A stretch of DNA of 64,000 nucleotides. Origin: Ruegeria sp. Ofav3-42. Lineage in GTDB: Bacteria > Pseudomonadota > Alphaproteobacteria > Rhodobacterales > Rhodobacteraceae. A program made the position numbers and the translations under genes. The stretch spans positions 124,001-188,000 of the forward strand of contig NZ_JAKRGB010000008.1 in NCBI RefSeq assembly GCF_022347725.1. Direction: 5' to 3'. A model generated the notes under the pieces. The model saw only the letters and a program-made list of their open reading frames with translations, was not told where the DNA came from and did no database searches. Shown in pieces: positions 1-64,000 of this stretch; within the stretch, counting starts at the first letter, position 1; every line of letters begins with the position of its first letter.

Positions 1-108
1 ATTTGCCGATTTCACCAGATTGTTGCTTGAGCCTTCATAGGTGCAGCGTGATAAACTGCACCAAACAACGCGGACCCGGTGAACGGGCCCTGAGCAGAAG
101 GTGATTCC

Positions 109-771
109 ATGACGATTTCCAAGAGTGTTCTTTCCGCCGGGCTGTGCTCGGCCCTGTTTTTGGGGGCTTGTACGGACCCCGCTACGCTGAGCTTGCCCTC
201 CGATCCCAACCAGAATGCCAAGCAGGGCGCGATTCTGGGCGGTTTGGTCGGCGCAGGTGTCGGCGCGATTGCCAACAATTCGAACCCACTTCTGGGTGCA
301 GTGGCCGGGGGCGCGATTGGTGCGGCAGGCGGCGGTCTGATCGGCAATCAGCTTGACAAGCAAGCCGCCGAGTTGCGCCAGCAACTGGCCAATCAAGGTA
401 TCACAGTGACAAACGCGGGCGATCGTCTGATTGTCACAGTGCCAAACGACATCACTTTTGACACCGACAGCTCGACAGTACGTCCGGCGCTGCGCGCAGA
501 TCTTGTCCGCGTTGGGCAGAATCTGGTGAATTACCCGAACTCGAACGTGCAGGTCATCGGCCATACCGACAGCGACGGCGATGCTGCGTATAATCAGGGC
601 CTGTCTGAGCGCCGGGCGCAGTCCGTCGCTGATATTCTTCAGGCCAATGGCGTAAGCGGAGCACGACTCTCGACCATCGGTCTGGGTGAAAACCGGCCGG
701 TCGCCTCGAACCTGACACCCGAGGGGAAAGCACAGAACCGCCGGGTCGACATCGAGATCATCCCCAACTGA
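109..771 (+). CDS. OmpA-family outer-membrane lipoprotein
   Basis: Probable peptidoglycan-associated outer-membrane lipoprotein that ties the outer membrane to the cell wall. The N-terminus is a lipoprotein signal with lipobox LGAC (Cys21). Residues about 38-80 form a glycine-zipper segment (repeated GGLVGAG / GGAIGAAGG patterns), and residues about 105-220 form an OmpA C-terminal domain with the TDSDG and NQGLSERRAQSV motifs that bind diaminopimelate in this family. The 220-residue length is normal for the glycine-zipper plus OmpA group. A purine-rich AGAAGG lies about 7 bases before the ATG. The gene stands alone; an inserted element begins 13 bases after its stop codon. The family call is firm; the exact role is inferred. 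Confidence 0.9.
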   Translation: MTISKSVLSAGLCSALFLGACTDPATLSLPSDPNQNAKQGAILGGLVGAGVGAIANNSNPLLGAVAGGAIGAAGGGLIGNQLDKQAAELRQQLANQGITVTNAGDRLIVTVPNDITFDTDSSTVRPALRADLVRVGQNLVNYPNSNVQVIGHTDSDGDAAYNQGLSERRAQSVADILQANGVSGARLSTIGLGENRPVASNLTPEGKAQNRRVDIEIIPN

Positions 772-783
772 CATACATAACGG

Positions 784-825
784 AAAGGGCACCTCAGGGT
801 CCAGCCCTTTGCAGTAAATGATGCA
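784..825 (+). repeat. Left terminal inverted repeat of the IS-like element
   Basis: This arm matches the reverse complement of 3486-3526. Shared blocks are AAAGGGCACC at the outer end, then CCAGCCCTTTGC, GTAAATG and TGCA further in. Differences are a short scrambled stretch (TCAGGGT against CTGAGG, one base longer here) and two single-base changes. The outer end lies 13 bases past the lipoprotein stop codon. Confidence 0.85.
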
Positions 826-839
826 AAATAAAACTTCGG

Positions 840-858
840 TTGGCCAGTTTCTGGCCAA
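840..858. repeat. Left subterminal palindrome
   Basis: Perfect 8-bp inverted repeat, TTGGCCAG and CTGGCCAA, around a TTT loop. It lies 14 bases inside the left inverted repeat and about 50 bases upstream of the transposase-like gene. There is no T-tract, so it is less likely a terminator than a protein-binding or end-processing site. Function unknown. Confidence 0.5.
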
Positions 859-906
859 TCTACTCCCACAATAATAAGAAAAACCGGAACAACCGGGAGT
901 AAATAA

Positions 907-2637
907 GTGGGAACCCTCTCGAAAAATTCTTCGAGTGATCAGCGCAGAAGATTGCCTTTGCCGTCCTTTGGCATCGACATCAGTTTCTGCAGGAATCCTC
1001 AATGCAGCCTGTTCATGGAGCCACCTGACCCTTTTGATAACAGAGGGAAAAACGGCGCCAAAGTCAAATCAAACTTTCCACGCGGCACGGTCAGCGGCTC
1101 AGGAGACGAGAAGACTTTCATTTGCGGCGCTTGCGGAAAATCTTCGATCCTGAAGAATAACAAAGCGATCGTTGAGGAATACCGGCGCCTGAGGTCAAAA
1201 TTTCGCCCAGAGGCGCCACGCGATGCCTGCACAAATGTGGAATGCGCCAATCACGGCAAATCGGCCGCTGAACATCCGAAACTATATCGAAAATCTGGTT
1301 GGACCGCTAACGGGGTGCAGCGGCGGAAATGCAAAGCATGCCTGACCTCTTTCTCGGTTGGGTCGCGTATTCGGCGCCAAAAGCGAAGCAGCGCAAACAA
1401 CGCTGTCCTGTGGATGATTACCAACGGGACGCCAATCTCCAAGATCTGTGATTTCACTGGGCTGTCTGCGCGGGATGTCTATGCGAAGATCGACTTCATC
1501 CATGATCGGGTTATCGACATTACTACGCGCCGGGAGGGCCTGTTCGAAAAGGTCGATTGGATCGCGGTGGGTCGGAGGTTTGCCACGGATTCGCAAACGC
1601 TTCATCTCAACTGGCCGAACAAGAAGACCAGGGCGCAAATAGCAGTCCATCATCTCTGCACCGCCCATGCAAACACCGGCTACATCATGGCCGCTCATGT
1701 TGGGCTGGACCCGGAATTGGAGCTTCCTGACATCGAGGCCCAGATGGTGACCGCCGGTGATTTCGGCCTCCCTCGTGCCTATCGACAGCAGGCTCGGGTC
1801 TGGTCTGAGACTGAATTCAAGGCTTATCTGGACAAAATCACGCGGAAAGTGGCTATCCACCCGCAAGAGGCGCCCGAAGTGGATCTCGGTCTGCAGCTGC
1901 CGCACAGAGGCGCGATGCTGCGCCAGGACATCATGCAACTCGCCCATGCTTTCCTGTTAAGGAAATTCTTGGGCAAAGGAGATGAGCGATTTGTCTTTGT
2001 GCTCGATGCAGATTCTGGTCTGGCTCTTTCGTTCATTTCTGCCTTCGCATCCAGGATCGCCAAGGAACTCGCCGATGTCATCGTTGTGCGCTTCGACAAA
2101 AACAAGTCCAATGACCAGCGCAACAGCCTCGTTGCAGAAGGCAAGGCGGCGTTGGAAGCGGCCTCTGGCATCAGTTCCAGCACTTGGGCGGCTATGACAG
2201 CTACTGAGGCAGCAGAGCAAACAGATTTGGTGATAGAAGGGATGTTGGGGACTTATCCGGTAGGAATGCCTTTCGATTGGCCATTCCATACCAAATCCGA
2301 ACCAAGCAGGGAGATCCGGATCATTACTGATCGGCCAGGCATGTCAAATGATCGGCGCGCTCGCCTGATGCGTCTCGCCACACTCCGAAGCGTCGACTCC
2401 TATTTTCACAAGGTGAGGTCCAACCTTCGCTTCGCCGCGCGCCCGGGGCATACGCCAAGCGGCAACGGGCAGACCTGGGACCGCCATTACCTATATAACC
2501 CCGAGACGATGGCGAAGATCGTTGAGATCTACCGCTTCAGGCACAACTGGATGGGAAGCAGCTCAACAAAAATAACTCCAGCTATGAAACTGGGATTAGC
2601 GAAAGGTAAGATCTACCCAAAGGATCTGTTTGGGTAG
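907..2637 (+). CDS. Zinc-ribbon DDE-type transposase-like protein
   Basis: A 576-residue protein, probably the transposase of the flanking inverted repeats. The N-terminal third carries several cysteine pairs: CGAC near residue 77, a CTNVEC block near 107-112 and CKAC near 142-145. A helix-turn-helix-like segment follows (about 165-190). The C-terminal half has a possible catalytic acidic residue at FVFVLDADSG (about 360) and ends in TPAMKLGLA, which resembles the TPAM-x-x-GL ending of many DDE transposases. The start is GTG at 907, chosen for GGGAG seven bases upstream. I cannot place it in a named IS family; IS1- or IS1595-like zinc-ribbon groups are the nearest in architecture. It converges with the small GYQP gene. 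Confidence 0.65.
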   Translation: MGTLSKNSSSDQRRRLPLPSFGIDISFCRNPQCSLFMEPPDPFDNRGKNGAKVKSNFPRGTVSGSGDEKTFICGACGKSSILKNNKAIVEEYRRLRSKFRPEAPRDACTNVECANHGKSAAEHPKLYRKSGWTANGVQRRKCKACLTSFSVGSRIRRQKRSSANNAVLWMITNGTPISKICDFTGLSARDVYAKIDFIHDRVIDITTRREGLFEKVDWIAVGRRFATDSQTLHLNWPNKKTRAQIAVHHLCTAHANTGYIMAAHVGLDPELELPDIEAQMVTAGDFGLPRAYRQQARVWSETEFKAYLDKITRKVAIHPQEAPEVDLGLQLPHRGAMLRQDIMQLAHAFLLRKFLGKGDERFVFVLDADSGLALSFISAFASRIAKELADVIVVRFDKNKSNDQRNSLVAEGKAALEAASGISSSTWAAMTATEAAEQTDLVIEGMLGTYPVGMPFDWPFHTKSEPSREIRIITDRPGMSNDRRARLMRLATLRSVDSYFHKVRSNLRFAARPGHTPSGNGQTWDRHYLYNPETMAKIVEIYRFRHNWMGSSSTKITPAMKLGLAKGKIYPKDLFG

Positions 2638-2645
2638 ATCATTTC

Positions 2646-2798
2646 TTACTTCTTGCTCACAGAGCTTCCACCGGAAGGTGGCTGTGATGACTGGTTGTCG
2701 CCGCTGCTTGTTGTCGGCTGGTATCCGTTCTGCGGTGTTGAAAGGGGTTGATAGCCGCGCTGGTCGCTGGTCGGTTGATCTGGTTTTTGTTCACTCAT
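2646..2798 (-). CDS. Small GYQP-repeat protein partnered with DUF6338
   Basis: A 50-residue, highly polar, probably disordered protein made mostly of Ser, Gln, Pro, Thr and Gly. It has two near-repeats, RGYQPLS (residues 14-20) and NGYQPTT (24-30), and a basic SKK end. Its ATG shares an ATGA overlap with the TGA of the upstream membrane-protein gene, which indicates translational coupling and common regulation. It ends 8 bases from the convergent transposase-like gene. I recall similar short GYQP proteins next to DUF6338 genes, but I know of no assigned function. A plausible role, purely inferred, is a soluble partner or tail that binds the cytosolic domain of the membrane protein. Confidence 0.75.
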   Translation of the reverse strand: MSEQKPDQPTSDQRGYQPLSTPQNGYQPTTSSGDNQSSQPPSGGSSVSKK

Positions 2799-3418
2799 GT
2801 TTTTGAAACCTCGTTAGGGGGATTTGCGGGAAAAAACTCAATGTATCTAATCTCGCTTGGGCGAATGAGGATACCTTTATCTCCAACATCCTTCCAAGGG
2901 CCATGTTCTTGGATTTCAAGCACCTTTTCAATGTAAATGTCTCGTTCAGTCGGATCGCTTGAGGCAAACGAACTCTCATCATACCTGCCTGCTACACATT
3001 CACCATCTGTCATGGTTACAAGAACAAATTGAGGTTGTGTTCTTTGGAATTTCCAATCCCATGCCGTTGGAACTGGATGAACCGGATTCAGTTTAGCTTT
3101 TCGCAGTAGCCCTCTTACCAAATCAAGTCTGGCATTAAGCCCAAGTAGCGCACCCAGGATCGCCGGGCCAAGGAAAACGGTCAACAAAGCGACACGGGGA
3201 TCTTCGCTTATTTCTTTGACCGTTAGGCCGGCAATCATGACCATAGCCCAATAGATCAATGAGATTGGAAGGTATGTCAGAATTGCGTCTGTATGTTTCT
3301 GCATCCGACCTGTCAGAAACTGAGCACGAACAAAGACAGCGATAAGGCCAGGGACAACCAAGTATAAGACGATTTGAAAAGCCTCTGGGCTCTTGAGATC
3401 AACCAATTGTAACTCCAA
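2795..3418 (-). CDS. DUF6338-type three-helix membrane protein
   Basis: A 207-residue protein with three hydrophobic spans at about residues 14-32, 47-66 and 76-97. A soluble C-terminal domain (about 110-200) follows, with conserved-looking blocks PTAWDWKF, VLVTMTDG, an S-x-x-S-x-P-x-E-R-D-I-Y-I-E-K motif and a terminal IRPSEIRYIEF strand. This layout fits the uncharacterised DUF6338 family. The first gene of a two-gene unit, it runs by ATGA overlap into the GYQP protein. The DNA is more A/T-rich than the flanking genes and lies inside an inverted-repeat element, so transfer is likely. Function unknown; carriage as a passenger gene would fit a defence or fitness cassette, which is inference. 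Confidence 0.75.
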   Translation of the reverse strand: MELQLVDLKSPEAFQIVLYLVVPGLIAVFVRAQFLTGRMQKHTDAILTYLPISLIYWAMVMIAGLTVKEISEDPRVALLTVFLGPAILGALLGLNARLDLVRGLLRKAKLNPVHPVPTAWDWKFQRTQPQFVLVTMTDGECVAGRYDESSFASSDPTERDIYIEKVLEIQEHGPWKDVGDKGILIRPSEIRYIEFFPANPPNEVSKT

Positions 3419-3461
3419 GAAAAACTTATGAAGAATATGGCATCGTCCAGAAAAAAGAAAA

Positions 3462-3490
3462 GTGCAGATCTGGTCAAATCAGATCTGCAC
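3462..3490. repeat. Right subterminal palindrome
   Basis: Perfect 11-bp inverted repeat GTGCAGATCTG / CAGATCTGCAC around a 7-base loop, touching the inner edge of the right inverted repeat. It lies 44 bases upstream of the DUF6338-type gene, so it could be an operator for that gene or part of the transposition end. The left end has a palindrome at a comparable place but with different sequence. Confidence 0.5.
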
Positions 3491-3526
3491 CATTTACCGC
3501 AAAGGGCTGGCCTCAGGGTGCCCTTT
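3486..3526 (-). repeat. Right terminal inverted repeat of the IS-like element
   Basis: Reverse complement partner of 784-825. Read on the minus strand it gives AAAGGGCACC, then CCAGCCCTTTGC, GTAAATG and TGCA, with a one-base-shorter variable stretch. The outer end is followed by TTGCACATTAACC, which does not duplicate the left flank. Confidence 0.85.
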
Positions 3527-3611
3527 TGCACATTAACCGTGCGTCATCTGGTCTTGGGCGCGTGAATAACTCGGGCTAGTTAAGGGGAAACACAAGTTAC
3601 GGAGTCCCCAC

Positions 3612-4154
3612 ATGTCCGAACCGATCCTGCTTGGCCTGTCCGGCTCATTGCGCCAAAGCGCGACCAACCGAAAACTGCTGCGCGAAGCCGCCCGGTTGTT
3701 TGAGCCCGGGACCTTTGTCGAAGCCGATCTGAACCTTCCCCTCTATGACGGTGATCTGGAAGACGGAGAGGGCATTCCCGAACCGGTGCAGGTTCTGGCC
3801 GATCAGATCGCGCAGGCCCATGCGGTGATCATTTCAACCCCCGAATACAACAAAGGCCCGTCGGGCGTTCTGAAAAATGCGTTGGACTGGGTCAGCAGAA
3901 CCGAAGGTCGCCCCTGGGCCGACAAGCCGGTGGCCGTGATGTCGGCCGCAGCTGGTCGCGCAGGCGGAGAGCGGGCACAGATGATCCTGCGGAGCTACAT
4001 GGTACCGTTCCAACCCCGCATCCTACAGGGGCCGGAAATCCATCTGGCCAGCAGCTCGAACGAGTTCGATGAGCAGGGCAAACTGCTAAGCGATCGCTAC
4101 GAAAACTCCCTGCGGTCGCTGATGCAGAAACTGCGGGCCGAGGCCGGTTTCTGA
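3612..4154 (+). CDS. NAD(P)H-dependent FMN reductase
   Basis: Flavodoxin-fold reductase of 180 residues that probably uses NAD(P)H to reduce FMN, quinones or similar acceptors in the cytosol. The FMN phosphate-binding loop is at GLSGSLRQSATNRKL (residues 8-22), and the family motif TPEYNKGPSGVLKNALDW is at about 77-94, stacking on the isoalloxazine ring in known members. Start chosen for GGAG seven bases before the ATG. It is monocistronic and directly follows the right end of the IS-like element. Members include azoreductase-like and chromate/quinone reductases; the natural acceptor cannot be told from sequence. Confidence 0.9.
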   Translation: MSEPILLGLSGSLRQSATNRKLLREAARLFEPGTFVEADLNLPLYDGDLEDGEGIPEPVQVLADQIAQAHAVIISTPEYNKGPSGVLKNALDWVSRTEGRPWADKPVAVMSAAAGRAGGERAQMILRSYMVPFQPRILQGPEIHLASSSNEFDEQGKLLSDRYENSLRSLMQKLRAEAGF

Positions 4155-4203
4155 GTTCAAGTCGCTGCTTGCCGGTTCGGGCCCGTCTGCCTAATCTGCC
4201 GTC

Positions 4204-5004
4204 ATGACTGAGGAAATACAGACCGATGTGATGGACCCGGCCCGCGCCGCCGCGCTGCAGGCGGCGCTGAGTTTCGACGTGAGGATAGGTGCGGGCGATC
4301 AGCTGCCGCCCTTTTTCCACCAGCTGTATTTCTGGTCCCCGCAACCACCTGATGCGTTGGGTCGTGACGGTCATCCCAAAGTCGGTGGCGAGTTGATCCC
4401 CGATATGGGGTTGCCGCGCCGGATGTGGGCCGGAGGGCGGCTGCAGTTTCACGCGCCACTAATTGCTGGTTCGGATGCTGAACGTCGGTCTGTTCGGGAA
4501 AGCGCGACCTCAAAAACCGGACGAACCGGGCCATTGGGCTTTGTCACTCTGCGGCATGAGATTTCACAGGGCGGAACACGGTGCCTGACTGAGTGGCAGG
4601 ATTTGGTTTACCGGCTTGATCCCGACGAAAGCGATGCCAAGCCCGTCGCGCCGATGGCTCGAACAGACGAAACAGACCAGCGAGAGGTCACCTTCGACTC
4701 GACGCTTCTTTTTCGTTACTCAGCGCTCACTTTCAACGGGCACCGGATTCATTACGACCTGGACTATGCGCGCGACGTTGAAGGCTATGATGGGCTGGTG
4801 GTGCACGGTCCGTTGCTTGCGCAACTTCTTATGCTGTTTGCCGTCGACCTGATGGGACCGCTGGCCCAATTCTCATTCCGTGCATCCTCACCTTTGATGC
4901 ATTTCGAAACGGCGACATTGTGCCGGAGCGGTTCGGCTATGTGGGTGCGGGGACCTGACGGACGCCAATGCATGTCCGCCGAGGCCGTGCCGCAGTCAAA
5001 GTGA
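4204..5004 (+). CDS. MaoC-like acyl-CoA hydratase (mesaconyl-C4-CoA hydratase type)
   Basis: A 266-residue double hot-dog protein. An N-terminal FAS1-like dehydratase half contains FHQLYFWSP and RRMWAGGRLQFH, and a C-terminal half carries the hydratase signature FRYSALTFNGHRIHYD (about 175-190) with GLVVHGPLLA after it. This matches hydratases that act on C4/C5 dicarboxylic acyl-CoA thioesters, such as mesaconyl-C4-CoA or itaconyl-CoA hydratases, and HTD2-like proteins. No coenzyme-A pathway genes are adjacent, so the substrate is not fixed by context. Its last 9 bases overlap the convergent oxidoreductase gene. No clear Shine-Dalgarno sequence is visible before the ATG. Confidence 0.75.
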   Translation: MTEEIQTDVMDPARAAALQAALSFDVRIGAGDQLPPFFHQLYFWSPQPPDALGRDGHPKVGGELIPDMGLPRRMWAGGRLQFHAPLIAGSDAERRSVRESATSKTGRTGPLGFVTLRHEISQGGTRCLTEWQDLVYRLDPDESDAKPVAPMARTDETDQREVTFDSTLLFRYSALTFNGHRIHYDLDYARDVEGYDGLVVHGPLLAQLLMLFAVDLMGPLAQFSFRASSPLMHFETATLCRSGSAMWVRGPDGRQCMSAEAVPQSK

Positions 5005-6036
5005 TGCTTCGGGTCGAAAGTCGTCAGGGATAGCACCCTGACTTTCAAGAACAAGATCGGCCATGACTTCGGCCACTTTCGGGGCCATACCAAAGCCGAT
5101 CTTGAAGCCTCCATTGGCAATGAACTGTCCCTTATGCAGCGGATGCGTACCCAGCATCGGCGCACGGCTCTTGCTGCGGGGGCGCACGCCAGCCCACCTT
5201 TCAATGACCTCTGCGCCGTGCAGGACGGGAACCGCACGCATCGCCCGATCCAAAACATCATCCAGAGCTGCGTCGGTGCTGGTCGGGTCATCGTAATCTC
5301 GTTCCGAGGTCGAACCGATCGCCAAAGTTCCATCTGAATGCGGTACGAAGTGGACAGCGTCTACAAACAGCTGCGGCACCTCGCCCGCGTCGAACCGCAG
5401 CAGTGCCGCTTGTCCTTTGACGCCATTGCCGACAGTCTTGCCCAACGCCGCGCTCAGCTCTTGCAGACCAGCCAATCCGGTCGCGTGAACAACGCGGCCC
5501 CGATCAGGTGCTTCAGTGACAACTTCGATCCCCATTACGGCCAGTGCGGACACCAGCGCAGCACAGGCGCGGCGAGGGTGCATGCGCGCGCTCAGCGAGT
5601 CGTGGATGACAAAACCGGTTGGGCTGGGCGGGCACCACGCGCCAACGGCGGCGGTTTCAAGGACGCGCCATTCGGCCTGCCCCTGCCACAACTCGGCTGC
5701 CGTACCTGCACGGGCACGGGCAAGCTCCAGCGTGCGGGCATCCGGGATGGGCTGCAGTCGGCCAAGCCGCGCGTATCCGGGCGAGACGCCGCCTGTTGCC
5801 TCGACTTGTTTCCAGAAGGGTTCCGCCATGATCAGGCTGTCGAATTGAAAGGCTTTCTTGGCGTTCCAGTTCTCAGGCACATGCGGGGCCAGCGCGCCGA
5901 CCAAGCCACCGCTTGAGCCCGCGCCGGGACCAAATGGATCGACGACCTGTACCTTTGCGCCGCGCCGGGCGCAGGTCCACGCGATGGACAGGCCGAAAAT
6001 CCCTGCTCCACGCACCGTCACATCGACCATTGCCAT
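4996..6036 (-). CDS. FAD-dependent oxidoreductase, MnmC(o)-like
   Basis: DAO-family flavoenzyme of 346 residues. The dinucleotide-binding fold is at the N-terminus (VRGAGIFGLSIAWTCARRG, residues 8-26), followed by GAGSSGGLVGALAPH, as in MnmC oxidase domains, and a C-terminal WAGVRPRSKSRAPMLG segment. It is divergent from the tRNA methyltransferase gene mnmD, separated by 49 bases. In enterobacteria the two activities are fused in MnmC, which converts cmnm5U34 to nm5U34 and then mnm5U34 in tRNA. A split pair is therefore a likely reading, but a general amino-acid oxidase such as a glycine oxidase cannot be excluded. A start two codons downstream is also possible. Confidence 0.75.
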   Translation of the reverse strand: MAMVDVTVRGAGIFGLSIAWTCARRGAKVQVVDPFGPGAGSSGGLVGALAPHVPENWNAKKAFQFDSLIMAEPFWKQVEATGGVSPGYARLGRLQPIPDARTLELARARAGTAAELWQGQAEWRVLETAAVGAWCPPSPTGFVIHDSLSARMHPRRACAALVSALAVMGIEVVTEAPDRGRVVHATGLAGLQELSAALGKTVGNGVKGQAALLRFDAGEVPQLFVDAVHFVPHSDGTLAIGSTSERDYDDPTSTDAALDDVLDRAMRAVPVLHGAEVIERWAGVRPRSKSRAPMLGTHPLHKGQFIANGGFKIGFGMAPKVAEVMADLVLESQGAIPDDFRPEASL

Positions 6037-6085
6037 TCCCCTTTTCCTTGTTCAGTGTCGCGCCGCTTAGCTACAGGATTCCCCG

Positions 6086-6751
6086 ATGGCAGACCAGCGT
6101 GCCGAACTGACATGGACCGAGGATCAGATCCCGGTCTCGGATCGTTTCGACGACCCTTATTATTCGTTGCAAAACGGGTTGGAAGAGACGCGGCATGTGT
6201 TTTTAGCAGGCAACGATTTGCCCGCGCGGTTTACCCCGGGATTTCACGTCGCCGAATTAGGCTTCGGAACCGGCCTGAACATGCTGACCGTGTGGTCCGA
6301 ATGGGAGAAGTCGGGACAGACAACCCCATTGTCTTTCACCAGCTTCGAGGCGTTTCCGATGGATTTCGCAGACATGTCCCGCGCACTGGCGGCCTTCCCC
6401 GAACTGACACCGTGGTCCGAACGGTTCCTCGCGCAATGGCAAGGCGGAACATGCGATCTGGGTACGCTGCACCTTGAGGTGGTCGAAGGCGATGCACGCG
6501 AGACCCTGCAGGGATGGAACGGCGCCGCGGATGCCTGGTTTCTGGACGGGTTCTCTCCGGCCAAGAACCCCGAATTGTGGGGGGCTGACCTGATGCAGCA
6601 GATGGCCGACCATACGATCGAAGGCGGCACAGCGGCAACATACACCGCTGCTGGTTTCGTGCGACGAGGGCTGGAGGAGGCCGGTTTTACCGTCACTCGA
6701 ACCCCTGGCTATGGCCGCAAACGCCACATGACGCGGGCGGTCAAATCGTGA
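6086..6751 (+). CDS. mnmD: tRNA 5-(aminomethyl)uridine-34 methyltransferase MnmD
   Basis: SAM-dependent methyltransferase of 221 residues, matching the N-terminal half of bifunctional MnmC. The SAM-binding motif is VAELGFGTGLNML (about 53-65), and the family signature DAWFLDGFSPAKNPELW is at about 149-165. The C-terminal GFTVTRTPGYGRKRHM is also typical. It would methylate the wobble uridine of tRNAs for Lys, Glu, Gln and others. The oxidase half lies divergently next door. The following transporter gene overlaps its stop codon by four bases (GTGA), so the two may be co-transcribed, though their functions look unrelated. Confidence 0.9.
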   Translation: MADQRAELTWTEDQIPVSDRFDDPYYSLQNGLEETRHVFLAGNDLPARFTPGFHVAELGFGTGLNMLTVWSEWEKSGQTTPLSFTSFEAFPMDFADMSRALAAFPELTPWSERFLAQWQGGTCDLGTLHLEVVEGDARETLQGWNGAADAWFLDGFSPAKNPELWGADLMQQMADHTIEGGTAATYTAAGFVRRGLEEAGFTVTRTPGYGRKRHMTRAVKS

Positions 6752-7617
6752 CTCAGCAAAACAACGCCCGCGCAGGGATTGCGCTGATGATCGCGGCCAC
6801 TATCGTCTTTGCGTTGCAGGACGGTATCTCGCGCCATCTGGCTGGAACCTATAACACCTACATGGTCGTGATGATCCGCTATTGGTTCTTTGCGGCCTTC
6901 GTCATCGCCCTGGCTGCGCGCTCGCCCGGTGGGTTGAAAGCGGCAACCCAAACCAGCCAGCTAAAACTGCAGATCTTTCGCGGCCTGCTGCTGGCGGCCG
7001 AGATCTGCGTTGCGGTGTTCAGCTTTACAGTTCTCGGCCTGATCGACGCGATGGCCGTGTTCATCTGTTATCCGCTGTTGGTGGCCGCACTTAGCGGGCC
7101 TGTTCTGGGTGAGCAGGTCGGTTGGCGGCGATGGGCCGCAATCGGTGTGGGATGCATCGGTGTTCTCATCATCCTTCAGCCCGGCGTCGGCGTGTTCAAT
7201 CCGTGGGCTATCGTCCCGCTGATTTCAGCTCTGATGTTTGCGGTCTACGGGTTGCTGACCCGTTACGTTGCCCGGCGCGACAGTTCGGCCACCAGTTTCT
7301 TTTGGACCGGTGTCAGCGGAGCCGTTGCCATGACGTTAGTGGGCATGTGGTTCTGGGAACCGATGGCGCGCACGGATTGGGCTTGGATGGCGCTGCTTTG
7401 TGTTAGTGGCGTCTTGGGCCACTGGCTGCTGATCAAATGCTATGAAATGGCCGAGGCCAGCGCAGTTCAGCCTTTCGCCTATTTCCATCTGGTCTGGAGT
7501 GCGATCCTGGGGATCTCGATCTTTGGTGAGACGCTGCGCCCTGAGGTGGTCATAGGCGCAGCGCTGGTTGTCGCCGCCGGGCTTTTCACCCTATGGCGCG
7601 AAAGACGCCAGAGTTGA
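6748..7617 (+). CDS. EamA/DMT-superfamily membrane transporter
   Basis: A 289-residue integral membrane protein with about ten hydrophobic helices arranged as two EamA repeats, the layout of drug/metabolite transporters. Members export or import small metabolites across the inner membrane; the substrate here is unknown. The GTG start overlaps the end of mnmD. The 3' end overlaps the convergent lytic transglycosylase gene by 27 bases, so the two transcripts are antisense at their tails. Confidence 0.85.
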   Translation: MTQQNNARAGIALMIAATIVFALQDGISRHLAGTYNTYMVVMIRYWFFAAFVIALAARSPGGLKAATQTSQLKLQIFRGLLLAAEICVAVFSFTVLGLIDAMAVFICYPLLVAALSGPVLGEQVGWRRWAAIGVGCIGVLIILQPGVGVFNPWAIVPLISALMFAVYGLLTRYVARRDSSATSFFWTGVSGAVAMTLVGMWFWEPMARTDWAWMALLCVSGVLGHWLLIKCYEMAEASAVQPFAYFHLVWSAILGISIFGETLRPEVVIGAALVVAAGLFTLWRERRQS

Positions 7618-9555
7618 CCCGGTCAGTTCCTGCGAAAACGGAACCGGAAGAGCGGGCTGACCGAGACGGGCACGATAAACAGGCAGGCTTTCGGCAACGC
7701 GCATCACGTAGTTGCGCGTTTCGCTGAACGGAATCATTTCGATCCAGTCGACCATATCGACCTCACCCGCGCGGGGATCGCCATAGCGCTCCATCCACGA
7801 GATCGGGCGGCGCGGACCCGCATTGTACCCTGCGGCCATCATCACAACGTTGCCATTGAAATCTGCAGCCAACCCGGAAAGGTAATTCGCGCCCAGTTTG
7901 GCGTTGTACTTCCAGTCCGAGGTCAGATTTATTGTCTTGTGTCCGCTCAGGATGCCCAGCTCTTTTGCTACGAGTTTCGCCGTGGCTGGCATGACCTGCA
8001 TCAGCCCGCGTGCCCCGGCACCGCTGATGACGACCGGGTCAAACTCGCTTTCGCGGCGGGCGATGGCCAGCGTCATTTCTTTGGCCATAGGTAGCCCCAT
8101 ATCGGCGACCGGATGCACGGGGTAATAGGCGGCCGGCAGGACCAAACCGACTGTCGCGGCCCGTTTGGCGATCATCACCGCCAGATGCGGCTGTTTTAGT
8201 TCGATAACCAAATCGCCAAGTTGATTGGCCTGTACAGGGTCTAATTCTTCGACCAGATGGGTCAGAAACCGCTCGGACAGGTTGTCTTCTCCGGCCTTTA
8301 GCAGCAGCAACCCGGCCTCCAGGACACTGGAATTAGAAAACTCCGCCTGCTTCCAATGCGGCGCGCGGCGAGGGTTGGCAAGCTCTCCATCGAAAGGCCG
8401 GCCGATCCGCTCGGCGGCCAGCAAGCCATAAAATGAGGTTTGATGGTCCGCGCCCTTAGCGTAGGCGTCATAAGCCTTATCAGCATCGCCTTGTGCCGCG
8501 TAAGCGCGACCGAGCCAGTACCCGCCGCGGCCTTTTGAGATCGGCGATTTCACCGCGTCCGAGAAGTTCTGGAAATGCCGGACCGCCGTGGCCGGATCAT
8601 TCAGTTTACGCAGGGCCAGAAATCCCGACAGCCATTCCAGATCGGCATAACCGTACCCCATCTCGGGCGTCATATGGTGATTTGCGGCAATCTGGTAGGC
8701 GCGGTTGGCGTCCCCGCTGCGCATTTCCAGTCGGGCCAGACGGCGGCGCCCCTCGGCCCACTTGTCGGGCTCACCCAATGCATCAGGCCCGGTGGAACGC
8801 GCCAGCATCAGGTCAATCGCGCTGTCGTCCAGTTCCTTTTTGTCGCGCCAGACAAACCGGTCAAAAGCCAGACCCGGAGCATCGGCCAGCGATTTCGGAA
8901 CCGCAGCTACCTTGCCGTCTACACCCGGCTGCCGTTTTTGCAGGGCAATCCTTGCCTCGGCCAGTTTGCGTTGATCGGTGCTGACCAGCGGCAGCATCTG
9001 GCCGGCGCTGACCAGGTGGTTTTCCCACAACATCCGATCCATCCGCGCGGCGTGATGGGGTTTCAGCAATTTGCCGAAGTTCTCAAGATAGTCCTTTTGC
9101 AGGCCCGACCCCATGGGCATCGTACGCCATGCGGCCACGATGTCGGCCTCGGCATCGCCCTGCCGCCCTTTCGCCTTTAGCGCGACGGCAAAGTTCAGCG
9201 CGCCCTCGGCAGTTTGCGGCGGGTTTTCAGCATAAAACTTCAGTACCCGGTCCGGATCAGCGCCAGTAAAGGCCGGTTCGCTTTTTCGCCGTAGCCAGGC
9301 CAGGCCCGGCCAATCTGGGCGTCGGTCCAGAAACACAAGAACGTCCCCGGAACTGCCGAACCCCTCGCGCAGCCAGTGCCAGACGATGATGTCACGGGAC
9401 ACCGACCCTCGGGAACCAGACACGCGCAGGGCTTCATTCCAGTCGCCCTTGCGCATTTCATTCATACCTGCCCGCAGATCGCCCGCCGCATCAGCCCGTA
9501 CCTGAACGCCTGAAACAAGAATCACTGCCATCAAAAACGCCAGAAAGCGTGTCAT
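7591..9555 (-). CDS. Soluble lytic murein transglycosylase (Slt70-like)
   Basis: Periplasmic enzyme that cleaves the MurNAc-GlcNAc bond of peptidoglycan and leaves a 1,6-anhydro end. A signal peptide is present ([16 protein letters not shown]...ADA). A long alpha-superhelical region fills the middle (to about residue 480), and a C-terminal SLT domain contains ARRESEFDP with the catalytic Glu and [16 protein letters not shown] (about 500-530), then AGYNAGP. At about 654 residues it matches Slt70. I chose the Met at 9555 because it gives a compact signal peptide; in-frame starts at 9564 and 9591 exist and none has a clear ribosome-binding site. Confidence 0.9.
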
Positions 9556-9689
9556 CCCTTGCATTCCCCAACCAACCAAGGATACAGCCATTCAGGATAA
9601 ACCTTGCGCCGCCGGGATCAACTCAAGAAAGCCAAAATCTTGGTGGACCGCGGCGTAAAAAATACAAACTGCACCCTAAGGAGCGTGTC

Positions 9690-10562
9690 ATGTTCAAAGG
9701 CTCTATGCCAGCCCTCGTCACCCCGTTCAGTAACGGCGAGTTGGACTTGAAGACGCTCAAACGTTTGGTGGAGTGGCAGATTCAGGAAGGTTCGACCGGT
9801 CTGGTCCCCGTCGGCACCACCGGCGAAAGCCCGACGCTTAGCCACGAAGAACATGAAACTGTTGTTGAAGAGGTCGTCAGAGCTTCGGCTGGTCGGGTTC
9901 CGGTGATTGCCGGGGCGGGTTCGAACAACACGGTCGAGGCAATCCGCTTTGTGCGATTCGCTGAAAAAGTCGGTGCCGCTGCGGCGTTGGTCGTGACGCC
10001 CTATTACAACAAGCCAACGCAAAAGGGTCTGCTGACGCATTTCCGCGCGCTGCACGATTGCGCGGATATTCCGATCATCATCTACAATATTCCCGGTCGC
10101 TCGGTCATCGACATGATGCCCGCAACCATGGGCGAGTTGGCGGACCTACCGCGCATTGTCGGCGTCAAGGATGCCACCGGCGATCTGGCGCGTGTCAGCC
10201 AGCAACGCGCCTCCTGCGGTCCGGAGTTCTGCCAGCTGTCCGGCGAAGATGCCACGGCGCTGGGCTTCAATGCGCATGGCGGCGTGGGCTGCATCTCGGT
10301 TACGGCGAATGTCGCACCCAAACTGTGTGCCGAGTTCCAGCAGGCGACGCTGGACGGCGACTATGCCAAAGCGCTGCAGTATCAGGATCGTCTGATGCCG
10401 CTACACGAAGCGATCTTTATCGAGCCCGGCCTCGTTGGTGCCAAATATGCGCTCAGCAAACTGGGTCTGTGCAGTGAAGAGGTTCGTTCGCCACTGTCCG
10501 GGCTGGAAGACAGCACCAAAGCTGCGATCGACGCTGCAATGGCCCACGCTGGCCTGATTTAG
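9690..10562 (+). CDS. dapA: 4-hydroxy-tetrahydrodipicolinate synthase
   Basis: First committed enzyme of the lysine/diaminopimelate branch; it condenses pyruvate with aspartate semialdehyde in the cytosol. The 290-residue TIM barrel shows the start [13 protein letters not shown], the GTTGESPTL motif, [10 protein letters not shown] with the catalytic Tyr, YNIPGRS and VGVKDATGD with the Schiff-base Lys. The ATG at 9690 is preceded by TAAGGAG with ideal spacing; upstream in-frame codons do not match the family. It has its own terminator 20 bases downstream. Confidence 0.97.
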
Positions 10563-10583
10563 CCCCGATCCAATACGAAAAAA

Positions 10584-10618
10584 GGCGGCCCCGAACTTCG
10601 GGCGCCGCCTTTTTTTTT
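10584..10618 (+). terminator. Rho-independent terminator of dapA
   Basis: GGCGGC...GCCGCC stem with an inner CCGAA/TTCGG stem, followed by nine T residues. Confidence 0.9.
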
Positions 10619-10632
10619 GTCGCGGATCCAGA

Positions 10633-10694
10633 CTTCATCTGGCCCTAAATACCTCGGGGGAGGCGCGGCTTGCCGCGGCGGGGGCAGAGCCCCC
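10633..10694. repeat. Intergenic repeat, copy 1
   Basis: Starts CTTCATCTGGCC, continues TAAATACCTCGGGG and closes with GGGGGCAGAGCCCCC, directly abutting the soeC stop codon. The same word order occurs on the opposite strand at 12353-12395. This copy has an extra 19-base GC-rich hairpin in its middle. It resembles short palindromic elements common between Roseobacter genes. Confidence 0.7.
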
Positions 10695-11567
10695 TTAACG
10701 CTTCCCGTAGTATAGTCCGACTACATGCTCAGCTTGCGCAAAGAACAACCAGCGCGATGTCGCAACTCCGGCAAGATGCGACGCAACCGCCAACAGCGCG
10801 AAGAAATGGCCGAACGGCAATAGCAGCAGGATAACCGGCAGGACAAAGGCCAGCACGAACGAGATGACCCGCAGCTTTTCCGCGTGTTTGCGGCCGACTA
10901 CATGAACGAATTCGCGCAGCAGATAGTTGGTACCAGTGTGGGGCGGTTCGAATGCGCGCACTGTGCCACGATTGCCCAATCCGGTTGCCGTGCCCAGATC
11001 TGTGCCGGAATCTTCCAGCGCTTTGTCGCCCTTTTTCCAATACAGTATCTGCACTAGCGCCGCGACCAGCAACAGGGGCAGCGCCGCCCGGACCTGTCCG
11101 GCCAAAAGCGCGCCACCCGCAAGGCTGAAGCTGAGGAACATGGCCGGTGTCAGGTTCATGTTCCAGCGCGGAATGGTCTTGAGCTGGGTGTAGATCATTG
11201 ACGTCGTGAAAACGGTACCCAACGAAAACAGCGATCCGATCCAGCCAAGTAAACCCCAGCGCTGACCCAGGAAAACAACGCCAATCGCATAAACCCCCAT
11301 GACGATCAAGGCGATGACCGAGCACCAGCCTTCGCGGCTGAGCCAGCTTGAACGCCACTGCGTGAAGGCCTTCAGCGCCCGTTCAGGGTGACCCAGGTGG
11401 AAGGTCGACGCCAACAGCCCGCCAACGGAAAGGGCGTAGGCGATAGCAAAGAAGACGAATGCGACCCAGCCCGAGACATCAGGCAGGCCGAGGCCCAGAA
11501 AGAACAGCAGTCCAAAGCCGAGGCCTGACAGGGTGGTGAAGATGATTACGGATGGTGCTGGATGCAT
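10695..11567 (-). CDS. soeC: Sulfite dehydrogenase membrane subunit SoeC (DmsC family)
   Basis: A 290-residue, eight-helix membrane anchor of the DmsC type that should pass electrons from the iron-sulfur subunit to the quinone pool. Helices run from residue 8 to 270; STFHLGHPERALKAF (about 54-68) and NYLLREFVH are typical of DmsC-like anchors. Its ATG overlaps the stop of soeB (TGATG), giving translational coupling. The position after soeA and soeB and beside xsc/pta supports the sulfite-oxidising SoeABC complex over a DMSO or polysulfide reductase. That choice rests on context. Confidence 0.8.
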   Translation of the reverse strand: MHPAPSVIIFTTLSGLGFGLLFFLGLGLPDVSGWVAFVFFAIAYALSVGGLLASTFHLGHPERALKAFTQWRSSWLSREGWCSVIALIVMGVYAIGVVFLGQRWGLLGWIGSLFSLGTVFTTSMIYTQLKTIPRWNMNLTPAMFLSFSLAGGALLAGQVRAALPLLLVAALVQILYWKKGDKALEDSGTDLGTATGLGNRGTVRAFEPPHTGTNYLLREFVHVVGRKHAEKLRVISFVLAFVLPVILLLLPFGHFFALLAVASHLAGVATSRWLFFAQAEHVVGLYYGKR

Positions 11568-12316
11568 CAGAGCTTCTCCAAAGTCTTGTCCAGCCAGCCA
11601 AGAAACCCTTTGGGCTCATCGGCGACCGGGGCCAGCAACGGTGCCAGGATGTCGATTTGGTCTTCGACATTATCCTTTGGCCGCGGCGGCAGGTATTTGT
11701 TGACGGGCTTGGTGCCCATTTCAGGCATCAGGTCCATGCCTTCGCGCTCTGCGACCAGCTTGCTGACATCGCTGTCCGGGTCGCCCAGATCGCCAAAATG
11801 GCGGGCCCCCGCAGGGCAGGTGCGCACGCAGGACGGAACACGGTCAACCTCGGGCAGGTTTTCGTTATAGATCCGGTCGACGCAGAGGGTGCATTTTTTC
11901 ATCACGCCTTCGGCCTGATCCAGTTCCCGAGCGCCGTAGGGGCAGGACCATGCGCACAGGCCGCAGCCGATGCAGTCGCTTTCATTAACCAGAACGATGC
12001 CGTCCTCGACCCGCTTGTAGCTGGCCCCAGTGGGGCAAACGGTGACGCAGGGCGCGTCTTCGCAATGCAGGCAGGATTTGGGGAAGTGGATCAATTGGGC
12101 GTGACCTTCGGCGGGCTGCACCTCGTAGGAATGCACCCGGTTCAGGAACGTGCCCGAAGGGTCGGCGCCATAAGCGTCCTGATCGGACAGGGGCGCACCG
12201 TAATTTTCGGTGTTCCAGCCTTTGCATGAGATCACACATGCATGGCAACCGACGCAGGTGTCCAGGTCGATGACCAGACCCATCTTGCGGTCAGTGGATG
12301 TGGGGAGCTGGGTCAT
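11567..12316 (-). CDS. soeB: Sulfite dehydrogenase iron-sulfur subunit SoeB
   Basis: A 249-residue ferredoxin-like subunit with four cysteine clusters for [4Fe-4S] centres: CVGCHACVISC (near 21-31), CLHCEDAPCVTVC, CIGCGLCAWSCP and CTLCVDR...CVRTCP. It would relay electrons from the molybdenum subunit to SoeC on the cytoplasmic face. I chose ATG 12316 (MTQLPTSTDRKMG) because GGAGG lies nine bases upstream; an in-frame extension further 5' would run through the repeat and into soeA. It sits in the order soeA-soeB-soeC. Confidence 0.87.
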   Translation of the reverse strand: MTQLPTSTDRKMGLVIDLDTCVGCHACVISCKGWNTENYGAPLSDQDAYGADPSGTFLNRVHSYEVQPAEGHAQLIHFPKSCLHCEDAPCVTVCPTGASYKRVEDGIVLVNESDCIGCGLCAWSCPYGARELDQAEGVMKKCTLCVDRIYNENLPEVDRVPSCVRTCPAGARHFGDLGDPDSDVSKLVAEREGMDLMPEMGTKPVNKYLPPRPKDNVEDQIDILAPLLAPVADEPKGFLGWLDKTLEKL

Positions 12317-12352
12317 GACTGCCTGGCCTCCGCGTTTGTGGTGAGGGCGGGC

Positions 12353-12395
12353 TGGGGCTCTGCCCCAGACCCCGAGGTATTTTTGGCCAGATGAA
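12353..12395. repeat. Intergenic repeat, copy 2 (opposite orientation)
   Basis: Read on the minus strand: CTTCATCTGGCC, AAAAATACCTCGGGG, then GGGGCAGAGCCCC. It matches copy 1 at 10633-10694 but lacks the internal GC hairpin. It sits inside the soeA-soeB gap of an apparent operon, so it may form an mRNA hairpin there. Confidence 0.7.
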
Positions 12396-12407
12396 GAGCG
12401 GATCGGT

Positions 12408-15227
12408 TCATTTGCCCACCTTCCATGCCAGATCTTTCGGTCCCGTGCCGACCGGCGATTTGATCGCCGGGAATTCCGGTTGGCTTTCCGCATCCGACGG
12501 CGGCGCGGCCTTTTCGATTTTGACCTTGAGGTCGAACCAAGCGGCCTGACCGGTGATTGGATCAGAGTTGGCCCAGCGCAGACCGTCACCTTTGGGCGGC
12601 AGCAATTCGTGGATCAGGTGGTTCAGGAGGAACCCTTTGGTGGCCTCGGGCGCGTCCTCTTGTAGAGCCCACGCGCCTTTGCGCTTGCCGATGGCGTTCC
12701 AGGTCCAGACGGTGTTTTCGTTCAGCGCGGCCATTTCCATGACCGGAACCGTGATCTCTCCGTGCGGAGAGGTCACTTTCGCCCAATCACCGTCCTGCAG
12801 TCCGTGTTCGCGCATCAGCTTGGTCGGCACATACAGAGGGTTGCGACCATGCAACTGCCGCAGCCACGCGTTCTGGGTGCCCCAGCTGTGATACATCGCC
12901 ATTGGGCGTTGGGTCAGGGCATTGACCGTGAAGCCTTCGTTGCCGGTCTGGTCGGTTTCATACCAGATGGGCATCGGGTCCAGGGTTTCCTTGATGCGCT
13001 CGCGCAGATGTTCGGGCGGTTGACGCTCGCCATGGCCTTCGGCGGCTAGCTGGAACTTGCGCATCGGTTCGGAATAGAGCTGGAACAGGTAAGGCTGCGG
13101 GCTGTCATAGATGCCCATGCCAACGGCCCAGTCCTGATAGGCGGTGTTCCACGGTTTGTAATAGTCCGCGCCTTCGGGAATGTGGGCCACGTAGAAGCCG
13201 CCATTCTCGATATAACGGTTCAACTGATCCGGGTTGACCTCACCACGGCCTTCTTTGTCGCCATTCTCGCCGCGGAAGCCGGCGAGGGGGCCGATGCCGG
13301 GTTTGCGTTCGTGATTGACGATGTAATCCGCGTAATCCACCCATTTGGCGCTGCCATCGTCCTTGGTGAAGCCGGGCAGTTCCAACCGGTTGGCCAGATC
13401 GATCAGCACCGATTGAAACCCGCGCACATCGCGGTCCGGCTCGATCACGGGCCAGCGGATGGCGTCCGCCGCCGCCTCGGCCTCGCAGATCGGACGGTCT
13501 AGCAGCGAGATACAGTCGTGGCGTTCCAGATACGTGGTGTCCGGAAGGATCAGGTCGGCGTAAGCCACCATTTCCGAGCTGTAAGCGTCGGAATAGATGA
13601 TATGCGGGATCACGTAATCGCCGTTCTCATCCTTGTCCGTCAGCATCTCCATGACACCCTTGGTGTTCATGGTTGAGTTCCAGGACATGTTGGCCATGTA
13701 CATGAACAGCGTGTCGATCTTGTAGGGATCGCCCGCATGCGCGTTCGAGATCACCATATGCATCAGCCCGTGGCTGGACATCGGGTTTTCCCAAGTGAAG
13801 GCCTTGTCGATCCGTGCCGGGCTGCCATCTGCCTTCAGTGCCAGGTCATCCGGCCCCTGAACAAAGCCCAGATGCGGGCCGTCCAGCGGCGTATTCGGGG
13901 TCACCTTACAGTGCGGTTTGGGATGCGCCTCGACCGGCTTGGGGTAGGGCGGCTTGAAGCGAAAGCCGCCCGGAACCTCGACCGTGCCTAGAAGGATCTG
14001 CAACACATGCAGCGCGCGGCAGGTCTGGAAACCGTTGGCGTGGGCCGAGACACCGCGCATTGAATGCATGGCAACCGGGCGGCCGATCATCTTGGTGTGT
14101 TTCTCGCCCCGGAAATCGGTCCATTCGCGATCCAGCTCGAACGCTTCGTCAAAGGCAACACGGGCCAGCTCGCCCGCGATGGCGCGGATACGGGTGGCGG
14201 GGATGCCGCACTGATCGGCCACAGCCTCGGGCGCGTATTCATCGCTGAGATAGCGTTCGGCCATCAGGTGGAAGACTGGCCGGTGGGTGACGCCATCCTT
14301 TTCGTAAGTCGCCGAAAGGTCAGGGCGGACACCAGGTTTGTCGAATGCGGTCAATACGCCCGTGTTGCGGTCAACAACCAGCGGTTTGCCATCCGCGTCG
14401 CGCAGGAACAGGCCTTTGGTCGGACCTTCCGAGGCGTCGATCAGAACCGGGGCGTTGGTGTAGCGGCTAAGGTAATCGAGATCGATCTTGCCCGCCTTCA
14501 TCAGCACGTGGATCATCGACAGGATGAACAATCCGTCGGTGCCGGGCGTGATCCCAACCCAGTCGTCAGCAACGGCGTTATAGCCCGAACGGATCGGGTT
14601 GACGCCAATCACCCGCGCACCACGCGCCTTGATCTTGCCGATGCCCATCTTGATCGGGTTCGAGTCGTGGTCTTCGGCGACGCCGAACAGCATGAACAGC
14701 TTGGTGTGATCCCAGTCGGGTTGACCGAACTCCCAGAACGCGCCACCCATCGTGTAGATGCCGCCGGCGGCCATGTTGACGGAACAGAACCCGCCATGGG
14801 CTGCATAGTTACAGGTGCCGAAGTTCTGGGCCCAGAAGCTGGTGAAGCTCTGGCTCTGGTCGCGGCCAGTGAAGAACGCAAGCTTCTCGGGGTTGTCCTC
14901 GCGGACCGGCTTCAGCCAACCAACCGCGATTTCCAGCGCTTCGTCCCAGCTGATCTCTTCGAATTCACCCGAGCCGCGCGGGCCGACGCGTTTTAGCGGC
15001 GCCCGCAGGCGTGAGGGGGCGTTGACCTGCATGATCCCCGCTGATCCCTTTGCGCACAGTACGCCCTTGTTAACCGGGTGATCGCGGTTGCCTTCGATAT
15101 AGGCAACCTTGCCGTTTTTCATGTGCACATTGATCCCGCACCGGCAGGCGCACATGTAACACGTCGTTTTTCGAATCTCGTCCGATACTTCGGGCGAGGT
15201 TTCGATCTGGGGTTGCTGGAATGTCAT
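12408..15227 (-). CDS. soeA: Sulfite dehydrogenase molybdopterin subunit SoeA
   Basis: A 939-residue molybdopterin-guanine-dinucleotide oxidoreductase. The N-terminal [4Fe-4S] motif CYMCACRCGINVH plus GVLCAKG (residues 23-60) is present, and MopB catalytic and C-terminal MGD-binding domains follow. There is no twin-arginine signal, so the protein should stay in the cytoplasm, as known for SoeA and unlike DmsA or PsrA. It would oxidise sulfite released by Xsc to sulfate. GGGAGG four bases before the ATG fixes the start. Gene order and the sulfonate neighbourhood support the call; the protein alone would only say DMSO-reductase superfamily. Confidence 0.85.
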   Translation of the reverse strand: MTFQQPQIETSPEVSDEIRKTTCYMCACRCGINVHMKNGKVAYIEGNRDHPVNKGVLCAKGSAGIMQVNAPSRLRAPLKRVGPRGSGEFEEISWDEALEIAVGWLKPVREDNPEKLAFFTGRDQSQSFTSFWAQNFGTCNYAAHGGFCSVNMAAGGIYTMGGAFWEFGQPDWDHTKLFMLFGVAEDHDSNPIKMGIGKIKARGARVIGVNPIRSGYNAVADDWVGITPGTDGLFILSMIHVLMKAGKIDLDYLSRYTNAPVLIDASEGPTKGLFLRDADGKPLVVDRNTGVLTAFDKPGVRPDLSATYEKDGVTHRPVFHLMAERYLSDEYAPEAVADQCGIPATRIRAIAGELARVAFDEAFELDREWTDFRGEKHTKMIGRPVAMHSMRGVSAHANGFQTCRALHVLQILLGTVEVPGGFRFKPPYPKPVEAHPKPHCKVTPNTPLDGPHLGFVQGPDDLALKADGSPARIDKAFTWENPMSSHGLMHMVISNAHAGDPYKIDTLFMYMANMSWNSTMNTKGVMEMLTDKDENGDYVIPHIIYSDAYSSEMVAYADLILPDTTYLERHDCISLLDRPICEAEAAADAIRWPVIEPDRDVRGFQSVLIDLANRLELPGFTKDDGSAKWVDYADYIVNHERKPGIGPLAGFRGENGDKEGRGEVNPDQLNRYIENGGFYVAHIPEGADYYKPWNTAYQDWAVGMGIYDSPQPYLFQLYSEPMRKFQLAAEGHGERQPPEHLRERIKETLDPMPIWYETDQTGNEGFTVNALTQRPMAMYHSWGTQNAWLRQLHGRNPLYVPTKLMREHGLQDGDWAKVTSPHGEITVPVMEMAALNENTVWTWNAIGKRKGAWALQEDAPEATKGFLLNHLIHELLPPKGDGLRWANSDPITGQAAWFDLKVKIEKAAPPSDAESQPEFPAIKSPVGTGPKDLAWKVGK

Positions 15228-15251
15228 CTGGCCTCCCTTGGTGAACTTTTA

Positions 15252-16283
15252 TCAGGACAATATATTTATCCCTGCGAGTATTAGTCCTGCGATGAATACT
15301 GTTTCGAGAACGATCAGGGCGATCGCTGCGCCGCCGACCGAAAGGATCTGTTTGAGATTGGTTTTCATACCAACCGCTGCGATCGCTGTTAGCAACAGCC
15401 AGCGCGAAAACTGTCCAAGAAACTCGCCAACCTGCACCGGAATCAGCCCAAGTGAATTGACACCGGCCAGAATGAGGAAGGCGACGACAAACCCGGGCAG
15501 GATCGGCGGACGTTTTCCATCTGCAGGCAATTCCGCGAAGTTGCGGATCATGATCGACGCAACCAAAACGATGGGTGCCAGCATGGCGACACGCATCAGC
15601 TTGACCAGAGTTGCGGTTTCACCGGCAGCGTCAGAGATTGAGAACCCGGCACCGACAACCTGAGCGACGTCGTGGATCGTGCCGCCAAGGAATACACCCG
15701 CCTCCAACGGAGTAAGTCCAAGCCGGTTTACGATGATCGGGTAAAGGATCATCGCAATCGTCGATAAAACGGTTACGCCGAGAACCGTGAAAATCAGCCG
15801 TTCTTCCGACCGTTCGTCGCGTGGAAGAATGGCACTGATCGCCATGGCCGCCGAAGCGCCACAGATCGCAACGGAACCTGCCGTCAGCAGTGCAAACCGC
15901 CATTTGTGACCGAACAGAGGTGCAACGAGGAACCCGAACGCGATTGTCGCCAACAATCCTCCGATGACCAGCGCAATCAGTTGCGGGCCAAGCCCGATCA
16001 TCAAAACCATCGAAACCCGGACGCCCAGAAGCGCAACGCCCACCCGCAACAGCGTTTTCGACGTGAAGGCAATCCCGGCAACGGCTTTGCCTTCTTCGCT
16101 GAGAAACCCGACCGCGATGCCCAAAAGCAGAGCAAGAAGCATCGCAGGCGTAGCATAGTGATCCGCAAGGAATTGAGCGGTCACAGCAACGATGGCCGAG
16201 ACCGCGATACCCGGAAACAGGTTCTTGATCGTTTCTGCGGAAATCAGATCGAAGGGATTACTTAGTTTTGGTTTTGCCAGCAT
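15252..16283 (-). CDS. tauZ: Putative sulfate exporter, TauZ/YeiH family
   Basis: A 343-residue membrane protein with about ten helices, including conserved blocks ICGASAAMAISAILP (about 139-153) and GGTIHDVAQVVGAGFSIS (about 194-211) of the UPF0324/YeiH (putative sulfate exporter) family, to which TauZ of Paracoccus belongs. It lies between pta and soeA on the same strand, 25 bases from the soeA start and 96 from the end of pta, so export of sulfate (or sulfite) from taurine breakdown is the likely job. The substrate is inferred from context; the family itself is recognisable. Confidence 0.8.
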   Translation of the reverse strand: MLAKPKLSNPFDLISAETIKNLFPGIAVSAIVAVTAQFLADHYATPAMLLALLLGIAVGFLSEEGKAVAGIAFTSKTLLRVGVALLGVRVSMVLMIGLGPQLIALVIGGLLATIAFGFLVAPLFGHKWRFALLTAGSVAICGASAAMAISAILPRDERSEERLIFTVLGVTVLSTIAMILYPIIVNRLGLTPLEAGVFLGGTIHDVAQVVGAGFSISDAAGETATLVKLMRVAMLAPIVLVASIMIRNFAELPADGKRPPILPGFVVAFLILAGVNSLGLIPVQVGEFLGQFSRWLLLTAIAAVGMKTNLKQILSVGGAAIALIVLETVFIAGLILAGINILS

Positions 16284-16379
16284 CTGTCCGACGTTCTTTC
16301 TTGTTTCTTTTCCGTCATTTCCGGTTCGTTGACCTGGCTTTAGCAGGATGGAATATGGACCAGTGCTTTGCTTGGCGTG

Positions 16380-17399
16380 TTAACCTTCGGATTGGGCGTT
16401 GTTGTGTTCGGCTTGCACGGCGGTGACAGCGATCATGTGCAGGACGTCCTCGGCGGAACATCCGCGAGACAGGTCGTTGGCCGGTTTTGCCAGACCCTGC
16501 AGGATCGGGCCAATTGCCTCGGCTCCGCCGATACGCTGGGCGATCTTGTAGCCCAGATTGCCTGCGTCGAGGTTGGGGAACACGAACACGTTCGCTTCTC
16601 CGCGCAGTGGAGAATCCTTGGCCTTTTTGGCCGCCACTTCGGGAACGAATGCGGCGTCAAACTGAAGGTCGCCATCGATGAGCAGGTCGGGATCGGCTGT
16701 TTTCGCGATCTCCAGCGCATCAGTGACTTTAGTGACTTTCGGATGATTGGCGCTGCCTTTCGTCGAAAAGGACAGCATGGCAACGCGGGGGGTCTCTTGC
16801 GTCAACGCATGGTAAGACGCTGCGGATGCCCGCGCGATCTCGGCCAGTTCCTGTTCGTTCGGATCAACGACCAGACCGCAATCCGCGAAGATATGCGCGC
16901 CTCGAACCGTGTGGTGATCACGGCAGTAGAGCATCAAGAAAAAGCTGGACACCATGGCCGAAGCAGGCGCTTTGCCGATGATCTGCAGGGCGGCGCGGAC
17001 CGTATCACCGGTGGTTTCGACTGCTCCGCCGACGGTTCCGTCGGCAATGCCCATGTGAACCAGCATCGCAGCATAGTTCAGGCGGTGTTTGATTTGCTCG
17101 GCAGCCTTTTCAGGCGTCATGCCCTTGTGCTTGCGCCGCTCGTAAAGCTCGGCTGCAAAGGCTTCGGCATGGGGAGAATTCGAAGGATCGTGAATTTCGA
17201 TGCCGTCGACATCCTGTCCAGCCTGTTCGGCCAGCAGGGCAGTTACTTTGGCTTTGTCGCCGACCAGAATGATGCGCGCGACACCTTCCTTGCGGGCTTT
17301 CAAAGCACCTTCAACAACACGTGGATCATCGCCCTCGGCGAGGGCGATGATCTTGTCGGAGCTGCTGGCAGCTCCGAGAATTGTGCGCAGTGGCTTCAC
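16380..17399 (-). CDS. pta: Phosphate acetyltransferase
   Basis: Converts the acetyl phosphate made by Xsc to acetyl-CoA. The 339-residue protein matches the short PTA_PTB type: IIALAEGDDPRVVEGA at the start, TGDTVRAAL, KGSANHPKVTKVTDAL and a C-terminal FVFPNLDAGNLGYKIAQRIGGAEAIGP. The start is GTG at 17399, only four bases after the xsc stop codon, so the two are one operon. Genomes with the sulfonate pathway keep this xsc-pta pairing. Confidence 0.95.
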   Translation of the reverse strand: MKPLRTILGAASSSDKIIALAEGDDPRVVEGALKARKEGVARIILVGDKAKVTALLAEQAGQDVDGIEIHDPSNSPHAEAFAAELYERRKHKGMTPEKAAEQIKHRLNYAAMLVHMGIADGTVGGAVETTGDTVRAALQIIGKAPASAMVSSFFLMLYCRDHHTVRGAHIFADCGLVVDPNEQELAEIARASAASYHALTQETPRVAMLSFSTKGSANHPKVTKVTDALEIAKTADPDLLIDGDLQFDAAFVPEVAAKKAKDSPLRGEANVFVFPNLDAGNLGYKIAQRIGGAEAIGPILQGLAKPANDLSRGCSAEDVLHMIAVTAVQAEHNNAQSEG

Positions 17400-17403
17400 G
17401 CGC

Positions 17404-19182
17404 TTATGCTCCGGCCTGAGGAGTCATGTCGTCTTCGGTAACACCGGCAACGGCGACAGGCTTCTTCATGGCATCACGACGGAAGGGCTCACCCAGTTCC
17501 TGGTTGATCAGAGCTTCGATCAGCGTGGTCGTGCCGTTCTTCTGATCCTCGATCGCCTGGTTCAGTGCCGCGGTCAGCTCTTCCTGGGTGCGTGCAACGA
17601 CGCCCTTCAGTCCACAAGCCTTGGCGATACCTGCGTAGGAAACCTGTGTGTCCAGCTCGGTACCAACGAAGTTGTCATCGAACCACAGGGTCGAGTTACG
17701 CTTTTCCGCGCCCCACTGGTAGTTGCGGAAGACGATCTGCGTCACGGCAGGCCATTCCGAGCGACCAATCGCGGTCAATTCGTTCACGGCGATACCAAAT
17801 GCACCGTCACCGGCGAAGCCGACAACCGGTACTTCCGGCTGGCCGATTTTCGCGCCAACGATGGCAGGCAGACCGTAACCACAGGGGCCGAACAGACCAG
17901 GTGCCAAGTATTTGCGGCCTTCTTCGAACGCCGGGTAGGCGTTACCGATGGCGCAGTTGTTGCCGATGTCGGACGAGATGATCGCCTCTTTCGGCAGTGC
18001 AGCCTGGATTGCGCGCCATGCCATGCGGGGGCTCATCCAGTCAGGCTTGGCGGCACGTGCACGCTCGTTCCAGGTGGTGCCCGGATCGTCGTCCTCGTGA
18101 GTCATCGAGGTCAGTTCCTGTGCCCATGCGGATTTCTTCTGGGCGATGCGGTCCTTACGCTCTTGGCGGCCTTCGTCACCAGCGGTGTCGCTCAGGCGGG
18201 ACAGGATGCCGTTGGCCACTTTGGCGGCGTCGCCGATGATGCCAACGCTGACGTCTTTGGTCAGGCCGATGCGATCAGGGTTGATGTCGACCTGAATGAT
18301 TTTCGCGTCGGTCGGCCAGTAGTTGATGCCATAACCGGGCAGGGTCGAGAACGGGTTCAGACGGGTGCCCAGAGCCAGAACAACGTCCGCTTCCGAGATC
18401 AGCTCCATACCGGCTTTCGAGCCGTTGTAGCCCAGCGGGCCAGCAAACAGCGGGTGCGAGCCGGGGAAGGCGTCGTTGTGCTGGTAGCCAACGCAGACCG
18501 GTGCGTCCAGACGCTCGGCCAGAGCTTGCGACGCGGCGATGCCACCTTCGGCCAGAACAACACCGGCACCGTTCAGGATAACCGGGTTCTTTGCGTTCGA
18601 CAGCATTTCGGCAGCCGCAGCAACCGCATCTTCGCCACCCGAAGGACGTTCAAACTCAACGATCTTGGGCAGTTCGATGTCGACAACCTGAGTCCACATG
18701 TCACGTGGAATGTTCAGCTGTGCCGGTGCGCTGGCGCGCTTGGCGTTCATGATCACACGGTTCAGAACTTCGGCAACACGCGAGGGGTCGCGTACTTCTT
18801 CCTGGTAGGCAACGCAGTCCGCGAACATGCGCATCTGCTCCATCTCCTGGAAGCCGCCCTGACCGATGGTCTTGTTGGCCGCCTGCGGAGTGACCAGCAG
18901 AACCGGAGTGTGGTTCCAGTATGCGGTTTTTACGGCGGTGACGAAGTTGGTGATGCCGGGGCCGTTTTGCGCGATCATCATCGACATTTTGCCGGTTGCG
19001 CGGGTGTAGCCGTCAGCCATCATGCCGCCCGAACCTTCGTGGGCGCAGTCCCAGAAATTGATTCCAGCTTTCGGGAACAGGTCCGAAATTGGCATCATTG
19101 CCGAGCCGATGATACCGAACGCATGTTCGATACCGTGCATTTGCAGAACCTTAACAAAGGCCTCTTCAGTGGTCATTTTCAT
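17404..19182 (-). CDS. xsc: Sulfoacetaldehyde acetyltransferase
   Basis: Thiamine-diphosphate enzyme that converts sulfoacetaldehyde and phosphate into acetyl phosphate and sulfite; the central step of taurine and other C2-sulfonate breakdown. The 592-residue protein shows the N-terminal MTTEEAFVKVLQMHGIEHAFGIIGSAMMP, the catalytic region around FWDCAHEGSGG, and the ThDP motif GDGAFGIAVNELTAI with NYQWGAEKRNSTLWFDDNF, distinctive for Xsc. I start at ATG 19182 (GGAG nine bases upstream); the longer frame reads through the promoter region. TauR-like boxes lie 86-118 bases upstream. Confidence 0.97.
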   Translation of the reverse strand: MKMTTEEAFVKVLQMHGIEHAFGIIGSAMMPISDLFPKAGINFWDCAHEGSGGMMADGYTRATGKMSMMIAQNGPGITNFVTAVKTAYWNHTPVLLVTPQAANKTIGQGGFQEMEQMRMFADCVAYQEEVRDPSRVAEVLNRVIMNAKRASAPAQLNIPRDMWTQVVDIELPKIVEFERPSGGEDAVAAAAEMLSNAKNPVILNGAGVVLAEGGIAASQALAERLDAPVCVGYQHNDAFPGSHPLFAGPLGYNGSKAGMELISEADVVLALGTRLNPFSTLPGYGINYWPTDAKIIQVDINPDRIGLTKDVSVGIIGDAAKVANGILSRLSDTAGDEGRQERKDRIAQKKSAWAQELTSMTHEDDDPGTTWNERARAAKPDWMSPRMAWRAIQAALPKEAIISSDIGNNCAIGNAYPAFEEGRKYLAPGLFGPCGYGLPAIVGAKIGQPEVPVVGFAGDGAFGIAVNELTAIGRSEWPAVTQIVFRNYQWGAEKRNSTLWFDDNFVGTELDTQVSYAGIAKACGLKGVVARTQEELTAALNQAIEDQKNGTTTLIEALINQELGEPFRRDAMKKPVAVAGVTEDDMTPQAGA

Positions 19183-19267
19183 CTGAGTGTTCTCCGCACA
19201 ATTGAAGAAAGGGACAGGCACAATGCCCGCCTTTGCACAGGGTTTTGGCGCATGGGGCGAACTGGCG

Positions 19268-19300
19268 TTAGGGCCAGAACGTTAAGCGGGATAGGTCCAG
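19268..19300 (-). promoter_or_regulatory. TauR-like direct repeats upstream of xsc
   Basis: Read on the minus strand, CTGGACCTAT (19300-19291) and CTGGCCCTAA (19277-19268). Each has one mismatch to the TauR target CTGGACYTAA that I recall from Rhodobacter, and they are spaced 23 bases start to start. They lie between tauR and xsc in the orientation of xsc, fitting activation of xsc-pta-tauZ-soeABC by TauR. Confidence 0.6.
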
Positions 19301-19307
19301 TGCTGCG

Positions 19308-20768
19308 CTAGGCGGTCCGGATTGCGTCCGCGATCAGTTTCACGCCCGGTGCAATTCGGTCCTGTGCGATAGACGAGTATCCAAGGCGATAATAGTTGCG
19401 TGGTCGGTCCCGTCGGGCAAAGAAAGGAGCGCCCGGTTCGATATGCACACCCTGGCTTTGCAGTGCCTTGGATAGCTTTGTTGTGTCCACGTGCTCAGGC
19501 GCTGACATCCATAGCGATGACCCACCCATAATGCCCCGTCCTGAAACGGTTAATCCATGCTGCTCGACAGCTGCGTCCAGCGCTTCCCGCCTCCGCGCCA
19601 GTGCTTTTGACATACGCCGAATCTGGGCATCGTAATGGCCCAGTGAAAGGAAATAGGCCGCGGTGCGTTGGATGTGGCCCGGCGGGTGGCGCAGGACCAG
19701 CGAGCGCAGCGCGCGTGCCTCGCGGATAAAGGGCTCGGACCCGACAATATAACCAAGACGCAATCCGGGAAACAGCGACTTGGAAAAACTGCCCACATAA
19801 ATCACTCGCCCATCCCGATCCATCGATTTGAGCGCCGGAGAGGGGGCACCAAGAAAGGCCATTTCGAATTCATAATCGTCTTCGACCACCATCGCGTCCA
19901 GTTCCCGCGCGCGTCTCAGCAACTCGCGCCGGCGTTCGACGGGCATGGTTGCGGTGGTCGGGCTCTGGTGACTGGGGGTCGTAAAAATAACGTCGGTTTC
20001 ATCCGGCAGCCCGTCGGGCGGCAGGCCGTCGCGGTCGACGGCCAGCGGTGACACTTTGCAGTCGGAGTGATTCAGCAGATCCCGCAGCGCGTAATAGCTG
20101 GGGTCTTCGATTACGGCCGTACGATTGCGGTTCAACAGGATTCGCGATGCCAGCCACAACGCGTTCTGCGCCCCCATGGTGATCAGAATCTCTTCGGGGC
20201 GCGCGGCGATTCCGCGACGTGGCAAGGTGTGGCGGGCGATGAACTCGATCAGCAGGGGATCATCCTGATCGACATAATCCCCGGTCAACGAGGCGAAATC
20301 CTTGTGACCCAGGGCACGTACAGCGCACAAGCGCCAGTTCGCATGGTCGAACAGTTTTCGGTCGGCCTGACCGTAGATGAACGGATACCGATACTCACGC
20401 CAGTCGCTTGGCTTGGAAAGCACGTCGCCGTCCGAGAACCTGCGCGCCAGTGCATTACCCCAGTCAACGTTTTCGTTTCCCTTCTGGACGGGCGAGTATT
20501 TTGGCGGGACAGGCGCGTTTTGCGAAACGAAATACCCCGATCGCCCTTTGGCGGTAAGGTAGTCGTTGGCCAGCAATTCCGTATAAGCCAGCGTGACCGT
20601 AATACGGCTGACCCCCAGATGCGCCGCCAGTTTACGAGACGAGGGCAGCTTTTCCCCAACGTGGAATCGGCCGGACAATATGCCCTCGGCGATCATCTGC
20701 TGGATCTGCGCCTGCAGAGTGCCCTGCCCGTTCAGCTCAAGAAAGAAAGTTTCGACTGATATTCCCAT
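19308..20768 (-). CDS. tauR: MocR-family taurine regulator TauR
   Basis: A 486-residue chimera. An N-terminal GntR winged helix (residues about 12-80: GEKLPSSRKLAAHLGVSRITVTLAYTEL) is joined to an aminotransferase-like domain with PLP-site motifs TPSHQSPTTATMP, VEDDYEFEM and YVGSFSKSLFPGLRLGY, where the Lys should bind PLP. This MocR layout and its place at the head of xsc-pta identify it as TauR, the taurine-responsive activator. It reads in the same direction as xsc. A pair of TauR-like boxes 14-45 bases upstream suggests it controls its own promoter. Confidence 0.9.
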   Translation of the reverse strand: MGISVETFFLELNGQGTLQAQIQQMIAEGILSGRFHVGEKLPSSRKLAAHLGVSRITVTLAYTELLANDYLTAKGRSGYFVSQNAPVPPKYSPVQKGNENVDWGNALARRFSDGDVLSKPSDWREYRYPFIYGQADRKLFDHANWRLCAVRALGHKDFASLTGDYVDQDDPLLIEFIARHTLPRRGIAARPEEILITMGAQNALWLASRILLNRNRTAVIEDPSYYALRDLLNHSDCKVSPLAVDRDGLPPDGLPDETDVIFTTPSHQSPTTATMPVERRRELLRRARELDAMVVEDDYEFEMAFLGAPSPALKSMDRDGRVIYVGSFSKSLFPGLRLGYIVGSEPFIREARALRSLVLRHPPGHIQRTAAYFLSLGHYDAQIRRMSKALARRREALDAAVEQHGLTVSGRGIMGGSSLWMSAPEHVDTTKLSKALQSQGVHIEPGAPFFARRDRPRNYYRLGYSSIAQDRIAPGVKLIADAIRTA

Positions 20769-20781
20769 GGCGCTTTATAGG

Positions 20782-20813
20782 GTGGACTTAAATTGAAGGC
20801 AATCTGGACTTAA
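20782..20813 (+). promoter_or_regulatory. TauR-box direct repeats upstream of tauR
   Basis: GTGGACTTAA (20782-20791) and CTGGACTTAA (20804-20813) repeat directly at 22-base spacing, two helical turns. The second is an exact match and the first one base off the CTGGACYTAA consensus reported for TauR. They lie just upstream of tauR, pointing away from it. Confidence 0.75.
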
Positions 20814-20871
20814 TTCCGTTTCGAGATTTCGTGAACAAAGCTGTTGATCTGAAATCACGACTCGCCTAAAT

Positions 20872-20887
20872 AACTAGAAATCTAGTT
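20872..20887. promoter_or_regulatory. Palindromic operator upstream of the ArsR gene
   Basis: Perfect AACTAGA-AA-TCTAGTT palindrome ending 15 bases before the ArsR start codon. Its position over the likely transcription start fits autorepression by the small ArsR-type protein; this is inferred. Confidence 0.6.
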
Positions 20888-20902
20888 TAATGGAGAAAGC
20901 GG

Positions 20903-21211
20903 ATGTGGGAAACAGCTGCAGCAGGATTTTCTGCCATGGGGTCCGAGGCCCGGCTGAAGGTTCTGAAGACGTTGGTCAGGGCCGGACAGGCTGGTTTGAC
21001 CGTTGGTGAAATCCAGAATCGTACCGGGATCGCGCCGTCGACGTTGGCACATCACCTGCGGTTCCTCGCGGCCGGTGGTGTCGTCGAGCAAGAGAAAATC
21101 GGGCGCGCCACGATCAATCGCGCGAATTACGACGAGTTGAGATCCCTTGCGCAGTTCATCCTCAGCGAATGTTGCGCAGACGAAGTAGGAAAGGCCGCGA
21201 ACGATGGCTGA
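20903..21211 (+). CDS. ArsR-family winged-helix regulator
   Basis: A 102-residue metal/metalloid-type repressor. The winged helix covers nearly the whole protein: SEARLKVLKTLVRAG, GEIQNRTGIAPSTLAHHLRFL as the recognition helix, then a wing. The canonical alpha-3 ELCVCDL cysteine motif is absent; a Cys pair near the C-terminus (ECCADE) could instead sense metal or thiol-reactive compounds. The stop overlaps the start of the following permease gene by 8 bases, so the regulator should control that transporter. A palindrome lies just upstream. Confidence 0.9.
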   Translation: MWETAAAGFSAMGSEARLKVLKTLVRAGQAGLTVGEIQNRTGIAPSTLAHHLRFLAAGGVVEQEKIGRATINRANYDELRSLAQFILSECCADEVGKAANDG

Positions 21212-22232
21212 GTTGACGCAAAACCCCAAAGCCTCGACAAAGGCTGTGGTCGACATGATCAAGACCCCCTGGGCGGTGATTGTGGTCATTCTGGCCCTTG
21301 TCGCCGTTCTGGACCCCGGCAACTGGGGCGAGGTCGTTATCTTTGCGGGCAAAGCGCTGGCCCATACCGGCCAGTACATTCTGTTTGCCGTTCTCCTGCT
21401 GTCCTACCTCAAAGCGACGGGTGCCGAGGTGATGGTCGCGCGTGCATTCGAAGGGCGCGAGACGCGGATGATCTTTCTGGCCGCGCTGTTTGGCGGGCTC
21501 GCCCCGTTTTGCTCGTGCGAAGTCATTCCGTTCATTGCCGGATTGCTGGCGCTTGGCGCGCCACTGTCTGCCGTCATGGCGTTCTGGCTCAGCTCGCCTT
21601 TAATCGACCCACCGACCTTGCTGATCACTGCAGGTGCCTTGGGTTGGCCGTTTGCAATCGGTAAAGCCATCGCTGCTGTAGCGCTGGGTCTGTTTGGCGG
21701 TTTTGTTGTTCGCGCTCTGATGCGGAGCGGCGCTTTTGCCCAGCCTTTGCGCGAATACAAACCGGCTGGATGCGGTTGCGGCCCCAAACAGGACGGCAAA
21801 GCGGTCTGGAAGTTCTGGCAGGAACCCGAACGCCGTCAGCGGTTCCGGTCCGAGTTCGTCCACAACGGGCTGTTCCTACTGAAATGGCTTGCGCTGGCCT
21901 ATGTGCTCGAGGCGCTGCTGGTCAGCTACGTCCCTGCCGATCTGATCGCTCGTGTGGTTGGTGGTGAGGGTGTTGTGCCCATCGTCATCGCGGCACTGGT
22001 CGGGATGCCCGCTTACCTGAACTCCTACGTCGCACCGCCGTTGCTGGCAGGATTGACCGAACAGGGGATGAGCGCAGGTGCTGCGATGTCCTTCATGGTC
22101 GCAGGTGCGGTCAGCTCGATCCCGGCGATGGCAGCTGTCTGGTCGCTGGTGAAACCGCGGGTCTTCGCGACCTACTTGGGGCTGGGGATCACCGGAGCCA
22201 TAATCGCAGGCATCCTGTTCCAGATGGTCTGA
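21204..22232 (+). CDS. ArsP/YraQ-type permease
   Basis: A 342-residue inner-membrane protein with about eight helices. It has the family motif APFCSCEVIPFIAGLLALGAPLSAVMAFW (about 92-120), a repeat-like second copy VGMPAYLNSYVAPPLLAGL (about 266-284), and a cytosolic linker with CGCGPK. Members include ArsP, which exports trivalent methylarsenicals, and permeases of unknown cargo. Co-transcription with an ArsR-type regulator supports metalloid or metal efflux. Specific substrate unknown. Confidence 0.85.
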   Translation: MAELTQNPKASTKAVVDMIKTPWAVIVVILALVAVLDPGNWGEVVIFAGKALAHTGQYILFAVLLLSYLKATGAEVMVARAFEGRETRMIFLAALFGGLAPFCSCEVIPFIAGLLALGAPLSAVMAFWLSSPLIDPPTLLITAGALGWPFAIGKAIAAVALGLFGGFVVRALMRSGAFAQPLREYKPAGCGCGPKQDGKAVWKFWQEPERRQRFRSEFVHNGLFLLKWLALAYVLEALLVSYVPADLIARVVGGEGVVPIVIAALVGMPAYLNSYVAPPLLAGLTEQGMSAGAAMSFMVAGAVSSIPAMAAVWSLVKPRVFATYLGLGITGAIIAGILFQMV

Positions 22233-22240
22233 ACCAAAAA

Positions 22241-22264
22241 CCGCCCGGTCTTGAAGCCGGGCGG
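22241..22264 (+). terminator. Terminator after the permease
   Basis: CCGCCCGG / CCGGGCGG stem with an 8-base loop, followed by ATTTCTTTA. It lies between convergent genes. Confidence 0.75.
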
Positions 22265-22270
22265 ATTTCT

Positions 22271-22660
22271 TTAACCGGTTTCGCAATAACGCGGCAGTTT
22301 GAACCGATACCGCGCTTCGCCGCTGTCCACATAGACACGCTTTTCGATACAGGCCGTTGTCCCAATCGATTGGGATATCGGAGCCTCAGTCGATGTTACC
22401 GAAGTCGCGGACCCGTCCGGCAGTCGGACCGAAGCGATGACACCGTTCTTGAGATCACCGTTGATCGGCGTAGCCGACAAGACATCGACCGTCATGAAGG
22501 TTTCGTGCTCATGCTCGCCGCTGTCGTTGAAGATCAACAACCCTGCGGCAACCACGATCACGCCCAAGCCGCCCACCAGCGGCAGTCCCCAGGTTTTCAC
22601 AAAAGCGTAAATCGAAACAGCGCGATGCGGTCCGAACAGTTTGGAAAGAAGGTTCAGCAT
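22271..22660 (-). CDS. Small membrane-anchored protein of unknown function
   Basis: A 129-residue protein with one clear transmembrane helix (VGGLGVIVVAAGLLIF, about 28-43). The rest is probably periplasmic; it contains two Cys (in TTACIEKR and PRYCETG) that could form a disulfide, and a beta-rich pattern. It follows trcR on the same strand but a terminator hairpin separates them. I do not recognise the family. Confidence 0.65.
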   Translation of the reverse strand: MLNLLSKLFGPHRAVSIYAFVKTWGLPLVGGLGVIVVAAGLLIFNDSGEHEHETFMTVDVLSATPINGDLKNGVIASVRLPDGSATSVTSTEAPISQSIGTTACIEKRVYVDSGEARYRFKLPRYCETG

Positions 22661-22670
22661 GGTCTTCTCG

Positions 22671-22701
22671 TAAAAAAGCCCCGGTCCGTTCGGGCCGGGG
22701 C
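22671..22701 (-). terminator. Terminator of trcR
   Basis: On the minus strand, AGCCCCGGCCCGAACGGACCGGGGCT folds into an 8-bp stem and is followed by a run of T. Confidence 0.85.
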
Positions 22702-22711
22702 TGTCTGTGCC

Positions 22712-23473
22712 TTAGGGGCGCAGATCGTCTTCGTCTTCGTCCTCAGCACCGCCCTTGGGCAGGTTAAAGAAGCTGTCGGCATCGATGACCGGTTCGTCCT
22801 CTTTCTCTTCCGCGGGCTCGTCGGACAGCGAGAAGGTTTCCAGACCCTCAATGGCCGTCGGGATTTTGGGTGCTGCGTCCATCTCCAGCGACTGCTCGGT
22901 CGAAACCAGCTTGCGGCGCTCGTCATCGCTCATGACGCCACCTTCGGCCGCTTTCTTGGCCGCGGCCTTCTGAACGATCGCGTCCAGCTCGGACTGTTTA
23001 CACAGGCCCAGCGCAACCGGGTCGATCGGCTGCATGTTGGCGATATTCCAGTGGGTGCGCTCGCGGATCGACTGGATGGTCGGCTTGGTGGTGCCGACCA
23101 GCTTGGCAATCTGACCGTCGCTGAGTTCGGGGTGGAACTTGACCAGCCACAGGATCGAGTTTGGACGGTCCTGACGCTTGGACAGCGGGGTATAACGCGG
23201 GCCGCGGCGCTTTTCTTCGCCAGCGGCGGACGGGTTGAACTTTAGCTTCAGCTTGTGCAGCGGGTTGTTCTGCGCCGAGTCAATCTCTTCCTGCGTCAGC
23301 TGGTTGTTGGCAATCGGGTCGAACCCTTTGACGCCAGCGGCGACGTCGCCATCTGCGATGCCCTGCACTTCAAGCTCGTGCATGCCTACGAAATCCGCGA
23401 TCTGCTTGAAGCTGATCGTGGTGTTGTCCACCAGCCATACGGCTGTTGCCTTGGCCATAAGCGGTTTTGCCAT
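22712..23473 (-). CDS. trcR: Cell-cycle transcriptional regulator TrcR (DUF1013)
   Basis: A 253-residue DUF1013 protein, found almost only in Alphaproteobacteria. Two helix-turn-helix-like segments are visible: TISFKQIADFVGMHELEVQGIADG (about 19-42) and LSDGQIAKLVGTTKPTIQSIRERTHWNI (about 120-147). The C-terminal third is acidic and probably disordered (runs of Glu/Asp). In Caulobacter the homologue TrcR binds RNA polymerase and affects cell-cycle transcription. Single-gene unit with its own terminator. Confidence 0.92.
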   Translation of the reverse strand: MAKPLMAKATAVWLVDNTTISFKQIADFVGMHELEVQGIADGDVAAGVKGFDPIANNQLTQEEIDSAQNNPLHKLKLKFNPSAAGEEKRRGPRYTPLSKRQDRPNSILWLVKFHPELSDGQIAKLVGTTKPTIQSIRERTHWNIANMQPIDPVALGLCKQSELDAIVQKAAAKKAAEGGVMSDDERRKLVSTEQSLEMDAAPKIPTAIEGLETFSLSDEPAEEKEDEPVIDADSFFNLPKGGAEDEDEDDLRP

Positions 23474-23603
23474 CAGCCCGTCTCCTATAAATACATCTGT
23501 CCCGTCGCCGGAATTCGGCGGCCCCGTGGTCTTGGGGCAGGTTTCCGTTGTCGGGGAACTTGGGCTGTATATAGTCGCGCCAAGGCAAGAAGGGAAGAGG
23601 CGA

Positions 23604-24233
23604 ATGCGCTGGGTAGTTTTGTGGGTGTTCAGTGCTGTGGCGGTGCTGGCCGATGGGGAAAAGGCGGGCGAGTTCGACTACTATGTCCTGTCGCTCAGCT
23701 GGTCGCCCAACTGGTGCGCCCGCGAAGGCGACGCGCGAGGATCGGACCAATGCGACGCCCGGCATGACCACGGCTGGATTCTGCATGGTCTCTGGCCTCA
23801 GTACCATCAGGGCTGGCCAGCCTATTGCCGCACGCCCGAGGCACCGCCCTCGCGCGCCATGACCCGCGAAATGACAGATATTCAGGGCAGTTCCGGTTTG
23901 GCGTGGCATCAGTGGAAAAAGCACGGCACCTGCTCGGGCCTCAGCGCGCCCGACTACTTCGCACTGTCGCGGCTGGCTTATAAGCGCGTTGAGCGGCCGC
24001 AGGTGTTTCGAAAGCTGGATGCTTCGGTGAAACTGCCCGCGTCGGTCGTCGAGGACGCCTTTGTGAAAGCCAATCCCGGCCTCGAACGCGACATGATCAC
24101 CGTGACCTGCAAGCAGGGGTATATCGAAGAGGTCCGTCTGTGCCTGTCGCGCGATCTTGAACCTGTCCCCTGTGGCCGAGACGTGATCCGCGACTGTACG
24201 GCGAAGGACGCCCTGTTCGATCCGATTCGTTAG
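23604..24233 (+). CDS. Secreted ribonuclease T2-family enzyme
   Basis: A 209-residue endoribonuclease with a signal peptide (MRWVVLWVFSAVAVLADG). Both catalytic blocks are present: ILHGLWPQYH with the first His (about 62-71) and WHQWKKHGTC with the Glu-less but typical K-H pair (about 109-118). Several Cys pairs suit a periplasmic, disulfide-bonded enzyme. It probably scavenges RNA by way of 2',3'-cyclic intermediates, which the CpdB-type enzyme at 32.3-34.2 kb could process. GGGAAGAGG before ATG 23604 sets the start. Its stop codon overlaps the convergent gene. Confidence 0.93.
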   Translation: MRWVVLWVFSAVAVLADGEKAGEFDYYVLSLSWSPNWCAREGDARGSDQCDARHDHGWILHGLWPQYHQGWPAYCRTPEAPPSRAMTREMTDIQGSSGLAWHQWKKHGTCSGLSAPDYFALSRLAYKRVERPQVFRKLDASVKLPASVVEDAFVKANPGLERDMITVTCKQGYIEEVRLCLSRDLEPVPCGRDVIRDCTAKDALFDPIR

Positions 24234-24718
24234 AGTTTCTTGTTCTGGCAGTCCCGCGCATATTCCAGCGCTTTGGCGGTGCCATTCAGATCAATCGCCA
24301 TCACCGTCTCACCCGCCGGGTTGTAGACGGTCATTGTCTTGTTCTTAGCAATAGCATTCACGAAGTTGCGGTCGGTGAAAAACACCGTCGCGCCCGGCAC
24401 TCGATCCTGCTTGAAACCAATGGCGGTGGCGTCAAAGCTTTGACCATCCAGTTCAAACCGGATCGGATAGCTCTGCCCTGGTTCGATATCGCCCCAGGCC
24501 TTGTTGTAGACGGTGAAATACCCGCGATTGTCCAGCGCGTCATAACCCAGCCGTACGACCGAGAGGTCCTGATAGATTGTCTGGATCAGACACCCGTTGC
24601 CGAGCGCGGGGTCCATCATGATGTTCCAGCCTTCGACAAAACCCTTATCGATGAGTTCCTGCGAAAGAGCGGCGGTTGCGGTGAAGGCGGCGAAGGTGAC
24701 GGCGAGAAGGCGGGGCAC
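24230..24718 (-). CDS. Secreted protein of unknown function
   Basis: A 162-residue exported protein. The signal peptide (MPRLLAVTFAAFTATAALSQ) probably ends at ALS-Q. The mature part contains one N-terminal and one C-terminal Cys (GNGCLIQ, RDCQNKK) and a beta-rich body with FELDGQSFDATAIGFK. Similar small exported proteins are common in Rhodobacteraceae but I cannot name a function. Its end overlaps the RNase T2 gene by four bases. Confidence 0.8.
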   Translation of the reverse strand: MPRLLAVTFAAFTATAALSQELIDKGFVEGWNIMMDPALGNGCLIQTIYQDLSVVRLGYDALDNRGYFTVYNKAWGDIEPGQSYPIRFELDGQSFDATAIGFKQDRVPGATVFFTDRNFVNAIAKNKTMTVYNPAGETVMAIDLNGTAKALEYARDCQNKKL

Positions 24719-24875
24719 GCAAAAGTCCTTTTGAAATCAAGTTGTCACCTATTCTACCGGCAAACAAGTATGGTCGAATAGCAAAAAATCCAACAAGTTG
24801 TGACTGCTTTGCAAATTGATTAACTACTTGCACTCGCGTCGTTATTTCGCCGCAATTTGAGCTTTCAGTAGCCGC

Positions 24876-25511
24876 ATGGATCCGTTGCGACGCTTTTCCC
24901 GATATGTCTGGCTGATCGTGAGCGACCTCCCACTGATAAGTTGGCAGCGATTGCTTCCGGCTTTAGTGCTTACCAGCGTCTGGACTGCTTTAACGTTCTT
25001 GCGCGTCCCGGCAGCCAAGTCGTTTGTTTGGGCTTGCGTATTGGCGCAAGTGGCTCTGATCTGGCGAATCCTGCCCACCACCGTGCGCAGGCAGGGAAAG
25101 GTCGCCAAAGACCTTAGAACCAATATGTGTGTGGTTCTTACGATTTGGCTGAGTGTTCTGGCCGTACAGATATGTTTTATGAATCCTTTGATCAGCCACC
25201 GCATAGTCAGCATCTATTGCGGGCTTTACATCATCGTTATGGTTTGCGGCACGGCTGGCGATACAGTGTTTCTGGATAGATTTGCACCGACACCGAAAGA
25301 CACTAAAGTTTCAATCGCGTTTCGTGCAAATATCCTAAAATTGCAGGCGTTTGTCGCGTTTCTGGCTCTGATCGTCAATGAAACTTTGGTCAAAATAGAA
25401 GCGCCGTTAGGGGCACGTATCGCCACGTTTTCGTTGTTGCCGATCTTTCTTTTTTATTTCCATGGTATTGCGTTGCGTTTGACATACCCGCCTCTGGATG
25501 ACGAGGAGTAA
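24876..25511 (+). CDS. Integral membrane protein of unknown function
   Basis: A 211-residue protein with about five hydrophobic helices (about 25-42, 50-66, 90-108, 118-135, 160-200). It lacks recognisable motifs, and no clear ribosome-binding site precedes the ATG. The first 25 residues are basic, as for an inside-facing N-terminus. Composition is somewhat lower in GC than its neighbours. It stands alone between two oppositely transcribed genes. Family not recognised. Confidence 0.6.
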   Translation: MDPLRRFSRYVWLIVSDLPLISWQRLLPALVLTSVWTALTFLRVPAAKSFVWACVLAQVALIWRILPTTVRRQGKVAKDLRTNMCVVLTIWLSVLAVQICFMNPLISHRIVSIYCGLYIIVMVCGTAGDTVFLDRFAPTPKDTKVSIAFRANILKLQAFVAFLALIVNETLVKIEAPLGARIATFSLLPIFLFYFHGIALRLTYPPLDDEE

Positions 25512-25596
25512 GGCGGCGTCCCTGCCAGAGTGCGTAATACCGAGAAACAGCGAAGGTTTGCGGGCGGTGGTCTGGCCGTAACGGCTTTGCAATCGC

Positions 25597-26190
25597 CTAC
25601 AGTTCCTTCCGCGCCCGTAGAGCAGCCGTAATCGTCCCGTCATCCAGATAATCCAGCTCGCCCCCGATCGGCACACCCTGCGCCAGTGAGGTCAGGCGGA
25701 CCTGCCCCTCCAACTGATCGGCGATGTAATGGGCGGTAGTCTGGCCATCGACGGTGGCGTTCAGGGCCAGAATGACCTCGGAAATCCCCTCGGCCAACAC
25801 CCGATCCTTGAGGCGTGGAATGCGCAACTCGTCCGGACCAACCCCGTCCAGCGCCGAAAGCGTTCCGCCCAGAACGTGATAGCGGCCTTTGAAAACCCCG
25901 GCACGCTCCATCGCCCAGAGGTCGGCGACGTCCTCGACCACGCACAGCTCTCCGGTTGCGCGGTCCTCGCTGTCGCAGATGTCACAGATGTCGGTGGTGC
26001 CGACATTTCCGCAGTTCAGGCATTCACGGGCGGTGATGGCCACTTGTTGCATTGCGTCGGAAAGGGGTGTCAGCAACAGGGCGCGTTTACGGATCAGGTG
26101 CAGAACGGCTCGGCGGGCCGAGCGGGGGCCGAGGCCCGGCAGCTTGGCCATCAGGTCGATCAGATTGTCGATGTCGCTGTTCGAACTCAC
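25597..26190 (-). CDS. recR: Recombination mediator RecR
   Basis: Works with RecF/RecO to load RecA on gapped DNA. The 197-residue protein has the N-terminal helix-hairpin-helix ([17 protein letters not shown]), a C4 zinc finger ([16 protein letters not shown], about 57-72) and a Toprim domain starting [14 protein letters not shown]. It is the third gene of a dnaX-ybaB-recR series, a conserved bacterial order, though hairpins separate all three here. Confidence 0.97.
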
Positions 26191-26205
26191 CGCGCGTGCT
26201 CCTGC

Positions 26206-26236
26206 AAAAGGGCCGGGCTTGGGTGCCCGGCCTTTA
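26206..26236 (-). terminator. Hairpin between ybaB and recR
   Basis: GCCGGGC / GCCCGGC stem flanked by AAAGG and CCTTT; on the minus strand it ends CCCTTTTG. Probably a partial terminator that lowers recR expression relative to ybaB. Confidence 0.65.
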
Positions 26237-26254
26237 GGTCGTCAGGAGTTTCTA

Positions 26255-26599
26255 TCAGAACGGCAGCTTGATGTCTGCGGGCAGACCCATGCTTTCGGTC
26301 AGTTTTGCCATCTCTGTCTGAGAGCGATCCGCCGCTTTGGTCTGTGCGTCCTTGATGGCGGCCAGGATAAGGTCTTCGACAACTTCCTTGTCGTCGCCGT
26401 TGAAGATCGACGGGTCGATATCCAGACCTTTCAGCTCGCCTTTTGCTGTGGCGGTGGCTTTAACCAGACCTGCACCGGATTCGCCGACAACCATGATGTT
26501 GTTCAGCTCTTCCTGCATATCGGTCATCTTGGTCTGCAAGTCTTGTGCAGATTTCATCATCTTGGCCATGTCGCCCAGACCGCCGAGTCCTTTGAGCAT
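26255..26599 (-). CDS. YbaB/EbfC family nucleoid-associated protein
   Basis: A 114-residue DNA-binding protein. It begins MLKGLGGLGDMAKMMKSAQDLQTKM, with a long helix, and has the family core VVGESGAGLVKATATAKGELKGLDIDPS. YbaB forms tweezer-like dimers that bind DNA and is usually encoded between dnaX and recR, as here. AGGAGAATAAC lies directly before the ATG on the minus strand. Confidence 0.95.
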   Translation of the reverse strand: MLKGLGGLGDMAKMMKSAQDLQTKMTDMQEELNNIMVVGESGAGLVKATATAKGELKGLDIDPSIFNGDDKEVVEDLILAAIKDAQTKAADRSQTEMAKLTESMGLPADIKLPF

Positions 26600-26659
26600 C
26601 GTTATTCTCCTGTAAATCGGTTTGCCGCTTAAATACGAGGGCTATCGGCATGGTACAAG

Positions 26660-26785
26660 GGGAGAGGTTCTCCCGCCGGTCGTCAAGGTCTTTGGCAAGA
26701 CCTTTCCTCCCGTTGGGCCCGGCAGCGCGGGCTCTGCCCGCGCTGCCGGGCCCAAGGCTGCTTAGGGTGATCGGCGCAAGCCGAT
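26660..26785. other. Array of four hairpins between dnaX and ybaB
   Basis: The 229-base spacer contains GGGAGA/TCTCCC (26660-26674), AAGGTC/GACCTT (26685-26704), a perfect 20-bp stem with a TCT loop (26713-26755) and ATCGGC-GCAA-GCCGAT (26770-26785). None has a strong T-tract. The long stem looks like a dispersed palindromic repeat; as RNA it could stabilise mRNA ends or attenuate the ybaB-recR transcript. Confidence 0.7.
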
Positions 26786-26828
26786 AGCCCGTGGCGGGCG
26801 CGGGAGTTTTCCAGTTCGCGAGCGCGGA

Positions 26829-28580
26829 TCAGTCTTCTTCGAACGGGTCCCATTCGTCTTCGACTTCGGGAAGGGCTTCGGTTTCGACCTTGGCGGCGCG
26901 TTCTTCAGGGGTTTCGATCCTTTTGATCCGCGCCTTTGGAAACTGCATGAGTACGGCTTGGACCAAAGGATGCTGTTCGGCCTGCGCTTTTAGCGCGAGG
27001 TCAGCCGCGTCGCGCACTTCGGCAATCGTCGCGGCATCGCCGTCCGCCACGATCGAAACGGCCCACCTGTTGCCAGTCCAGCGTTGCAAAGCCGAACCCA
27101 GCCTTTGAGGCAGATCGGTCGGCGCGTTGTCTGTGGGCGTGAACTCGATCCGTCCGGGTTGATAGGACACAAGGCGCACGCCGTTTTCGACCTCGACCAG
27201 CAGTTTGACGTCCCGGTTTGTCCGGATCAATTCAACCACGTGTTCAAATGTCGGATAGCGCGCCAGAGCCGTTTGGATGTCTTGCGCCAGAGCTGCCGTT
27301 GGTGCCCCCGCAGGCCCGCGTTGCGCGGCAACATAGGATGAAGACGTGGCATGGACTGGTGCATGAGACGGCGCGGACACTCCGCCTCCTGGACCTCCGT
27401 TCGGCGGGGGTGGCGGCGCGTCCTGCAGCCGTTTGATCAGCTCTTCGGGGCTGGGCAAATCGGCCACGTGAGTCAGGCGAATGATGGCCATTTCGGCAGC
27501 CATCATTGCGTTGGGTGCGGCAGAGACCTCTTCCAGCGCTTTCAGCAACATCTGCCACATCCGCGTCAGAACGCGCATGGGCAGAGCCTCGGCCATTTGC
27601 TGTCCCCGCGCGCGTTCGTCGGGCGAAACGGTCGGGTCTTCGGCTGCATCGGGCGTGATTTTTACGACGGAAACCCAATGGGTGATCTCGGCCAGATCGC
27701 GCAGCACAGCTAGCGGATCGGCACCTTCGGCATATTGACCGCTCAATTCGGTCAATGCCCCCGCCGCATCGCCACGCAGGATCATGTCCGTCAGGTCCAG
27801 CACCCGGCCCCGGTCGGCAAGGCCCAGCATCGCGCGCACCTGATCGGCGCTGGTTTCGCCCGCACCATGCGAGATTGCCTGATCCAGCAGCGAGGTTGCA
27901 TCACGCGCCGAGCCCTCGGCCGCGCGGGTGATCAGCGCCAGCGCATCCTCTGCGATCTGGGCGCCTTCGGCGGCAGCGATCTTGTTCAAAAGACCGATCA
28001 TGTCTTCGGGTTCGATCCGGCGCAGGTCAAACCGTTGACAGCGCGACAGAACCGTCACTGGAACTTTGCGGATTTCGGTTGTCGCGAAGATGAACTTCAC
28101 ATGTTCGGGCGGTTCCTCAAGCGTCTTGAGCAGTGCGTTGAAGGCACTGGTCGAGAGCATGTGAACTTCGTCGATGATGTAGATCTTGTAGCGTGCGCTC
28201 GCCGCTCGATAGCGAACGCTGTCGATTATCTCGCGGATGTCATTCACGCCGGTCCGGCTGGCGGCGTCCATTTCCATGACGTCGACGTGGCGGCCCTCCA
28301 TGATGGCCACACAATGCTCGCATTGGCCGCAGGGTTCGGTCGTCGGTTTGCCTTCACCATCAGGGCCAATACAGTTCATGCCCTTGGCGATGATCCGGGC
28401 CGTAGTGGTCTTACCTGTGCCGCGAATGCCGGTCATGATGAAAGCTTGCGCGATCCGATCCGCCTCGAACGCGTTTTTCAGCGTGCGCACCATTGCGTCC
28501 TGTCCAACCAGATCGGCAAAGGTTTCGGGGCGGTACTTGCGGGCAAGAACCTGATAGGCGGGGCTGGGCGTTTCGGTCAT
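26829..28580 (-). CDS. dnaX: DNA polymerase III subunit gamma/tau
   Basis: Clamp-loader ATPase of 583 residues. The AAA+ module has Walker A GIRGTGKTTTAR (about 49-60), a zinc site from C68 to CGQCEHC (about 83-90), Walker B IYIIDEVHML and the SRC motif LSRCQRF. Domain III follows, then a Pro/Ser-rich linker with poly-Pro (about 385-430) and a tau-specific C-terminal domain. I see no frameshift signal of the E. coli type. It heads the dnaX-ybaB-recR series. Confidence 0.97.
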   Translation of the reverse strand: MTETPSPAYQVLARKYRPETFADLVGQDAMVRTLKNAFEADRIAQAFIMTGIRGTGKTTTARIIAKGMNCIGPDGEGKPTTEPCGQCEHCVAIMEGRHVDVMEMDAASRTGVNDIREIIDSVRYRAASARYKIYIIDEVHMLSTSAFNALLKTLEEPPEHVKFIFATTEIRKVPVTVLSRCQRFDLRRIEPEDMIGLLNKIAAAEGAQIAEDALALITRAAEGSARDATSLLDQAISHGAGETSADQVRAMLGLADRGRVLDLTDMILRGDAAGALTELSGQYAEGADPLAVLRDLAEITHWVSVVKITPDAAEDPTVSPDERARGQQMAEALPMRVLTRMWQMLLKALEEVSAAPNAMMAAEMAIIRLTHVADLPSPEELIKRLQDAPPPPPNGGPGGGVSAPSHAPVHATSSSYVAAQRGPAGAPTAALAQDIQTALARYPTFEHVVELIRTNRDVKLLVEVENGVRLVSYQPGRIEFTPTDNAPTDLPQRLGSALQRWTGNRWAVSIVADGDAATIAEVRDAADLALKAQAEQHPLVQAVLMQFPKARIKRIETPEERAAKVETEALPEVEDEWDPFEED

Positions 28581-28736
28581 GTCTGCTCTGTCGGATTCGT
28601 ATCAGGAATGCAGCGTAGAGACCTGCGCCGCCCGCGTCCACAGCAGGCTGTGAGGAATTTGGGTTTGGACTGCATCGGGTGGGGCGATAAACCAATCGGC
28701 AGGGTCGAGTGACCGTTGCCAGAAGGAACGTAAATC

Positions 28737-29234
28737 TTGGCAGATTTTGCAATTTACGCGCTACGGGCTGGTTCGGGGACCTTGGCGCTGTCCCCATTGC
28801 CTGGCGGTGGCGGAAGGTATGCCGACGATCTGAAAGTGATTCACGACTGGCGCCCTGATCTGGTGATTTCCATGACGACTGAGACCGAGATGCAGCAAGC
28901 CGGGGCGGGCGGCTTTGGTCCGGATGTCCAAACCGGGTCTGCGGTCTGGCTGCACCTGCCGGTCGAGGATTTCGGAGCGCCGCCGCCGGAAATCGAAGCC
29001 CTTTGGCCCCAGGCCAGCGTAACTGCCCGACAGGTTTTGTCAGATGGTGGGCGTATTCTGGTGCACTGCCGGGGCGGTTGCGGGCGATCGGGGATGGTTG
29101 CCCTCAGGCTTATGGTTGAAAATGGTGAAGAGTCGAATCACGCACTCAGCCGGTTGCGTTCAGCCCGGCCTTGTGCGGTGGAAACGGATCAGCAGATGGC
29201 CTGGGCCATGAAGCCGACCCAAGGCGATCGGTGA
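28737..29234 (+). CDS. Protein-tyrosine-phosphatase-like protein
   Basis: A 165-residue protein with the P-loop HCRGGCGRSG (about 101-110), the CX5R active site of tyrosine/dual-specificity phosphatases, and an upstream LPVEDFGAPPPE segment likely to hold the general acid (VEDFGAP). Family members act on phosphotyrosine or other phosphate esters in the cytosol; the target is unknown. The start is TTG at 28737 with AAGGA ten bases upstream. The 3' end is 7 bases from the convergent cysteine-rich gene. Confidence 0.8.
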   Translation: MADFAIYALRAGSGTLALSPLPGGGGRYADDLKVIHDWRPDLVISMTTETEMQQAGAGGFGPDVQTGSAVWLHLPVEDFGAPPPEIEALWPQASVTARQVLSDGGRILVHCRGGCGRSGMVALRLMVENGEESNHALSRLRSARPCAVETDQQMAWAMKPTQGDR

Positions 29235-29241
29235 TCCAATA

Positions 29242-29649
29242 TCAGGTCGTGGCCTGCTGAACGAACTGTTGCGATGGGCGCGGCGCAAGAGCCGATGCCT
29301 GGAGCATGGCGCAGGGCAACGTGGTTAAGACACCGGTGGGCAGCGAAGCGATACCAGAGCCGAACATCATGTCCGCGTAGTCATCCAGCTTGTCCGCCGA
29401 GTCGTTCGTGTTTGCCCCACAATAAACCCTAATCCGGGATGGGCTGGCCCGAAACAGGGCGGTGCATCCTTCGCCGCAATGAGTCAGTTCGCTTGAGCCA
29501 TCCATTTCGAATTCACTGGTGGTTACCGGGCTTGCCGTCGCCATTGCTTCGGCAATCGCGCGGGCCATTCGGGCCAGTGCGGGGCAGTTTTTGCCCGTCT
29601 TTTGGCACATGGTTGCAGAAAACTCGTGCGTCGTTGTCTTCCAGATCAT
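29242..29649 (-). CDS. Cysteine-rich protein controlled by a B12 riboswitch
   Basis: A 135-residue protein with cysteines in a C-x6-C (CQKTGKNC, about 15-22), HCGEGC and YCG arrangement and a MARAIAEAMATA helix. This recalls thioredoxin-fold 2Fe-2S ferredoxin-like proteins. I start at ATG 29649, where GGAGGG lies six bases upstream; the longer frame would read back through the riboswitch. A cobalamin riboswitch of the same orientation lies about 100 bases upstream, so B12 should repress it. Vitamin B12-linked metal or redox chemistry, for instance cobalt handling, is plausible but unproven. Confidence 0.75.
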   Translation of the reverse strand: MIWKTTTHEFSATMCQKTGKNCPALARMARAIAEAMATASPVTTSEFEMDGSSELTHCGEGCTALFRASPSRIRVYCGANTNDSADKLDDYADMMFGSGIASLPTGVLTTLPCAMLQASALAPRPSQQFVQQATT

Positions 29650-29749
29650 GCTGCGCCCTCCGCGCGATGGACAGGGGACGTGGAACAGGTGTCTCAGCGA
29701 ACTGAAGACCTGCCCGGACACCCCGCCCGAGTTTCGGTTTTTCTTTCGA

Positions 29750-29945
29750 TGGCAGGTCTCCTGACTTGCGGGTCGTTGCTTTGCCGACCTTCCCAGCCTT
29801 TCGGCCAGTGGTGTTTCGGCATTGCTCACCGCTTACAGTTGCGGGGGCAGTCGCGGCCTTGGTCCGTTCCGGCATTGCCGGGCTGGACCGCACCGTGTTC
29901 CCTTTTCATCCCGCCCCAATATGAGGACGAGAACCATCACGCCAT
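29750..29945 (-). ncRNA. Cobalamin (AdoCbl) riboswitch
   Basis: On the minus strand the order is AAAAGGGAAC-ACGGTG, a variable arm, CCCCGCAACTGTAAGCGG, CCACTGG...GGGAAGG and finally GTCAGGAGACCTGCC, all hallmark blocks of the cobalamin family including the B12 box. The 5' limit is approximate. The 3' strand AGACCTGCC can also pair with GGCAGGTCT about 37 bases further down (plus-strand 29706-29714), a candidate expression platform. It governs the cysteine-rich gene at 29242-29649. Confidence 0.92.
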
Positions 29946-30096
29946 CGCTAGCGGTTGTAGGTGGCTTGAGTCAAGCAGGCTCTTTTTGCCGCTCGAAACG
30001 GACGTGTGGTCACTTTGGAAATCTATTGACTTTGATCTGCGAAAAGCGCCGATTGCAACAGGTGAACCGAACAGTTCAGATGCTTGCGAGGGCGCT

Positions 30097-30954
30097 ATGT
30101 TGGACGACACTCCGGTCGTTTTGACCGAAGATTTCAAGTTTGACGCCGGTTCGGCCAGCCTGTCGGCGCGGTTGTACATGCCTGCATCGACGCCGGACGT
30201 GGCGATTGTAATCCACGGCGCCACAGGGGTTCCGCGCGACTATTATCAACATTTTGCGCATTGGCTGGCGACGGAACAGGGGATGGCCTGCCTGACCTAT
30301 GACTATCGTGGCTTTGGTCATTCGCTGACCGCCCGGCTGCGCGATTCGAAGGCTACGATGGCCGATTGGGCCCTGATCGATATGCCCGCCGCTCGGGTTG
30401 AAATGCGCCGAAGATTCCCAGTCGCCAAGCAGTGGAGCATCGGCCATTCGGTCGGTGGAATGCTGGGGCCGATTCAGCCGGATATCGAGCAGATTGATCG
30501 GATGATCTGTGTCTGCTCGGGGTTGGTCACGTTATCCGATCACCCCTGGCCGTACCGCGCGCTGGCGACAATGTTCTGGTATGGTCACCCGCCATTGTTG
30601 GTGAAAGCACTGGGATACTTGCCGGGTAAGGCGCTGGGTTTCGGTTCTGATCTGCCCGCCAGTGTTTACTGGCAATGGCGCAAATGGTGCACCAACGCGC
30701 TGAACTACGTGCCGGACATTGGCAAGAGCCTGCCAGAAGCCAGATGGGCCGCGTCGGAAGCACCCGTTGATCTGTTCACAATGGACGACGATCAAGTGGT
30801 GCCCCCGAACGCGGTTTGGCGACTTGCCGATCTTTACGGTCCTAAGGCGCGCAGGCATCAACTGTCGCCGAAGGAGTTCGGCTTGACCGAGGTTGGCCAC
30901 ATCGGTGCATTTGCGCGCCGAAACGCGGCCATCTGGCCCCGGCTGATTGCTTGA
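30097..30954 (+). CDS. Alpha/beta hydrolase
   Basis: A 285-residue cytosolic hydrolase. The nucleophile elbow GHSVGG (about 112-117) carries the catalytic Ser, DDDQVV (about 233-238) the acid and EVGHIGAF (about 265-272) the His. An oxyanion-region HGATGVPRDYY follows strand 3. ATG 30097 has GCGAGGG upstream; longer readings include riboswitch-complement DNA. Substrate cannot be told. It is divergent from the riboswitch-controlled gene and convergent with rsgA, with 23 bases between stops. Confidence 0.87.
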   Translation: MLDDTPVVLTEDFKFDAGSASLSARLYMPASTPDVAIVIHGATGVPRDYYQHFAHWLATEQGMACLTYDYRGFGHSLTARLRDSKATMADWALIDMPAARVEMRRRFPVAKQWSIGHSVGGMLGPIQPDIEQIDRMICVCSGLVTLSDHPWPYRALATMFWYGHPPLLVKALGYLPGKALGFGSDLPASVYWQWRKWCTNALNYVPDIGKSLPEARWAASEAPVDLFTMDDDQVVPPNAVWRLADLYGPKARRHQLSPKEFGLTEVGHIGAFARRNAAIWPRLIA

Positions 30955-30977
30955 AACAGGCGCCGGAAATCCGGCAC

Positions 30978-32006
30978 CTATAGTCTTTTGCGCGACTTCT
31001 TCTCGTGCATCACAGAGCGCACCATTTTGCCAAAGGCTTTGTTACGCGCGCGTGATTGCGCCACGGTTTCCGAGTTTCTCTGATCCTCGCGGCGCAATTT
31101 CCACCAACGGTCCAGCCGTTCTGGCTCCAACGATCCATCTGTGATTGCTTCCTGCACAGCGCAGTCGGGTTCGGCGTTGTGTTGGCAATCGGCAAAACGG
31201 CAACGCTCGGCCAGTTCCAGAATATCCGAGAATACCTCATCCACACCATCCTGCGCATCCAGCAGTCGCAAAGCGCGCATGCCGGGTGTGTCTACAAGCC
31301 AGCCCCCGTTTCGCATCGGATGAAGCGCGCGGGATGTTGTTGTATGGCGGCCCCGCGCGTCGTCCTCACGAATGCCGGCCGTGGCCTCAGCCGAACCTGT
31401 CATAGCGTTCGCTAACGTCGTTTTGCCGACACCGGATGATCCGACGAGTGCAGCAGTCTGTCCGGCCGGGCACCAAGACAGGACCTGTTCAATTTCCGTG
31501 ACGTCCAGCGCGTTGACTGTAAGAACGGTCAGAAACGGGGCCAGCGACTCTGCGGGTTTGGCGAAGTTACTCGGATCGGCGCAGGTATCTGCCTGGGTCA
31601 ATACAACAACGGGATAACACCCGGCCTGATGGGCCAAAGCCAAATACCGCTCAAGACGAGCCAGATTAAAATCTGCATTGCAAGAGCTGACGATGAACAG
31701 CACGTCGACATTAGCGGCGATCAATTGCGCATCGGCACCGGTACCGGCGGCGCGTCGTTTCAATAAGCTTCGGCGCGCCAGCACATGTTGTACGCGGTAT
31801 TCAGGGTCGGTGAGCACCCAATCTCCAACCGCAAAATCTCCGGTTGGTCGGCCAGGGGTCAGCAATGGTGTTTCGCCATCAGCATTCACGCCGGTCAGAC
31901 GATCACGATGAACAGCAGTGACGCGAAAGGGTATGCACGAAGGATTGGCCGCATGTTGCGCAGCAAAGTGAGAGGACCATCCGAGGTCCGATAGTGTAAT
32001 GGACAT
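30978..32006 (-). CDS. rsgA: Ribosome small-subunit biogenesis GTPase RsgA
   Basis: Circularly permuted GTPase that checks late 30S assembly. In order: an OB-fold (to about 100), the G4-like LTQAD, then P-loop GSSGVGKTTL (about 198-207), DTPGMR as G3, and a C-terminal zinc site CRFADCQHNAEPDC. The start MSITLSDLGW at 32006 matches the family; the reading from 32057 adds 17 residues that do not. 342 residues. Confidence 0.95.
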   Translation of the reverse strand: MSITLSDLGWSSHFAAQHAANPSCIPFRVTAVHRDRLTGVNADGETPLLTPGRPTGDFAVGDWVLTDPEYRVQHVLARRSLLKRRAAGTGADAQLIAANVDVLFIVSSCNADFNLARLERYLALAHQAGCYPVVVLTQADTCADPSNFAKPAESLAPFLTVLTVNALDVTEIEQVLSWCPAGQTAALVGSSGVGKTTLANAMTGSAEATAGIREDDARGRHTTTSRALHPMRNGGWLVDTPGMRALRLLDAQDGVDEVFSDILELAERCRFADCQHNAEPDCAVQEAITDGSLEPERLDRWWKLRREDQRNSETVAQSRARNKAFGKMVRSVMHEKKSRKRL

Positions 32007-32166
32007 TGTTCTGCCTGTGTTCAGGTACAGCAAACCGTCAGGATGGCAGACGCGCATCCATTGGTGATGTGTTCAGGCAGGGGTAGGGGTAAGGCTTAGA
32101 ACCACTCTGCCCGAAGGGTTTTTGCTACAATCATAAAAGCCCTCCTGCGGCTGATGGCCTGAGTAA

Positions 32167-32264
32167 GTGAGAGGTTGGACATCGACCCAAGCGGGGCTCG
32201 TTGTGGCTGCTTCCTTCCGGACCTGACCAGGTTGGCGAGGCGCTCGCCCGCGCCAACCTCTCAA
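32167..32264 (-). ncRNA. ffs: Signal recognition particle RNA, small bacterial 4.5S type
   Basis: The minus strand carries the invariant GGTCAGGTCCGGAAGGAAGC apical core, closed by a long helix whose ends GAGAGGTTGG and CCAACCTCTC pair perfectly. The core is the Ffh-binding symmetric/asymmetric loop and tetraloop. Length is about 98 nt. Ends are set by the outer helix and could be off by a few bases. The remaining 160 bases towards rsgA show no further gene. Confidence 0.95.
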
Positions 32265-32302
32265 GGGGTGATATAGGGAAGGCCCACGCAAAAGACAACC
32301 CG

Positions 32303-34225
32303 TCAGAGCGAGAGTTGAATTTGCAGAAACCCCTCCGGGTCCACACCCTCAAGCTTGGGGCTGAGCTGTACGATTTCCGCGATGTGTTCCTGCGCCTTTG
32401 GACTGGTTTTCAAAAGCGCTGAGGCACCGGGCAGAGGCGCGAGGGTGAAAGGGCAAGGACCTTGACCCAGCGATTCTTCTGGCGAACCTCCGGTTAGGTA
32501 GTCCTTCAGGACCTGTTGAATGGACAAAGTCGGTAGAGTGATCGCTTCAGCCTCTTGGACGAACGGAAAATGCCCACCTCCGTTTGCACGGTAGTTGTTC
32601 AGCGCGACGACAAAACGCTGGTCTGCCGCTACTTCTTGACCACCAAAGCGGATGTCTGACACGCGTCGGTGTTCCGGGTTGATCAAATGCCCGTTGGCGT
32701 CAAAGCGCGGAGGTACGCTCAGGTCGATCACATAGTTCAGGCCGAACAGAACATCGAAATTGTGCCCTGCACGATCTGGATTTACCAATTCGACGTGCCT
32801 GCCTGTTTTCATCTGATTGAAAACGCCAGCCGACATTTCAAGCCAGTTTATAGTTTGTTTTCCGGAGACAACGACCGCCCTGAGCTCGTTGGGAAAGATA
32901 CTCAGGTCGGTCACGTGGCGCATGCGAACCACACCAGCGGGGACGTCCGTAAAAAAACGCGGCCCTGCGCGGCCTCCGAATTTCGACGGCGCTGCGGCGG
33001 ACAGCATTGGCGTGCCCTCCCAGTCCGTCCCCTTCAAATGTTGACGCAATTCAGCGGCTTGTGCTGCTGCAACCATCGCAAGCCCGCGGTCCTTGGCGCA
33101 AAAACTAAAGTAGCTGTGCAAGTGTCGATCCGTGCGCCCAACGGGTTCATCGGCACGCTGGCGCGTTGCGGCATGCAAATCGGAAAACAGGGTCACAATC
33201 TCGGGATCCTCCGGCACCGGGGCTGCACCTGATACCGGCCGCAACTCGGCCTGCTGTGTTTCAACCGACCACTTCCCACCTTCTGTCATGGTGAGGGTTA
33301 AATCGATGAGGCCCAGATGCGTTCCGGCCGATCCTGGCATGACGACCGGTACCCCGTGTACAAGACCGCTGGCGGCATCAACATGTTCAAGCCCTGCATG
33401 TGATGAGCCAGGCAGCGTCAAATGCGTGTGCCCAGCGACGATTGCATCGATACCATTGATGGCCGCGAGGGGTATAACCGCGTTTTCCAGATCGGGCTCT
33501 GGGTCAGAGGAATCCAGCCCGGAATGGGCAAGTGCCACAATCAATTCGCACCCTTGGGACCGAAGTTCCGACACTTTGGTCCGTGCGCATGGCAGGATGT
33601 CGTCGATCTGCACCTTGTCCTCAAGTCGGTGGGATTCCCATTTCCGGGTCTGCGGCGGCAATACCGAGAAGACGCCGATTTTCAGCGCAACGGGTTTTCC
33701 ATCTACGTCCACGGGCCGGTTCAAAATCACATGGTCCCGCCACGCGGAAGGTTTACCCATTCGTCGCACGTTGCTGCAAATCACGGGGCAGGGCGCTTGC
33801 GAAAGAATGTGGTCCAGCACGTCCAGTCCGAATCCGAAGTCATGATTGCCCAACCCGATCGCATCATATCCAAGCACCCCAAAGGCCTGCATCACAGCGT
33901 GGCGCTCATTTTGTTGTTCTGCAGCCAAGTCTCCTGCTGGTGTTCCCTGCAGCGAATCCCCATTGTCAAAAAGCAGCACCAGGGCGTCGCGTGCCTGTTC
34001 GCGCGCTGCCCGGATCAGGCTCGCGGTTCGGGTCAGTCCGATCGAGGGTTCAGGAGTGTCAGAGTAGTAGTCAAAACTGCTCAAATTCATATGCAGGTCC
34101 GTCGTGGCCAGTATCCGGACCTGCAAAGTCTGCGATGGCAGAGAAGGGGAAAGTTTCAAAATTCTACTTCTGGCAGTTTTGTCATAGTCATTTTCCACAA
34201 AAAGATTATTCACTGCAAATTTCAA
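32303..34225 (-). CDS. cpdB: 2',3'-cyclic-nucleotide 2'-phosphodiesterase/3'-nucleotidase
   Basis: A 640-residue bifunctional enzyme that opens 2',3'-cyclic nucleotides and removes the 3' phosphate. The N-terminal metallophosphoesterase has ATTDLHMN (about 40-47), LGNHDFGFG and AGHTHLTLPG; the C-terminal 5'-nucleotidase domain has RANGGGHFPF near 560. At this start there is no signal peptide (MKFAVNNLFVENDYDKTARS), unusual because E. coli CpdB is periplasmic. Either the start is elsewhere or this homologue stays in the cytosol. It is divergent from nudC. Confidence 0.9.
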   Translation of the reverse strand: MKFAVNNLFVENDYDKTARSRILKLSPSLPSQTLQVRILATTDLHMNLSSFDYYSDTPEPSIGLTRTASLIRAAREQARDALVLLFDNGDSLQGTPAGDLAAEQQNERHAVMQAFGVLGYDAIGLGNHDFGFGLDVLDHILSQAPCPVICSNVRRMGKPSAWRDHVILNRPVDVDGKPVALKIGVFSVLPPQTRKWESHRLEDKVQIDDILPCARTKVSELRSQGCELIVALAHSGLDSSDPEPDLENAVIPLAAINGIDAIVAGHTHLTLPGSSHAGLEHVDAASGLVHGVPVVMPGSAGTHLGLIDLTLTMTEGGKWSVETQQAELRPVSGAAPVPEDPEIVTLFSDLHAATRQRADEPVGRTDRHLHSYFSFCAKDRGLAMVAAAQAAELRQHLKGTDWEGTPMLSAAAPSKFGGRAGPRFFTDVPAGVVRMRHVTDLSIFPNELRAVVVSGKQTINWLEMSAGVFNQMKTGRHVELVNPDRAGHNFDVLFGLNYVIDLSVPPRFDANGHLINPEHRRVSDIRFGGQEVAADQRFVVALNNYRANGGGHFPFVQEAEAITLPTLSIQQVLKDYLTGGSPEESLGQGPCPFTLAPLPGASALLKTSPKAQEHIAEIVQLSPKLEGVDPEGFLQIQLSL

Positions 34226-34333
34226 GGCTTAGCTGTGTTCATTCGATGGCAACTTGAGCTCGCGCGCGCGGAATGCCGTTGCAACTGTCGGATCGTCATG
34301 GCAGCCCTGTGCAGACAAGCCTAAGGATCTGTT

Positions 34334-35314
34334 ATGAAAAATGCGGAATATGTGACGTTTGGTGGTTCGGGCCTGGATCGTGCGGCGCATATTCGCGGCG
34401 ATGCCGACGGAATTACCCGCGCCAAGGCACATCCGCAGGCAAAGTGTCTGATGCTGTGGCGTGGCAAAGTTCTGGTCCAGGGTGATGCGCTGGATCAGTT
34501 GGGACTGATTCCAATGACGCATAAGCTGGTCGAAAGCGGGCCGGGCGGTTCGGTCGAGCAACCCGTATTCCTTGGAATGTCCGACGAAACACCTGTGTTT
34601 GCTGCTGATATTTCGAATTGGTCCGCCGATGGTTTGGATCTGTCGGGTGTAGGCGCATTTGTAGACCGTTCCGAGCAACAGCACCCCGATCTACCTCAGG
34701 GCTATGTATTTGCGGAATTGCGCCGGATCATGACACGGCTGTCGACCCGAGACGCCGAATTGGCGGCCTCGGCCAAAGCGGTGATAGGCTGGCACGAAAC
34801 CCACAGGTTCTGCGCTCGCTGCGGTGCGGCCAGCGATCAGACACAGGCAGGGTGGCAGCGCAGTTGCCCGTCTTGCGGCGGTCAACATTTTCCGCGAACC
34901 GATCCGGTTGTCATCATGTTGATTACGCATGGGGATTCGGTCCTGATGGGGCGGTCCCCGGGATGGCCAGAGGGGATGTACTCGCTGCTGGCAGGCTTCG
35001 TAGAACCGGGTGAAACGCTCGAGGCTGCGGTCCGCCGGGAAGTCATGGAAGAAGCGGGTGTACCTGTCGGCGCGGTCAGTTATTTGTCCAGCCAACCCTG
35101 GCCATTCCCCGCATCGCTGATGTTTGGGTGCGCGGGCGAAGCTTTGTCACGCGAAATCACTATCGACCCGGTCGAAATCGAAGATGCGATGTGGGTCAGC
35201 AAATCCGAGATGATGCAGGCGTTTGCCGGAGAACACCCGAAACTGTTACCGGCCCGCAAAGGCGCAATCGCGCATTTTCTTTTGCAAAACTGGCTTGCGG
35301 ATACGCTGGACTGA
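34334..35314 (+). CDS. nudC: NAD+ diphosphatase / RNA deNADding enzyme NudC
   Basis: A 326-residue Nudix hydrolase that cleaves NAD(H) to NMN and AMP and can remove NAD caps from RNA. Zinc ribbon CARCGA...CPSCGG (about 157-180); Nudix box GFVEPGETLEAAVRREVMEEAGV (about 220-242); NudC-specific SQPWPFPAS (about 253-261). GGATCTGTT precedes the ATG. Monocistronic or followed loosely by the SRPBCC gene 40 bases downstream. Confidence 0.95.
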   Translation: MKNAEYVTFGGSGLDRAAHIRGDADGITRAKAHPQAKCLMLWRGKVLVQGDALDQLGLIPMTHKLVESGPGGSVEQPVFLGMSDETPVFAADISNWSADGLDLSGVGAFVDRSEQQHPDLPQGYVFAELRRIMTRLSTRDAELAASAKAVIGWHETHRFCARCGAASDQTQAGWQRSCPSCGGQHFPRTDPVVIMLITHGDSVLMGRSPGWPEGMYSLLAGFVEPGETLEAAVRREVMEEAGVPVGAVSYLSSQPWPFPASLMFGCAGEALSREITIDPVEIEDAMWVSKSEMMQAFAGEHPKLLPARKGAIAHFLLQNWLADTLD

Positions 35315-35354
35315 CAAAATACTAGGCTGAAACGCAAGAGACACGCGAACCACA

Positions 35355-35822
35355 ATGCAGTTTACAGCGCGAGAAGATATCGAAGCCCCTATCAACGCAG
35401 TATTCGAAATGGTTGCTGATTTCGAACGGTTCGAGCGTATGGCGATGCGCCGCGGGATCGACGTGCGGCGCATGTCTGGTCATATGGGCGTTGTGCCCGG
35501 CACCACCTGGGAGACCGAGTTCAAGTTGCGTGGCAAGCCGCGTCAGGTCTCGATCCAGATGGCCGATTGCGAACCACCCTCGCACATGCGGTTCGAAGCC
35601 GCCAGCAAGGGTATGAACGGGGTGACAACGATTGAGTTCCTGGCCCTGTCGCAGCGTCGAACGCGCCTTAGCGTGGGCATGTCGTTGTCGGCCAAATCCC
35701 TGCCGGCACGGCTGTTGCTACAGTCTCTGAGGCTTGGACAATCGCGGTTTCGACGGCAGTTTCAAACACGGCTGAGCGAATTCGCGCGGGAAATGGAACA
35801 ACGTCACATTCATGGTGGCTGA
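35355..35822 (+). CDS. SRPBCC (START-like) family protein
   Basis: A 155-residue protein with a polyketide-cyclase/START-type fold: an N-terminal strand plus INAVFEMVADFERFERMAMRRG helix pair, then a beta sheet and a long C-terminal helix (RLGQSRFRRQFQTRLSEFAREM). These proteins bind hydrophobic ligands, or in some cases catalyse cyclisation. There is no signal peptide. It lies 32 bases upstream of the acetyltransferase gene on the same strand. Confidence 0.8.
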   Translation: MQFTAREDIEAPINAVFEMVADFERFERMAMRRGIDVRRMSGHMGVVPGTTWETEFKLRGKPRQVSIQMADCEPPSHMRFEAASKGMNGVTTIEFLALSQRRTRLSVGMSLSAKSLPARLLLQSLRLGQSRFRRQFQTRLSEFAREMEQRHIHGG

Positions 35823-35854
35823 CCGGTTATTAATTCGGTCGTTAGGAGTGCGGT

Positions 35855-36322
35855 GTGGAAAGCTTAATCATTCGTAAGGCCGAGTTGGCCGATGCCGAGG
35901 GAATTTCGGAAGTGTTGAAGGAAATCGCCGCTGTCGGAAAGCGGAGTAGGCGATCCGACGTGGAATTTGCACGTGAAAACTACATCGCCGACCCAAACAG
36001 GATCAGATGCTCTGTCGCCCTGCAGGGTACTCGGGTGCTGGGCTTTCAGTCGCTGAAGATTGCGGTTGAAAACAACCCTTATGGCGCTCCGGCCGGATGG
36101 GGCATCATTGGAACACATATACGCCCATCAGCGGCCCGATGCGGCGTTGGTCGCGCCCTTTTTCGCGCGACACTTTCTGCCGCGCGTGACAAAGGTTTGT
36201 CGGCCATCGATGCAACCATTGCAAAAACAAACGCCGAAGGGTTGGCCTATTATTCGGCGATGGGGTTTGTCGACTACCGGCAGCACGACGGCGCCCAGTG
36301 CAAGAGTTTCTCCGTTACTTAA
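35855..36322 (+). CDS. GNAT-family N-acetyltransferase
   Basis: A 155-residue acetyl-CoA-dependent transferase. The GNAT core is visible: HIRPSAARCGVGRALFRATLSAARDKG (about 88-114) contains the R/Q-x-x-G-x-G/A pyrophosphate loop as RCGVGRA, followed by AYYSAMGFVDY. The substrate is unknown. The start is GTG 35855 with TAGGAG six bases upstream. Convergent with pheA, 12 bases between stops. Confidence 0.85.
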   Translation: MESLIIRKAELADAEGISEVLKEIAAVGKRSRRSDVEFARENYIADPNRIRCSVALQGTRVLGFQSLKIAVENNPYGAPAGWGIIGTHIRPSAARCGVGRALFRATLSAARDKGLSAIDATIAKTNAEGLAYYSAMGFVDYRQHDGAQCKSFSVT

Positions 36323-36334
36323 ACGGTCAGCGCC

Positions 36335-37168
36335 TTAGCCGCGCGGCTGAGCGGCCGGATAGACCCCAAGAATCTCGACATTCGTGGTGAAGTGTTCCAG
36401 CTCATCCATGGCCAGTTGCACGTTCCGATCGTCCGGATGGCCCACGATATCGGCATAAAACTGCGTCGCGGTGAAGGACCCATCGACCATGTAGCTTTCC
36501 AGCTTGGTCATGTTGATGCCGTTGGTGGCAAACCCGCCCATGGCTTTGTACAGCGCCGCCGGGATGTTGCGGACTTGAAACACGAAGCTGGTGATCATGC
36601 CGTGGTCGCCGCGCCGCGTCATGTCGGCCTGTCGCGACATCACCAGAAAACGCGTCGTGTTGTTGTCCCGGTCCTCGATGTGTCGGGCAAGAACGTTCAG
36701 CCCATAGATTTCACCGGCGAGCTCGCTGGCCAAGGCAGCCGAATGAACCTCGCCCTGTTCCGAAACTTCGCGCGCCGCCCGCGCGTTGTCGGGGCTGACG
36801 CGGCCGCGGATGTTGTGTTCTTTCAGAAACTCCGCGCACTGAGGCAGAAGGACCAGATGCGAGTGCGCTTCAGTGACATCCTCAAGTTTGGCGCCCGGCA
36901 CGGCGAGCAGATTTATGTGAACACGCACAAAAGCCTCGTCGACGATGTGCAATCCACTGTGTGGCAGAAGACGGTGAATATCGGCCACCCGCCCGTAGGT
37001 CGTGTTCTCGACCGGTAGCATCGCCAGATCGGCATCACCCGAGCGAACCGATTCGATCACATCTTCGAAAGTCCGGCAGGGCAGGGCCTCCATATCGGGG
37101 CGCGCATCGCGGCAGGCCTCGTGGCTATAGGCTCCGGGTTCTCCCTGAAATGCAATACGTTTGGTCAT
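36335..37168 (-). CDS. pheA: Prephenate dehydratase
   Basis: Monofunctional enzyme making phenylpyruvate for phenylalanine synthesis. The 277-residue protein begins MTKRIAFQGEPGAYSHEAC, has the PDT motif NTTRFLVMSR (about 170-180), and a C-terminal ACT domain with GMITSFVFQVRNIPAALYKAM and KLESYMVDG, the site of feedback inhibition by phenylalanine. There is no chorismate mutase domain. I use ATG 37168; a TTG seven codons upstream is less like the family. Confidence 0.95.
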   Translation of the reverse strand: MTKRIAFQGEPGAYSHEACRDARPDMEALPCRTFEDVIESVRSGDADLAMLPVENTTYGRVADIHRLLPHSGLHIVDEAFVRVHINLLAVPGAKLEDVTEAHSHLVLLPQCAEFLKEHNIRGRVSPDNARAAREVSEQGEVHSAALASELAGEIYGLNVLARHIEDRDNNTTRFLVMSRQADMTRRGDHGMITSFVFQVRNIPAALYKAMGGFATNGINMTKLESYMVDGSFTATQFYADIVGHPDDRNVQLAMDELEHFTTNVEILGVYPAAQPRG

Positions 37169-37287
37169 ATGGTCGATTCCGTGCAACAAGTTCCAAAATT
37201 GGGCGTTTAGTCGCGGTGTCTATACCTTGCCTCTTGTCAGGGGAAGCCTTAGACACCCCGCAGACAGCTGAAATGGACTCGCGATCA

Positions 37288-37794
37288 ATGTTCGACACGA
37301 TGACAGTTACCAAGGCCGCAGCAGGCCTGTTTGGCACCTTCCTGGTGCTGCTTCTGGCCAAATGGGGTGCTCAGGTTCTTTACCATGCGGATGGGCATGG
37401 CGAGACGGCCTCGTACATCATCGAAACCGAAAGCTCCGGCGAAAGCGCCGATGGCGAAGAGGTGGTGTTTGAAGACATGCTGGCTGCCGCAGATCCGGAC
37501 AAAGGTGCCAGGGTCTTCCGCAAGTGTACGGCGTGTCACAAGCTGGAAGATGGTGCAAACGGCACCGGCCCATATCTGTACGCAATCGTCGACCGCCCGG
37601 TCGCGTCGGCCAAAGGCTTCACCGGTTACTCGCCAGCGATGCAGGCGCATGGCGGCAACTGGACACCCGAAGCGTTGGATGCCTTCCTGACACGCCCAAG
37701 TGCGTACATCTCGGGCACAAGCATGAGCTTTGCTGGCCTGAAGAAACCGCAGGAACGCGCCGATCTGATTGCCTACCTGCAGACAATCCAATAG
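37288..37794 (+). CDS. Membrane-anchored cytochrome c (CycM/c-y type)
   Basis: A 168-residue protein. An N-terminal uncleaved helix (MTVTKAAAGLFGTFLVLLLAKWGAQVLY, about 4-32) is joined by an acidic linker (to about 70) to a class-I cytochrome c domain with CTACH (about 84-88) and axial Met in GTSMSFAGLKKPQ. This is the layout of Paracoccus cytochrome c552 (CycM) and Rhodobacter c-y, which carry electrons from the bc1 complex to terminal oxidases; the cbb3 oxidase encoded at 50-53 kb is a likely partner. An in-frame ATG five codons upstream is possible. Confidence 0.9.
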   Translation: MFDTMTVTKAAAGLFGTFLVLLLAKWGAQVLYHADGHGETASYIIETESSGESADGEEVVFEDMLAAADPDKGARVFRKCTACHKLEDGANGTGPYLYAIVDRPVASAKGFTGYSPAMQAHGGNWTPEALDAFLTRPSAYISGTSMSFAGLKKPQERADLIAYLQTIQ

Positions 37795-37820
37795 GAAACT
37801 GCTCAGTTTCGACACGTTTC

Positions 37821-37853
37821 AAAGCCGCTGCCAATGCAGCGGCTTTATTTTTT
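37821..37853 (+). terminator. Terminator of the cytochrome c gene
   Basis: AAAGCCGCTGC / GCAGCGGCTTT stem with a CAAT loop, then ATTTTTTG. Confidence 0.9.
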
Positions 37854-37969
37854 GTCTAAGTAAATCTTCACAAAGCGCTCACGCATTCTAAACTTGAATC
37901 TGTCAGTGCTGGACCTTTAGCTAGGTTTAGGCGCATTAAGACGTTGCAAGGGCTGTAGAAGAGGCGGGC

Positions 37970-39913
37970 ATGACACAAAATCGCACGAAATCGAAGCTGA
38001 TGACGATGAAGCGAAGAACAGCGCTGCAGTTGTTGGGCGGAAGCGCCGTCGCCGCCATGACGCCAGGGTTGAACGGAGCAATGGCCACTGGTGCTGCCGA
38101 TAGCGAGCTTATCAAGGCGCACGGGTATTCCTTCTTCGGCGATCTCAAGTACCCACCAGATTTCAAACATTTCGACTATGTGAACCCCGACGCGCCTGTT
38201 GGTGGCGAGATTTCAGTATCGTCGAGGGGAACCTTCGACGGCATGAACCGTTTCAACTGGCAGGGCAAAGCGGGTCTCTACTCTGGCTTGATCGCGGAAA
38301 GCATGTTTGGCGACAGCCCATTTGGATCGACCTCGCCTGCGGACTCAATTACCGAAGCCTATGGTCTGCTGGCGGAAGCCGTCGAATACCCAAGCACCAA
38401 GGAATGGTGCATCTTCTACATGCGGCCCGAGGCTCGATTTGCCGATGGCACACCGCTTACAGCGCATGATGCCGCGTTTACACATGACCTGTTCCTAGAA
38501 CAGGGCATCCGCAGCTATGCGCGGGCGGTCAAACAGCGCATCGAAGGGTACGAGATCATCGATGACCACACGATCAAGTTTAACTTCGTTGATGGTATCT
38601 CGCGACGGTCGCTTATCTCGCAGGTAGGCGGAACACCTGTGTTCTCGAAGGCCTGGTACGAAAAAACCGGTGAGAGGTTGGACAAGCAAAGCCTTGTGAC
38701 ACCGATGGGAAGCGGGCCTTATGTGCTCGATGATTATGAGATAAACCGCTATATCGTTTATCGCCGAAACCCCGACTATTGGGGCTGGCATCTGCCGATC
38801 AATGTTGGCCGGCACAACTTTGAAACCGTGCGGGTCGAGTATTTTGCCGACGATGCCGCCGAATTCGAAGCGTTCAAAGCCGGCATCTACACCTTCCGCG
38901 CTGAAGGCAGCACCAAGAAATGGGCCACGGGATATGATTTCCCGGCAGTGCAGAACGGTTATGTAAAGCGTGAAAGCATTCCCGTTGAGACGCCTCCTTC
39001 TCCGTCGGGTTTCATCTTCAACATGCAGCGTGCGCCGTTTGACAACATCAAGGTCCGCGAGGCGCTTGGGCTGGCGTTCAATTTTGAATGGACGTCCGAA
39101 TCCCTTCAGTTCGGGCTGACGGAACCGCGCCATTCCTTTTCCGAAAACGCAGAGGTCGCTGCCGATGGCCTGCCTGACGAGATGGAAACAGCGTTCCTGC
39201 GGTCCTTGGGTGATATCGTTCCCGACGAGCTTTTCACGCAAGAGGCGGTACGTGCCCATACCTCGAATGCGGATCGTACGGTGGACCGTCGCAACAAACG
39301 AACGGCCCTGAAACTGTTCGAAGAGGCCGGTTGGACGGTGTCGAGTAGCGGTAAACTGCAGGACGCAGACGGCAATCCGCTCAAGATCACCATCATGCTT
39401 AATGCCTCTTCGTCGGATACGGCCGAGGCCATTGTGACGACGTACGCCGCAAACCTGGAAAGCTTTGGGGTCGCGGTGACGGTCGAAAAAATCGACAGCG
39501 CACAGTGGATTCAGCGGTACTACGACAAAGACTTCGACATGATCTTTTTCCGTAACCAGCCATTCCTGGAAGCGGGCACCGGGCTAAAACAAGCCTACGG
39601 GTCTGAAACCGCAGTTGTTTCCTCGTACAATCCTCAATCCCTGCAGGAGCCGCTTGTAGACGCCATCATCGACGCGTCTCTGGATACGAAATCCCGCGAG
39701 GAAGAGATCGCTGCGCTGAAATCTCTGGACCGCGTCTTGCGGTATCTCCGCATTCAAGTTCCAACGGGATACGTCTCGGATACCTGGGTCGCTTATTACG
39801 ACATGTTCGAACATCCCGAAGTCTTGCCGCCACTGGCTGTCGGGCAGTTTGACTTCTGGTGGTTTAACGAAGAGAAGTACCAGAAACTGAAAGCTGCTGG
39901 CGCGGTGAGGTAA
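37970..39913 (+). CDS. yejA: Peptide ABC transporter substrate-binding protein YejA
   Basis: A 647-residue family-5 extracellular solute-binding protein. The N-terminus ([18 protein letters not shown]...) looks like a Tat or Sec signal with two arginines. The mature protein begins near [26 protein letters not shown], a start typical of YejA rather than OppA. It hands oligopeptides, or microcin C-like peptide-nucleotides, to YejBEF. An in-frame ATG at residue 11 is possible. It leads a four-gene operon with gaps or overlaps of only a few bases. Confidence 0.92.
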
Positions 39914-39918
39914 CCGAT

Positions 39919-41004
39919 TTGGGCGCGTATATTCTTCGCCGGCTTTTGCTGGTCATACCGACGCTACTTGGAATCATGATTGTGAACTTCACCCTGGTGC
40001 AATTTGTGCCGGGTGGCCCGATCGAGCAGATACTCGCTCAGATGCAGGGCGAAGGTGACGTGTTCGCAGGTTTTGCCGGGGGCGAAGGTGCGCCAGCCGA
40101 AGAGACCTTTGGTTCGGACAGCGAATATATCGGCGCCCGAGGTTTGCCTAAGGAATTCATCGAAGAGCTGGAGAAAGAGTTCGGATTCGACAAACCGCCA
40201 GTCGAGCGGTTCCTGACGATGATGGGCAACTACCTGACGCTCGATTTTGGTGAGAGCTATTTCCGTTCCATCAGCGTGATTGATCTGGTGTTGGAGAAAA
40301 TGCCCGTTTCGATCTCGTTGGGTCTGTGGTCGACGTTGATTGCGTATCTGGTGTCCATCCCCTTGGGTATTCGGAAAGCGATCAAGGACGGGTCGACCTT
40401 TGATACATGGACCAGCGGCACGATTATCGTGGCCTACGCCATTCCGGGTTTCCTGTTTGCGATCCTTCTTCTGGTGTTGTTCGCGGGTGGCTCTTACTGG
40501 CAAATCTTCCCGCTGAGGGGGCTGACCTCTGACAATTGGGAAAGCCTGAGCCTGATTGGCAAGATCATCGACTATTTCTGGCACATCGCGCTGCCGATCA
40601 TCGCGCTGACGATTTCGGCCTTTGCGACGCTGACTCTGCTGACCAAGAACTCGTTTCTGGATGAGATCAAAAAGCAATATGTCATGACCGCCCGCGCCAA
40701 GGGCCTAAGCGAAAGCAAGGTGCTGTACGGCCATGTCTTCCGCAACGCGATGCTGATCGTGATTGCCGGCTTCCCGGCGGTTTTCATCGGGGTTTTCTTT
40801 GGCGGTTCGATCATCATTGAGACGATCTTCTCGCTTGATGGTCTTGGCCGTTTGGGGTTCGAGGCTGCAGTGGCCCGCGACTATCCGGTGATCTTCGGTA
40901 CCCTGTTCATCTTTGGCCTAATGGGGCTGGTCGTCGGCATCATCAGCGACCTGATGTATGTGCTGGTCGATCCGCGTATCGATTTCGAAAAGCGGGAGGG
41001 GTAA
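39919..41004 (+). CDS. yejB: Peptide ABC transporter permease YejB
   Basis: A 361-residue inner-membrane permease of the DppB/OppB type with about six helices, beginning [20 protein letters not shown]. The long periplasmic loop (about 40-95) and the EAA motif region [22 protein letters not shown] (about 255-276), which docks on the ATPase, are clear. The start is TTG at 39919, five bases after yejA ends; no ATG alternative fits. It is directly followed by yejE. Confidence 0.93.
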
Positions 41005-42111
41005 ATGACACTCTCCCCCCTGAACCAGCGCCGCTGGCGCAATTTTCGACGCAATGGCCGTGCCTTCTGGTCGCTGATCATCTTCTCTATTTTGTTCGGC
41101 CTGTCGCTGTTCGCCGAGTTCATCGCCAACGACAAACCGATCCTGGTGAAGTATCGCGGTGAGTTCTATACGCCGATCTTCAATTTCTACCCCGAGACCG
41201 AGTTCGGCGGTGATTTCCAGACCGAAGCGATCTATCGTGACCCCGAAGTGCAGTGTCTGATCGACAGTGGTGGTCTGGAGTCGTGTTTCGACGACCCTGA
41301 GGGGATCATCGATGAAATCAAAGCAAGCACTTTTCAGGCGGACGGGTTTGAACGCGGTTGGACCATCTGGCCGCTGATCCCCTATTCCTACAATACCAGT
41401 GTGGACCGTCCGGGCGCCGCACCACTGCCGCCCAACAGCCAGAACCTGCTGGGAACGGATGACACCAAACGCGATGTGCTGGCCCGCGTGATCTACGGAT
41501 TCCGCCTGTCGATCTTGTTCACCCTGGTCGTAACAGGCGTGGCCAGTCTGATTGGCATCTTCGCCGGGGCCGTTCAGGGGTTTTTCGGGGGATGGCTTGA
41601 TCTCATCTTCCAGCGCATCATCGAAATCTGGTCGGCCACACCGTCGCTTTATGTAATCATCATCATGTTCGCCATTCTGGGCCGAAGTTTCTGGCTGCTG
41701 GTCGCGTTGATGATTCTGTTCGGCTGGACCGGACTTGTGGGCGTCGTGCGCGCCGAGTTCCTGCGGGCTCGAAACTTGGAATACGTGCGTGCAGCTCGTG
41801 CGCTGGGCGTCGGGAATATGACGATCATGTTCCGCCATATGCTGCCTAATGCGATGGTGGCCACGCTGACCTTCATGCCCTTTATCGTAACGGGCACCAT
41901 CGGCGGTCTGGCCTCGCTGGACTTTCTGGGCTTTGGCCTGCCATCCTCGGCCCCGTCTTTGGGTGAGTTGACCTTGCAGGCGAAACAGAACTTGCAGGCG
42001 CCATGGTTGGCCTTCACCGCCTTTTTCACCTTTGCCATCATGCTGTCGCTGCTGGTCTTCATATTCGAAGGCGTCCGCGATGCGTTTGATCCCAGAAAGA
42101 CCTTCTCATGA
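41005..42111 (+). CDS. yejE: Peptide ABC transporter permease YejE
   Basis: A 368-residue partner permease of the OppC type. An N-terminal helix (FWSLIIFSILFGLSLFAEFIA) is followed by a periplasmic stretch of about 100 residues, characteristic of YejE, then five helices and the EAA loop RAARALGVGNMTIMFRHMLPNAM (about 257-279). Starts at the base after the yejB stop codon; its end overlaps the start of yejF (ATGA). Confidence 0.93.
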   Translation: MTLSPLNQRRWRNFRRNGRAFWSLIIFSILFGLSLFAEFIANDKPILVKYRGEFYTPIFNFYPETEFGGDFQTEAIYRDPEVQCLIDSGGLESCFDDPEGIIDEIKASTFQADGFERGWTIWPLIPYSYNTSVDRPGAAPLPPNSQNLLGTDDTKRDVLARVIYGFRLSILFTLVVTGVASLIGIFAGAVQGFFGGWLDLIFQRIIEIWSATPSLYVIIIMFAILGRSFWLLVALMILFGWTGLVGVVRAEFLRARNLEYVRAARALGVGNMTIMFRHMLPNAMVATLTFMPFIVTGTIGGLASLDFLGFGLPSSAPSLGELTLQAKQNLQAPWLAFTAFFTFAIMLSLLVFIFEGVRDAFDPRKTFS

Positions 42112-43685
42112 GCCTGCTGGATGTGAACAACCTCAAGGTCTCGTTCCGACAGGACGGGCAGGTCAGCGCAGCGGTCAAGGGTGTGTCCTTCACCGTGGAT
42201 CGGGGTGAAACGGTAGCTCTGGTGGGCGAATCCGGGTCCGGGAAATCCGTAACGGCCCTGTCCACCGTTTCGTTGCTGGGGGATAGTGCGATCGTCGAAG
42301 GCTCGGTGATGTATGACGGGCAGGAGATGATCGGGGCGTCCGAACAGCGCCTGATGGATGTGCGTGGCAACGACATCAGCTTTATTTTTCAAGAGCCGAT
42401 GACCTCGCTCAACCCGCTGCACACGATCCAGAAACAGATGGCGGAATCGCTGGCACTGCACCAGGGACTGTCCGGCGACGCCGCGCGTAATCGGATCGTC
42501 GAACTGCTGACCAAGGTTGGCATCCGCGATCCCGAGGAGCGGCTAGACAGCTATCCGCACCAATTGTCGGGCGGCCAGCGTCAGCGTGTCATGATTGCAT
42601 TGGCGCTTGCCAATAAGCCCGATATTCTGATCGCGGACGAACCGACGACCGCATTGGACGTGACAATTCAGGCGCAGATTCTCGAACTGCTGGCCGAGCT
42701 GCAGAAGTCCGAGAACATGGGCATGTTGTTCATCACCCACGATTTGGGCATCGTGCGCCGCATCGCCGACCGGGTTTGTGTGATGAAGGATGGCGAGATT
42801 GTCGAGACCGGCGCGACAGTCGAGATTTTCGACAACCCTCAGCACCCGTATACGCGTAAGTTGCTGGCGGCTGAACCCTCGGGTCATCCCGATCCTGTGG
42901 CGCCGGATGCCGAAGAAGTTGCGCGCACGGATCATCTGAAAGTCTGGTTCCCGATACAGCGCGGTTTCCTGAAGCGCACAGTTGGCTACGTGAAGGCGGT
43001 CAACGACGCCACGCTGAGCGTCCGTGCCGGTGAAACGCTGGGCATTGTAGGCGAAAGTGGCTCGGGTAAGACCACGCTTGCTCTGGCGATCATGCGGCTG
43101 ATTGCGTCCGAAGGTGGCATCACCTTCCGGGACAAGGACGTACGGAGGTGGTCTACGCGAGAGCTGCGGCGGCTGCGCAAGGATATGCAGATCGTGTTTC
43201 AGGACCCGTTCGGCAGCCTGAGCCCGCGCATGACCTGCCAGCAGATCATTGCCGAGGGGCTGGCGATCCACAAAGTTGATCCCCACCGCGCCCCGCGCGA
43301 ACTGGTGACCGAAGTGATGACCGAAGTGGGTTTGGACCCCGCTGCGATGGACCGCTACCCGCACGAGTTCTCAGGCGGCCAGCGTCAGCGCATCGCCATC
43401 GCCCGTGCGATGGTCCTACGGCCCAAGCTTCTGGTTCTGGACGAACCAACCAGTGCTTTGGACATGACGGTGCAGGTTCAGATCGTCGATCTTTTGCGCG
43501 ATCTTCAGCGAAAGTACGGGCTGGCCTATCTGTTCATCAGTCACGATCTGAAGGTCGTCCGCGCGATGTCGCACAACGTGATCGTTATGCGGAACGGCGA
43601 TGTTATCGAAATGGGTTCGGCCGAAGATCTGTTTGAGAACGCGCAGACCGACTACACCCGCGAGCTAATCGCGGCGGCGGGGTAG
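42108..43685 (+). CDS. yejF: Peptide ABC transporter ATPase YejF
   Basis: A 525-residue protein with two ABC ATPase domains in tandem. Walker A is GESGSGKS (about 40-47) and GESGSGKTT (about 310-318); signature motifs are LSGGQRQR in the first half and FSGGQRQR in the second; Walker B LIADEP and LVLDEP. Each half ends in an oligopeptide-type C-terminal segment with [11 protein letters not shown] or QTDYTRELI. It powers YejABE import. Last gene of the operon. Confidence 0.95.
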
Positions 43686-43711
43686 AACGGGCGTATTTGC
43701 GCCCGGACTTT

Positions 43712-44193
43712 TCAAAGACCAAGGCTTTTGGCGATTTTGTTGAACTTGTTCTTTTCAGCATCGCCGTTGACCTGTTTTTCTGGCTTGTGTCGGTACCATT
43801 CGGTTTTGTCCGGCATGTATCTTTCCCAAATGGTGCCATCGGGGGCGGTGACGAATTCCCAGCACTCTTCATACGGCTCAGACTTCGTTTGCCCATCTTC
43901 CGGCCAGTACCATTTGGATTCGACACAAAGCCGACCTTTGGTTGTCACGTACCACTTGCCGACACCGACGGCCGTTCCTTTTTGTTTATGCCTTTGTACT
44001 GGCCACCCGGTCCCCAATACGCGTGTCCACCTCTGTTCCAGTTAGACGTCTTACCCGTATAAAGCCGACCAATAGTCTGCGGATCGGTCTTCTTGGCTCC
44101 TTTGGGTTTCTTTTCGGCCAACGCCGTACTCGCACTGCCGATTAACAGGGCGGCTGCAGTTAGTATACTCAATGTAATTCTGGGTGATTGCAT
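43712..44193 (-). pseudogene. Frameshifted secreted protein, DUF995-like
   Basis: Two overlapping frames together make one protein. The first gives a signal peptide (ITLSILTAAALLIGSASTALA) and RLYTGKTSNWNRGGHAYWGPGGQYKGINKK; the second continues GTAVGVGKWYVTTKGRLCVESKWYW...YEECWEFV to the end. Joined, they give about 160 residues with the W-x-x-GGG-AY / G-x-W-x-x-GRLC pattern of exported DUF995-like proteins. The break falls at an A5G2 run on the minus strand (near 43977-43983) and needs a -1 shift. An indel, a sequencing error or programmed slippage are all possible; loss of function is most likely. Confidence 0.65.
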
Positions 44194-44286
44194 AAGTAAT
44201 ACTCCATGAAAAAAGTGAAATAGAGAGACTGAGTCTCTCGGATTTACCTCTGACCAGAAGCTCCGGTCAGAGGATCTCTGAAAAAT

Positions 44287-46218
44287 TCAGTGTGCGTTGG
44301 CGGCTTCGCGCGAGGCGGATTTTGGCACCGGCCCGCGCAGTTCTTCATAATGGTCGAAGCTTAGCTTGACCCAACCGGTGCCGCGTGTGGCGCTGGCAAG
44401 GGTGCGGTGCAGTTCGTCCTCGGCCACGGCGGGAAGCTGGGCGTTGAAAATTTCCCAGCCCGAGGCGTTGGGGTTACCTTCAAAGCCCAATACCTGACCC
44501 TGCAAAGAACTGATCGTGGGGACCAGATCGCCTACGAAATCCGAGGGTAGATGGATCTCAGCATTCAAAATCGGCTGCAGGACCACGGGTTTCGCTTGCG
44601 GCAGCGCCTCTCGCACCGCGTTCTTGCCCGCCGTGCGGAACGCATAGTCGGAACTGTCGACATTGTGGTGCTTGCCATCGCTCAGGGTAACTTTGACGTC
44701 CACGACCGGGAAGCCCTCGGGCCCCTGGGCGAGTGCATCCTTGGCCCCGTGTTCGACCGAAGGAATGTAGTTCCGGGGCACGGCACCGCCTTTTACGACT
44801 TCCTCGAACTCGAACCCGGACCCACGCGGTGTTGGCGCGATCGAAATCACGACGTCGGCAAACTGACCAGCGCCGCCCGACTGCTTGCGGTGGCGGTGGC
44901 GATGCTCGACGGGCGTGCGGATGGTCTCGCGATAGGCGGTCTCGACCTGTTCTGTCGCGATCTCAATCCCGAAATCCTCGTCCAGCTTGGCGCTGACGCG
45001 GCGCATATGCTGCGGTCCTTGTGACCCCAGAACTGCGTGTCCGCTCAGTTCATCCTGTTCCATGTGCAGACCAGGGTCGATTTCGACCAGTCGGGTTAAC
45101 GCGTTGGACAGGCGAACATCGTCGCGTTCATGCGCAGGTAAAACAACTTGCCGATGCGCTGCAGGATGGGAAAATGCCCATTCCGGCAATGGGGTCGCCC
45201 CGGCACTGTCATAGAGGTTTCCGGGGTTCAGGTGATCCGATTTCACCGCCAATCCGATTTGCCCGGCCTCCAGTTCCGAGATTTGAGTTTTGGCATCCAG
45301 CTTCGTCAGATTGCCAACCGTTTCCCCGCCCAATTGCTCATGCGTTTTGACGCCCTCACCCAAACCGCGCAGGACGATGATCTTGCCAATGTGCTTTTTG
45401 ACATCGGCGAAACCAGCAATGGCGCGCGCGTTTTCAGCCGCTTCGTCCCGCCCTGCCGCGATATCGAATTCCGGCGCCTCGTGGCGCAGAGCTTTCATCA
45501 GCCGGGTCAGCCCGTTTCCGTGGCTTGCCGACCCAAGACAGGCCGGGATCAACTGATGGTTCTGCAGGACCTGCGCGGCCAGATCGTAGATTTCCCCACT
45601 GGGTGGCTGCTTGTCTTCGATCAGTTGCTCAAGCAGATGGTCATCGAAATCCGACAACGTCTCGAGCAGTTCGGTCCGGGCTTCCTGCTCGCGGTCTTCG
45701 ACAGATTGCGGCAGTTCGATCAGGGCCGAGGGCTGCCCTTCCTGATACTTCCACGCCCGTTCCGAAATCAGATCGACAGCACCGATAATCGTTTCGCCGT
45801 CGCGGATCGGTACTTGCCGCAACGCGATGTGGTTGGTGCAATAGGTCTGCAGCGCTGCGATGATGTCGCGAATGCGGCCATTTGGGCTGTCCATGCGGTT
45901 AATGAATAGAAAACAGGGGATCCCTGCCTCTTCGACCAGCCTCAGGTACGGGGCACACAGCACGGCGGCGTCCGGGTCGGGGGGCACGACCACGACGGCG
46001 GCGTCCGAGATCGCCATGGCCGGGCCGACATAGGCCAGCGTGTCGCTGCCGCCATCTACGTCGACGGCACACCAGGGTTCGCCCAAGTAAGAAAAACCGT
46101 GCAAATGCACGGTTCCGGATACGTCGAATGTGGTTGGCCGGCCATCGAGGCGGCTAATGGCCTCGACCAGAGATGTTTTGCCCGATTGGCTGGGGCCGAG
46201 GACGGTGAAAACGCGCAT
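44287..46218 (-). CDS. Elongation factor G-like protein (EF-G2 type)
   Basis: A 643-residue translational GTPase paralogue. The P-loop is GPSQSGKTS (residues 8-16), G3 is DVDGG in place of the usual D-x-P-G-H, and G4 is NRMD. Domains II to V follow, with the EF-G-like HRHRKQSGGAGQFADV block (about 440-455) and ARG. Lacking the G3 proline and histidine, it may hydrolyse GTP slowly or serve a role other than translocation. Family members are annotated as EF-G-like or FusA2 of unclear function. It stands alone downstream of hemN on the same strand. Confidence 0.85.
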   Translation of the reverse strand: MRVFTVLGPSQSGKTSLVEAISRLDGRPTTFDVSGTVHLHGFSYLGEPWCAVDVDGGSDTLAYVGPAMAISDAAVVVVPPDPDAAVLCAPYLRLVEEAGIPCFLFINRMDSPNGRIRDIIAALQTYCTNHIALRQVPIRDGETIIGAVDLISERAWKYQEGQPSALIELPQSVEDREQEARTELLETLSDFDDHLLEQLIEDKQPPSGEIYDLAAQVLQNHQLIPACLGSASHGNGLTRLMKALRHEAPEFDIAAGRDEAAENARAIAGFADVKKHIGKIIVLRGLGEGVKTHEQLGGETVGNLTKLDAKTQISELEAGQIGLAVKSDHLNPGNLYDSAGATPLPEWAFSHPAAHRQVVLPAHERDDVRLSNALTRLVEIDPGLHMEQDELSGHAVLGSQGPQHMRRVSAKLDEDFGIEIATEQVETAYRETIRTPVEHRHRHRKQSGGAGQFADVVISIAPTPRGSGFEFEEVVKGGAVPRNYIPSVEHGAKDALAQGPEGFPVVDVKVTLSDGKHHNVDSSDYAFRTAGKNAVREALPQAKPVVLQPILNAEIHLPSDFVGDLVPTISSLQGQVLGFEGNPNASGWEIFNAQLPAVAEDELHRTLASATRGTGWVKLSFDHYEELRGPVPKSASREAANAH

Positions 46219-46316
46219 GGATGCTGTCCCTCTTTCAAGTTGCAGAACGGCTGCACGAAAAAGGCGGTCGAGCGCGAACGCGTCGGCACTTATTGTCTGG
46301 TACTCTGCCTGCCTCA

Positions 46317-46374
46317 GACGCGGGGCGGAGTTTCACCCGCCCTCTGAGTGTGGGGAAAACCCACCCTCCGCGTC
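46317..46374 (-). other. Branched hairpin structure between hemN and the EF-G-like gene
   Basis: An outer stem GACGCGG/CCGCGTC encloses two hairpins, GGGCGG/CCGCCC (loop 8) and GTGGG/CCCAC (loop GAAAA), giving a three-way junction. It lies 22 bases downstream of the hemN stop. No T-tract follows on the minus strand. It may end the hemN transcript by Rho-aided means, or be a dispersed palindromic repeat. The rest of this 177-base gap shows nothing else. Confidence 0.5.
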
Positions 46375-46395
46375 AAGTCTTGTCGTTTTGTTGTT

Positions 46396-47751
46396 TTATA
46401 TTGCTGAGCTGTGTCCTGCCTTGCTCAGGTCATATGCGTCAAAGCTGCGCGCAATCATTCGGGTTAGCGCACGTGCTTCGGGCGGGATGAACAGACCGTC
46501 CTTGGTGATACTCAGCAATCCATCGAACGTTTCGTTTGCGGCGTCGTACATGGTCTGCAGTTCAGCGGCGGTCACATCGTGATCGCGCAGAATGTCGGCC
46601 GTATCGATGCGAAAGTCGCACATCAACGCTTCGATCAATCGACCGCGCAGGACGTCCTGGTCTTTGAACAGGTGCCCGCGAGAGGTCGAGAACCGCCCTT
46701 CGCGAATTGCTTTGGTGTGTGCCGACGTTGCGGGTGCGTTCTGGGCGTATCCTTGCGGGAACCGCGAAATCGAGCTTGCACCGACCCCGATCAAAACCTC
46801 GGCCTGATCGTCGGTGTACCCCTGAAAGTTGCGTTTCAAGCGTCCTGCATTTAGCGCGTGAGTCAGCCCGTCATCCTGCGTCGCAAAGTGATCGATGCCG
46901 ATCTCGGCGTAGTTATCCCACAGGAACAGGCGTCGGGCCGTATCGAACAGGTCCAGCCGCTCTTCCGGGGTGGGCAGCGCATCGGATGGGATCAGCTGTT
47001 GCCGCTTGGCCATCCAAGGCACATGAGCATACCCGTACAGCGCCACGCGGTCAGGGCTAAGCGACAGCAGTTTCTGCACGCTTTCGGTCATCTTCGCTTT
47101 GGTCTGGTGCGGCAGACCATAGAGAATGTCGGCATTCAGGCTGGAGATTCCACGCGCGCGGATCATCTCGACCGCTTTGCGCGTGGTGTCGTAGCTTTGA
47201 ATGCGTCCGATGGTTTTCTGAATCTCGTCGTCGAAATCCTGCACCCCGATCGACGCGCGATTCATGCCGGACTCAGCCAGCGCGTCCAACCGGCCCTCGT
47301 CTATCTCATTCGGGTCGATTTCGACCGAAAACTCGGCGTCCGGCCCCAGAGGCACGACTCCAAGAATACGGGTAGCCAACTCTCGCATCAGATCCGGGTT
47401 CAGCAAGGTCGGCGTGCCGCCACCCCAATGCAACCGCGATAGGGTTACGCCTTCGGGCAGGTGAGCGGCCAGCAGGTCCAGCTCGGCCTTCAGAACATCA
47501 ACATAGGCGATGACGGGGTTGTCGGTCTGGGTGCCTTGCGTCCGGCAGGCGCAGAACCAGCACAGTCTGCGGCAAAAGGGTACGTGGATGTAGAGCGACA
47601 CGGAACTGCCCGGCTTGATCCCGGAAATCCAGTCACCATAAAGACTTGGCCCTACATCATTGCTGAAGTGCGGGGCTGTGGGATAGCTTGTGTAACGCGG
47701 GACTTTCGCGTCAAATAGTCCAAGCTGTGCCAATTGCGGTTTCACTATCAT
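46396..47751 (-). CDS. hemN: Oxygen-independent coproporphyrinogen III oxidase
   Basis: Radical-SAM enzyme for haem synthesis without oxygen. The 451-residue protein has the cluster motif CRRLCWFCAC (about 58-67; C-x3-C-x2-C plus the extra Cys of HemN), begins LGLFDAKVPRYTSYPTAPHF, and keeps GYAHVPWMAKRQQ and DHFA. Divergent from fnrL, with a perfect FNR box in the 64-base gap. If FnrL binds at -41.5, the transcript would begin at or next to the start codon; no ribosome-binding site is visible, so a leaderless message is possible. Confidence 0.95.
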   Translation of the reverse strand: MIVKPQLAQLGLFDAKVPRYTSYPTAPHFSNDVGPSLYGDWISGIKPGSSVSLYIHVPFCRRLCWFCACRTQGTQTDNPVIAYVDVLKAELDLLAAHLPEGVTLSRLHWGGGTPTLLNPDLMRELATRILGVVPLGPDAEFSVEIDPNEIDEGRLDALAESGMNRASIGVQDFDDEIQKTIGRIQSYDTTRKAVEMIRARGISSLNADILYGLPHQTKAKMTESVQKLLSLSPDRVALYGYAHVPWMAKRQQLIPSDALPTPEERLDLFDTARRLFLWDNYAEIGIDHFATQDDGLTHALNAGRLKRNFQGYTDDQAEVLIGVGASSISRFPQGYAQNAPATSAHTKAIREGRFSTSRGHLFKDQDVLRGRLIEALMCDFRIDTADILRDHDVTAAELQTMYDAANETFDGLLSITKDGLFIPPEARALTRMIARSFDAYDLSKAGHSSAI

Positions 47752-47786
47752 GGCGATACCGTTAAAGGACGGTCGGCCAAGATACC

Positions 47787-47800
47787 TTGACTGAGATCAA
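47787..47800. promoter_or_regulatory. FNR/FnrL box between hemN and fnrL
   Basis: TTGA-CTGAGA-TCAA is an exact TTGA-N6-TCAA match. It is centred about 42 bases upstream of the hemN start and 22 bases upstream of the fnrL start. Likely effects are activation of hemN and repression of fnrL by its own product. Confidence 0.88.
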
Positions 47801-47815
47801 GTGGAAATGCGAACT

Positions 47816-48556
47816 ATGCTAAAAGCCCAATTTGACCATTCCAACTGTTCGGATTGCCCCATCCGGCACCGCGCAGTCTGTGCGCATTGCGATGCGCATG
47901 AGCTGGAAGAGCTTGAAGACATTAAGTATTACCGCAGCTTCGAGGCCGGTCAGACAATCATCTGGTCCGGAGATCAGATGAACTTTGTTGGGTCTGTCGT
48001 GTCGGGGATCGCCTCTCTGACGCAAACGATGGAGGACGGGCGGACGCAAATGGTGGGCTTGTTGCTGCCCAGCGACTTTGTTGGGCGTCCGGGACGGGAA
48101 TCGGCGCCTTACGATGTGCTGGCGACGACCGACGTCGTGATGTGCTGCTTTCGTAAAAAGCCATTCGAAGAGTTGATGAACCATACCCCGCACATTGCGC
48201 ACCGGCTGCTTCAGATGACGCTGGATGAGCTGGACGCGGCGCGGGAATGGATGCTGGTGCTGGGTCGAAAAACCGCGCGTGAGAAGATTGCAAGCCTGCT
48301 GTCGATCATCGCCCGGCGCGATGCGTCGATTGCGCCGAAAGGTAAGTCCGCGCCGATCGTGTTCGATCTTCCACTGACGCGTGAGGCGATGGCGGATTAT
48401 CTGGGGCTGACTCTGGAAACCGTAAGCCGGCAAATCTCGGCCCTGAAAAAAGAAGGGGTGATCGAGCTGGAAGGTAAGCGCCACGTGACGATCCCCGATA
48501 TGCGGCGGCTGATGGACGAGGCCGGAGACGACTCGGACGGTGGTTTCCTGAATTGA
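47816..48556 (+). CDS. fnrL: Oxygen-sensing transcriptional regulator FnrL
   Basis: A 246-residue Crp/Fnr regulator. N-terminal cysteines CSDCPIRHRAVCAHC (about 11-25) and a further Cys near position 110 (VVMCCFRK) can ligate an oxygen-labile [4Fe-4S] cluster. The cAMP-type barrel and dimer helix follow, then the DNA-recognition helix LTLETVSRQISALKKEG with the FNR-type E-x-x-S-R. I start at ATG 47816, which puts about ten residues before the first Cys as in other FnrL proteins; GTG 47801 and ATG 47807 are in frame but abut the FNR box. It should control hemN, uspA, ccoNOQP and ccoGHIS here. Confidence 0.93.
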   Translation: MLKAQFDHSNCSDCPIRHRAVCAHCDAHELEELEDIKYYRSFEAGQTIIWSGDQMNFVGSVVSGIASLTQTMEDGRTQMVGLLLPSDFVGRPGRESAPYDVLATTDVVMCCFRKKPFEELMNHTPHIAHRLLQMTLDELDAAREWMLVLGRKTAREKIASLLSIIARRDASIAPKGKSAPIVFDLPLTREAMADYLGLTLETVSRQISALKKEGVIELEGKRHVTIPDMRRLMDEAGDDSDGGFLN

Positions 48557-48620
48557 ACCTGTTCTGGCGCGCCCTGCCGTGATTTACTGCCCCTGTGAAC
48601 GCAACACGCAGGAGTAAGGC

Positions 48621-48875
48621 ATGGAATTCAGTAGCATTTTGGCAATGCTTTTCATCGGTGCCATCGCCGGATGGCTTTCAGGTAAAATCATGGAGGGCCG
48701 CGGCTTCGGCCTGATCGGAAACATCATTGTCGGTGTCGTGGGTGCCTTTTTGGCAGGCACGATATTCCCGGCGCTGGGCTTCTCGGTAGGGGGCGGCGTA
48801 TTCTCGTCAATTTTCTTCGCGACCATTGGCGCGGTGATTTTGCTGTTTGTGATCGGCCTCATAAAAAAGGCCTAA
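48621..48875 (+). CDS. GlsB/YeaQ/YmgE-family membrane protein
   Basis: An 84-residue, glycine-rich membrane protein with three short helices: FSSILAMLFIGAIAGWLSGKIMEGRGFGLIGNIIVG is the family signature (transglycosylase-associated/YmgE, stress-induced in enterobacteria). Function is poorly known. CAGGAGTAAGGC sits before the ATG. Between fnrL and uspA, with its own terminator overlapping its last bases. Confidence 0.92.
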   Translation: MEFSSILAMLFIGAIAGWLSGKIMEGRGFGLIGNIIVGVVGAFLAGTIFPALGFSVGGGVFSSIFFATIGAVILLFVIGLIKKA

Positions 48876-48900
48876 GCCATCCGCCGAAATGGATGGCTTA
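48873..48900. terminator. Bidirectional hairpin between ymgE-like gene and uspA
   Basis: TAAGCCATCC / GGATGGCTTA, a perfect 10-bp stem with an 8-base loop, starting at the stop codon of the YmgE-like gene. A and T richness on each side suits convergent termination. Confidence 0.75.
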
Positions 48901-48919
48901 GAATTGCTTTCTGTTTCAC

Positions 48920-49759
48920 TCAGTGCGCCAGAAAAACCGGGACCGAGGCTTGTTCCAGCATGTTGCGGGTTGCGCCACCCAGAATAGCTTCGCGGAATCT
49001 GGAGTGGCCATAAGCGCCCATGACGATCATGTCCGCCTCACTGTCGGATGCGTGCCGGTTCAGGATATCTGAAACCCGGGTCATGGTTTTGCTCAGCACA
49101 TCAATCTCACATTTCACCCCATGCCGGGCCAGCATCTGAGACAATAGCCCGCCCGGGTCTGAGCGATCGGGGCCATGACGCGGCGGGTCAATGACGACAA
49201 TACGCACCAGATCAGCCTGGATCAGGAAGGGCAAGGCACGGCGAATGGCACGCATAGCCTCGACGCTCTCGTTCCAGCCGATCAGGATGGTGCCGGGCCG
49301 GGCAAAAGGTTCTGCGTTGTCCGGAGTGACCAGGACAGGTGCGTGACCTTCAAACATGGCCGCTTCGATAATCGGTTCAGCCTCGGCGCCGCAGTGTTCG
49401 CCATAGGGCTGAGGAAGAATTACCAGATCAGAGAACCTGGCGCGGTGGGCGACATGGCGCCCGATGTCGGCGATTTGGGCCACGCCGCTTTCGGCAGACC
49501 AGCGAACGCCCGACTTGCCGAGGCGATCCTGAGTTTGGGCCAGAACCTCTTCTGCTTCGGTATTGGCCCGGCTCAGCGTCTCTTGCAGGATCAGCGCATT
49601 GGCACCCGCGTAGTAGTAACCTGTCTGACTGCGATCGACACCAAGGCACAGCGCCTCAGCATGCGCGTCTTGCGCGTTCGCAAGCGCAACCATCTGAGAC
49701 AGCGCAGGTTCTGACTGTTCGGTATCAGTTACGACAGTGAGAAGAGATTTATAAGCCAT
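48920..49759 (-). CDS. Tandem universal stress protein (UspA family)
   Basis: A 279-residue protein with two Usp domains. The second is the better conserved and ends [22 protein letters not shown], holding the G-x2-G-x9-G-S/T-like ATP-binding pattern. ATG 49759 has GAGG five bases upstream; the longer reading from 49789 starts inside the promoter. An FNR box centred about 96 bases upstream, shared with ccoN, suggests induction under low oxygen, common for Usp genes near cco loci. Confidence 0.9.
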
Positions 49760-49847
49760 TTTGACCTCATGCCTTCGGGGCTGATTCAACTGCGACCACG
49801 CAACCCAGCCTTTGGCTTAGGATTGTCACAGAAATCAGGTTACTGTC

Positions 49848-49861
49848 TTGATGCAGATCAA
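49848..49861. promoter_or_regulatory. FNR/FnrL box between uspA and ccoN
   Basis: TTGA-TGCAGA-TCAA, exact match. At -41.5 geometry it would place transcription starts about 54 bases before uspA and 59 bases before ccoN, so one site could drive both. Confidence 0.9.
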
Positions 49862-49954
49862 AGCAAGTTGGGTCGCTGTCGGACAAAACAGCGGCCAGTC
49901 AAAAAGGTCTCGCGACTAAGAAGAATCGCGCGGGGCATGGCAAAGGGACGCAAT

Positions 49955-51562
49955 ATGTCAAATTACATCAAGCTGATCGTGCTTGGTCTGATCGCTCTGT
50001 TTGCAGCGATCGGGACCAACTATGCGCGCGATTTGGCGTATCAGGTGCATGCAATTCTGGTGATGCTGATCGCCGGCGGATTGTTCATCTGGACGCTGAG
50101 AAATACTGAAGAGCCAGATATTCTTGTCGATCGCTCGGCCGAGTACATGGATGACGTGATCCGATATGGCGTTATCGCGACCGCTTTTTGGGGCGTGATC
50201 GGGTTCATCGCGGGCACATTTATTGCCTTTCAGCTGGCCTTTCCCGCGCTGAACTTTGAATGGGCGCAGGGATACCTGAACTTTGGCCGTTTGCGTCCGC
50301 TGCACACCTCGGCAGTGATTTTTGCCTTTGGCGGTAACGCGCTGATCGCGACCTCGTTCTACGTAGTGCAGCGTACCAGCGCTGCGCGCCTTTGGGGCGG
50401 CAACTTGGCGTGGTTCGTGTTCTGGGGCTATCAGTTGTTCATCGTGCTGGCCGCGACCGGCTATGTGCTGGGTGGAACGCAATCCAAGGAATACGCGGAA
50501 CCCGAATGGTATGTTGATCTGTGGTTGACCATTGTCTGGGTGGCCTATCTGGCCGTGTATCTGGGCACGATCATCAAGCGGAAAGAGCCCCACATCTATG
50601 TGGCAAACTGGTTCTATCTGGCCTTCATCGTCACCGTCGCCATGTTGCACCTGGTCAACAACATGACCATCCCGGTCAGCATCTGGGGTTCGAAATCGGT
50701 CATCGTCTGGTCGGGCGTTCAGGACGCCATGATCCAGTGGTGGTACGGCCACAACGCTGTGGGCTTCTTCCTGACTGCGGGCTTCCTCGGCATGATGTAT
50801 TACTTCATCCCGAAGCAGGCCGAACGTCCCGTTTTCTCGTACAAACTTTCGATCATCCACTTCTGGGCTCTGATCTTCCTGTACATCTGGGCCGGTCCGC
50901 ACCACCTGCACTATACTGCGCTGCCGGATTGGGCCTCGACGCTGGGCATGGTGTTCTCGATCATCCTGTGGATGCCGTCGTGGGGTGGTATGATCAACGG
51001 CCTGATGACCCTGTCGGGTGCGTGGGACAAGCTGCGCACAGACCCGGTGATCCGCATGATGGTGATCTCGGTCGGCTTCTACGGCATGTCCACCTTTGAA
51101 GGCCCGATGATGTCGATCCGTGCGGTCAACAGCCTTAGCCACTACACCGACTGGACCATTGGTCACGTGCACTCGGGCGCGCTGGGCTGGAACGGCATGA
51201 TCACCTTTGGTGCGCTGTACTTCCTGGTGCCGGTCCTGTGGAAGCGTGAGCGTCTGTACTCACTCAGCCTCGTTAGTTGGCACTTCTGGCTCGCCACTAT
51301 CGGCATCGTGCTCTATGCCGCGTCGATGTGGGTCACCGGTATCATGGAAGGCCTGATGTGGCGTGAAGTGGACGCCAACGGCTTCCTGGTGAACTCGTTC
51401 GCCGACACAGTGGCTGCCAAGTTCCCGATGTATGTGGTGCGTGCTCTGGGTGGCGTCATGTTCGTCGCTGGCGCAGTGATCATGTGCTACAACCTGTGGA
51501 TGACTGTGCGGAAAGCGCCGGCCAAAGAGGCCAGCCTGACCGTCGCGGTCCCGGCTGAATAA
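49955..51562 (+). CDS. ccoN: cbb3-type cytochrome c oxidase subunit I
   Basis: Catalytic subunit that reduces oxygen at the haem b3/CuB site and pumps protons. The 535-residue protein has about 12 helices; low-spin haem ligand in [18 protein letters not shown], the CuB region [25 protein letters not shown], and [12 protein letters not shown] near the end. ATG 49955 is preceded by AAAGGGACG; an in-frame ATG at 49937 has no proper site. First gene of ccoNOQP. Confidence 0.97.
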
Positions 51563-51577
51563 GGAGGGCCGGTAGCT

Positions 51578-52306
51578 ATGGCAATTCTCGACAAACATAA
51601 GATCCTCGAGACCAACGCGACCCTCCTGCTGATCTTCAGCTTTCTGGTCGTGACCATCGGTGGCATCGTGCAAATCACCCCCTTGTTCTATCTTGAGAAC
51701 ACCATTGAGAAGGTGGAGGGCATGCGCCCTTACACCCCTCTCGAAATGGCGGGGCGCGAGATCTACATTCGCGAAGGCTGCTACACCTGCCACAGCCAGA
51801 TGATCCGCCCGATGCGGGATGAGGTCGAACGTTATGGCCACTATTCGCTGGCGGCTGAATCGATGTACGACCACCCGTTCCAATGGGGGTCCAAGCGCAC
51901 CGGGCCTGACCTGGCACGTGTAGGTGGCCGCTATTCTGACCAGTGGCATGTGGACCACCTGCGTGACCCGCAGTCGGTAGTCCCGGAATCGGTGATGCCT
52001 AAGTATGGCTTCCTCGAACACCGCAAGATCGACGGCAAGTATATCGGTGACATCATGGCGGCAAACGCTGTTGTGGGCACGCCGTATACCGAAGAGATGC
52101 TGGCAAACGCGCAGGCGGATTTCCGGGCGCAGGCCGATCCGGACAGCGACTATGACGGTCTGCTGGAACGCTATGGTGACAAGGTCAGTGTCCGCAACTT
52201 CGACGGTCAGCCGGAACTGACCGAGGCCGACGCGCTGGTTGCTTATCTGCAGATGCTGGGAACGCTGGTCGACTTCTCGACCTTCACCCCGGATCCGAGC
52301 CGCTAA
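51578..52306 (+). CDS. ccoO: cbb3-type oxidase monohaem subunit II
   Basis: Membrane-anchored cytochrome c subunit of 242 residues. One N-terminal helix ([24 protein letters not shown], about 17-40), then CYTCH (about 66-70) for haem attachment and a downstream Met ligand region [13 protein letters not shown]. It takes electrons from CcoP and passes them to CcoN. GGAGGG lies ahead of the ATG. Fifteen bases after ccoN. Confidence 0.97.
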
Positions 52307-52317
52307 AGGAGGGTGTG

Positions 52318-52503
52318 ATGGAAGAATACACAATCCTGAGGCAATTCGCGGATAGCTGGATGCTGTTGCTGCTCTTTGCCTTCTTCATCGGCATCGTGAT
52401 CTGGGTTTTCCGTCCCGGTGCCAGCAAGGAATACAAAGACACCGCCAACATCCCGTTCCGGCATCAAGACAAACCGGCCACATCCGAGGAGGCGCGGCAA
52501 TGA
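52318..52503 (+). CDS. ccoQ: cbb3-type oxidase assembly/stability subunit
   Basis: A 61-residue protein with one helix ([18 protein letters not shown], about 14-31) followed by a polar tail, the usual CcoQ (FixQ) form. It stabilises CcoP in the complex. AAGGAGGG gives ATG 52318 as the start over the adjacent GTG. The stop overlaps the start of ccoP. Confidence 0.93.
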
Positions 52504-53363
52504 GCAAGACACCTGAAAAACTGCCGGGTGATCCGAATACCACGGGGCATAGCTGGGACGGCATCGAAGAATTCGACAACCCGATGCCCCGCTGGTGGCT
52601 GTGGACCTTCTACGTCACCATCATCTGGGGCGTGATCTACACGATCATGTACCCGGCATGGCCGCTGGTGCAATCGGCTACCGCTGGTGTTCTGGGCTGG
52701 TCCTCGCGGGAGCTGGTTCAGGAAGAGATGGTCGCATTTGAAGAGGCAAATGCCCCTTGGAATGCCAAGCTGGTGGAGACTTCGCTGGAAGACATCTCGA
52801 AGGATGCCGAGCTGCAGCAATACGCGGTAAACGCGGGCGGCGCGGTCTTCCGGACCTGGTGTGCGCAGTGCCACGGCTCGGGTGCGCAGGGTGCTCCGGG
52901 TTTCCCGAACCTGCTGGACGACGCATGGCTGTGGGGCGGTTCGCTTGAAGATATCGAGTATACCGTCGCCTATGGTATCCGGAACGAGGAAAGCGACGAC
53001 GCGCGTTATTCCGAGATGCCGGCCTTTGGAGAACTCCTTGAAAAAGATGAGATCACTCAGGTGGTGCAGTACGTCATGTCGCTGACCAATGCGCAGACGG
53101 ACGATGCGGCGGCGCAGGCAGGAAAAGTTGTCTTCGAAGACAACTGTTCGGCCTGTCATGGCGAAGATGGCAAAGGCGACGTCTCTCAGGGCGCTCCGAA
53201 CCTGACGGACGCGATCTGGCTCTATGGCGGCAGCCAAGAGGCTCTGACCGAAACGGTGACATACAGCCGCTTTGGCGTGATGCCTGCTTGGGAAAACCGT
53301 CTGACTGACGCTCAAATCCGCGCGGTCACTGCTTACGTCCACCAGCTGGGTGGCGGGCAGTAA
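52500..53363 (+). CDS. ccoP: cbb3-type oxidase dihaem subunit III
   Basis: A 287-residue membrane-anchored dihaem cytochrome c. An N-terminal helix ([23 protein letters not shown], about 32-54), then two cytochrome domains with CAQCHG (about 121-126) and CSACHG (about 217-222). It receives electrons from soluble or membrane cytochrome c, for which the protein at 37.3 kb is a candidate. ATGA overlap with ccoQ. Confidence 0.97.
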
Positions 53364-53377
53364 CCGCAAAAGAATAC

Positions 53378-53453
53378 CTTCGGACGGTTCGCCGTCCGAA
53401 GGTTGAGGCACCGGCTGTTCCATCTGTTCGCGCGTTTCCTGAACAGCCGGTGC
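53378..53453 (+). terminator. Tandem hairpins after ccoP
   Basis: CCTTCGGACGG-TTC-CCGTCCGAAGG type stem (53378-53402), then a perfect 13-bp stem GCACCGGCTGTTC / GAACAGCCGGTGC around a 20-base loop (53408-53453). Neither has a strong T-run; they may terminate the operon or protect its 3' end. Confidence 0.75.
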
Positions 53454-53508
53454 TGTCTCTCTACACTACAAATCGACGCGAAAGCGGTCCAGCACAGCCT
53501 TTGTTTTG

Positions 53509-53670
53509 TCAGCCGTGTTGCGAAAAAACTGCTCGCTTGGCCTCTTTCCACCAATGGTTTTCCGGCAGCCAATGCTGTTTTTGCTCTTTGCGGCGATCCG
53601 ATGGTGTCTTTTCGTCATGCTCATAGGTTTGGGTGGCGATCATGAAAGTTCGTGCGAAGATTGAGAGCAT
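53509..53670 (-). CDS. Small polar protein of unknown function
   Basis: A possible 53-residue protein. It begins MLSIFARTFMIATQTYEHD and then becomes strongly charged with several Trp and His (HWLPENHWWKEAK). A good GGGAG lies eight bases before the ATG at 53670, the best argument that it is translated. Sits between ccoP hairpins and the divergent LysR gene. No family recognised. Confidence 0.45.
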   Translation of the reverse strand: MLSIFARTFMIATQTYEHDEKTPSDRRKEQKQHWLPENHWWKEAKRAVFSQHG

Positions 53671-53770
53671 CTGACTTCTCCCGAGCTGCGTTGTTGATGC
53701 AACCAAGATTGATCTTTGGGTGTAAAAATGCGACTCAATTACTATTCCAACATGTAATCAGGGATTACAT

Positions 53771-54646
53771 ATGAACTGGCTGAAAATGCCGCCTTTGGCG
53801 TCGCTCAGGGCTTTTTCTGCTTTTGCTGAGACACGAAATGTCGTGCAGGCGGGTGCAGCTTTGAATGTCAGCCACGCTGCCATCAGCCAACAACTGCGCG
53901 CGCTGGAAAAACACCTGGGTATTGCGCTGCTTGATCGGTCGGGAAAGTCCATGGTCCTGACGCCCGAAGGTGAAAGACTGGCGCGGGCGCTGCATCTTGG
54001 GTTTGGAGCCATTGGGGATGCGGTCGCTGATCTGACGCAATCCAGACAGGACCGCCCCGTTCACGTTTCCTTGACCCCGTCCTTTGCAGCATCATGGCTG
54101 ATGCCTCGGCTGCCGGGCTTTCAGGCAGCGCACCCGGACATACAGCTGGCGCTGGACCCGTCGCCTGAAGTGGTCAGCCTGAGCCCGGGCGGCGTCGATC
54201 TGGCAATTCGTTACGGTTCCGGTGATTGGCCGGGCATCCATTCTGAACTGCTGCTGCAAAGCCCGATCGTCATCGTCGCGGCCCGGGAACTGCTGGGCGG
54301 CAAAACCTCGTGGACTCCGGATGAATTAAGCCAACTTCCCTGGCTCGAAGAACTTGGCACCACCGAGGCGACAAGCTGGCTGTACCGGCGCGGGGTCGAA
54401 CATGGGCCGAGTGCAGGGCGCATCCTTTTGCCGGGCAATCTGGTGCTGGAAGGATTGCGCGCCGGTCAGGGCGTGACCGTGACAGCGCGGCATTTTGTCG
54501 AGCAAGACATCGAGGCCGGCAGGATCGTCGAACTGTACCAAGAGACTGAAAACAGCGGTTATCACGTTGTTTTCAGCGATATGCCGATGCGGCCCGCAGT
54601 CAAAACTTTCATTGTGTGGCTGAGGGCACAAGCTGGTAGGATGTGA
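53771..54646 (+). CDS. LysR-family regulator, GcvA-like
   Basis: A 291-residue LysR regulator. The N-terminal winged helix is clear (PPLASLRAFSAFAETRNVVQAGAALNVSHAAISQQLRALE, about 7-46), and the effector domain begins VHVSLTPSFAASWLMPRLPGFQAAHPDI, as in GcvA/AmpR-type proteins, with DLAIRYGSGDWPG. Effector unknown. It is lodged between ccoP and ccoG; its own promoter should lie in the A/T-rich 100 bases upstream. Targets may be the divergent small gene or unlinked genes. Confidence 0.9.
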   Translation: MNWLKMPPLASLRAFSAFAETRNVVQAGAALNVSHAAISQQLRALEKHLGIALLDRSGKSMVLTPEGERLARALHLGFGAIGDAVADLTQSRQDRPVHVSLTPSFAASWLMPRLPGFQAAHPDIQLALDPSPEVVSLSPGGVDLAIRYGSGDWPGIHSELLLQSPIVIVAARELLGGKTSWTPDELSQLPWLEELGTTEATSWLYRRGVEHGPSAGRILLPGNLVLEGLRAGQGVTVTARHFVEQDIEAGRIVELYQETENSGYHVVFSDMPMRPAVKTFIVWLRAQAGRM

Positions 54647-54671
54647 CAAAAGGTGTCTGTACGATGCGCTT

Positions 54672-54685
54672 TTGACCCATGTCAA
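54672..54685. promoter_or_regulatory. FNR/FnrL box upstream of ccoG
   Basis: TTGA-CCCATG-TCAA, exact match, centred 68 bases before the ccoG start. A -41.5 position would give a leader of about 27 bases. Confidence 0.88.
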
Positions 54686-54746
54686 AGTGGCCACCTTTAT
54701 GATCTGGAAGAAGACGCCGTGATATAGCTACATCTGGAGCCAGCCC

Positions 54747-56174
54747 GTGAGCGATTCCGACCCCGCCCCCAGCCTTTACGCCGCACGAGAACCCATTTTT
54801 CCGCGGCGCGTATCCGGGCCGTTTCGCAATCTGAAATGGATCATTCTCGCGGTAACGCTGGGTATCTATTACATCACGCCATGGCTCAGATGGGACCGGG
54901 GTCCCAGCCTGCCGGATCAGGCGGTACTGTTGGATCTGGCCAACCGCAGGTTTTATTTCTTCTGGATCGAAATCTGGCCGCATGAATTCTACTTTGTTGC
55001 CGGTCTGTTGATCATGGCCGGCTTGGGGTTGTTCCTGTTCACCTCGGCGTTGGGGCGCGTGTGGTGTGGATATGCCTGCCCCCAAACCGTCTGGACCGAT
55101 CTGTTCATCCTCGTCGAGCGCTGGATCGAAGGGGACCGGAACGCCCGATTGCGCCTGCACCGGCAGGAAAAGCTGGACTTACGCAAGGCACGTTTGCGGC
55201 TGACGAAATGGACCGTCTGGCTTTTGATCGGTTTGGCGACCGGTGGCGCCTGGGTGTTCTATTTTGCGGATGCACCAACGCTGCTGCGGGACCTTGTAAC
55301 CGGAAATGCCCACCCGATTGCCTATACGACAATACTGATTCTGACCGGCACAACCTTCCTGTTTGGTGGTTTCGCGCGTGAACAGATCTGCATCTATGCA
55401 TGCCCGTGGCCCCGTATTCAGGCCGCGATGATGGACGAGGACACTCTGGTCGTCGGCTATCGCGAGTGGCGAGGAGAACCGCGCGGAAAAGGAAAACGCA
55501 CAGCAGATTCCGAACTGGGCGACTGCATCGACTGTATGGCCTGCGTCAATGTCTGCCCGGTGGGCATTGATATTCGCGACGGTCAGCAGCTGGAATGCAT
55601 CACCTGTGCGCTGTGCATCGATGCCTGTGATGACATGATGGCCAAGGTCGGTAAGCCGCGCGGCCTGATCGACTATATGGCGCTGAGCGACGAAACCAAC
55701 GAGCGGGCAGGCAAGCCGCCCAAGAATGTCTGGAAACACATTCTGCGGCCCAGAACCATCCTGTACACGGCCCTGTGGTCTCTGGTCGGGTTTGCGCTGC
55801 TGTTTGCCCTGTTCATCCGGTCCGACATCGAAGTCACCGTGGCTCCGGTACGCAATCCGACGTTTGTCACTCTGTCCGACGGCACAATCCGGAATACATA
55901 TGACGTGCGCTTGCGGAACAAGCATGGCGAGGGCCGATTGTTCAAACTGTCCCTGTCCGGCGATCCCGCGATGCGGATAGTGATTGAAGGGACGCCTCTT
56001 GATACAGTGAATGTAACGGCGGACACCGCTCAGTTGCAGAGAGTGTATATTATCGCGTCGAAGGGCACCGATCCGGCGCAAGCTGACACGACGCCGGTTC
56101 GCATCTGGATCGAAGACCTGCAAAGCGGTGAGCGCGCGTTTAAGGATACGACGTTCAATGGACGAGGAAACTAG
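54747..56174 (+). CDS. ccoG: Cytochrome c oxidase accessory protein, copper reductase
   Basis: A 475-residue membrane protein with two ferredoxin-type cluster motifs, CIDCMACVNVCP and CITCALCIDACD (about 258-295), plus CGYACPQTVW and IYACPWPR. Five helices and a periplasmic C-terminal domain. CcoG is thought to reduce Cu(II) to Cu(I) for loading the cbb3 CuB site. Start is GTG 54747, with TGGAG eight bases upstream. First gene of ccoGHIS, under its own FNR box. Confidence 0.95.
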   Translation: MSDSDPAPSLYAAREPIFPRRVSGPFRNLKWIILAVTLGIYYITPWLRWDRGPSLPDQAVLLDLANRRFYFFWIEIWPHEFYFVAGLLIMAGLGLFLFTSALGRVWCGYACPQTVWTDLFILVERWIEGDRNARLRLHRQEKLDLRKARLRLTKWTVWLLIGLATGGAWVFYFADAPTLLRDLVTGNAHPIAYTTILILTGTTFLFGGFAREQICIYACPWPRIQAAMMDEDTLVVGYREWRGEPRGKGKRTADSELGDCIDCMACVNVCPVGIDIRDGQQLECITCALCIDACDDMMAKVGKPRGLIDYMALSDETNERAGKPPKNVWKHILRPRTILYTALWSLVGFALLFALFIRSDIEVTVAPVRNPTFVTLSDGTIRNTYDVRLRNKHGEGRLFKLSLSGDPAMRIVIEGTPLDTVNVTADTAQLQRVYIIASKGTDPAQADTTPVRIWIEDLQSGERAFKDTTFNGRGN

Positions 56175-56175
56175 A

Positions 56176-56634
56176 ATGGCCGAGCGTCAGTTTACCGGAA
56201 AACACTTTCTGGCGATCTTTGTCGCGGCTTTCGGGGTGATCATTGCCGTGAACCTCGTGCTGGCCTACAGCGCCGTCAAAACCTTTCCGGGGCTCGAGGT
56301 CAAAAACTCTTACGTCGCCAGTCAGGAGTTCAACGACCGCCTGAAAGAGCATCAGGCCCTGGGGTGGGAAATCCGGGCTGAGACCAAGGGTGGCTTGCTG
56401 ATCCTGCACATTACTGATCAAACCGGCGCACCTGTCGAAGTGGCCGAATTGCAGGCCGTTGTTGGCCGGGCGACCCATGTGAAAGAGGATTTCACCCCGA
56501 ATTTCACCTTTGACGGTACCGCGTATTCTACGCCTGCGACGCTGGGCAAAGGAAACTGGAATATCCGTCTGGTAGCCAAGGACAGCGATGGTGCCGAGTT
56601 TGCGCAGCGTGTTCCGCTGTATGTGAAAGGGTAG
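56176..56634 (+). CDS. ccoH: cbb3 oxidase assembly protein FixH/CcoH
   Basis: A 152-residue membrane protein: one N-terminal helix (FLAIFVAAFGVIIAVNLVLAYSAV, about 10-33), then a periplasmic beta-rich domain beginning FPGLEVKNSYVASQEFN, typical of FixH. Needed for stable cbb3 assembly. The ATG at 56176 follows GAGG by 8 bases and is one base from the ccoG stop; longer frames overlap ccoG. Confidence 0.93.
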   Translation: MAERQFTGKHFLAIFVAAFGVIIAVNLVLAYSAVKTFPGLEVKNSYVASQEFNDRLKEHQALGWEIRAETKGGLLILHITDQTGAPVEVAELQAVVGRATHVKEDFTPNFTFDGTAYSTPATLGKGNWNIRLVAKDSDGAEFAQRVPLYVKG

Positions 56635-56637
56635 GGG

Positions 56638-58815
56638 ATGACCGCTCAGCTCAGCTCAGGTACGGCGGCTTGTCCGGGTTGCATTGCGACACCGGCGGAA
56701 CCGGCGCGACCCGTACCTGAAGATGTGCAGATTGCCTTGTCTTTGCCGGGTATCCACTGCTCGGCCTGTATCTCCAATGTCGAACGCGAGCTGAACGCTC
56801 ATCCGGGGGTCGAGGACGCGCGGGTCAACCTGACGCTGAAACGGGCGATGGTCAAAGCCGCGCCGGACATTCGTGCCGTCGACCTGATCCCGGTGCTGGA
56901 ACACGCGGGCTATGAGGCACATGAACTGGACCCGGGTGCGCTGTCTGCGACGCAATCGGACAAGGCTGGTCGTGATTTGCTGATGCGGCTGGCGGTGGCC
57001 GGGTTCGCCTCGATGAACGTGATGTTGTTGTCAGTTTCGGTCTGGTCTGGGGCCACTGACGCGACGCGCGATATGTTCCACTGGATCTCGGCTGCTATCG
57101 CGCTGCCCGCAATTGCCTTTTCCGCGCAGCCGTTCTTTGCCAACGCCTGGAGCGCTTTGCGCGTACGCCGCCTGAACATGGATGTGCCGATCGTATTGGC
57201 GATTCTTCTGGCGCTGGTCACATCCCTTTGGGAAACAGCGCTAAGTGGTAAGCATGCCTATTTCGATGCCGCGCTGACGCTGACCTTCTTCCTGCTGGCT
57301 GGTCGTTATCTTGACTATCGTACCCGCGCCGCAGCGCGATCTGCGGCTGAGGAGCTGACCGCGCTTGAGGTGCCCCGCGCCATTCGTATGGTGAACGGGG
57401 TGGAGGAAGAGGTTTCAGTCTCAAACCTCGTCGTCGGTGATCTGATCCTTGTTCGCCCCGGCGGGCGAATGCCGGTGGATGGTGAGATCGTATCGGGCAA
57501 GTCCGAGCTTGACCGATCATTGCTGACCGGGGAAACCCTGCCGGTCTTTGCCGAGGCGGGGCTTGCAGTCAGCGCAGGCGAGGTCAACCTGACGGGCCCG
57601 CTGACGATCAGGACGACGGCTGTTGGTGAAGATACTTCGTTGCACCGGATGGCTGATCTTGTGGCCATCGCGGAGTCCGGACGTTCACGTTACACCTCTC
57701 TGGCGGACAAGGCAGCCAAGCTTTATGCCCCGGGGGTTCATATCCTGTCTGCCCTCAGCTTTCTGGGTTGGTACATTTACTCCGGTGACATCCGCACCGC
57801 GCTGAACATCGCGGCCGCGGTTCTGATCATCACTTGCCCCTGTGCATTGGGCTTAGCTGTGCCTGCAGTGACTACGGCAGCTTCGGGGCGGTTGTTTCGT
57901 AAGGGGATGCTGATAAAACATACCACCGCGTTGGAGCGTCTTGCCGAAGTCGATACGGTCGTTTTCGACAAGACCGGAACGCTTACATCCGGTGCGCCGG
58001 AACTGACCAATCTGGGCGATCATTCCCGCACCAACCTTGAGGTGGCATCGGCACTGGCCGAGGCGTCATCGCATCCGTTGTCCGTGTCCCTTGCCAAATC
58101 GGCCAGGGATGCAGGGATCAAACCGGCCAGGGTGGAAGCGGTGGTCGAGGTTCCGGGGTATGGCACTGAAGGCACCTACCATGGCAAACGCGTTCGCCTT
58201 GGGCGCGCGGGATGGACCGGAGGCGCCGAGGGCGATCAGACAGCAGCTTGGTTGGCCATTGCAGATCAGGCGCCGGTTTCATTCCTGTTCTCTGATGCTT
58301 TGCGTCCGGGCGCGGCTGAGGCTGTGCGGGCGTTCCGTGACGCGGGTAAGGATGTCATTCTGATCTCGGGCGATACGCGAGGCGCGGTTCAATCGCTGGC
58401 CAAAAAGCTTGGGATAGACACATGGATTTCCGAAGCGCTGCCGCACGATAAAGCCGCGCGCGTGCAGGACCTCAGCGAACAGGGCCGCCATGTTCTTATG
58501 GTTGGCGACGGGTTGAACGATACGGCGGCGCTTGCGGCGGCGCATGTGTCGATCTCGCCCGCTTCTGCACTGGATGCCGCGCGGGTGGCGTCGGATATCG
58601 TCCTGCTGGGCAACGATCTGTCCCCGATTGCCGATGCGTGTGACACTGCAGTCAAGGCGACCAAAAGGATTCGCGAGAACTTCCGTATTGCCACCGTTTA
58701 CAATATCATTGCGGTACCCTTGGCCGTGGCCGGACTCGCCACCCCGTTGATTGCGGCGCTGGCGATGTCAACCTCGTCCATCACTGTGTCCCTGAACGCC
58801 CTACGCCTGAGGTAG
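56638..58815 (+). CDS. ccoI: Copper-transporting P1B-type ATPase
   Basis: A 725-residue ATPase that delivers copper across the inner membrane for the oxidase. An N-terminal HMA domain with GIHCSAC (about 37-43), the transport motif TCPCALG in helix 6, DKTGTL for phosphorylation, TGE and GDGLNDTAAL are all visible. A second Cys pair at the extreme N-terminus (ACPGCIATP) may also bind copper. It starts 3 bases after ccoH. Confidence 0.96.
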   Translation: MTAQLSSGTAACPGCIATPAEPARPVPEDVQIALSLPGIHCSACISNVERELNAHPGVEDARVNLTLKRAMVKAAPDIRAVDLIPVLEHAGYEAHELDPGALSATQSDKAGRDLLMRLAVAGFASMNVMLLSVSVWSGATDATRDMFHWISAAIALPAIAFSAQPFFANAWSALRVRRLNMDVPIVLAILLALVTSLWETALSGKHAYFDAALTLTFFLLAGRYLDYRTRAAARSAAEELTALEVPRAIRMVNGVEEEVSVSNLVVGDLILVRPGGRMPVDGEIVSGKSELDRSLLTGETLPVFAEAGLAVSAGEVNLTGPLTIRTTAVGEDTSLHRMADLVAIAESGRSRYTSLADKAAKLYAPGVHILSALSFLGWYIYSGDIRTALNIAAAVLIITCPCALGLAVPAVTTAASGRLFRKGMLIKHTTALERLAEVDTVVFDKTGTLTSGAPELTNLGDHSRTNLEVASALAEASSHPLSVSLAKSARDAGIKPARVEAVVEVPGYGTEGTYHGKRVRLGRAGWTGGAEGDQTAAWLAIADQAPVSFLFSDALRPGAAEAVRAFRDAGKDVILISGDTRGAVQSLAKKLGIDTWISEALPHDKAARVQDLSEQGRHVLMVGDGLNDTAALAAAHVSISPASALDAARVASDIVLLGNDLSPIADACDTAVKATKRIRENFRIATVYNIIAVPLAVAGLATPLIAALAMSTSSITVSLNALRLR

Positions 58816-58820
58816 CTGAT

Positions 58821-58979
58821 ATGGAAGTTCTGGCCTATCTCATACCGATTTCCCTTTTTTTGGGCGGGGTTGGCCTTGTGGCGTTCGTCTACACGGTTCG
58901 GTCGAACCAGTATGAGGACCCCGAGGGCGATGCGCGCCGCATCCTGAGCGATGAATGGGACGACAAGCCTAAGCCGTGA
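58821..58979 (+). CDS. ccoS: cbb3 oxidase maturation protein CcoS
   Basis: A 52-residue protein: one helix (MEVLAYLIPISLFLGGVGLVAFVYTV), then NQYEDPEGDARRIL, the CcoS/FixS signature. It is needed to insert haem and copper into CcoN. It begins 5 bases after ccoI and completes the GHIS set. Confidence 0.95.
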   Translation: MEVLAYLIPISLFLGGVGLVAFVYTVRSNQYEDPEGDARRILSDEWDDKPKP

Positions 58980-59047
58980 CCGCTCTTGAAATTGCCGCAA
59001 TGCCCGGTTATGTCCGCCCTATCCGCTAGCAGAGAGAACAAAGCCAA

Positions 59048-59245
59048 ATGGCAACTATGAATCCGATCCAGTTTATTCAGCAAGTCCGTGCCGAAGTATC
59101 GAAGGTCGTCTGGCCGACCCGGCGCGAGGTTCTGCTGACCACGGTCATGGTGTTCATCATGGCGGCGTTGACCGCTGTGTTCTTTGCGCTGGTCGATCTG
59201 GGCATTCGCGGCGGCCTGCAGCTGATCCTGGGTGCATTCGGCTAA
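59048..59245 (+). CDS. secE: Preprotein translocase subunit SecE
   Basis: A 65-residue single-helix SecE: the cytoplasmic NPIQFIQQVRAEVSKVVWPTRREVLLTTVMV segment with the conserved W-P-T/S-R motif, then the membrane helix. It joins SecY and SecG in the translocon. Upstream of nusG, as in most bacteria; a terminator separates the two here. Confidence 0.96.
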   Translation: MATMNPIQFIQQVRAEVSKVVWPTRREVLLTTVMVFIMAALTAVFFALVDLGIRGGLQLILGAFG

Positions 59246-59334
59246 GTCGGTCAGGGCGGGGCGGAAACGCCACTGCCCTCTTGCACAGCGCGCGATGTCA
59301 GAGTAGTTGACACGGTACTATTCGGAACGGGCGT

Positions 59335-59363
59335 GCGGCGATTCGGGCTGCGCGCCGCTTTTT
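59335..59363 (+). terminator. Terminator between secE and nusG
   Basis: GCGGCG / CGCCGC stem followed by TTTTTATT. Confidence 0.8.
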
Positions 59364-59446
59364 ATTCCGGATAGCGTGATAGGATTTCAATGACGGATGT
59401 GTCCGGCTAACAGGATGCTCCGAAGGCAAACAAGGACGACAGGTTC

Positions 59447-59980
59447 ATGGCGAAACGGTGGTACTCGGTCAGCGTTCTTTCGAACTTCGAAAAGAAGATC
59501 GCAGAGCAGATCCGCACGTCCGTGGCCGAGCAGGGCCTTGAGGACGACATCGACGAAGTGCTGGTGCCCACCGAAGAGGTGATCGAAGTACGCCGCGGCA
59601 AGAAAGTCACGACCGAGCGTCGTTTCATGCCGGGCTACGTTCTGGTGCACATGGAAATGTCGGATCAGGGTTATCACCTGATCAACTCGATCAACCGCGT
59701 CACCGGCTTCCTGGGCCCTCAGGGGCGCCCGATGCCGATGCGCGACGCCGAGGTGAACCAGATCCTCAACCGCGTTCAGGAAGGTGAAGAAGCGCCCAAG
59801 CTGATGATCTCCTTCGAGGTGGGCGAGAAGGTCAAGGTCAACGATGGTCCGTTCGAGGATTTCGACGGCATGGTCGAAGGCGTGGACGACGAGAACCAGA
59901 AGCTGAAGGTCTCGGTTTCGATCTTTGGCCGGGAAACCCCGGTCGAGTTGGACTTCACACAGGTTACGAAGCAAAGCTAA
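59447..59980 (+). CDS. nusG: Transcription termination/antitermination factor NusG
   Basis: A 177-residue NusG: NGN domain beginning [20 protein letters not shown], with the [14 protein letters not shown] block, and a C-terminal KOW domain [24 protein letters not shown]. It binds RNA polymerase and links it to Rho or ribosomes. Followed by a strong terminator, so it is not co-transcribed with rplK, which lies 3.5 kb away. Confidence 0.97.
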
Positions 59981-60004
59981 ACGGCTTTGAGGTGAATTTT
60001 GAAG

Positions 60005-60037
60005 CGCCGCGATGCATTAAGCACCGCGGCGTTTTTT
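60005..60037 (+). terminator. Terminator of nusG
   Basis: CGCCGCG / CGCGGCG stem, then six T residues. Confidence 0.9.
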
Positions 60038-60067
60038 GTTTCAGTTTTGCCGATTTAATGTATCGAC

Positions 60068-61303
60068 CTATTGCGTCTGGACCATAGCCGCTCGCAAGAG
60101 TTGCGGACGATCCGACTGAGACGGCAAGAAGACTGCTTCCGATCCGGCATCCAGCGCAGAAAGGCTGGCGTCGTACCACTGCATCGCAAGATCGCGGCGT
60201 TCCTGCACACCGAAACCTTCACGCAGGTGGTGCCCAATCAGCTCTCCATAGGCGGGCTCGCCCATTGCGACCAGCATCAGAGCAGAGCCAACAGCGGCAT
60301 CCATGTTGTCCTCACGGTAGCCTATTGCCAGGCAGACCTTGCTCGTTGCCGCAAGGTCTTCGGGGCTGAGTCCGGAATCCAACGCAAGCTTGCGCATCTG
60401 AGTTTCCGCGTCTGTTTTCGAACTTAGAGGCAGTTTGACAACCTGCGGTGCCAGCATTTCACCAAACCCGTCGCACTGAGTTGCTATCTGGTCTGGTGTA
60501 AGCCCCTGAATATCCTGCATCAGGTCCTCACCACGCGCCATCGCATAGCTGCGGGCGAGGCAGAATTGTTCGCTAAGCGCAAACTCAGGATCGGACATGT
60601 TTGCCAATGTCGTGTAACCGCCATTGGTCGACGTTTGCAGCATAACTGCGCTGCATCGATTGGCGAGCGACGGACCCGTGGTTCCGCCAGAGAATAGGGT
60701 CGGCAGGGTAGCGGATGGTGCTTCTGCAACGTCCGTCGCGGGTTCGATCTCTTGGGAGGTCTCAACCGGGGAGGTTTCGACCGGTGCGGCCACTGCCGGG
60801 GGCTGCGGAGCGGCCGCCAGAGCGGTGCCGCTGTGTATTTGTTGACGGTATGCCATCAAAAGCGGCTGGCCTGCGAGTTGAGTTGAAGCCTGACCTCCGC
60901 TGGTTGCCCAATAGTATGCCTGCATCAGAAAGTCGCGCTGATAGGGCTGAAAATCATAGCCATTTATTGGGTAACCCATTGAAACCTGGTAGCGTTCGAT
61001 CGCTGCCCGGGTGCCGCGGCCGACCTGGCCATCGACCCTTCCGGCATTGTAACCGAAATAGTTGAGTGCGGTCTGGGTTTGTGCACCTTGTGTGGTCGAC
61101 GGTATTCCCGGACGATAGGTCCGAGTTGATCGCGTTGTACTCTGGGTTCTTTTCCTCTGCTGGTCCTTGCCAATCGTGTAACCTAAGACCCCACCTACGA
61201 CAGCACCGCCGATGAAGTCACCTGCGTCGGCCCGCGCGATCTGAGGAACGGTTGCAGCAAAGGACAGCGCGATGCTGAGCGTGGCTATCCAACGAATAAA
61301 CAT
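60068..61303 (-). CDS. Exported peptidoglycan-binding-domain protein
   Basis: A 411-residue secreted protein. Signal peptide (MFIRWIATLSIALSFAATVPQIARA), a glycine-zipper-like segment DFIGGAVVGGVLGYTIGKDQ, a peptidoglycan-binding helical repeat (ALNYFGYNAGRVDGQVGRGTRAAIERYQ, about 79-106), a Pro/Ala/Val-rich linker, and a C-terminal region with repeated Cys and helical hairpins resembling Sel1-like repeats (FGVQERRDLAMQWYDASLSA). Probably binds the cell wall; the exact role is unknown. Transcribed against the flanking secE-nusG-rplK genes. Confidence 0.8.
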   Translation of the reverse strand: MFIRWIATLSIALSFAATVPQIARADAGDFIGGAVVGGVLGYTIGKDQQRKRTQSTTRSTRTYRPGIPSTTQGAQTQTALNYFGYNAGRVDGQVGRGTRAAIERYQVSMGYPINGYDFQPYQRDFLMQAYYWATSGGQASTQLAGQPLLMAYRQQIHSGTALAAAPQPPAVAAPVETSPVETSQEIEPATDVAEAPSATLPTLFSGGTTGPSLANRCSAVMLQTSTNGGYTTLANMSDPEFALSEQFCLARSYAMARGEDLMQDIQGLTPDQIATQCDGFGEMLAPQVVKLPLSSKTDAETQMRKLALDSGLSPEDLAATSKVCLAIGYREDNMDAAVGSALMLVAMGEPAYGELIGHHLREGFGVQERRDLAMQWYDASLSALDAGSEAVFLPSQSDRPQLLRAAMVQTQ

Positions 61304-61466
61304 AACTTACCTCCAAAACAAAACGCCTGAATTCTGGAAGTATAGCACATTCATCGCACAACGCGGACGTAGACGTGGCCGCGAAGCTTGAATCATGGTC
61401 TCCTGGCGGTTTATTCGCAGACTCCTTCCAACTCCGAGTTGCGAGAGAGAAAATTACCATGGCGCG

Positions 61467-61515
61467 CTCGATGACATGGTCGGCGGCTTGGAAGGCGAGA
61501 GCCAGAAACTGAAGG
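61467..61515 (+). pseudogene. Short nusG-like fragment
   Basis: These 49 bases match nusG bases 59861-59909 at 39 positions (my count), in the same strand and codon phase. The fragment would read LDDMVGGLEGESQKLK against Nus[17 protein letters not shown]. There is no NGN domain, the match stops abruptly, and the frame ends ten codons later. It could be the remnant of a nusG duplication or a chance resemblance. The rest of the 248-base gap shows no gene. Confidence 0.35.
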
Positions 61516-61551
61516 ACGGGTTACTTCAATGGCGATGAAAGTGCCTGGCAG

Positions 61552-62316
61552 TTACGGCCTACCGGGAATCAGTTCTTGTTGTTGAAGAACTGTCAGAATA
61601 TCGAGAATCGTAGACGGGCTGACATCAACAGACCCGTCCAGAAAAACACCAAAACCGCCCTCTCCGATCTCGCGCGGGCCGCCTTTTTCATAAACCGGAT
61701 CGAGTGACGCAAGTTCTGCCGGCAATTCCGGGCATAAAGGGGTTTCTTTGAGCACAAGATCCACGGCAGCCAGCATAAGCTCTTTTACAGACTCGAGTGT
61801 GTCGTCTTCTAAGACCTGTTCTCGCTGCACTTCTGGCGCCGTAAGCGTTAGGTCGATTAGCTTGATGTAGGCACAGTTATCGCGCAGTTCGACGGTCGCC
61901 TCGGTGGACATATTCGCCAATATTGCATTCTTTTCTTCGCCCCGTTGAAAGTTGCGTTCGCCGGTGCGGCTGCATTCGAAGATCGCAATGGTTACTTCGC
62001 CGTTTAAATCAATCGCATCGTCCTTGGCCCCAAAGCTCAGGTCATCAAGCCTGACTTGCAGACCGCAATTGTCGACTATCGCGTTGTTAGCCAGTCTTTC
62101 CGGCACAATTTTCTGTATTTCCCGGAGATCGAGCAACGCCCCAACCCCGATCCGTGTAGTGGCAACGGCAGACAGGTTCAGATTTAACGTGTAGGGCAAC
62201 TCCGTCTCGCGAACCGGCAAAGTCGCGTCAATGACAAAGTCCACCTGTTGCGCGTAAGGGGCTCGGGCACCCAGAACGGCTGCCATTAAGACCGGGATAA
62301 TTAACCAAAGTCTCAT
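61552..62316 (-). CDS. Exported protein, paralogue of the adjacent lipoprotein
   Basis: A 254-residue protein with a signal peptide (MRLWLIIPVLMAAVLGARAPYAQ). The C-terminal part, LCPELPAELASLDPVYEKGG-PREIGEGGFG, resembles the neighbour at 62313-63173, so the two are paralogues. Several Cys could pair in the periplasm. Its ATG overlaps the stop of the upstream gene by four bases. No known family recognised. Confidence 0.8.
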   Translation of the reverse strand: MRLWLIIPVLMAAVLGARAPYAQQVDFVIDATLPVRETELPYTLNLNLSAVATTRIGVGALLDLREIQKIVPERLANNAIVDNCGLQVRLDDLSFGAKDDAIDLNGEVTIAIFECSRTGERNFQRGEEKNAILANMSTEATVELRDNCAYIKLIDLTLTAPEVQREQVLEDDTLESVKELMLAAVDLVLKETPLCPELPAELASLDPVYEKGGPREIGEGGFGVFLDGSVDVSPSTILDILTVLQQQELIPGRP

Positions 62317-63173
62317 TCAGCAAACTCCAATACGCCAAGCTCCTTAAGCGCTCCGAGGACTTTGACAATCGTCTCCGCGCTGACATCAGCCGATCCGACA
62401 ACAGCAGCTCCCATCCCGCCGGGAGCGATCTCGCGGGTGCCACCGGACTCATAAATCGGGTCGAGCACACTGAATTCTTCGGGCAATGGTGGACAGACCG
62501 GGTGACTGGCCAAAAACTCTCCACCTTTTTCCAGTACGGCCTCGTTGATGCGATTGGTCAGGCCGAAGAGATTGCTGACGCCTCCGATGAAACCGCGCGG
62601 GCTAAGGTCAACACTCTCGATACTGAATGTAAGGCACTGGCCCTCGACTTTCGCTTTGGCGACTGCAACGGCATCGACGGTTGCCCCGAAGTAACGAAAT
62701 CCAGGTTCTTCCTGTCGGGTACACCTCGTAAACTGTGCACGAGCTGATCCCTCGACCTTTACCGTGTCGTCTATAGCGGTGACGTCTCGGACCTCGAGAT
62801 AAATCTGGCGTTTGCAGCTTTCTTCCAAGGGACCTGTCAGTATCTGCGGTGCTTTTTCCTGCAAGCCGCGCAAGTCCATGAAGGCCCGCAATCGCAAGCG
62901 GGTGGGGCTGGATTCCTCAAGGCCGCCATAGACAGTAAAGGGAACGGGGATATCGCGCAGAGGAACTTCTTTCGTCAGTTTGATCTGAAACCGGCCAGCA
63001 TAAGTTGCGGGATCAATTCCGGTCGCTGCGGACGAAGAAGCACTGCTGGAAACGTCTGTTTGGGACGCCGTATCGGGCACCGTGTCCTGATCCTGAGCCT
63101 TGCTGCCACATCCGGGCAGCAAAGCAAAAAAAATACCGATAAGTAGTCCCTTGTTCAGTCGAGATGATGCCAT
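62313..63173 (-). CDS. Lipoprotein of unknown family
   Basis: A 286-residue lipoprotein with lipobox LLPGC (Cys22) followed by a Ser/Asp-rich linker. It shares with the next gene the C-terminal block VCPPLPEEFSVLDPIYESGG-TREIAPGGMG and the overall order DLRGLQEKAPQI, ATVDAVAVAKA and a terminal helix. Asp-free position +2 (Gly) favours outer-membrane sorting. First of a two-gene unit by ATGA overlap. Confidence 0.8.
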   Translation of the reverse strand: MASSRLNKGLLIGIFFALLPGCGSKAQDQDTVPDTASQTDVSSSASSSAATGIDPATYAGRFQIKLTKEVPLRDIPVPFTVYGGLEESSPTRLRLRAFMDLRGLQEKAPQILTGPLEESCKRQIYLEVRDVTAIDDTVKVEGSARAQFTRCTRQEEPGFRYFGATVDAVAVAKAKVEGQCLTFSIESVDLSPRGFIGGVSNLFGLTNRINEAVLEKGGEFLASHPVCPPLPEEFSVLDPIYESGGTREIAPGGMGAAVVGSADVSAETIVKVLGALKELGVLEFAE

Positions 63174-63484
63174 CCCTGACCACCTCTTTTATGACCAAGT
63201 TTTGACAAGATACCCGCCTGCGCCTCGTAAGCAACTTATGTATTCAAATAAATTGTTCTGTCCTGCAATTCTAAACAGCTACTGTGATCTGATAAGGGTG
63301 CAATCAGGCGATTGAGAATAGGGTGTCAGCCACTTGCCAACCCCTGCGTTCCACTGTACATGCCGCCTCTATCGTCTTCGGGCGAGATTCTCTCGTGGGA
63401 GGTTGCTGGGATCGCGATCCCGGATCGGACCACGCAACATAAACCGGGTGGAACGCGTTTCACCTACGTTGAAAGGAAAACCAA
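63174..63484 (+). other. Leader region of rplKA and divergent promoters
   Basis: This 311-base gap holds no gene that I can see. The first part is A/T-rich and should contain the promoter of the minus-strand lipoprotein gene. The second half probably carries the rplK promoter and a leader; GATCGCGATC and GGGATCGCGATCCC (near 63410-63423) form a perfect palindrome that may be a regulatory or structural element. GAAAGGAAAACC precedes rplK. Confidence 0.4.
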
Positions 63485-63934
63485 ATGGCTAAGAAGCTTG
63501 CTGGTACAATGAAGCTGCAGGTTCCTGCAGGTCAGGCGAACCCGTCTCCGCCAGTTGGTCCGGCGCTGGGTCAGCGCGGCATCAACATCATGGAATTCTG
63601 CAAGGCGTTCAACGCCAAAACCGCAGACATGGAGCCCGGCGCGCCGTGCCCGACCGTGATCACCTATTATCAGGACAAGTCCTTCACCATGGACATTAAG
63701 ACGCCGCCCGCGTCTTACTACCTGAAGAAAGCAGCTGGTCTGAAGCCGGTCGGCAAGCGTAACCGCCCTCGTGGCGCGGAAAACCCTGGTCGTGAGACCG
63801 TGGCAACCGTGACCTCGAAGCAGGTTCGCGAAATCGCCGAAGCCAAAATGAAAGATCTGAACGCCAACGACGTCGAAGGCGCAATGCAGATCATCCTGGG
63901 CTCGGCCCGCTCTATGGGCATCGAGGTGAAGTAA
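63485..63934 (+). CDS. rplK: 50S ribosomal protein L11
   Basis: A 149-residue L11: begins [40 protein letters not shown], the N-terminal domain that binds the GTPase centre, with the C-terminal 23S rRNA-binding [10 protein letters not shown] end. The first gene of the rplKA pair; a single A separates the stop from rplA. Confidence 0.98.
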
Positions 63935-63935
63935 G

Positions 63936-64000
63936 ATGGCAAAACTCGGTAAACGTACCCGCGCTGCGCGCGAAGCTTTCGCTGGCAAGGAAAACCTGTC
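63936..64000 (+). CDS. rplA: 50S ribosomal protein L1 (5' part, cut by window end)
   Basis: Only the first 21 codons are present: MAKLGKRTRAAREAFAGKEN, a typical L1 N-terminus. ATG two bases after the rplK stop. L1 also represses translation of its own operon in other bacteria. Confidence 0.95.
   Translation, partial: MAKLGKRTRAAREAFAGKENL

Follow-up and report, generated by a model that had tools for sequence, protein, structure and literature searches.

The Pfam family DUF6338, whose function is unknown, almost certainly forms a recurring two-gene unit with a small proline-rich ORF. The family thus gains a partner, a predicted fold, and a candidate contact between the GYxP motif of the small proteins and an S-F-x-S loop of DUF6338. 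Here, we describe the pair as it occurs in the window (the whole 64,000-nucleotide stretch of Ruegeria sp. Ofav3-42 DNA that was analyzed) and then its relatives in several phyla, phages, and plasmids.

A DUF6338/GYQP gene pair in an IS-like transposon

The pair and the element that carries it comprise the following features of the window:

792-800, plus strand: target-site duplication, left copy, CCTCAGGGT (9 bp)
801-3510, no strand assigned: IS-like transposon with inverted repeats, target duplication, and empty site, enclosing the DUF6338/GYQP pair as passengers together with a transposase-like gene
801-825, plus strand: left terminal inverted repeat, end of the IS-like transposon
907-2637, plus strand: transposase-like protein of 576 aa, with a zinc-binding stretch of the IS1/IS1595 type (weak NCBIfam matches)
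2610-2640, both strands: terminator-like hairpin between the two convergent units (terminator scan; also an inverted repeat)
2646-2798, minus strand: GYQP small protein, 50 aa, its start overlapping the DUF6338 stop (ATGA, 2795-2798)
2795-3418, minus strand (start at 3418 or 3406): DUF6338 protein (PF19865) with three membrane helices and a C-terminal Sm/LSm-fold domain, both predicted
3461-3491, minus strand: terminator-like hairpin just 5' of DUF6338 (consensus scan only)
3486-3510, minus strand: right terminal inverted repeat, end of the IS-like transposon
3511-3519, plus strand: target-site duplication, right copy, CCTCAGGGT (9 bp)

A sequence-only reading had described a 207-residue, three-helix DUF6338 protein running by an ATGA overlap into a 50-residue protein with two GYQP copies, and the coordinates, strand, overlap, lengths, and repeats can all be read in the sequence. 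The family identity agrees with Pfam (PF19865; 131.9 bits versus a gathering cutoff of 26.5, E 2.9e-38), and AlphaFold places long helices at residues 11-35, 42-66, and 74-95. The start of DUF6338 is uncertain: translation from 3418 gives 207 aa, and a TTG at 3406, with GGAG six bases 5' of it, gives 203 aa. The small protein ends in PPSGGSSVSKK. Neither gene matched a PADLOC model (E up to 1) or PHROGs, and the DUF6338 protein gave a weak NCBIfam match far under the cutoff.

The transposon is 2,710 bp long, with 25-bp terminal inverted repeats identical at 23 of 25 positions. None of the 12 same-genus genomes searched has an insertion at this site; in them, the reductase gene and the upstream ompA-like gene are 111-151 bp apart versus 2,840 bp in the window, and the insertion point lies in a predicted hairpin 3' of the ompA-like gene. 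The element therefore has everything expected of an insertion sequence with passengers, namely inverted repeats, target duplication, a transposase-like gene, and an empty site in relatives. A longer, 42-nt inverted repeat (784-825/3486-3527) was rejected as the transposon ends by the empty-site comparison; its outer part consists of host hairpin and target duplication, and the true ends are 801-825 and 3486-3510.

The 576-aa protein had no Pfam match, and its best NCBIfam match has an E of 1.1e-4. Relatives on other plasmids (L080, L082) lie in transposase-only elements whose outer inverted-repeat ends resemble those of the window. From the weak profile matches and these relatives with inverted-repeat ends, we make a weak assignment of the protein as a putative transposase. 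Because such transposase-only elements exist and the DUF6338/GYQP pair lies inside the transposon bounds, tail to tail with the transposase-like gene, the pair is a passenger of the IS-like transposon. The hairpin at 3461-3491 might serve as an insulator of the passenger unit; the region has five terminator-like sites versus 3.6 expected by shuffling, and as a set these are not significant.

Elsewhere in the same genome, a single end-like sequence (C3:2585-2609, positions 1501-1525 of L170) has two mismatches to the transposon inverted repeat and lies about 65 bases 5' of two toxin-antitoxin genes of the Xre/RES type (Pfam E 1.2e-10 and 1.9e-31). No second transposon end was seen within 3 kb. 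L170 may be a further element of this transposon family with a conflict passenger.

Pairing of DUF6338 with small proline-rich ORFs

Our collection of DUF6338 loci, which spans several phyla as well as phages and plasmids, numbered 108, and dereplication by shared 4-mers left 81: 30 from whole-genome samples, seven from other GTDB-type genomes, 12 from plasmid/phage records (one phage record included; 14 of 18 plasmid and phage matches used), and 32 from viral contigs. The viral set was mostly gathered with a single gammaproteobacterial-type alignment, and 46 viral-contig loci came from one alignment; an actinobacterial DUF6338 alignment found no relative among the viral contigs, and A1, a mixed alignment, proved too heterogeneous for scanning a collection. 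Loci below the Pfam cutoff were dropped (L018-L021, L024, L045-L049, L051, L060-L065), with L017 retained as passing only with its neighbors in frame. Partial or broken genes were kept at L009, L011, L041, L128, and L142, the last of these being partial. Excluded from the 108 were L055 (poly-proline partner), L074 (DUF6338 apparently frame-broken), L040 and L050 (broken), and the duplicates L023, L027, L053, L054, L138-L140, and L143. DUF6338 is sparse: in two overlapping draws of 398 and 385 genomes, it exceeds the cutoff in 20 and 15, respectively. A profile match above the cutoff also occurs in the archaeon Haloferax volcanii, a control genome, and a single phage-borne copy used as DNA query, at less than survey scale, had no match in E. 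coli genomes.

For each locus, we considered ORFs of 30-130 aa on the same strand and at most 300 bases downstream of DUF6338. Such an ORF contains GYQP at 46 of 81 loci, versus 0 of 81 on the antisense strand, 0 of 1719 other stretches taken from the same loci, and 0 of 2430 shuffles. With a looser definition (G[YFWH]xP in an ORF with a proline content of 10% or more), the count is 54 of 81, compared to 4 of 81 antisense, 46 of 1719 other stretches, and 70 of 2430 shuffles. The association is also positional: a proline-rich small ORF starts between -45 and +60 of the DUF6338 stop at 58 of 81 loci versus 22 of 379 other ORFs, and a GYQP ORF does so at 43 of 81 versus 0 of 379. Within the whole-genome samples alone, the proline-rich ORF is in this interval at 20 of 30 loci, versus 1 of 55 other ORFs. 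The window pair conforms, with a short proline-rich G-aromatic-x-P ORF directly 3' of DUF6338 on the same strand. The earlier proposal of a two-gene unit carried on mobile DNA is thus borne out, for the recurrence by these counts and for mobility by the transposon in the window.

The literal motif is unevenly distributed, being present at 9/30 whole-genome, 2/7 GTDB-type, 6/12 plasmid/phage, and 29/32 viral loci; for G-aromatic-x-P or SYQP, in the widest script, the respective counts are 14/30, 4/7, 12/12, and 31/32 (61/81 in total). The sequence-only reading had tied the unit to GYQP itself, and would have been refuted if most DUF6338 genes lacked a GYQP neighbor. This is so for the whole-genome loci, 21 of 30 of which lack one, but not for the full set, where only 35 do. 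Of the 30 whole-genome loci, 26 carry a G-aromatic-x-P/SYQP ORF or else one that is rich in proline and has PP close to its end. DUF6338 is thus paired with a wider proline-rich family, within which GYQP represents one form. Other forms, recognized by eye, include GVQP, GSYQP, poly-proline with KKK, and EGYxxKGG, and the poly-proline and EGYxxKGG subtypes were scored as lacking GYxP. No convincing proline-rich downstream ORF was found at L017, L037, L057, L058, or L059, and only a doubtful one at L015; most of these six are weak or divergent DUF6338 matches.

A profile of the small protein (A9; 28 sequences, including the window's own and none from the other three genomes matched) had matches in 4 of 398 genomes (E threshold 0.01), all of them directly 3' of DUF6338. 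It recovered the window gene, with whose sequence it was itself built, and its sensitivity is low (four genomes matched versus 20 with DUF6338 above the cutoff). BLAST of the window small protein against plasmids gave one match, with an E of about 3 and beneath a hydrolase gene; pairwise BLAST is uninformative here because the protein is too short and simple.

Selection and composition of the small proteins

The small ORFs are under purifying selection, judging from pairwise codon comparisons. For pairs with a defined dS, dN/dS ranges from 0.01 to 0.28 apart from a single value of 0.54 (L121/L129, possibly non-orthologous); dS is saturated in many pairs, and the pairs are non-independent. Between L084 and L092, for example, 21.5 changes fall on 29.5 synonymous sites versus 3.5 on 111.5 replacement sites. 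A small ORF without conservation at the amino acid level, which had been named in advance as evidence against the pair, is excluded by this selection on the small frame. The selection also bears on whether the small ORF is a gene at all, as opposed to a frame kept open incidentally by conservation of the DNA or a frameshifted continuation of DUF6338. The latter would fit the 12 of 58 viral and MAG loci at which the small ORF stays in the DUF6338 frame past one or two stop codons. However, frames and spacings relative to DUF6338 vary from locus to locus, the small genes occur in tandem, and mass spectrometry has detected proline-rich small proteins at one DUF6338 locus (PMC10433244, in its account of that locus), so that a non-gene is hardly credible.

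That locus is in Pseudomonas stutzeri, where, in the passages of the report that treat it, the DUF6338 gene Pstu14405_RS12030 is in a predicted operon with three proline-rich proteins of fewer than 50 aa (PMC10433244). Digest-free proteomics yielded 44-114 spectra for the three small proteins, and the DUF6338 protein was undetected; the same passages judge the small proteins not to be conserved beyond the species (PMC10433244).

The second gene of the pair had been thought too short for most gene callers. This is true of some records, in which the first small ORF is missing from the gene table, but others include the small gene among their hypothetical proteins; the tables compared were those of plasmid and phage records, and the plasmid tables are themselves incomplete. 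Among 61 representatives passing our small-ORF filter, 46 have one small ORF, nine have two, four have three, and two have four. The tandem genes, up to four copies, are divergent in sequence. After four filtered ORFs were judged spurious and dropped, the remaining 80 contain GYQP 101 times; 77 have PP within the last 20 residues and 62 have two or more K/R among the final five, features that the filter itself favored through the motif and proline-rich ends. The proteins have a median length of 53, a median GRAVY of -1.48 (maximum -0.45), and a median pI of 9.8. At L100 and L101, glutamine-rich or other filler separates the GYQP repeats, an indication that their spacing may be free.

Tandem short proline-rich peptides adjoining a small membrane protein could also be exported antimicrobials, with DUF6338 protecting the producer, and an antimicrobial role is one possibility named by the P. 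stutzeri authors in their discussion of the locus (PMC10433244). Yet the small proteins have no obvious signal sequence because they are very hydrophilic, even the GRAVY maximum being negative. Among the nearest neighbors of at least 90 aa at the 81 loci, there is no recurrent gene for secretion or processing. Killing peptides usually diversify, whereas GYQP recurs across phyla. We therefore regard a bacteriocin with its immunity protein as very improbable.

Predicted fold of DUF6338 and a candidate contact

AlphaFold models the window DUF6338 protein as three long helices followed by a C-terminal barrel (pLDDT 84.5, pTM 0.68). Against solved structures, the model aligns to Hfq (4jrk_C) over 60 of 62 residues at 1.5 A with Z 7.7, and all 50 structures among the matches listed are Sm, LSm, or Hfq proteins or complexes containing them. 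The relative L092, modeled as a fusion (pLDDT 73.3), matches SmAP (1jri_B) with Z 8.3 over 74 residues at 2.6 A. A Z near 8 is by the tool's own note middling, and Foldseek of the L092 model against the PDB gave nothing under E 0.001 (best E 3.3e-3). At the sequence level, one of 33 DUF6338 members has a weak match to the Ataxin-2 Sm profile (E 0.25). We accept the Sm fold because coverage is full, the rmsd is low, and the match list is almost wholly one fold; the C-terminal domain is thus predicted to be of Sm/LSm type, a helix and a small barrel. Among predicted viral structures, three match the window model with an E of 0.001 or lower, and an uncharacterized phage protein ranks first (2.2e-6). 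Helices 1 and 3 are each followed by positive residues, which can be read as placing the barrel in the cytosol.

In Sm proteins, an R-G in the second Sm motif contacts RNA. By eye, residues of this type are not kept in the DUF6338 alignment, so canonical RNA binding by the domain is doubtful. A different contact is suggested by a loop of S-F-x-S type between barrel strands. Among 77 aligned DUF6338 proteins, 54 of the 61 with the loop have a GYxP partner, compared to 1 of the 16 without it, and this single case (L079, SFLTS) was misassigned by the search pattern. The partners of the loop-negative proteins are poly-proline, EGYxxKGG, or none. The matching of loop and motif fits a possible docking of GYxP at the S-F-x-S loop, yet it is confounded by descent, and the loop-negative set comprises a few clades.

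We also modeled docking with phage-derived loci in which DUF6338 and the small ORF are adjacent and in frame, reading the stop as glycine; nine of the 41 rows in the alignment were such fusions, and L092 was the protein predicted. In this read-through model, the small part is disordered (pLDDT <50) and undocked, which neither supports nor excludes binding. We think that the two products probably bind each other.

Genomic neighborhoods and a possible role in conflict

At several plasmid/phage-record loci, the pair is close to defense genes. In L067, a CBASS cyclase and 2TM effector pair is immediately followed by DUF6338. In L068 (6001-8221), within a Tn7-like element on a Proteus plasmid, genes for a ThsB-like TIR protein and a caspase come immediately after DUF6338 and its small gene, possibly a Thoeris-type cassette. 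MBL-like and E2-E1-JAB genes are near L073 and, by annotation, L069; a Hachiman HamA lies about 5 kb from the pair in L066, and a CHAT protein with no PADLOC match is near L078. In all, PADLOC-supported defense genes are present at 4 of 12 distinct plasmid/phage-record loci, a raw count, from scans of the proteins of six of these loci. Outside the plasmid set, ten neighbor proteins of eight loci included one clear defense-type gene (L005) and one weak match (L036); the former is a reverse transcriptase 29 bases upstream, which best matches a generic RT model, with UG17 as the best specific one. In APSE- and YeP4-related phage genomes, the pair occupies a slot beside a helicase gene on the opposite strand, and this phage helicase is the largest shared neighbor family of at least 90 aa (7 of 81 loci). 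A same-strand ORF of at least 90 aa lies within 80 bases of 25 of the 81 copies and is absent at 56. Altogether, the pair is mostly an autonomous accessory unit that is sometimes appended to other operons.

A role in conflict or defense, which the sequence-only reading had raised as a possibility, is plausible, and we give it a little less than an even chance. The contrary reading is that DUF6338 and its peptides organize or tune a membrane or translation-related process, and that their mobility is ordinary gene traffic. Many whole-genome copies do sit among genes that are not defense-like (by eye from first residues, few having been scanned), and the 56 copies with no close same-strand neighbor agree with this. 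However, the sparse distribution, phage slots, plasmids, Tn7-like element, and IS are the habits of accessory conflict genes, and we hold a non-conflict accessory to be a minority possibility.

The same compact arrangement on plasmids, phage-type contigs, and an IS could indicate that DUF6338 is a membrane toxin and that the small proteins, very hydrophilic and mostly basic, are disordered antitoxins kept in excess. Abundant small proteins beside an undetected DUF6338 protein in P. stutzeri would fit, though membrane fractions were unanalyzed there, according to the passages on this locus (PMC10433244). Against this, DUF6338 precedes the small gene, and the latter is present in up to four divergent copies, an arrangement unexpected for an antitoxin, and neither window protein matched a toxin or antitoxin family in Pfam, PADLOC, NCBIfam, or PHROGs. 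A toxin-antitoxin pair is thus unlikely.

The explanation that we prefer for the whole, with roughly even chances of being right, is a mobile two-component module in which a membrane-anchored receptor of Sm fold has disordered peptide ligands. DUF6338 would be an inner-membrane protein with a cytosolic C-terminal domain of Sm/LSm fold, and the one to four small proteins encoded directly 3' would be its dedicated disordered ligands. Their repeated G-Y-x-P motifs may bind the Sm-fold domain at its S-F-x-S-S-x-P loop or close by, and the proline/lysine tail may add affinity or touch the membrane. Peptide produced together with DUF6338 would hold the membrane protein in one state; upon loss or change of the ligand, for example during phage attack, DUF6338 would switch, most plausibly harming or sealing the membrane. 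Our computations support this explanation through gene pairing, protein-level conservation, tandem copies, mobility in the window, the predicted fold, and loop-motif matching. From these we infer physical binding of DUF6338 and peptide; that the protein switches, and that the pair serves in conflicts with phages and other mobile DNA, is a guess from circumstantial support. In a bolder form, DUF6338 would be a membrane pore with an Sm ring at its bottom, gated by tandem, interchangeable disordered GYxP peptides, and would act as a modular effector either alone (on phages, plasmids, and transposons) or appended to defense cores (CBASS, reverse-transcriptase, E1-E2-JAB, and TIR-caspase). We consider this form speculative and rather improbable.

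Comparison with known systems

The DUF6338/small-protein pair is new as a system within our limited searches (Pfam, PADLOC, NCBIfam, PHROGs, and the literature); we call it new because no known system in these libraries matches and only one strain-level report was found. In open PMC papers, preprints not included, DUF6338 is named in that one paper, and none of the further titles listed describes the pair. GYQP as a word turned up in one paper, on plant mitochondria. The pair seems to have been overlooked, one half being a DUF and the other a disordered protein of 40-60 residues that annotation often skips. The P. stutzeri operon, as presented in the passages on it, resembles the window in combining DUF6338 with small proline-rich proteins, which are candidate members of the family; it concerns one strain, whereas the pairing described here recurs across phyla with a common motif. 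If its small proteins are members, the published single-species statement needs correction.

With Sm/LSm/Hfq proteins, the C-terminal model shares a short helix and small barrel, with near-full coverage of Hfq at 1.5 A; DUF6338 differs from them in carrying the barrel behind three membrane helices and in not keeping the R-G. Eukaryotic LSm domains (EDC3, LSM14) bind short linear motifs of disordered proteins, but with other motifs, no membrane anchor, and a role in mRNA decapping. MscS-type channels resemble the predicted DUF6338 in having membrane helices followed by a beta domain, which in MscS is Sm-like. We know of no partner peptides for these channels. The MS_channel family was absent among the 25 families listed for 33 DUF6338 members at E up to 10, a search in which HMMER filters drop weak matches, and no MscS structure was among the best structure matches listed for the window and L092 models. 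In a miniature MscS, TcMscS, a minimal plan of helices and a beta domain forms a heptameric channel, as the passages on its architecture describe (PMC12334622). By analogy, the LSm domains that bind short motifs and minimal MscS channels are the closest precedents, and we claim no family membership for DUF6338 in either. SLATT-type 2TM CBASS effectors are likewise small membrane modules near nucleotide cyclases (compare L067), but no homology to them was seen, and DUF6338 usually occurs by itself and brings a peptide partner of its own. If the defense reading is true, DUF6338 would be a new membrane module of bacterial immunity with regulation at the level of peptides.

Elsewhere in the window, there are a cobalamin riboswitch (29734-29953, minus strand, 124.9 bits) and a bacterial small SRP RNA (32165-32263, minus strand, 57.3 bits).
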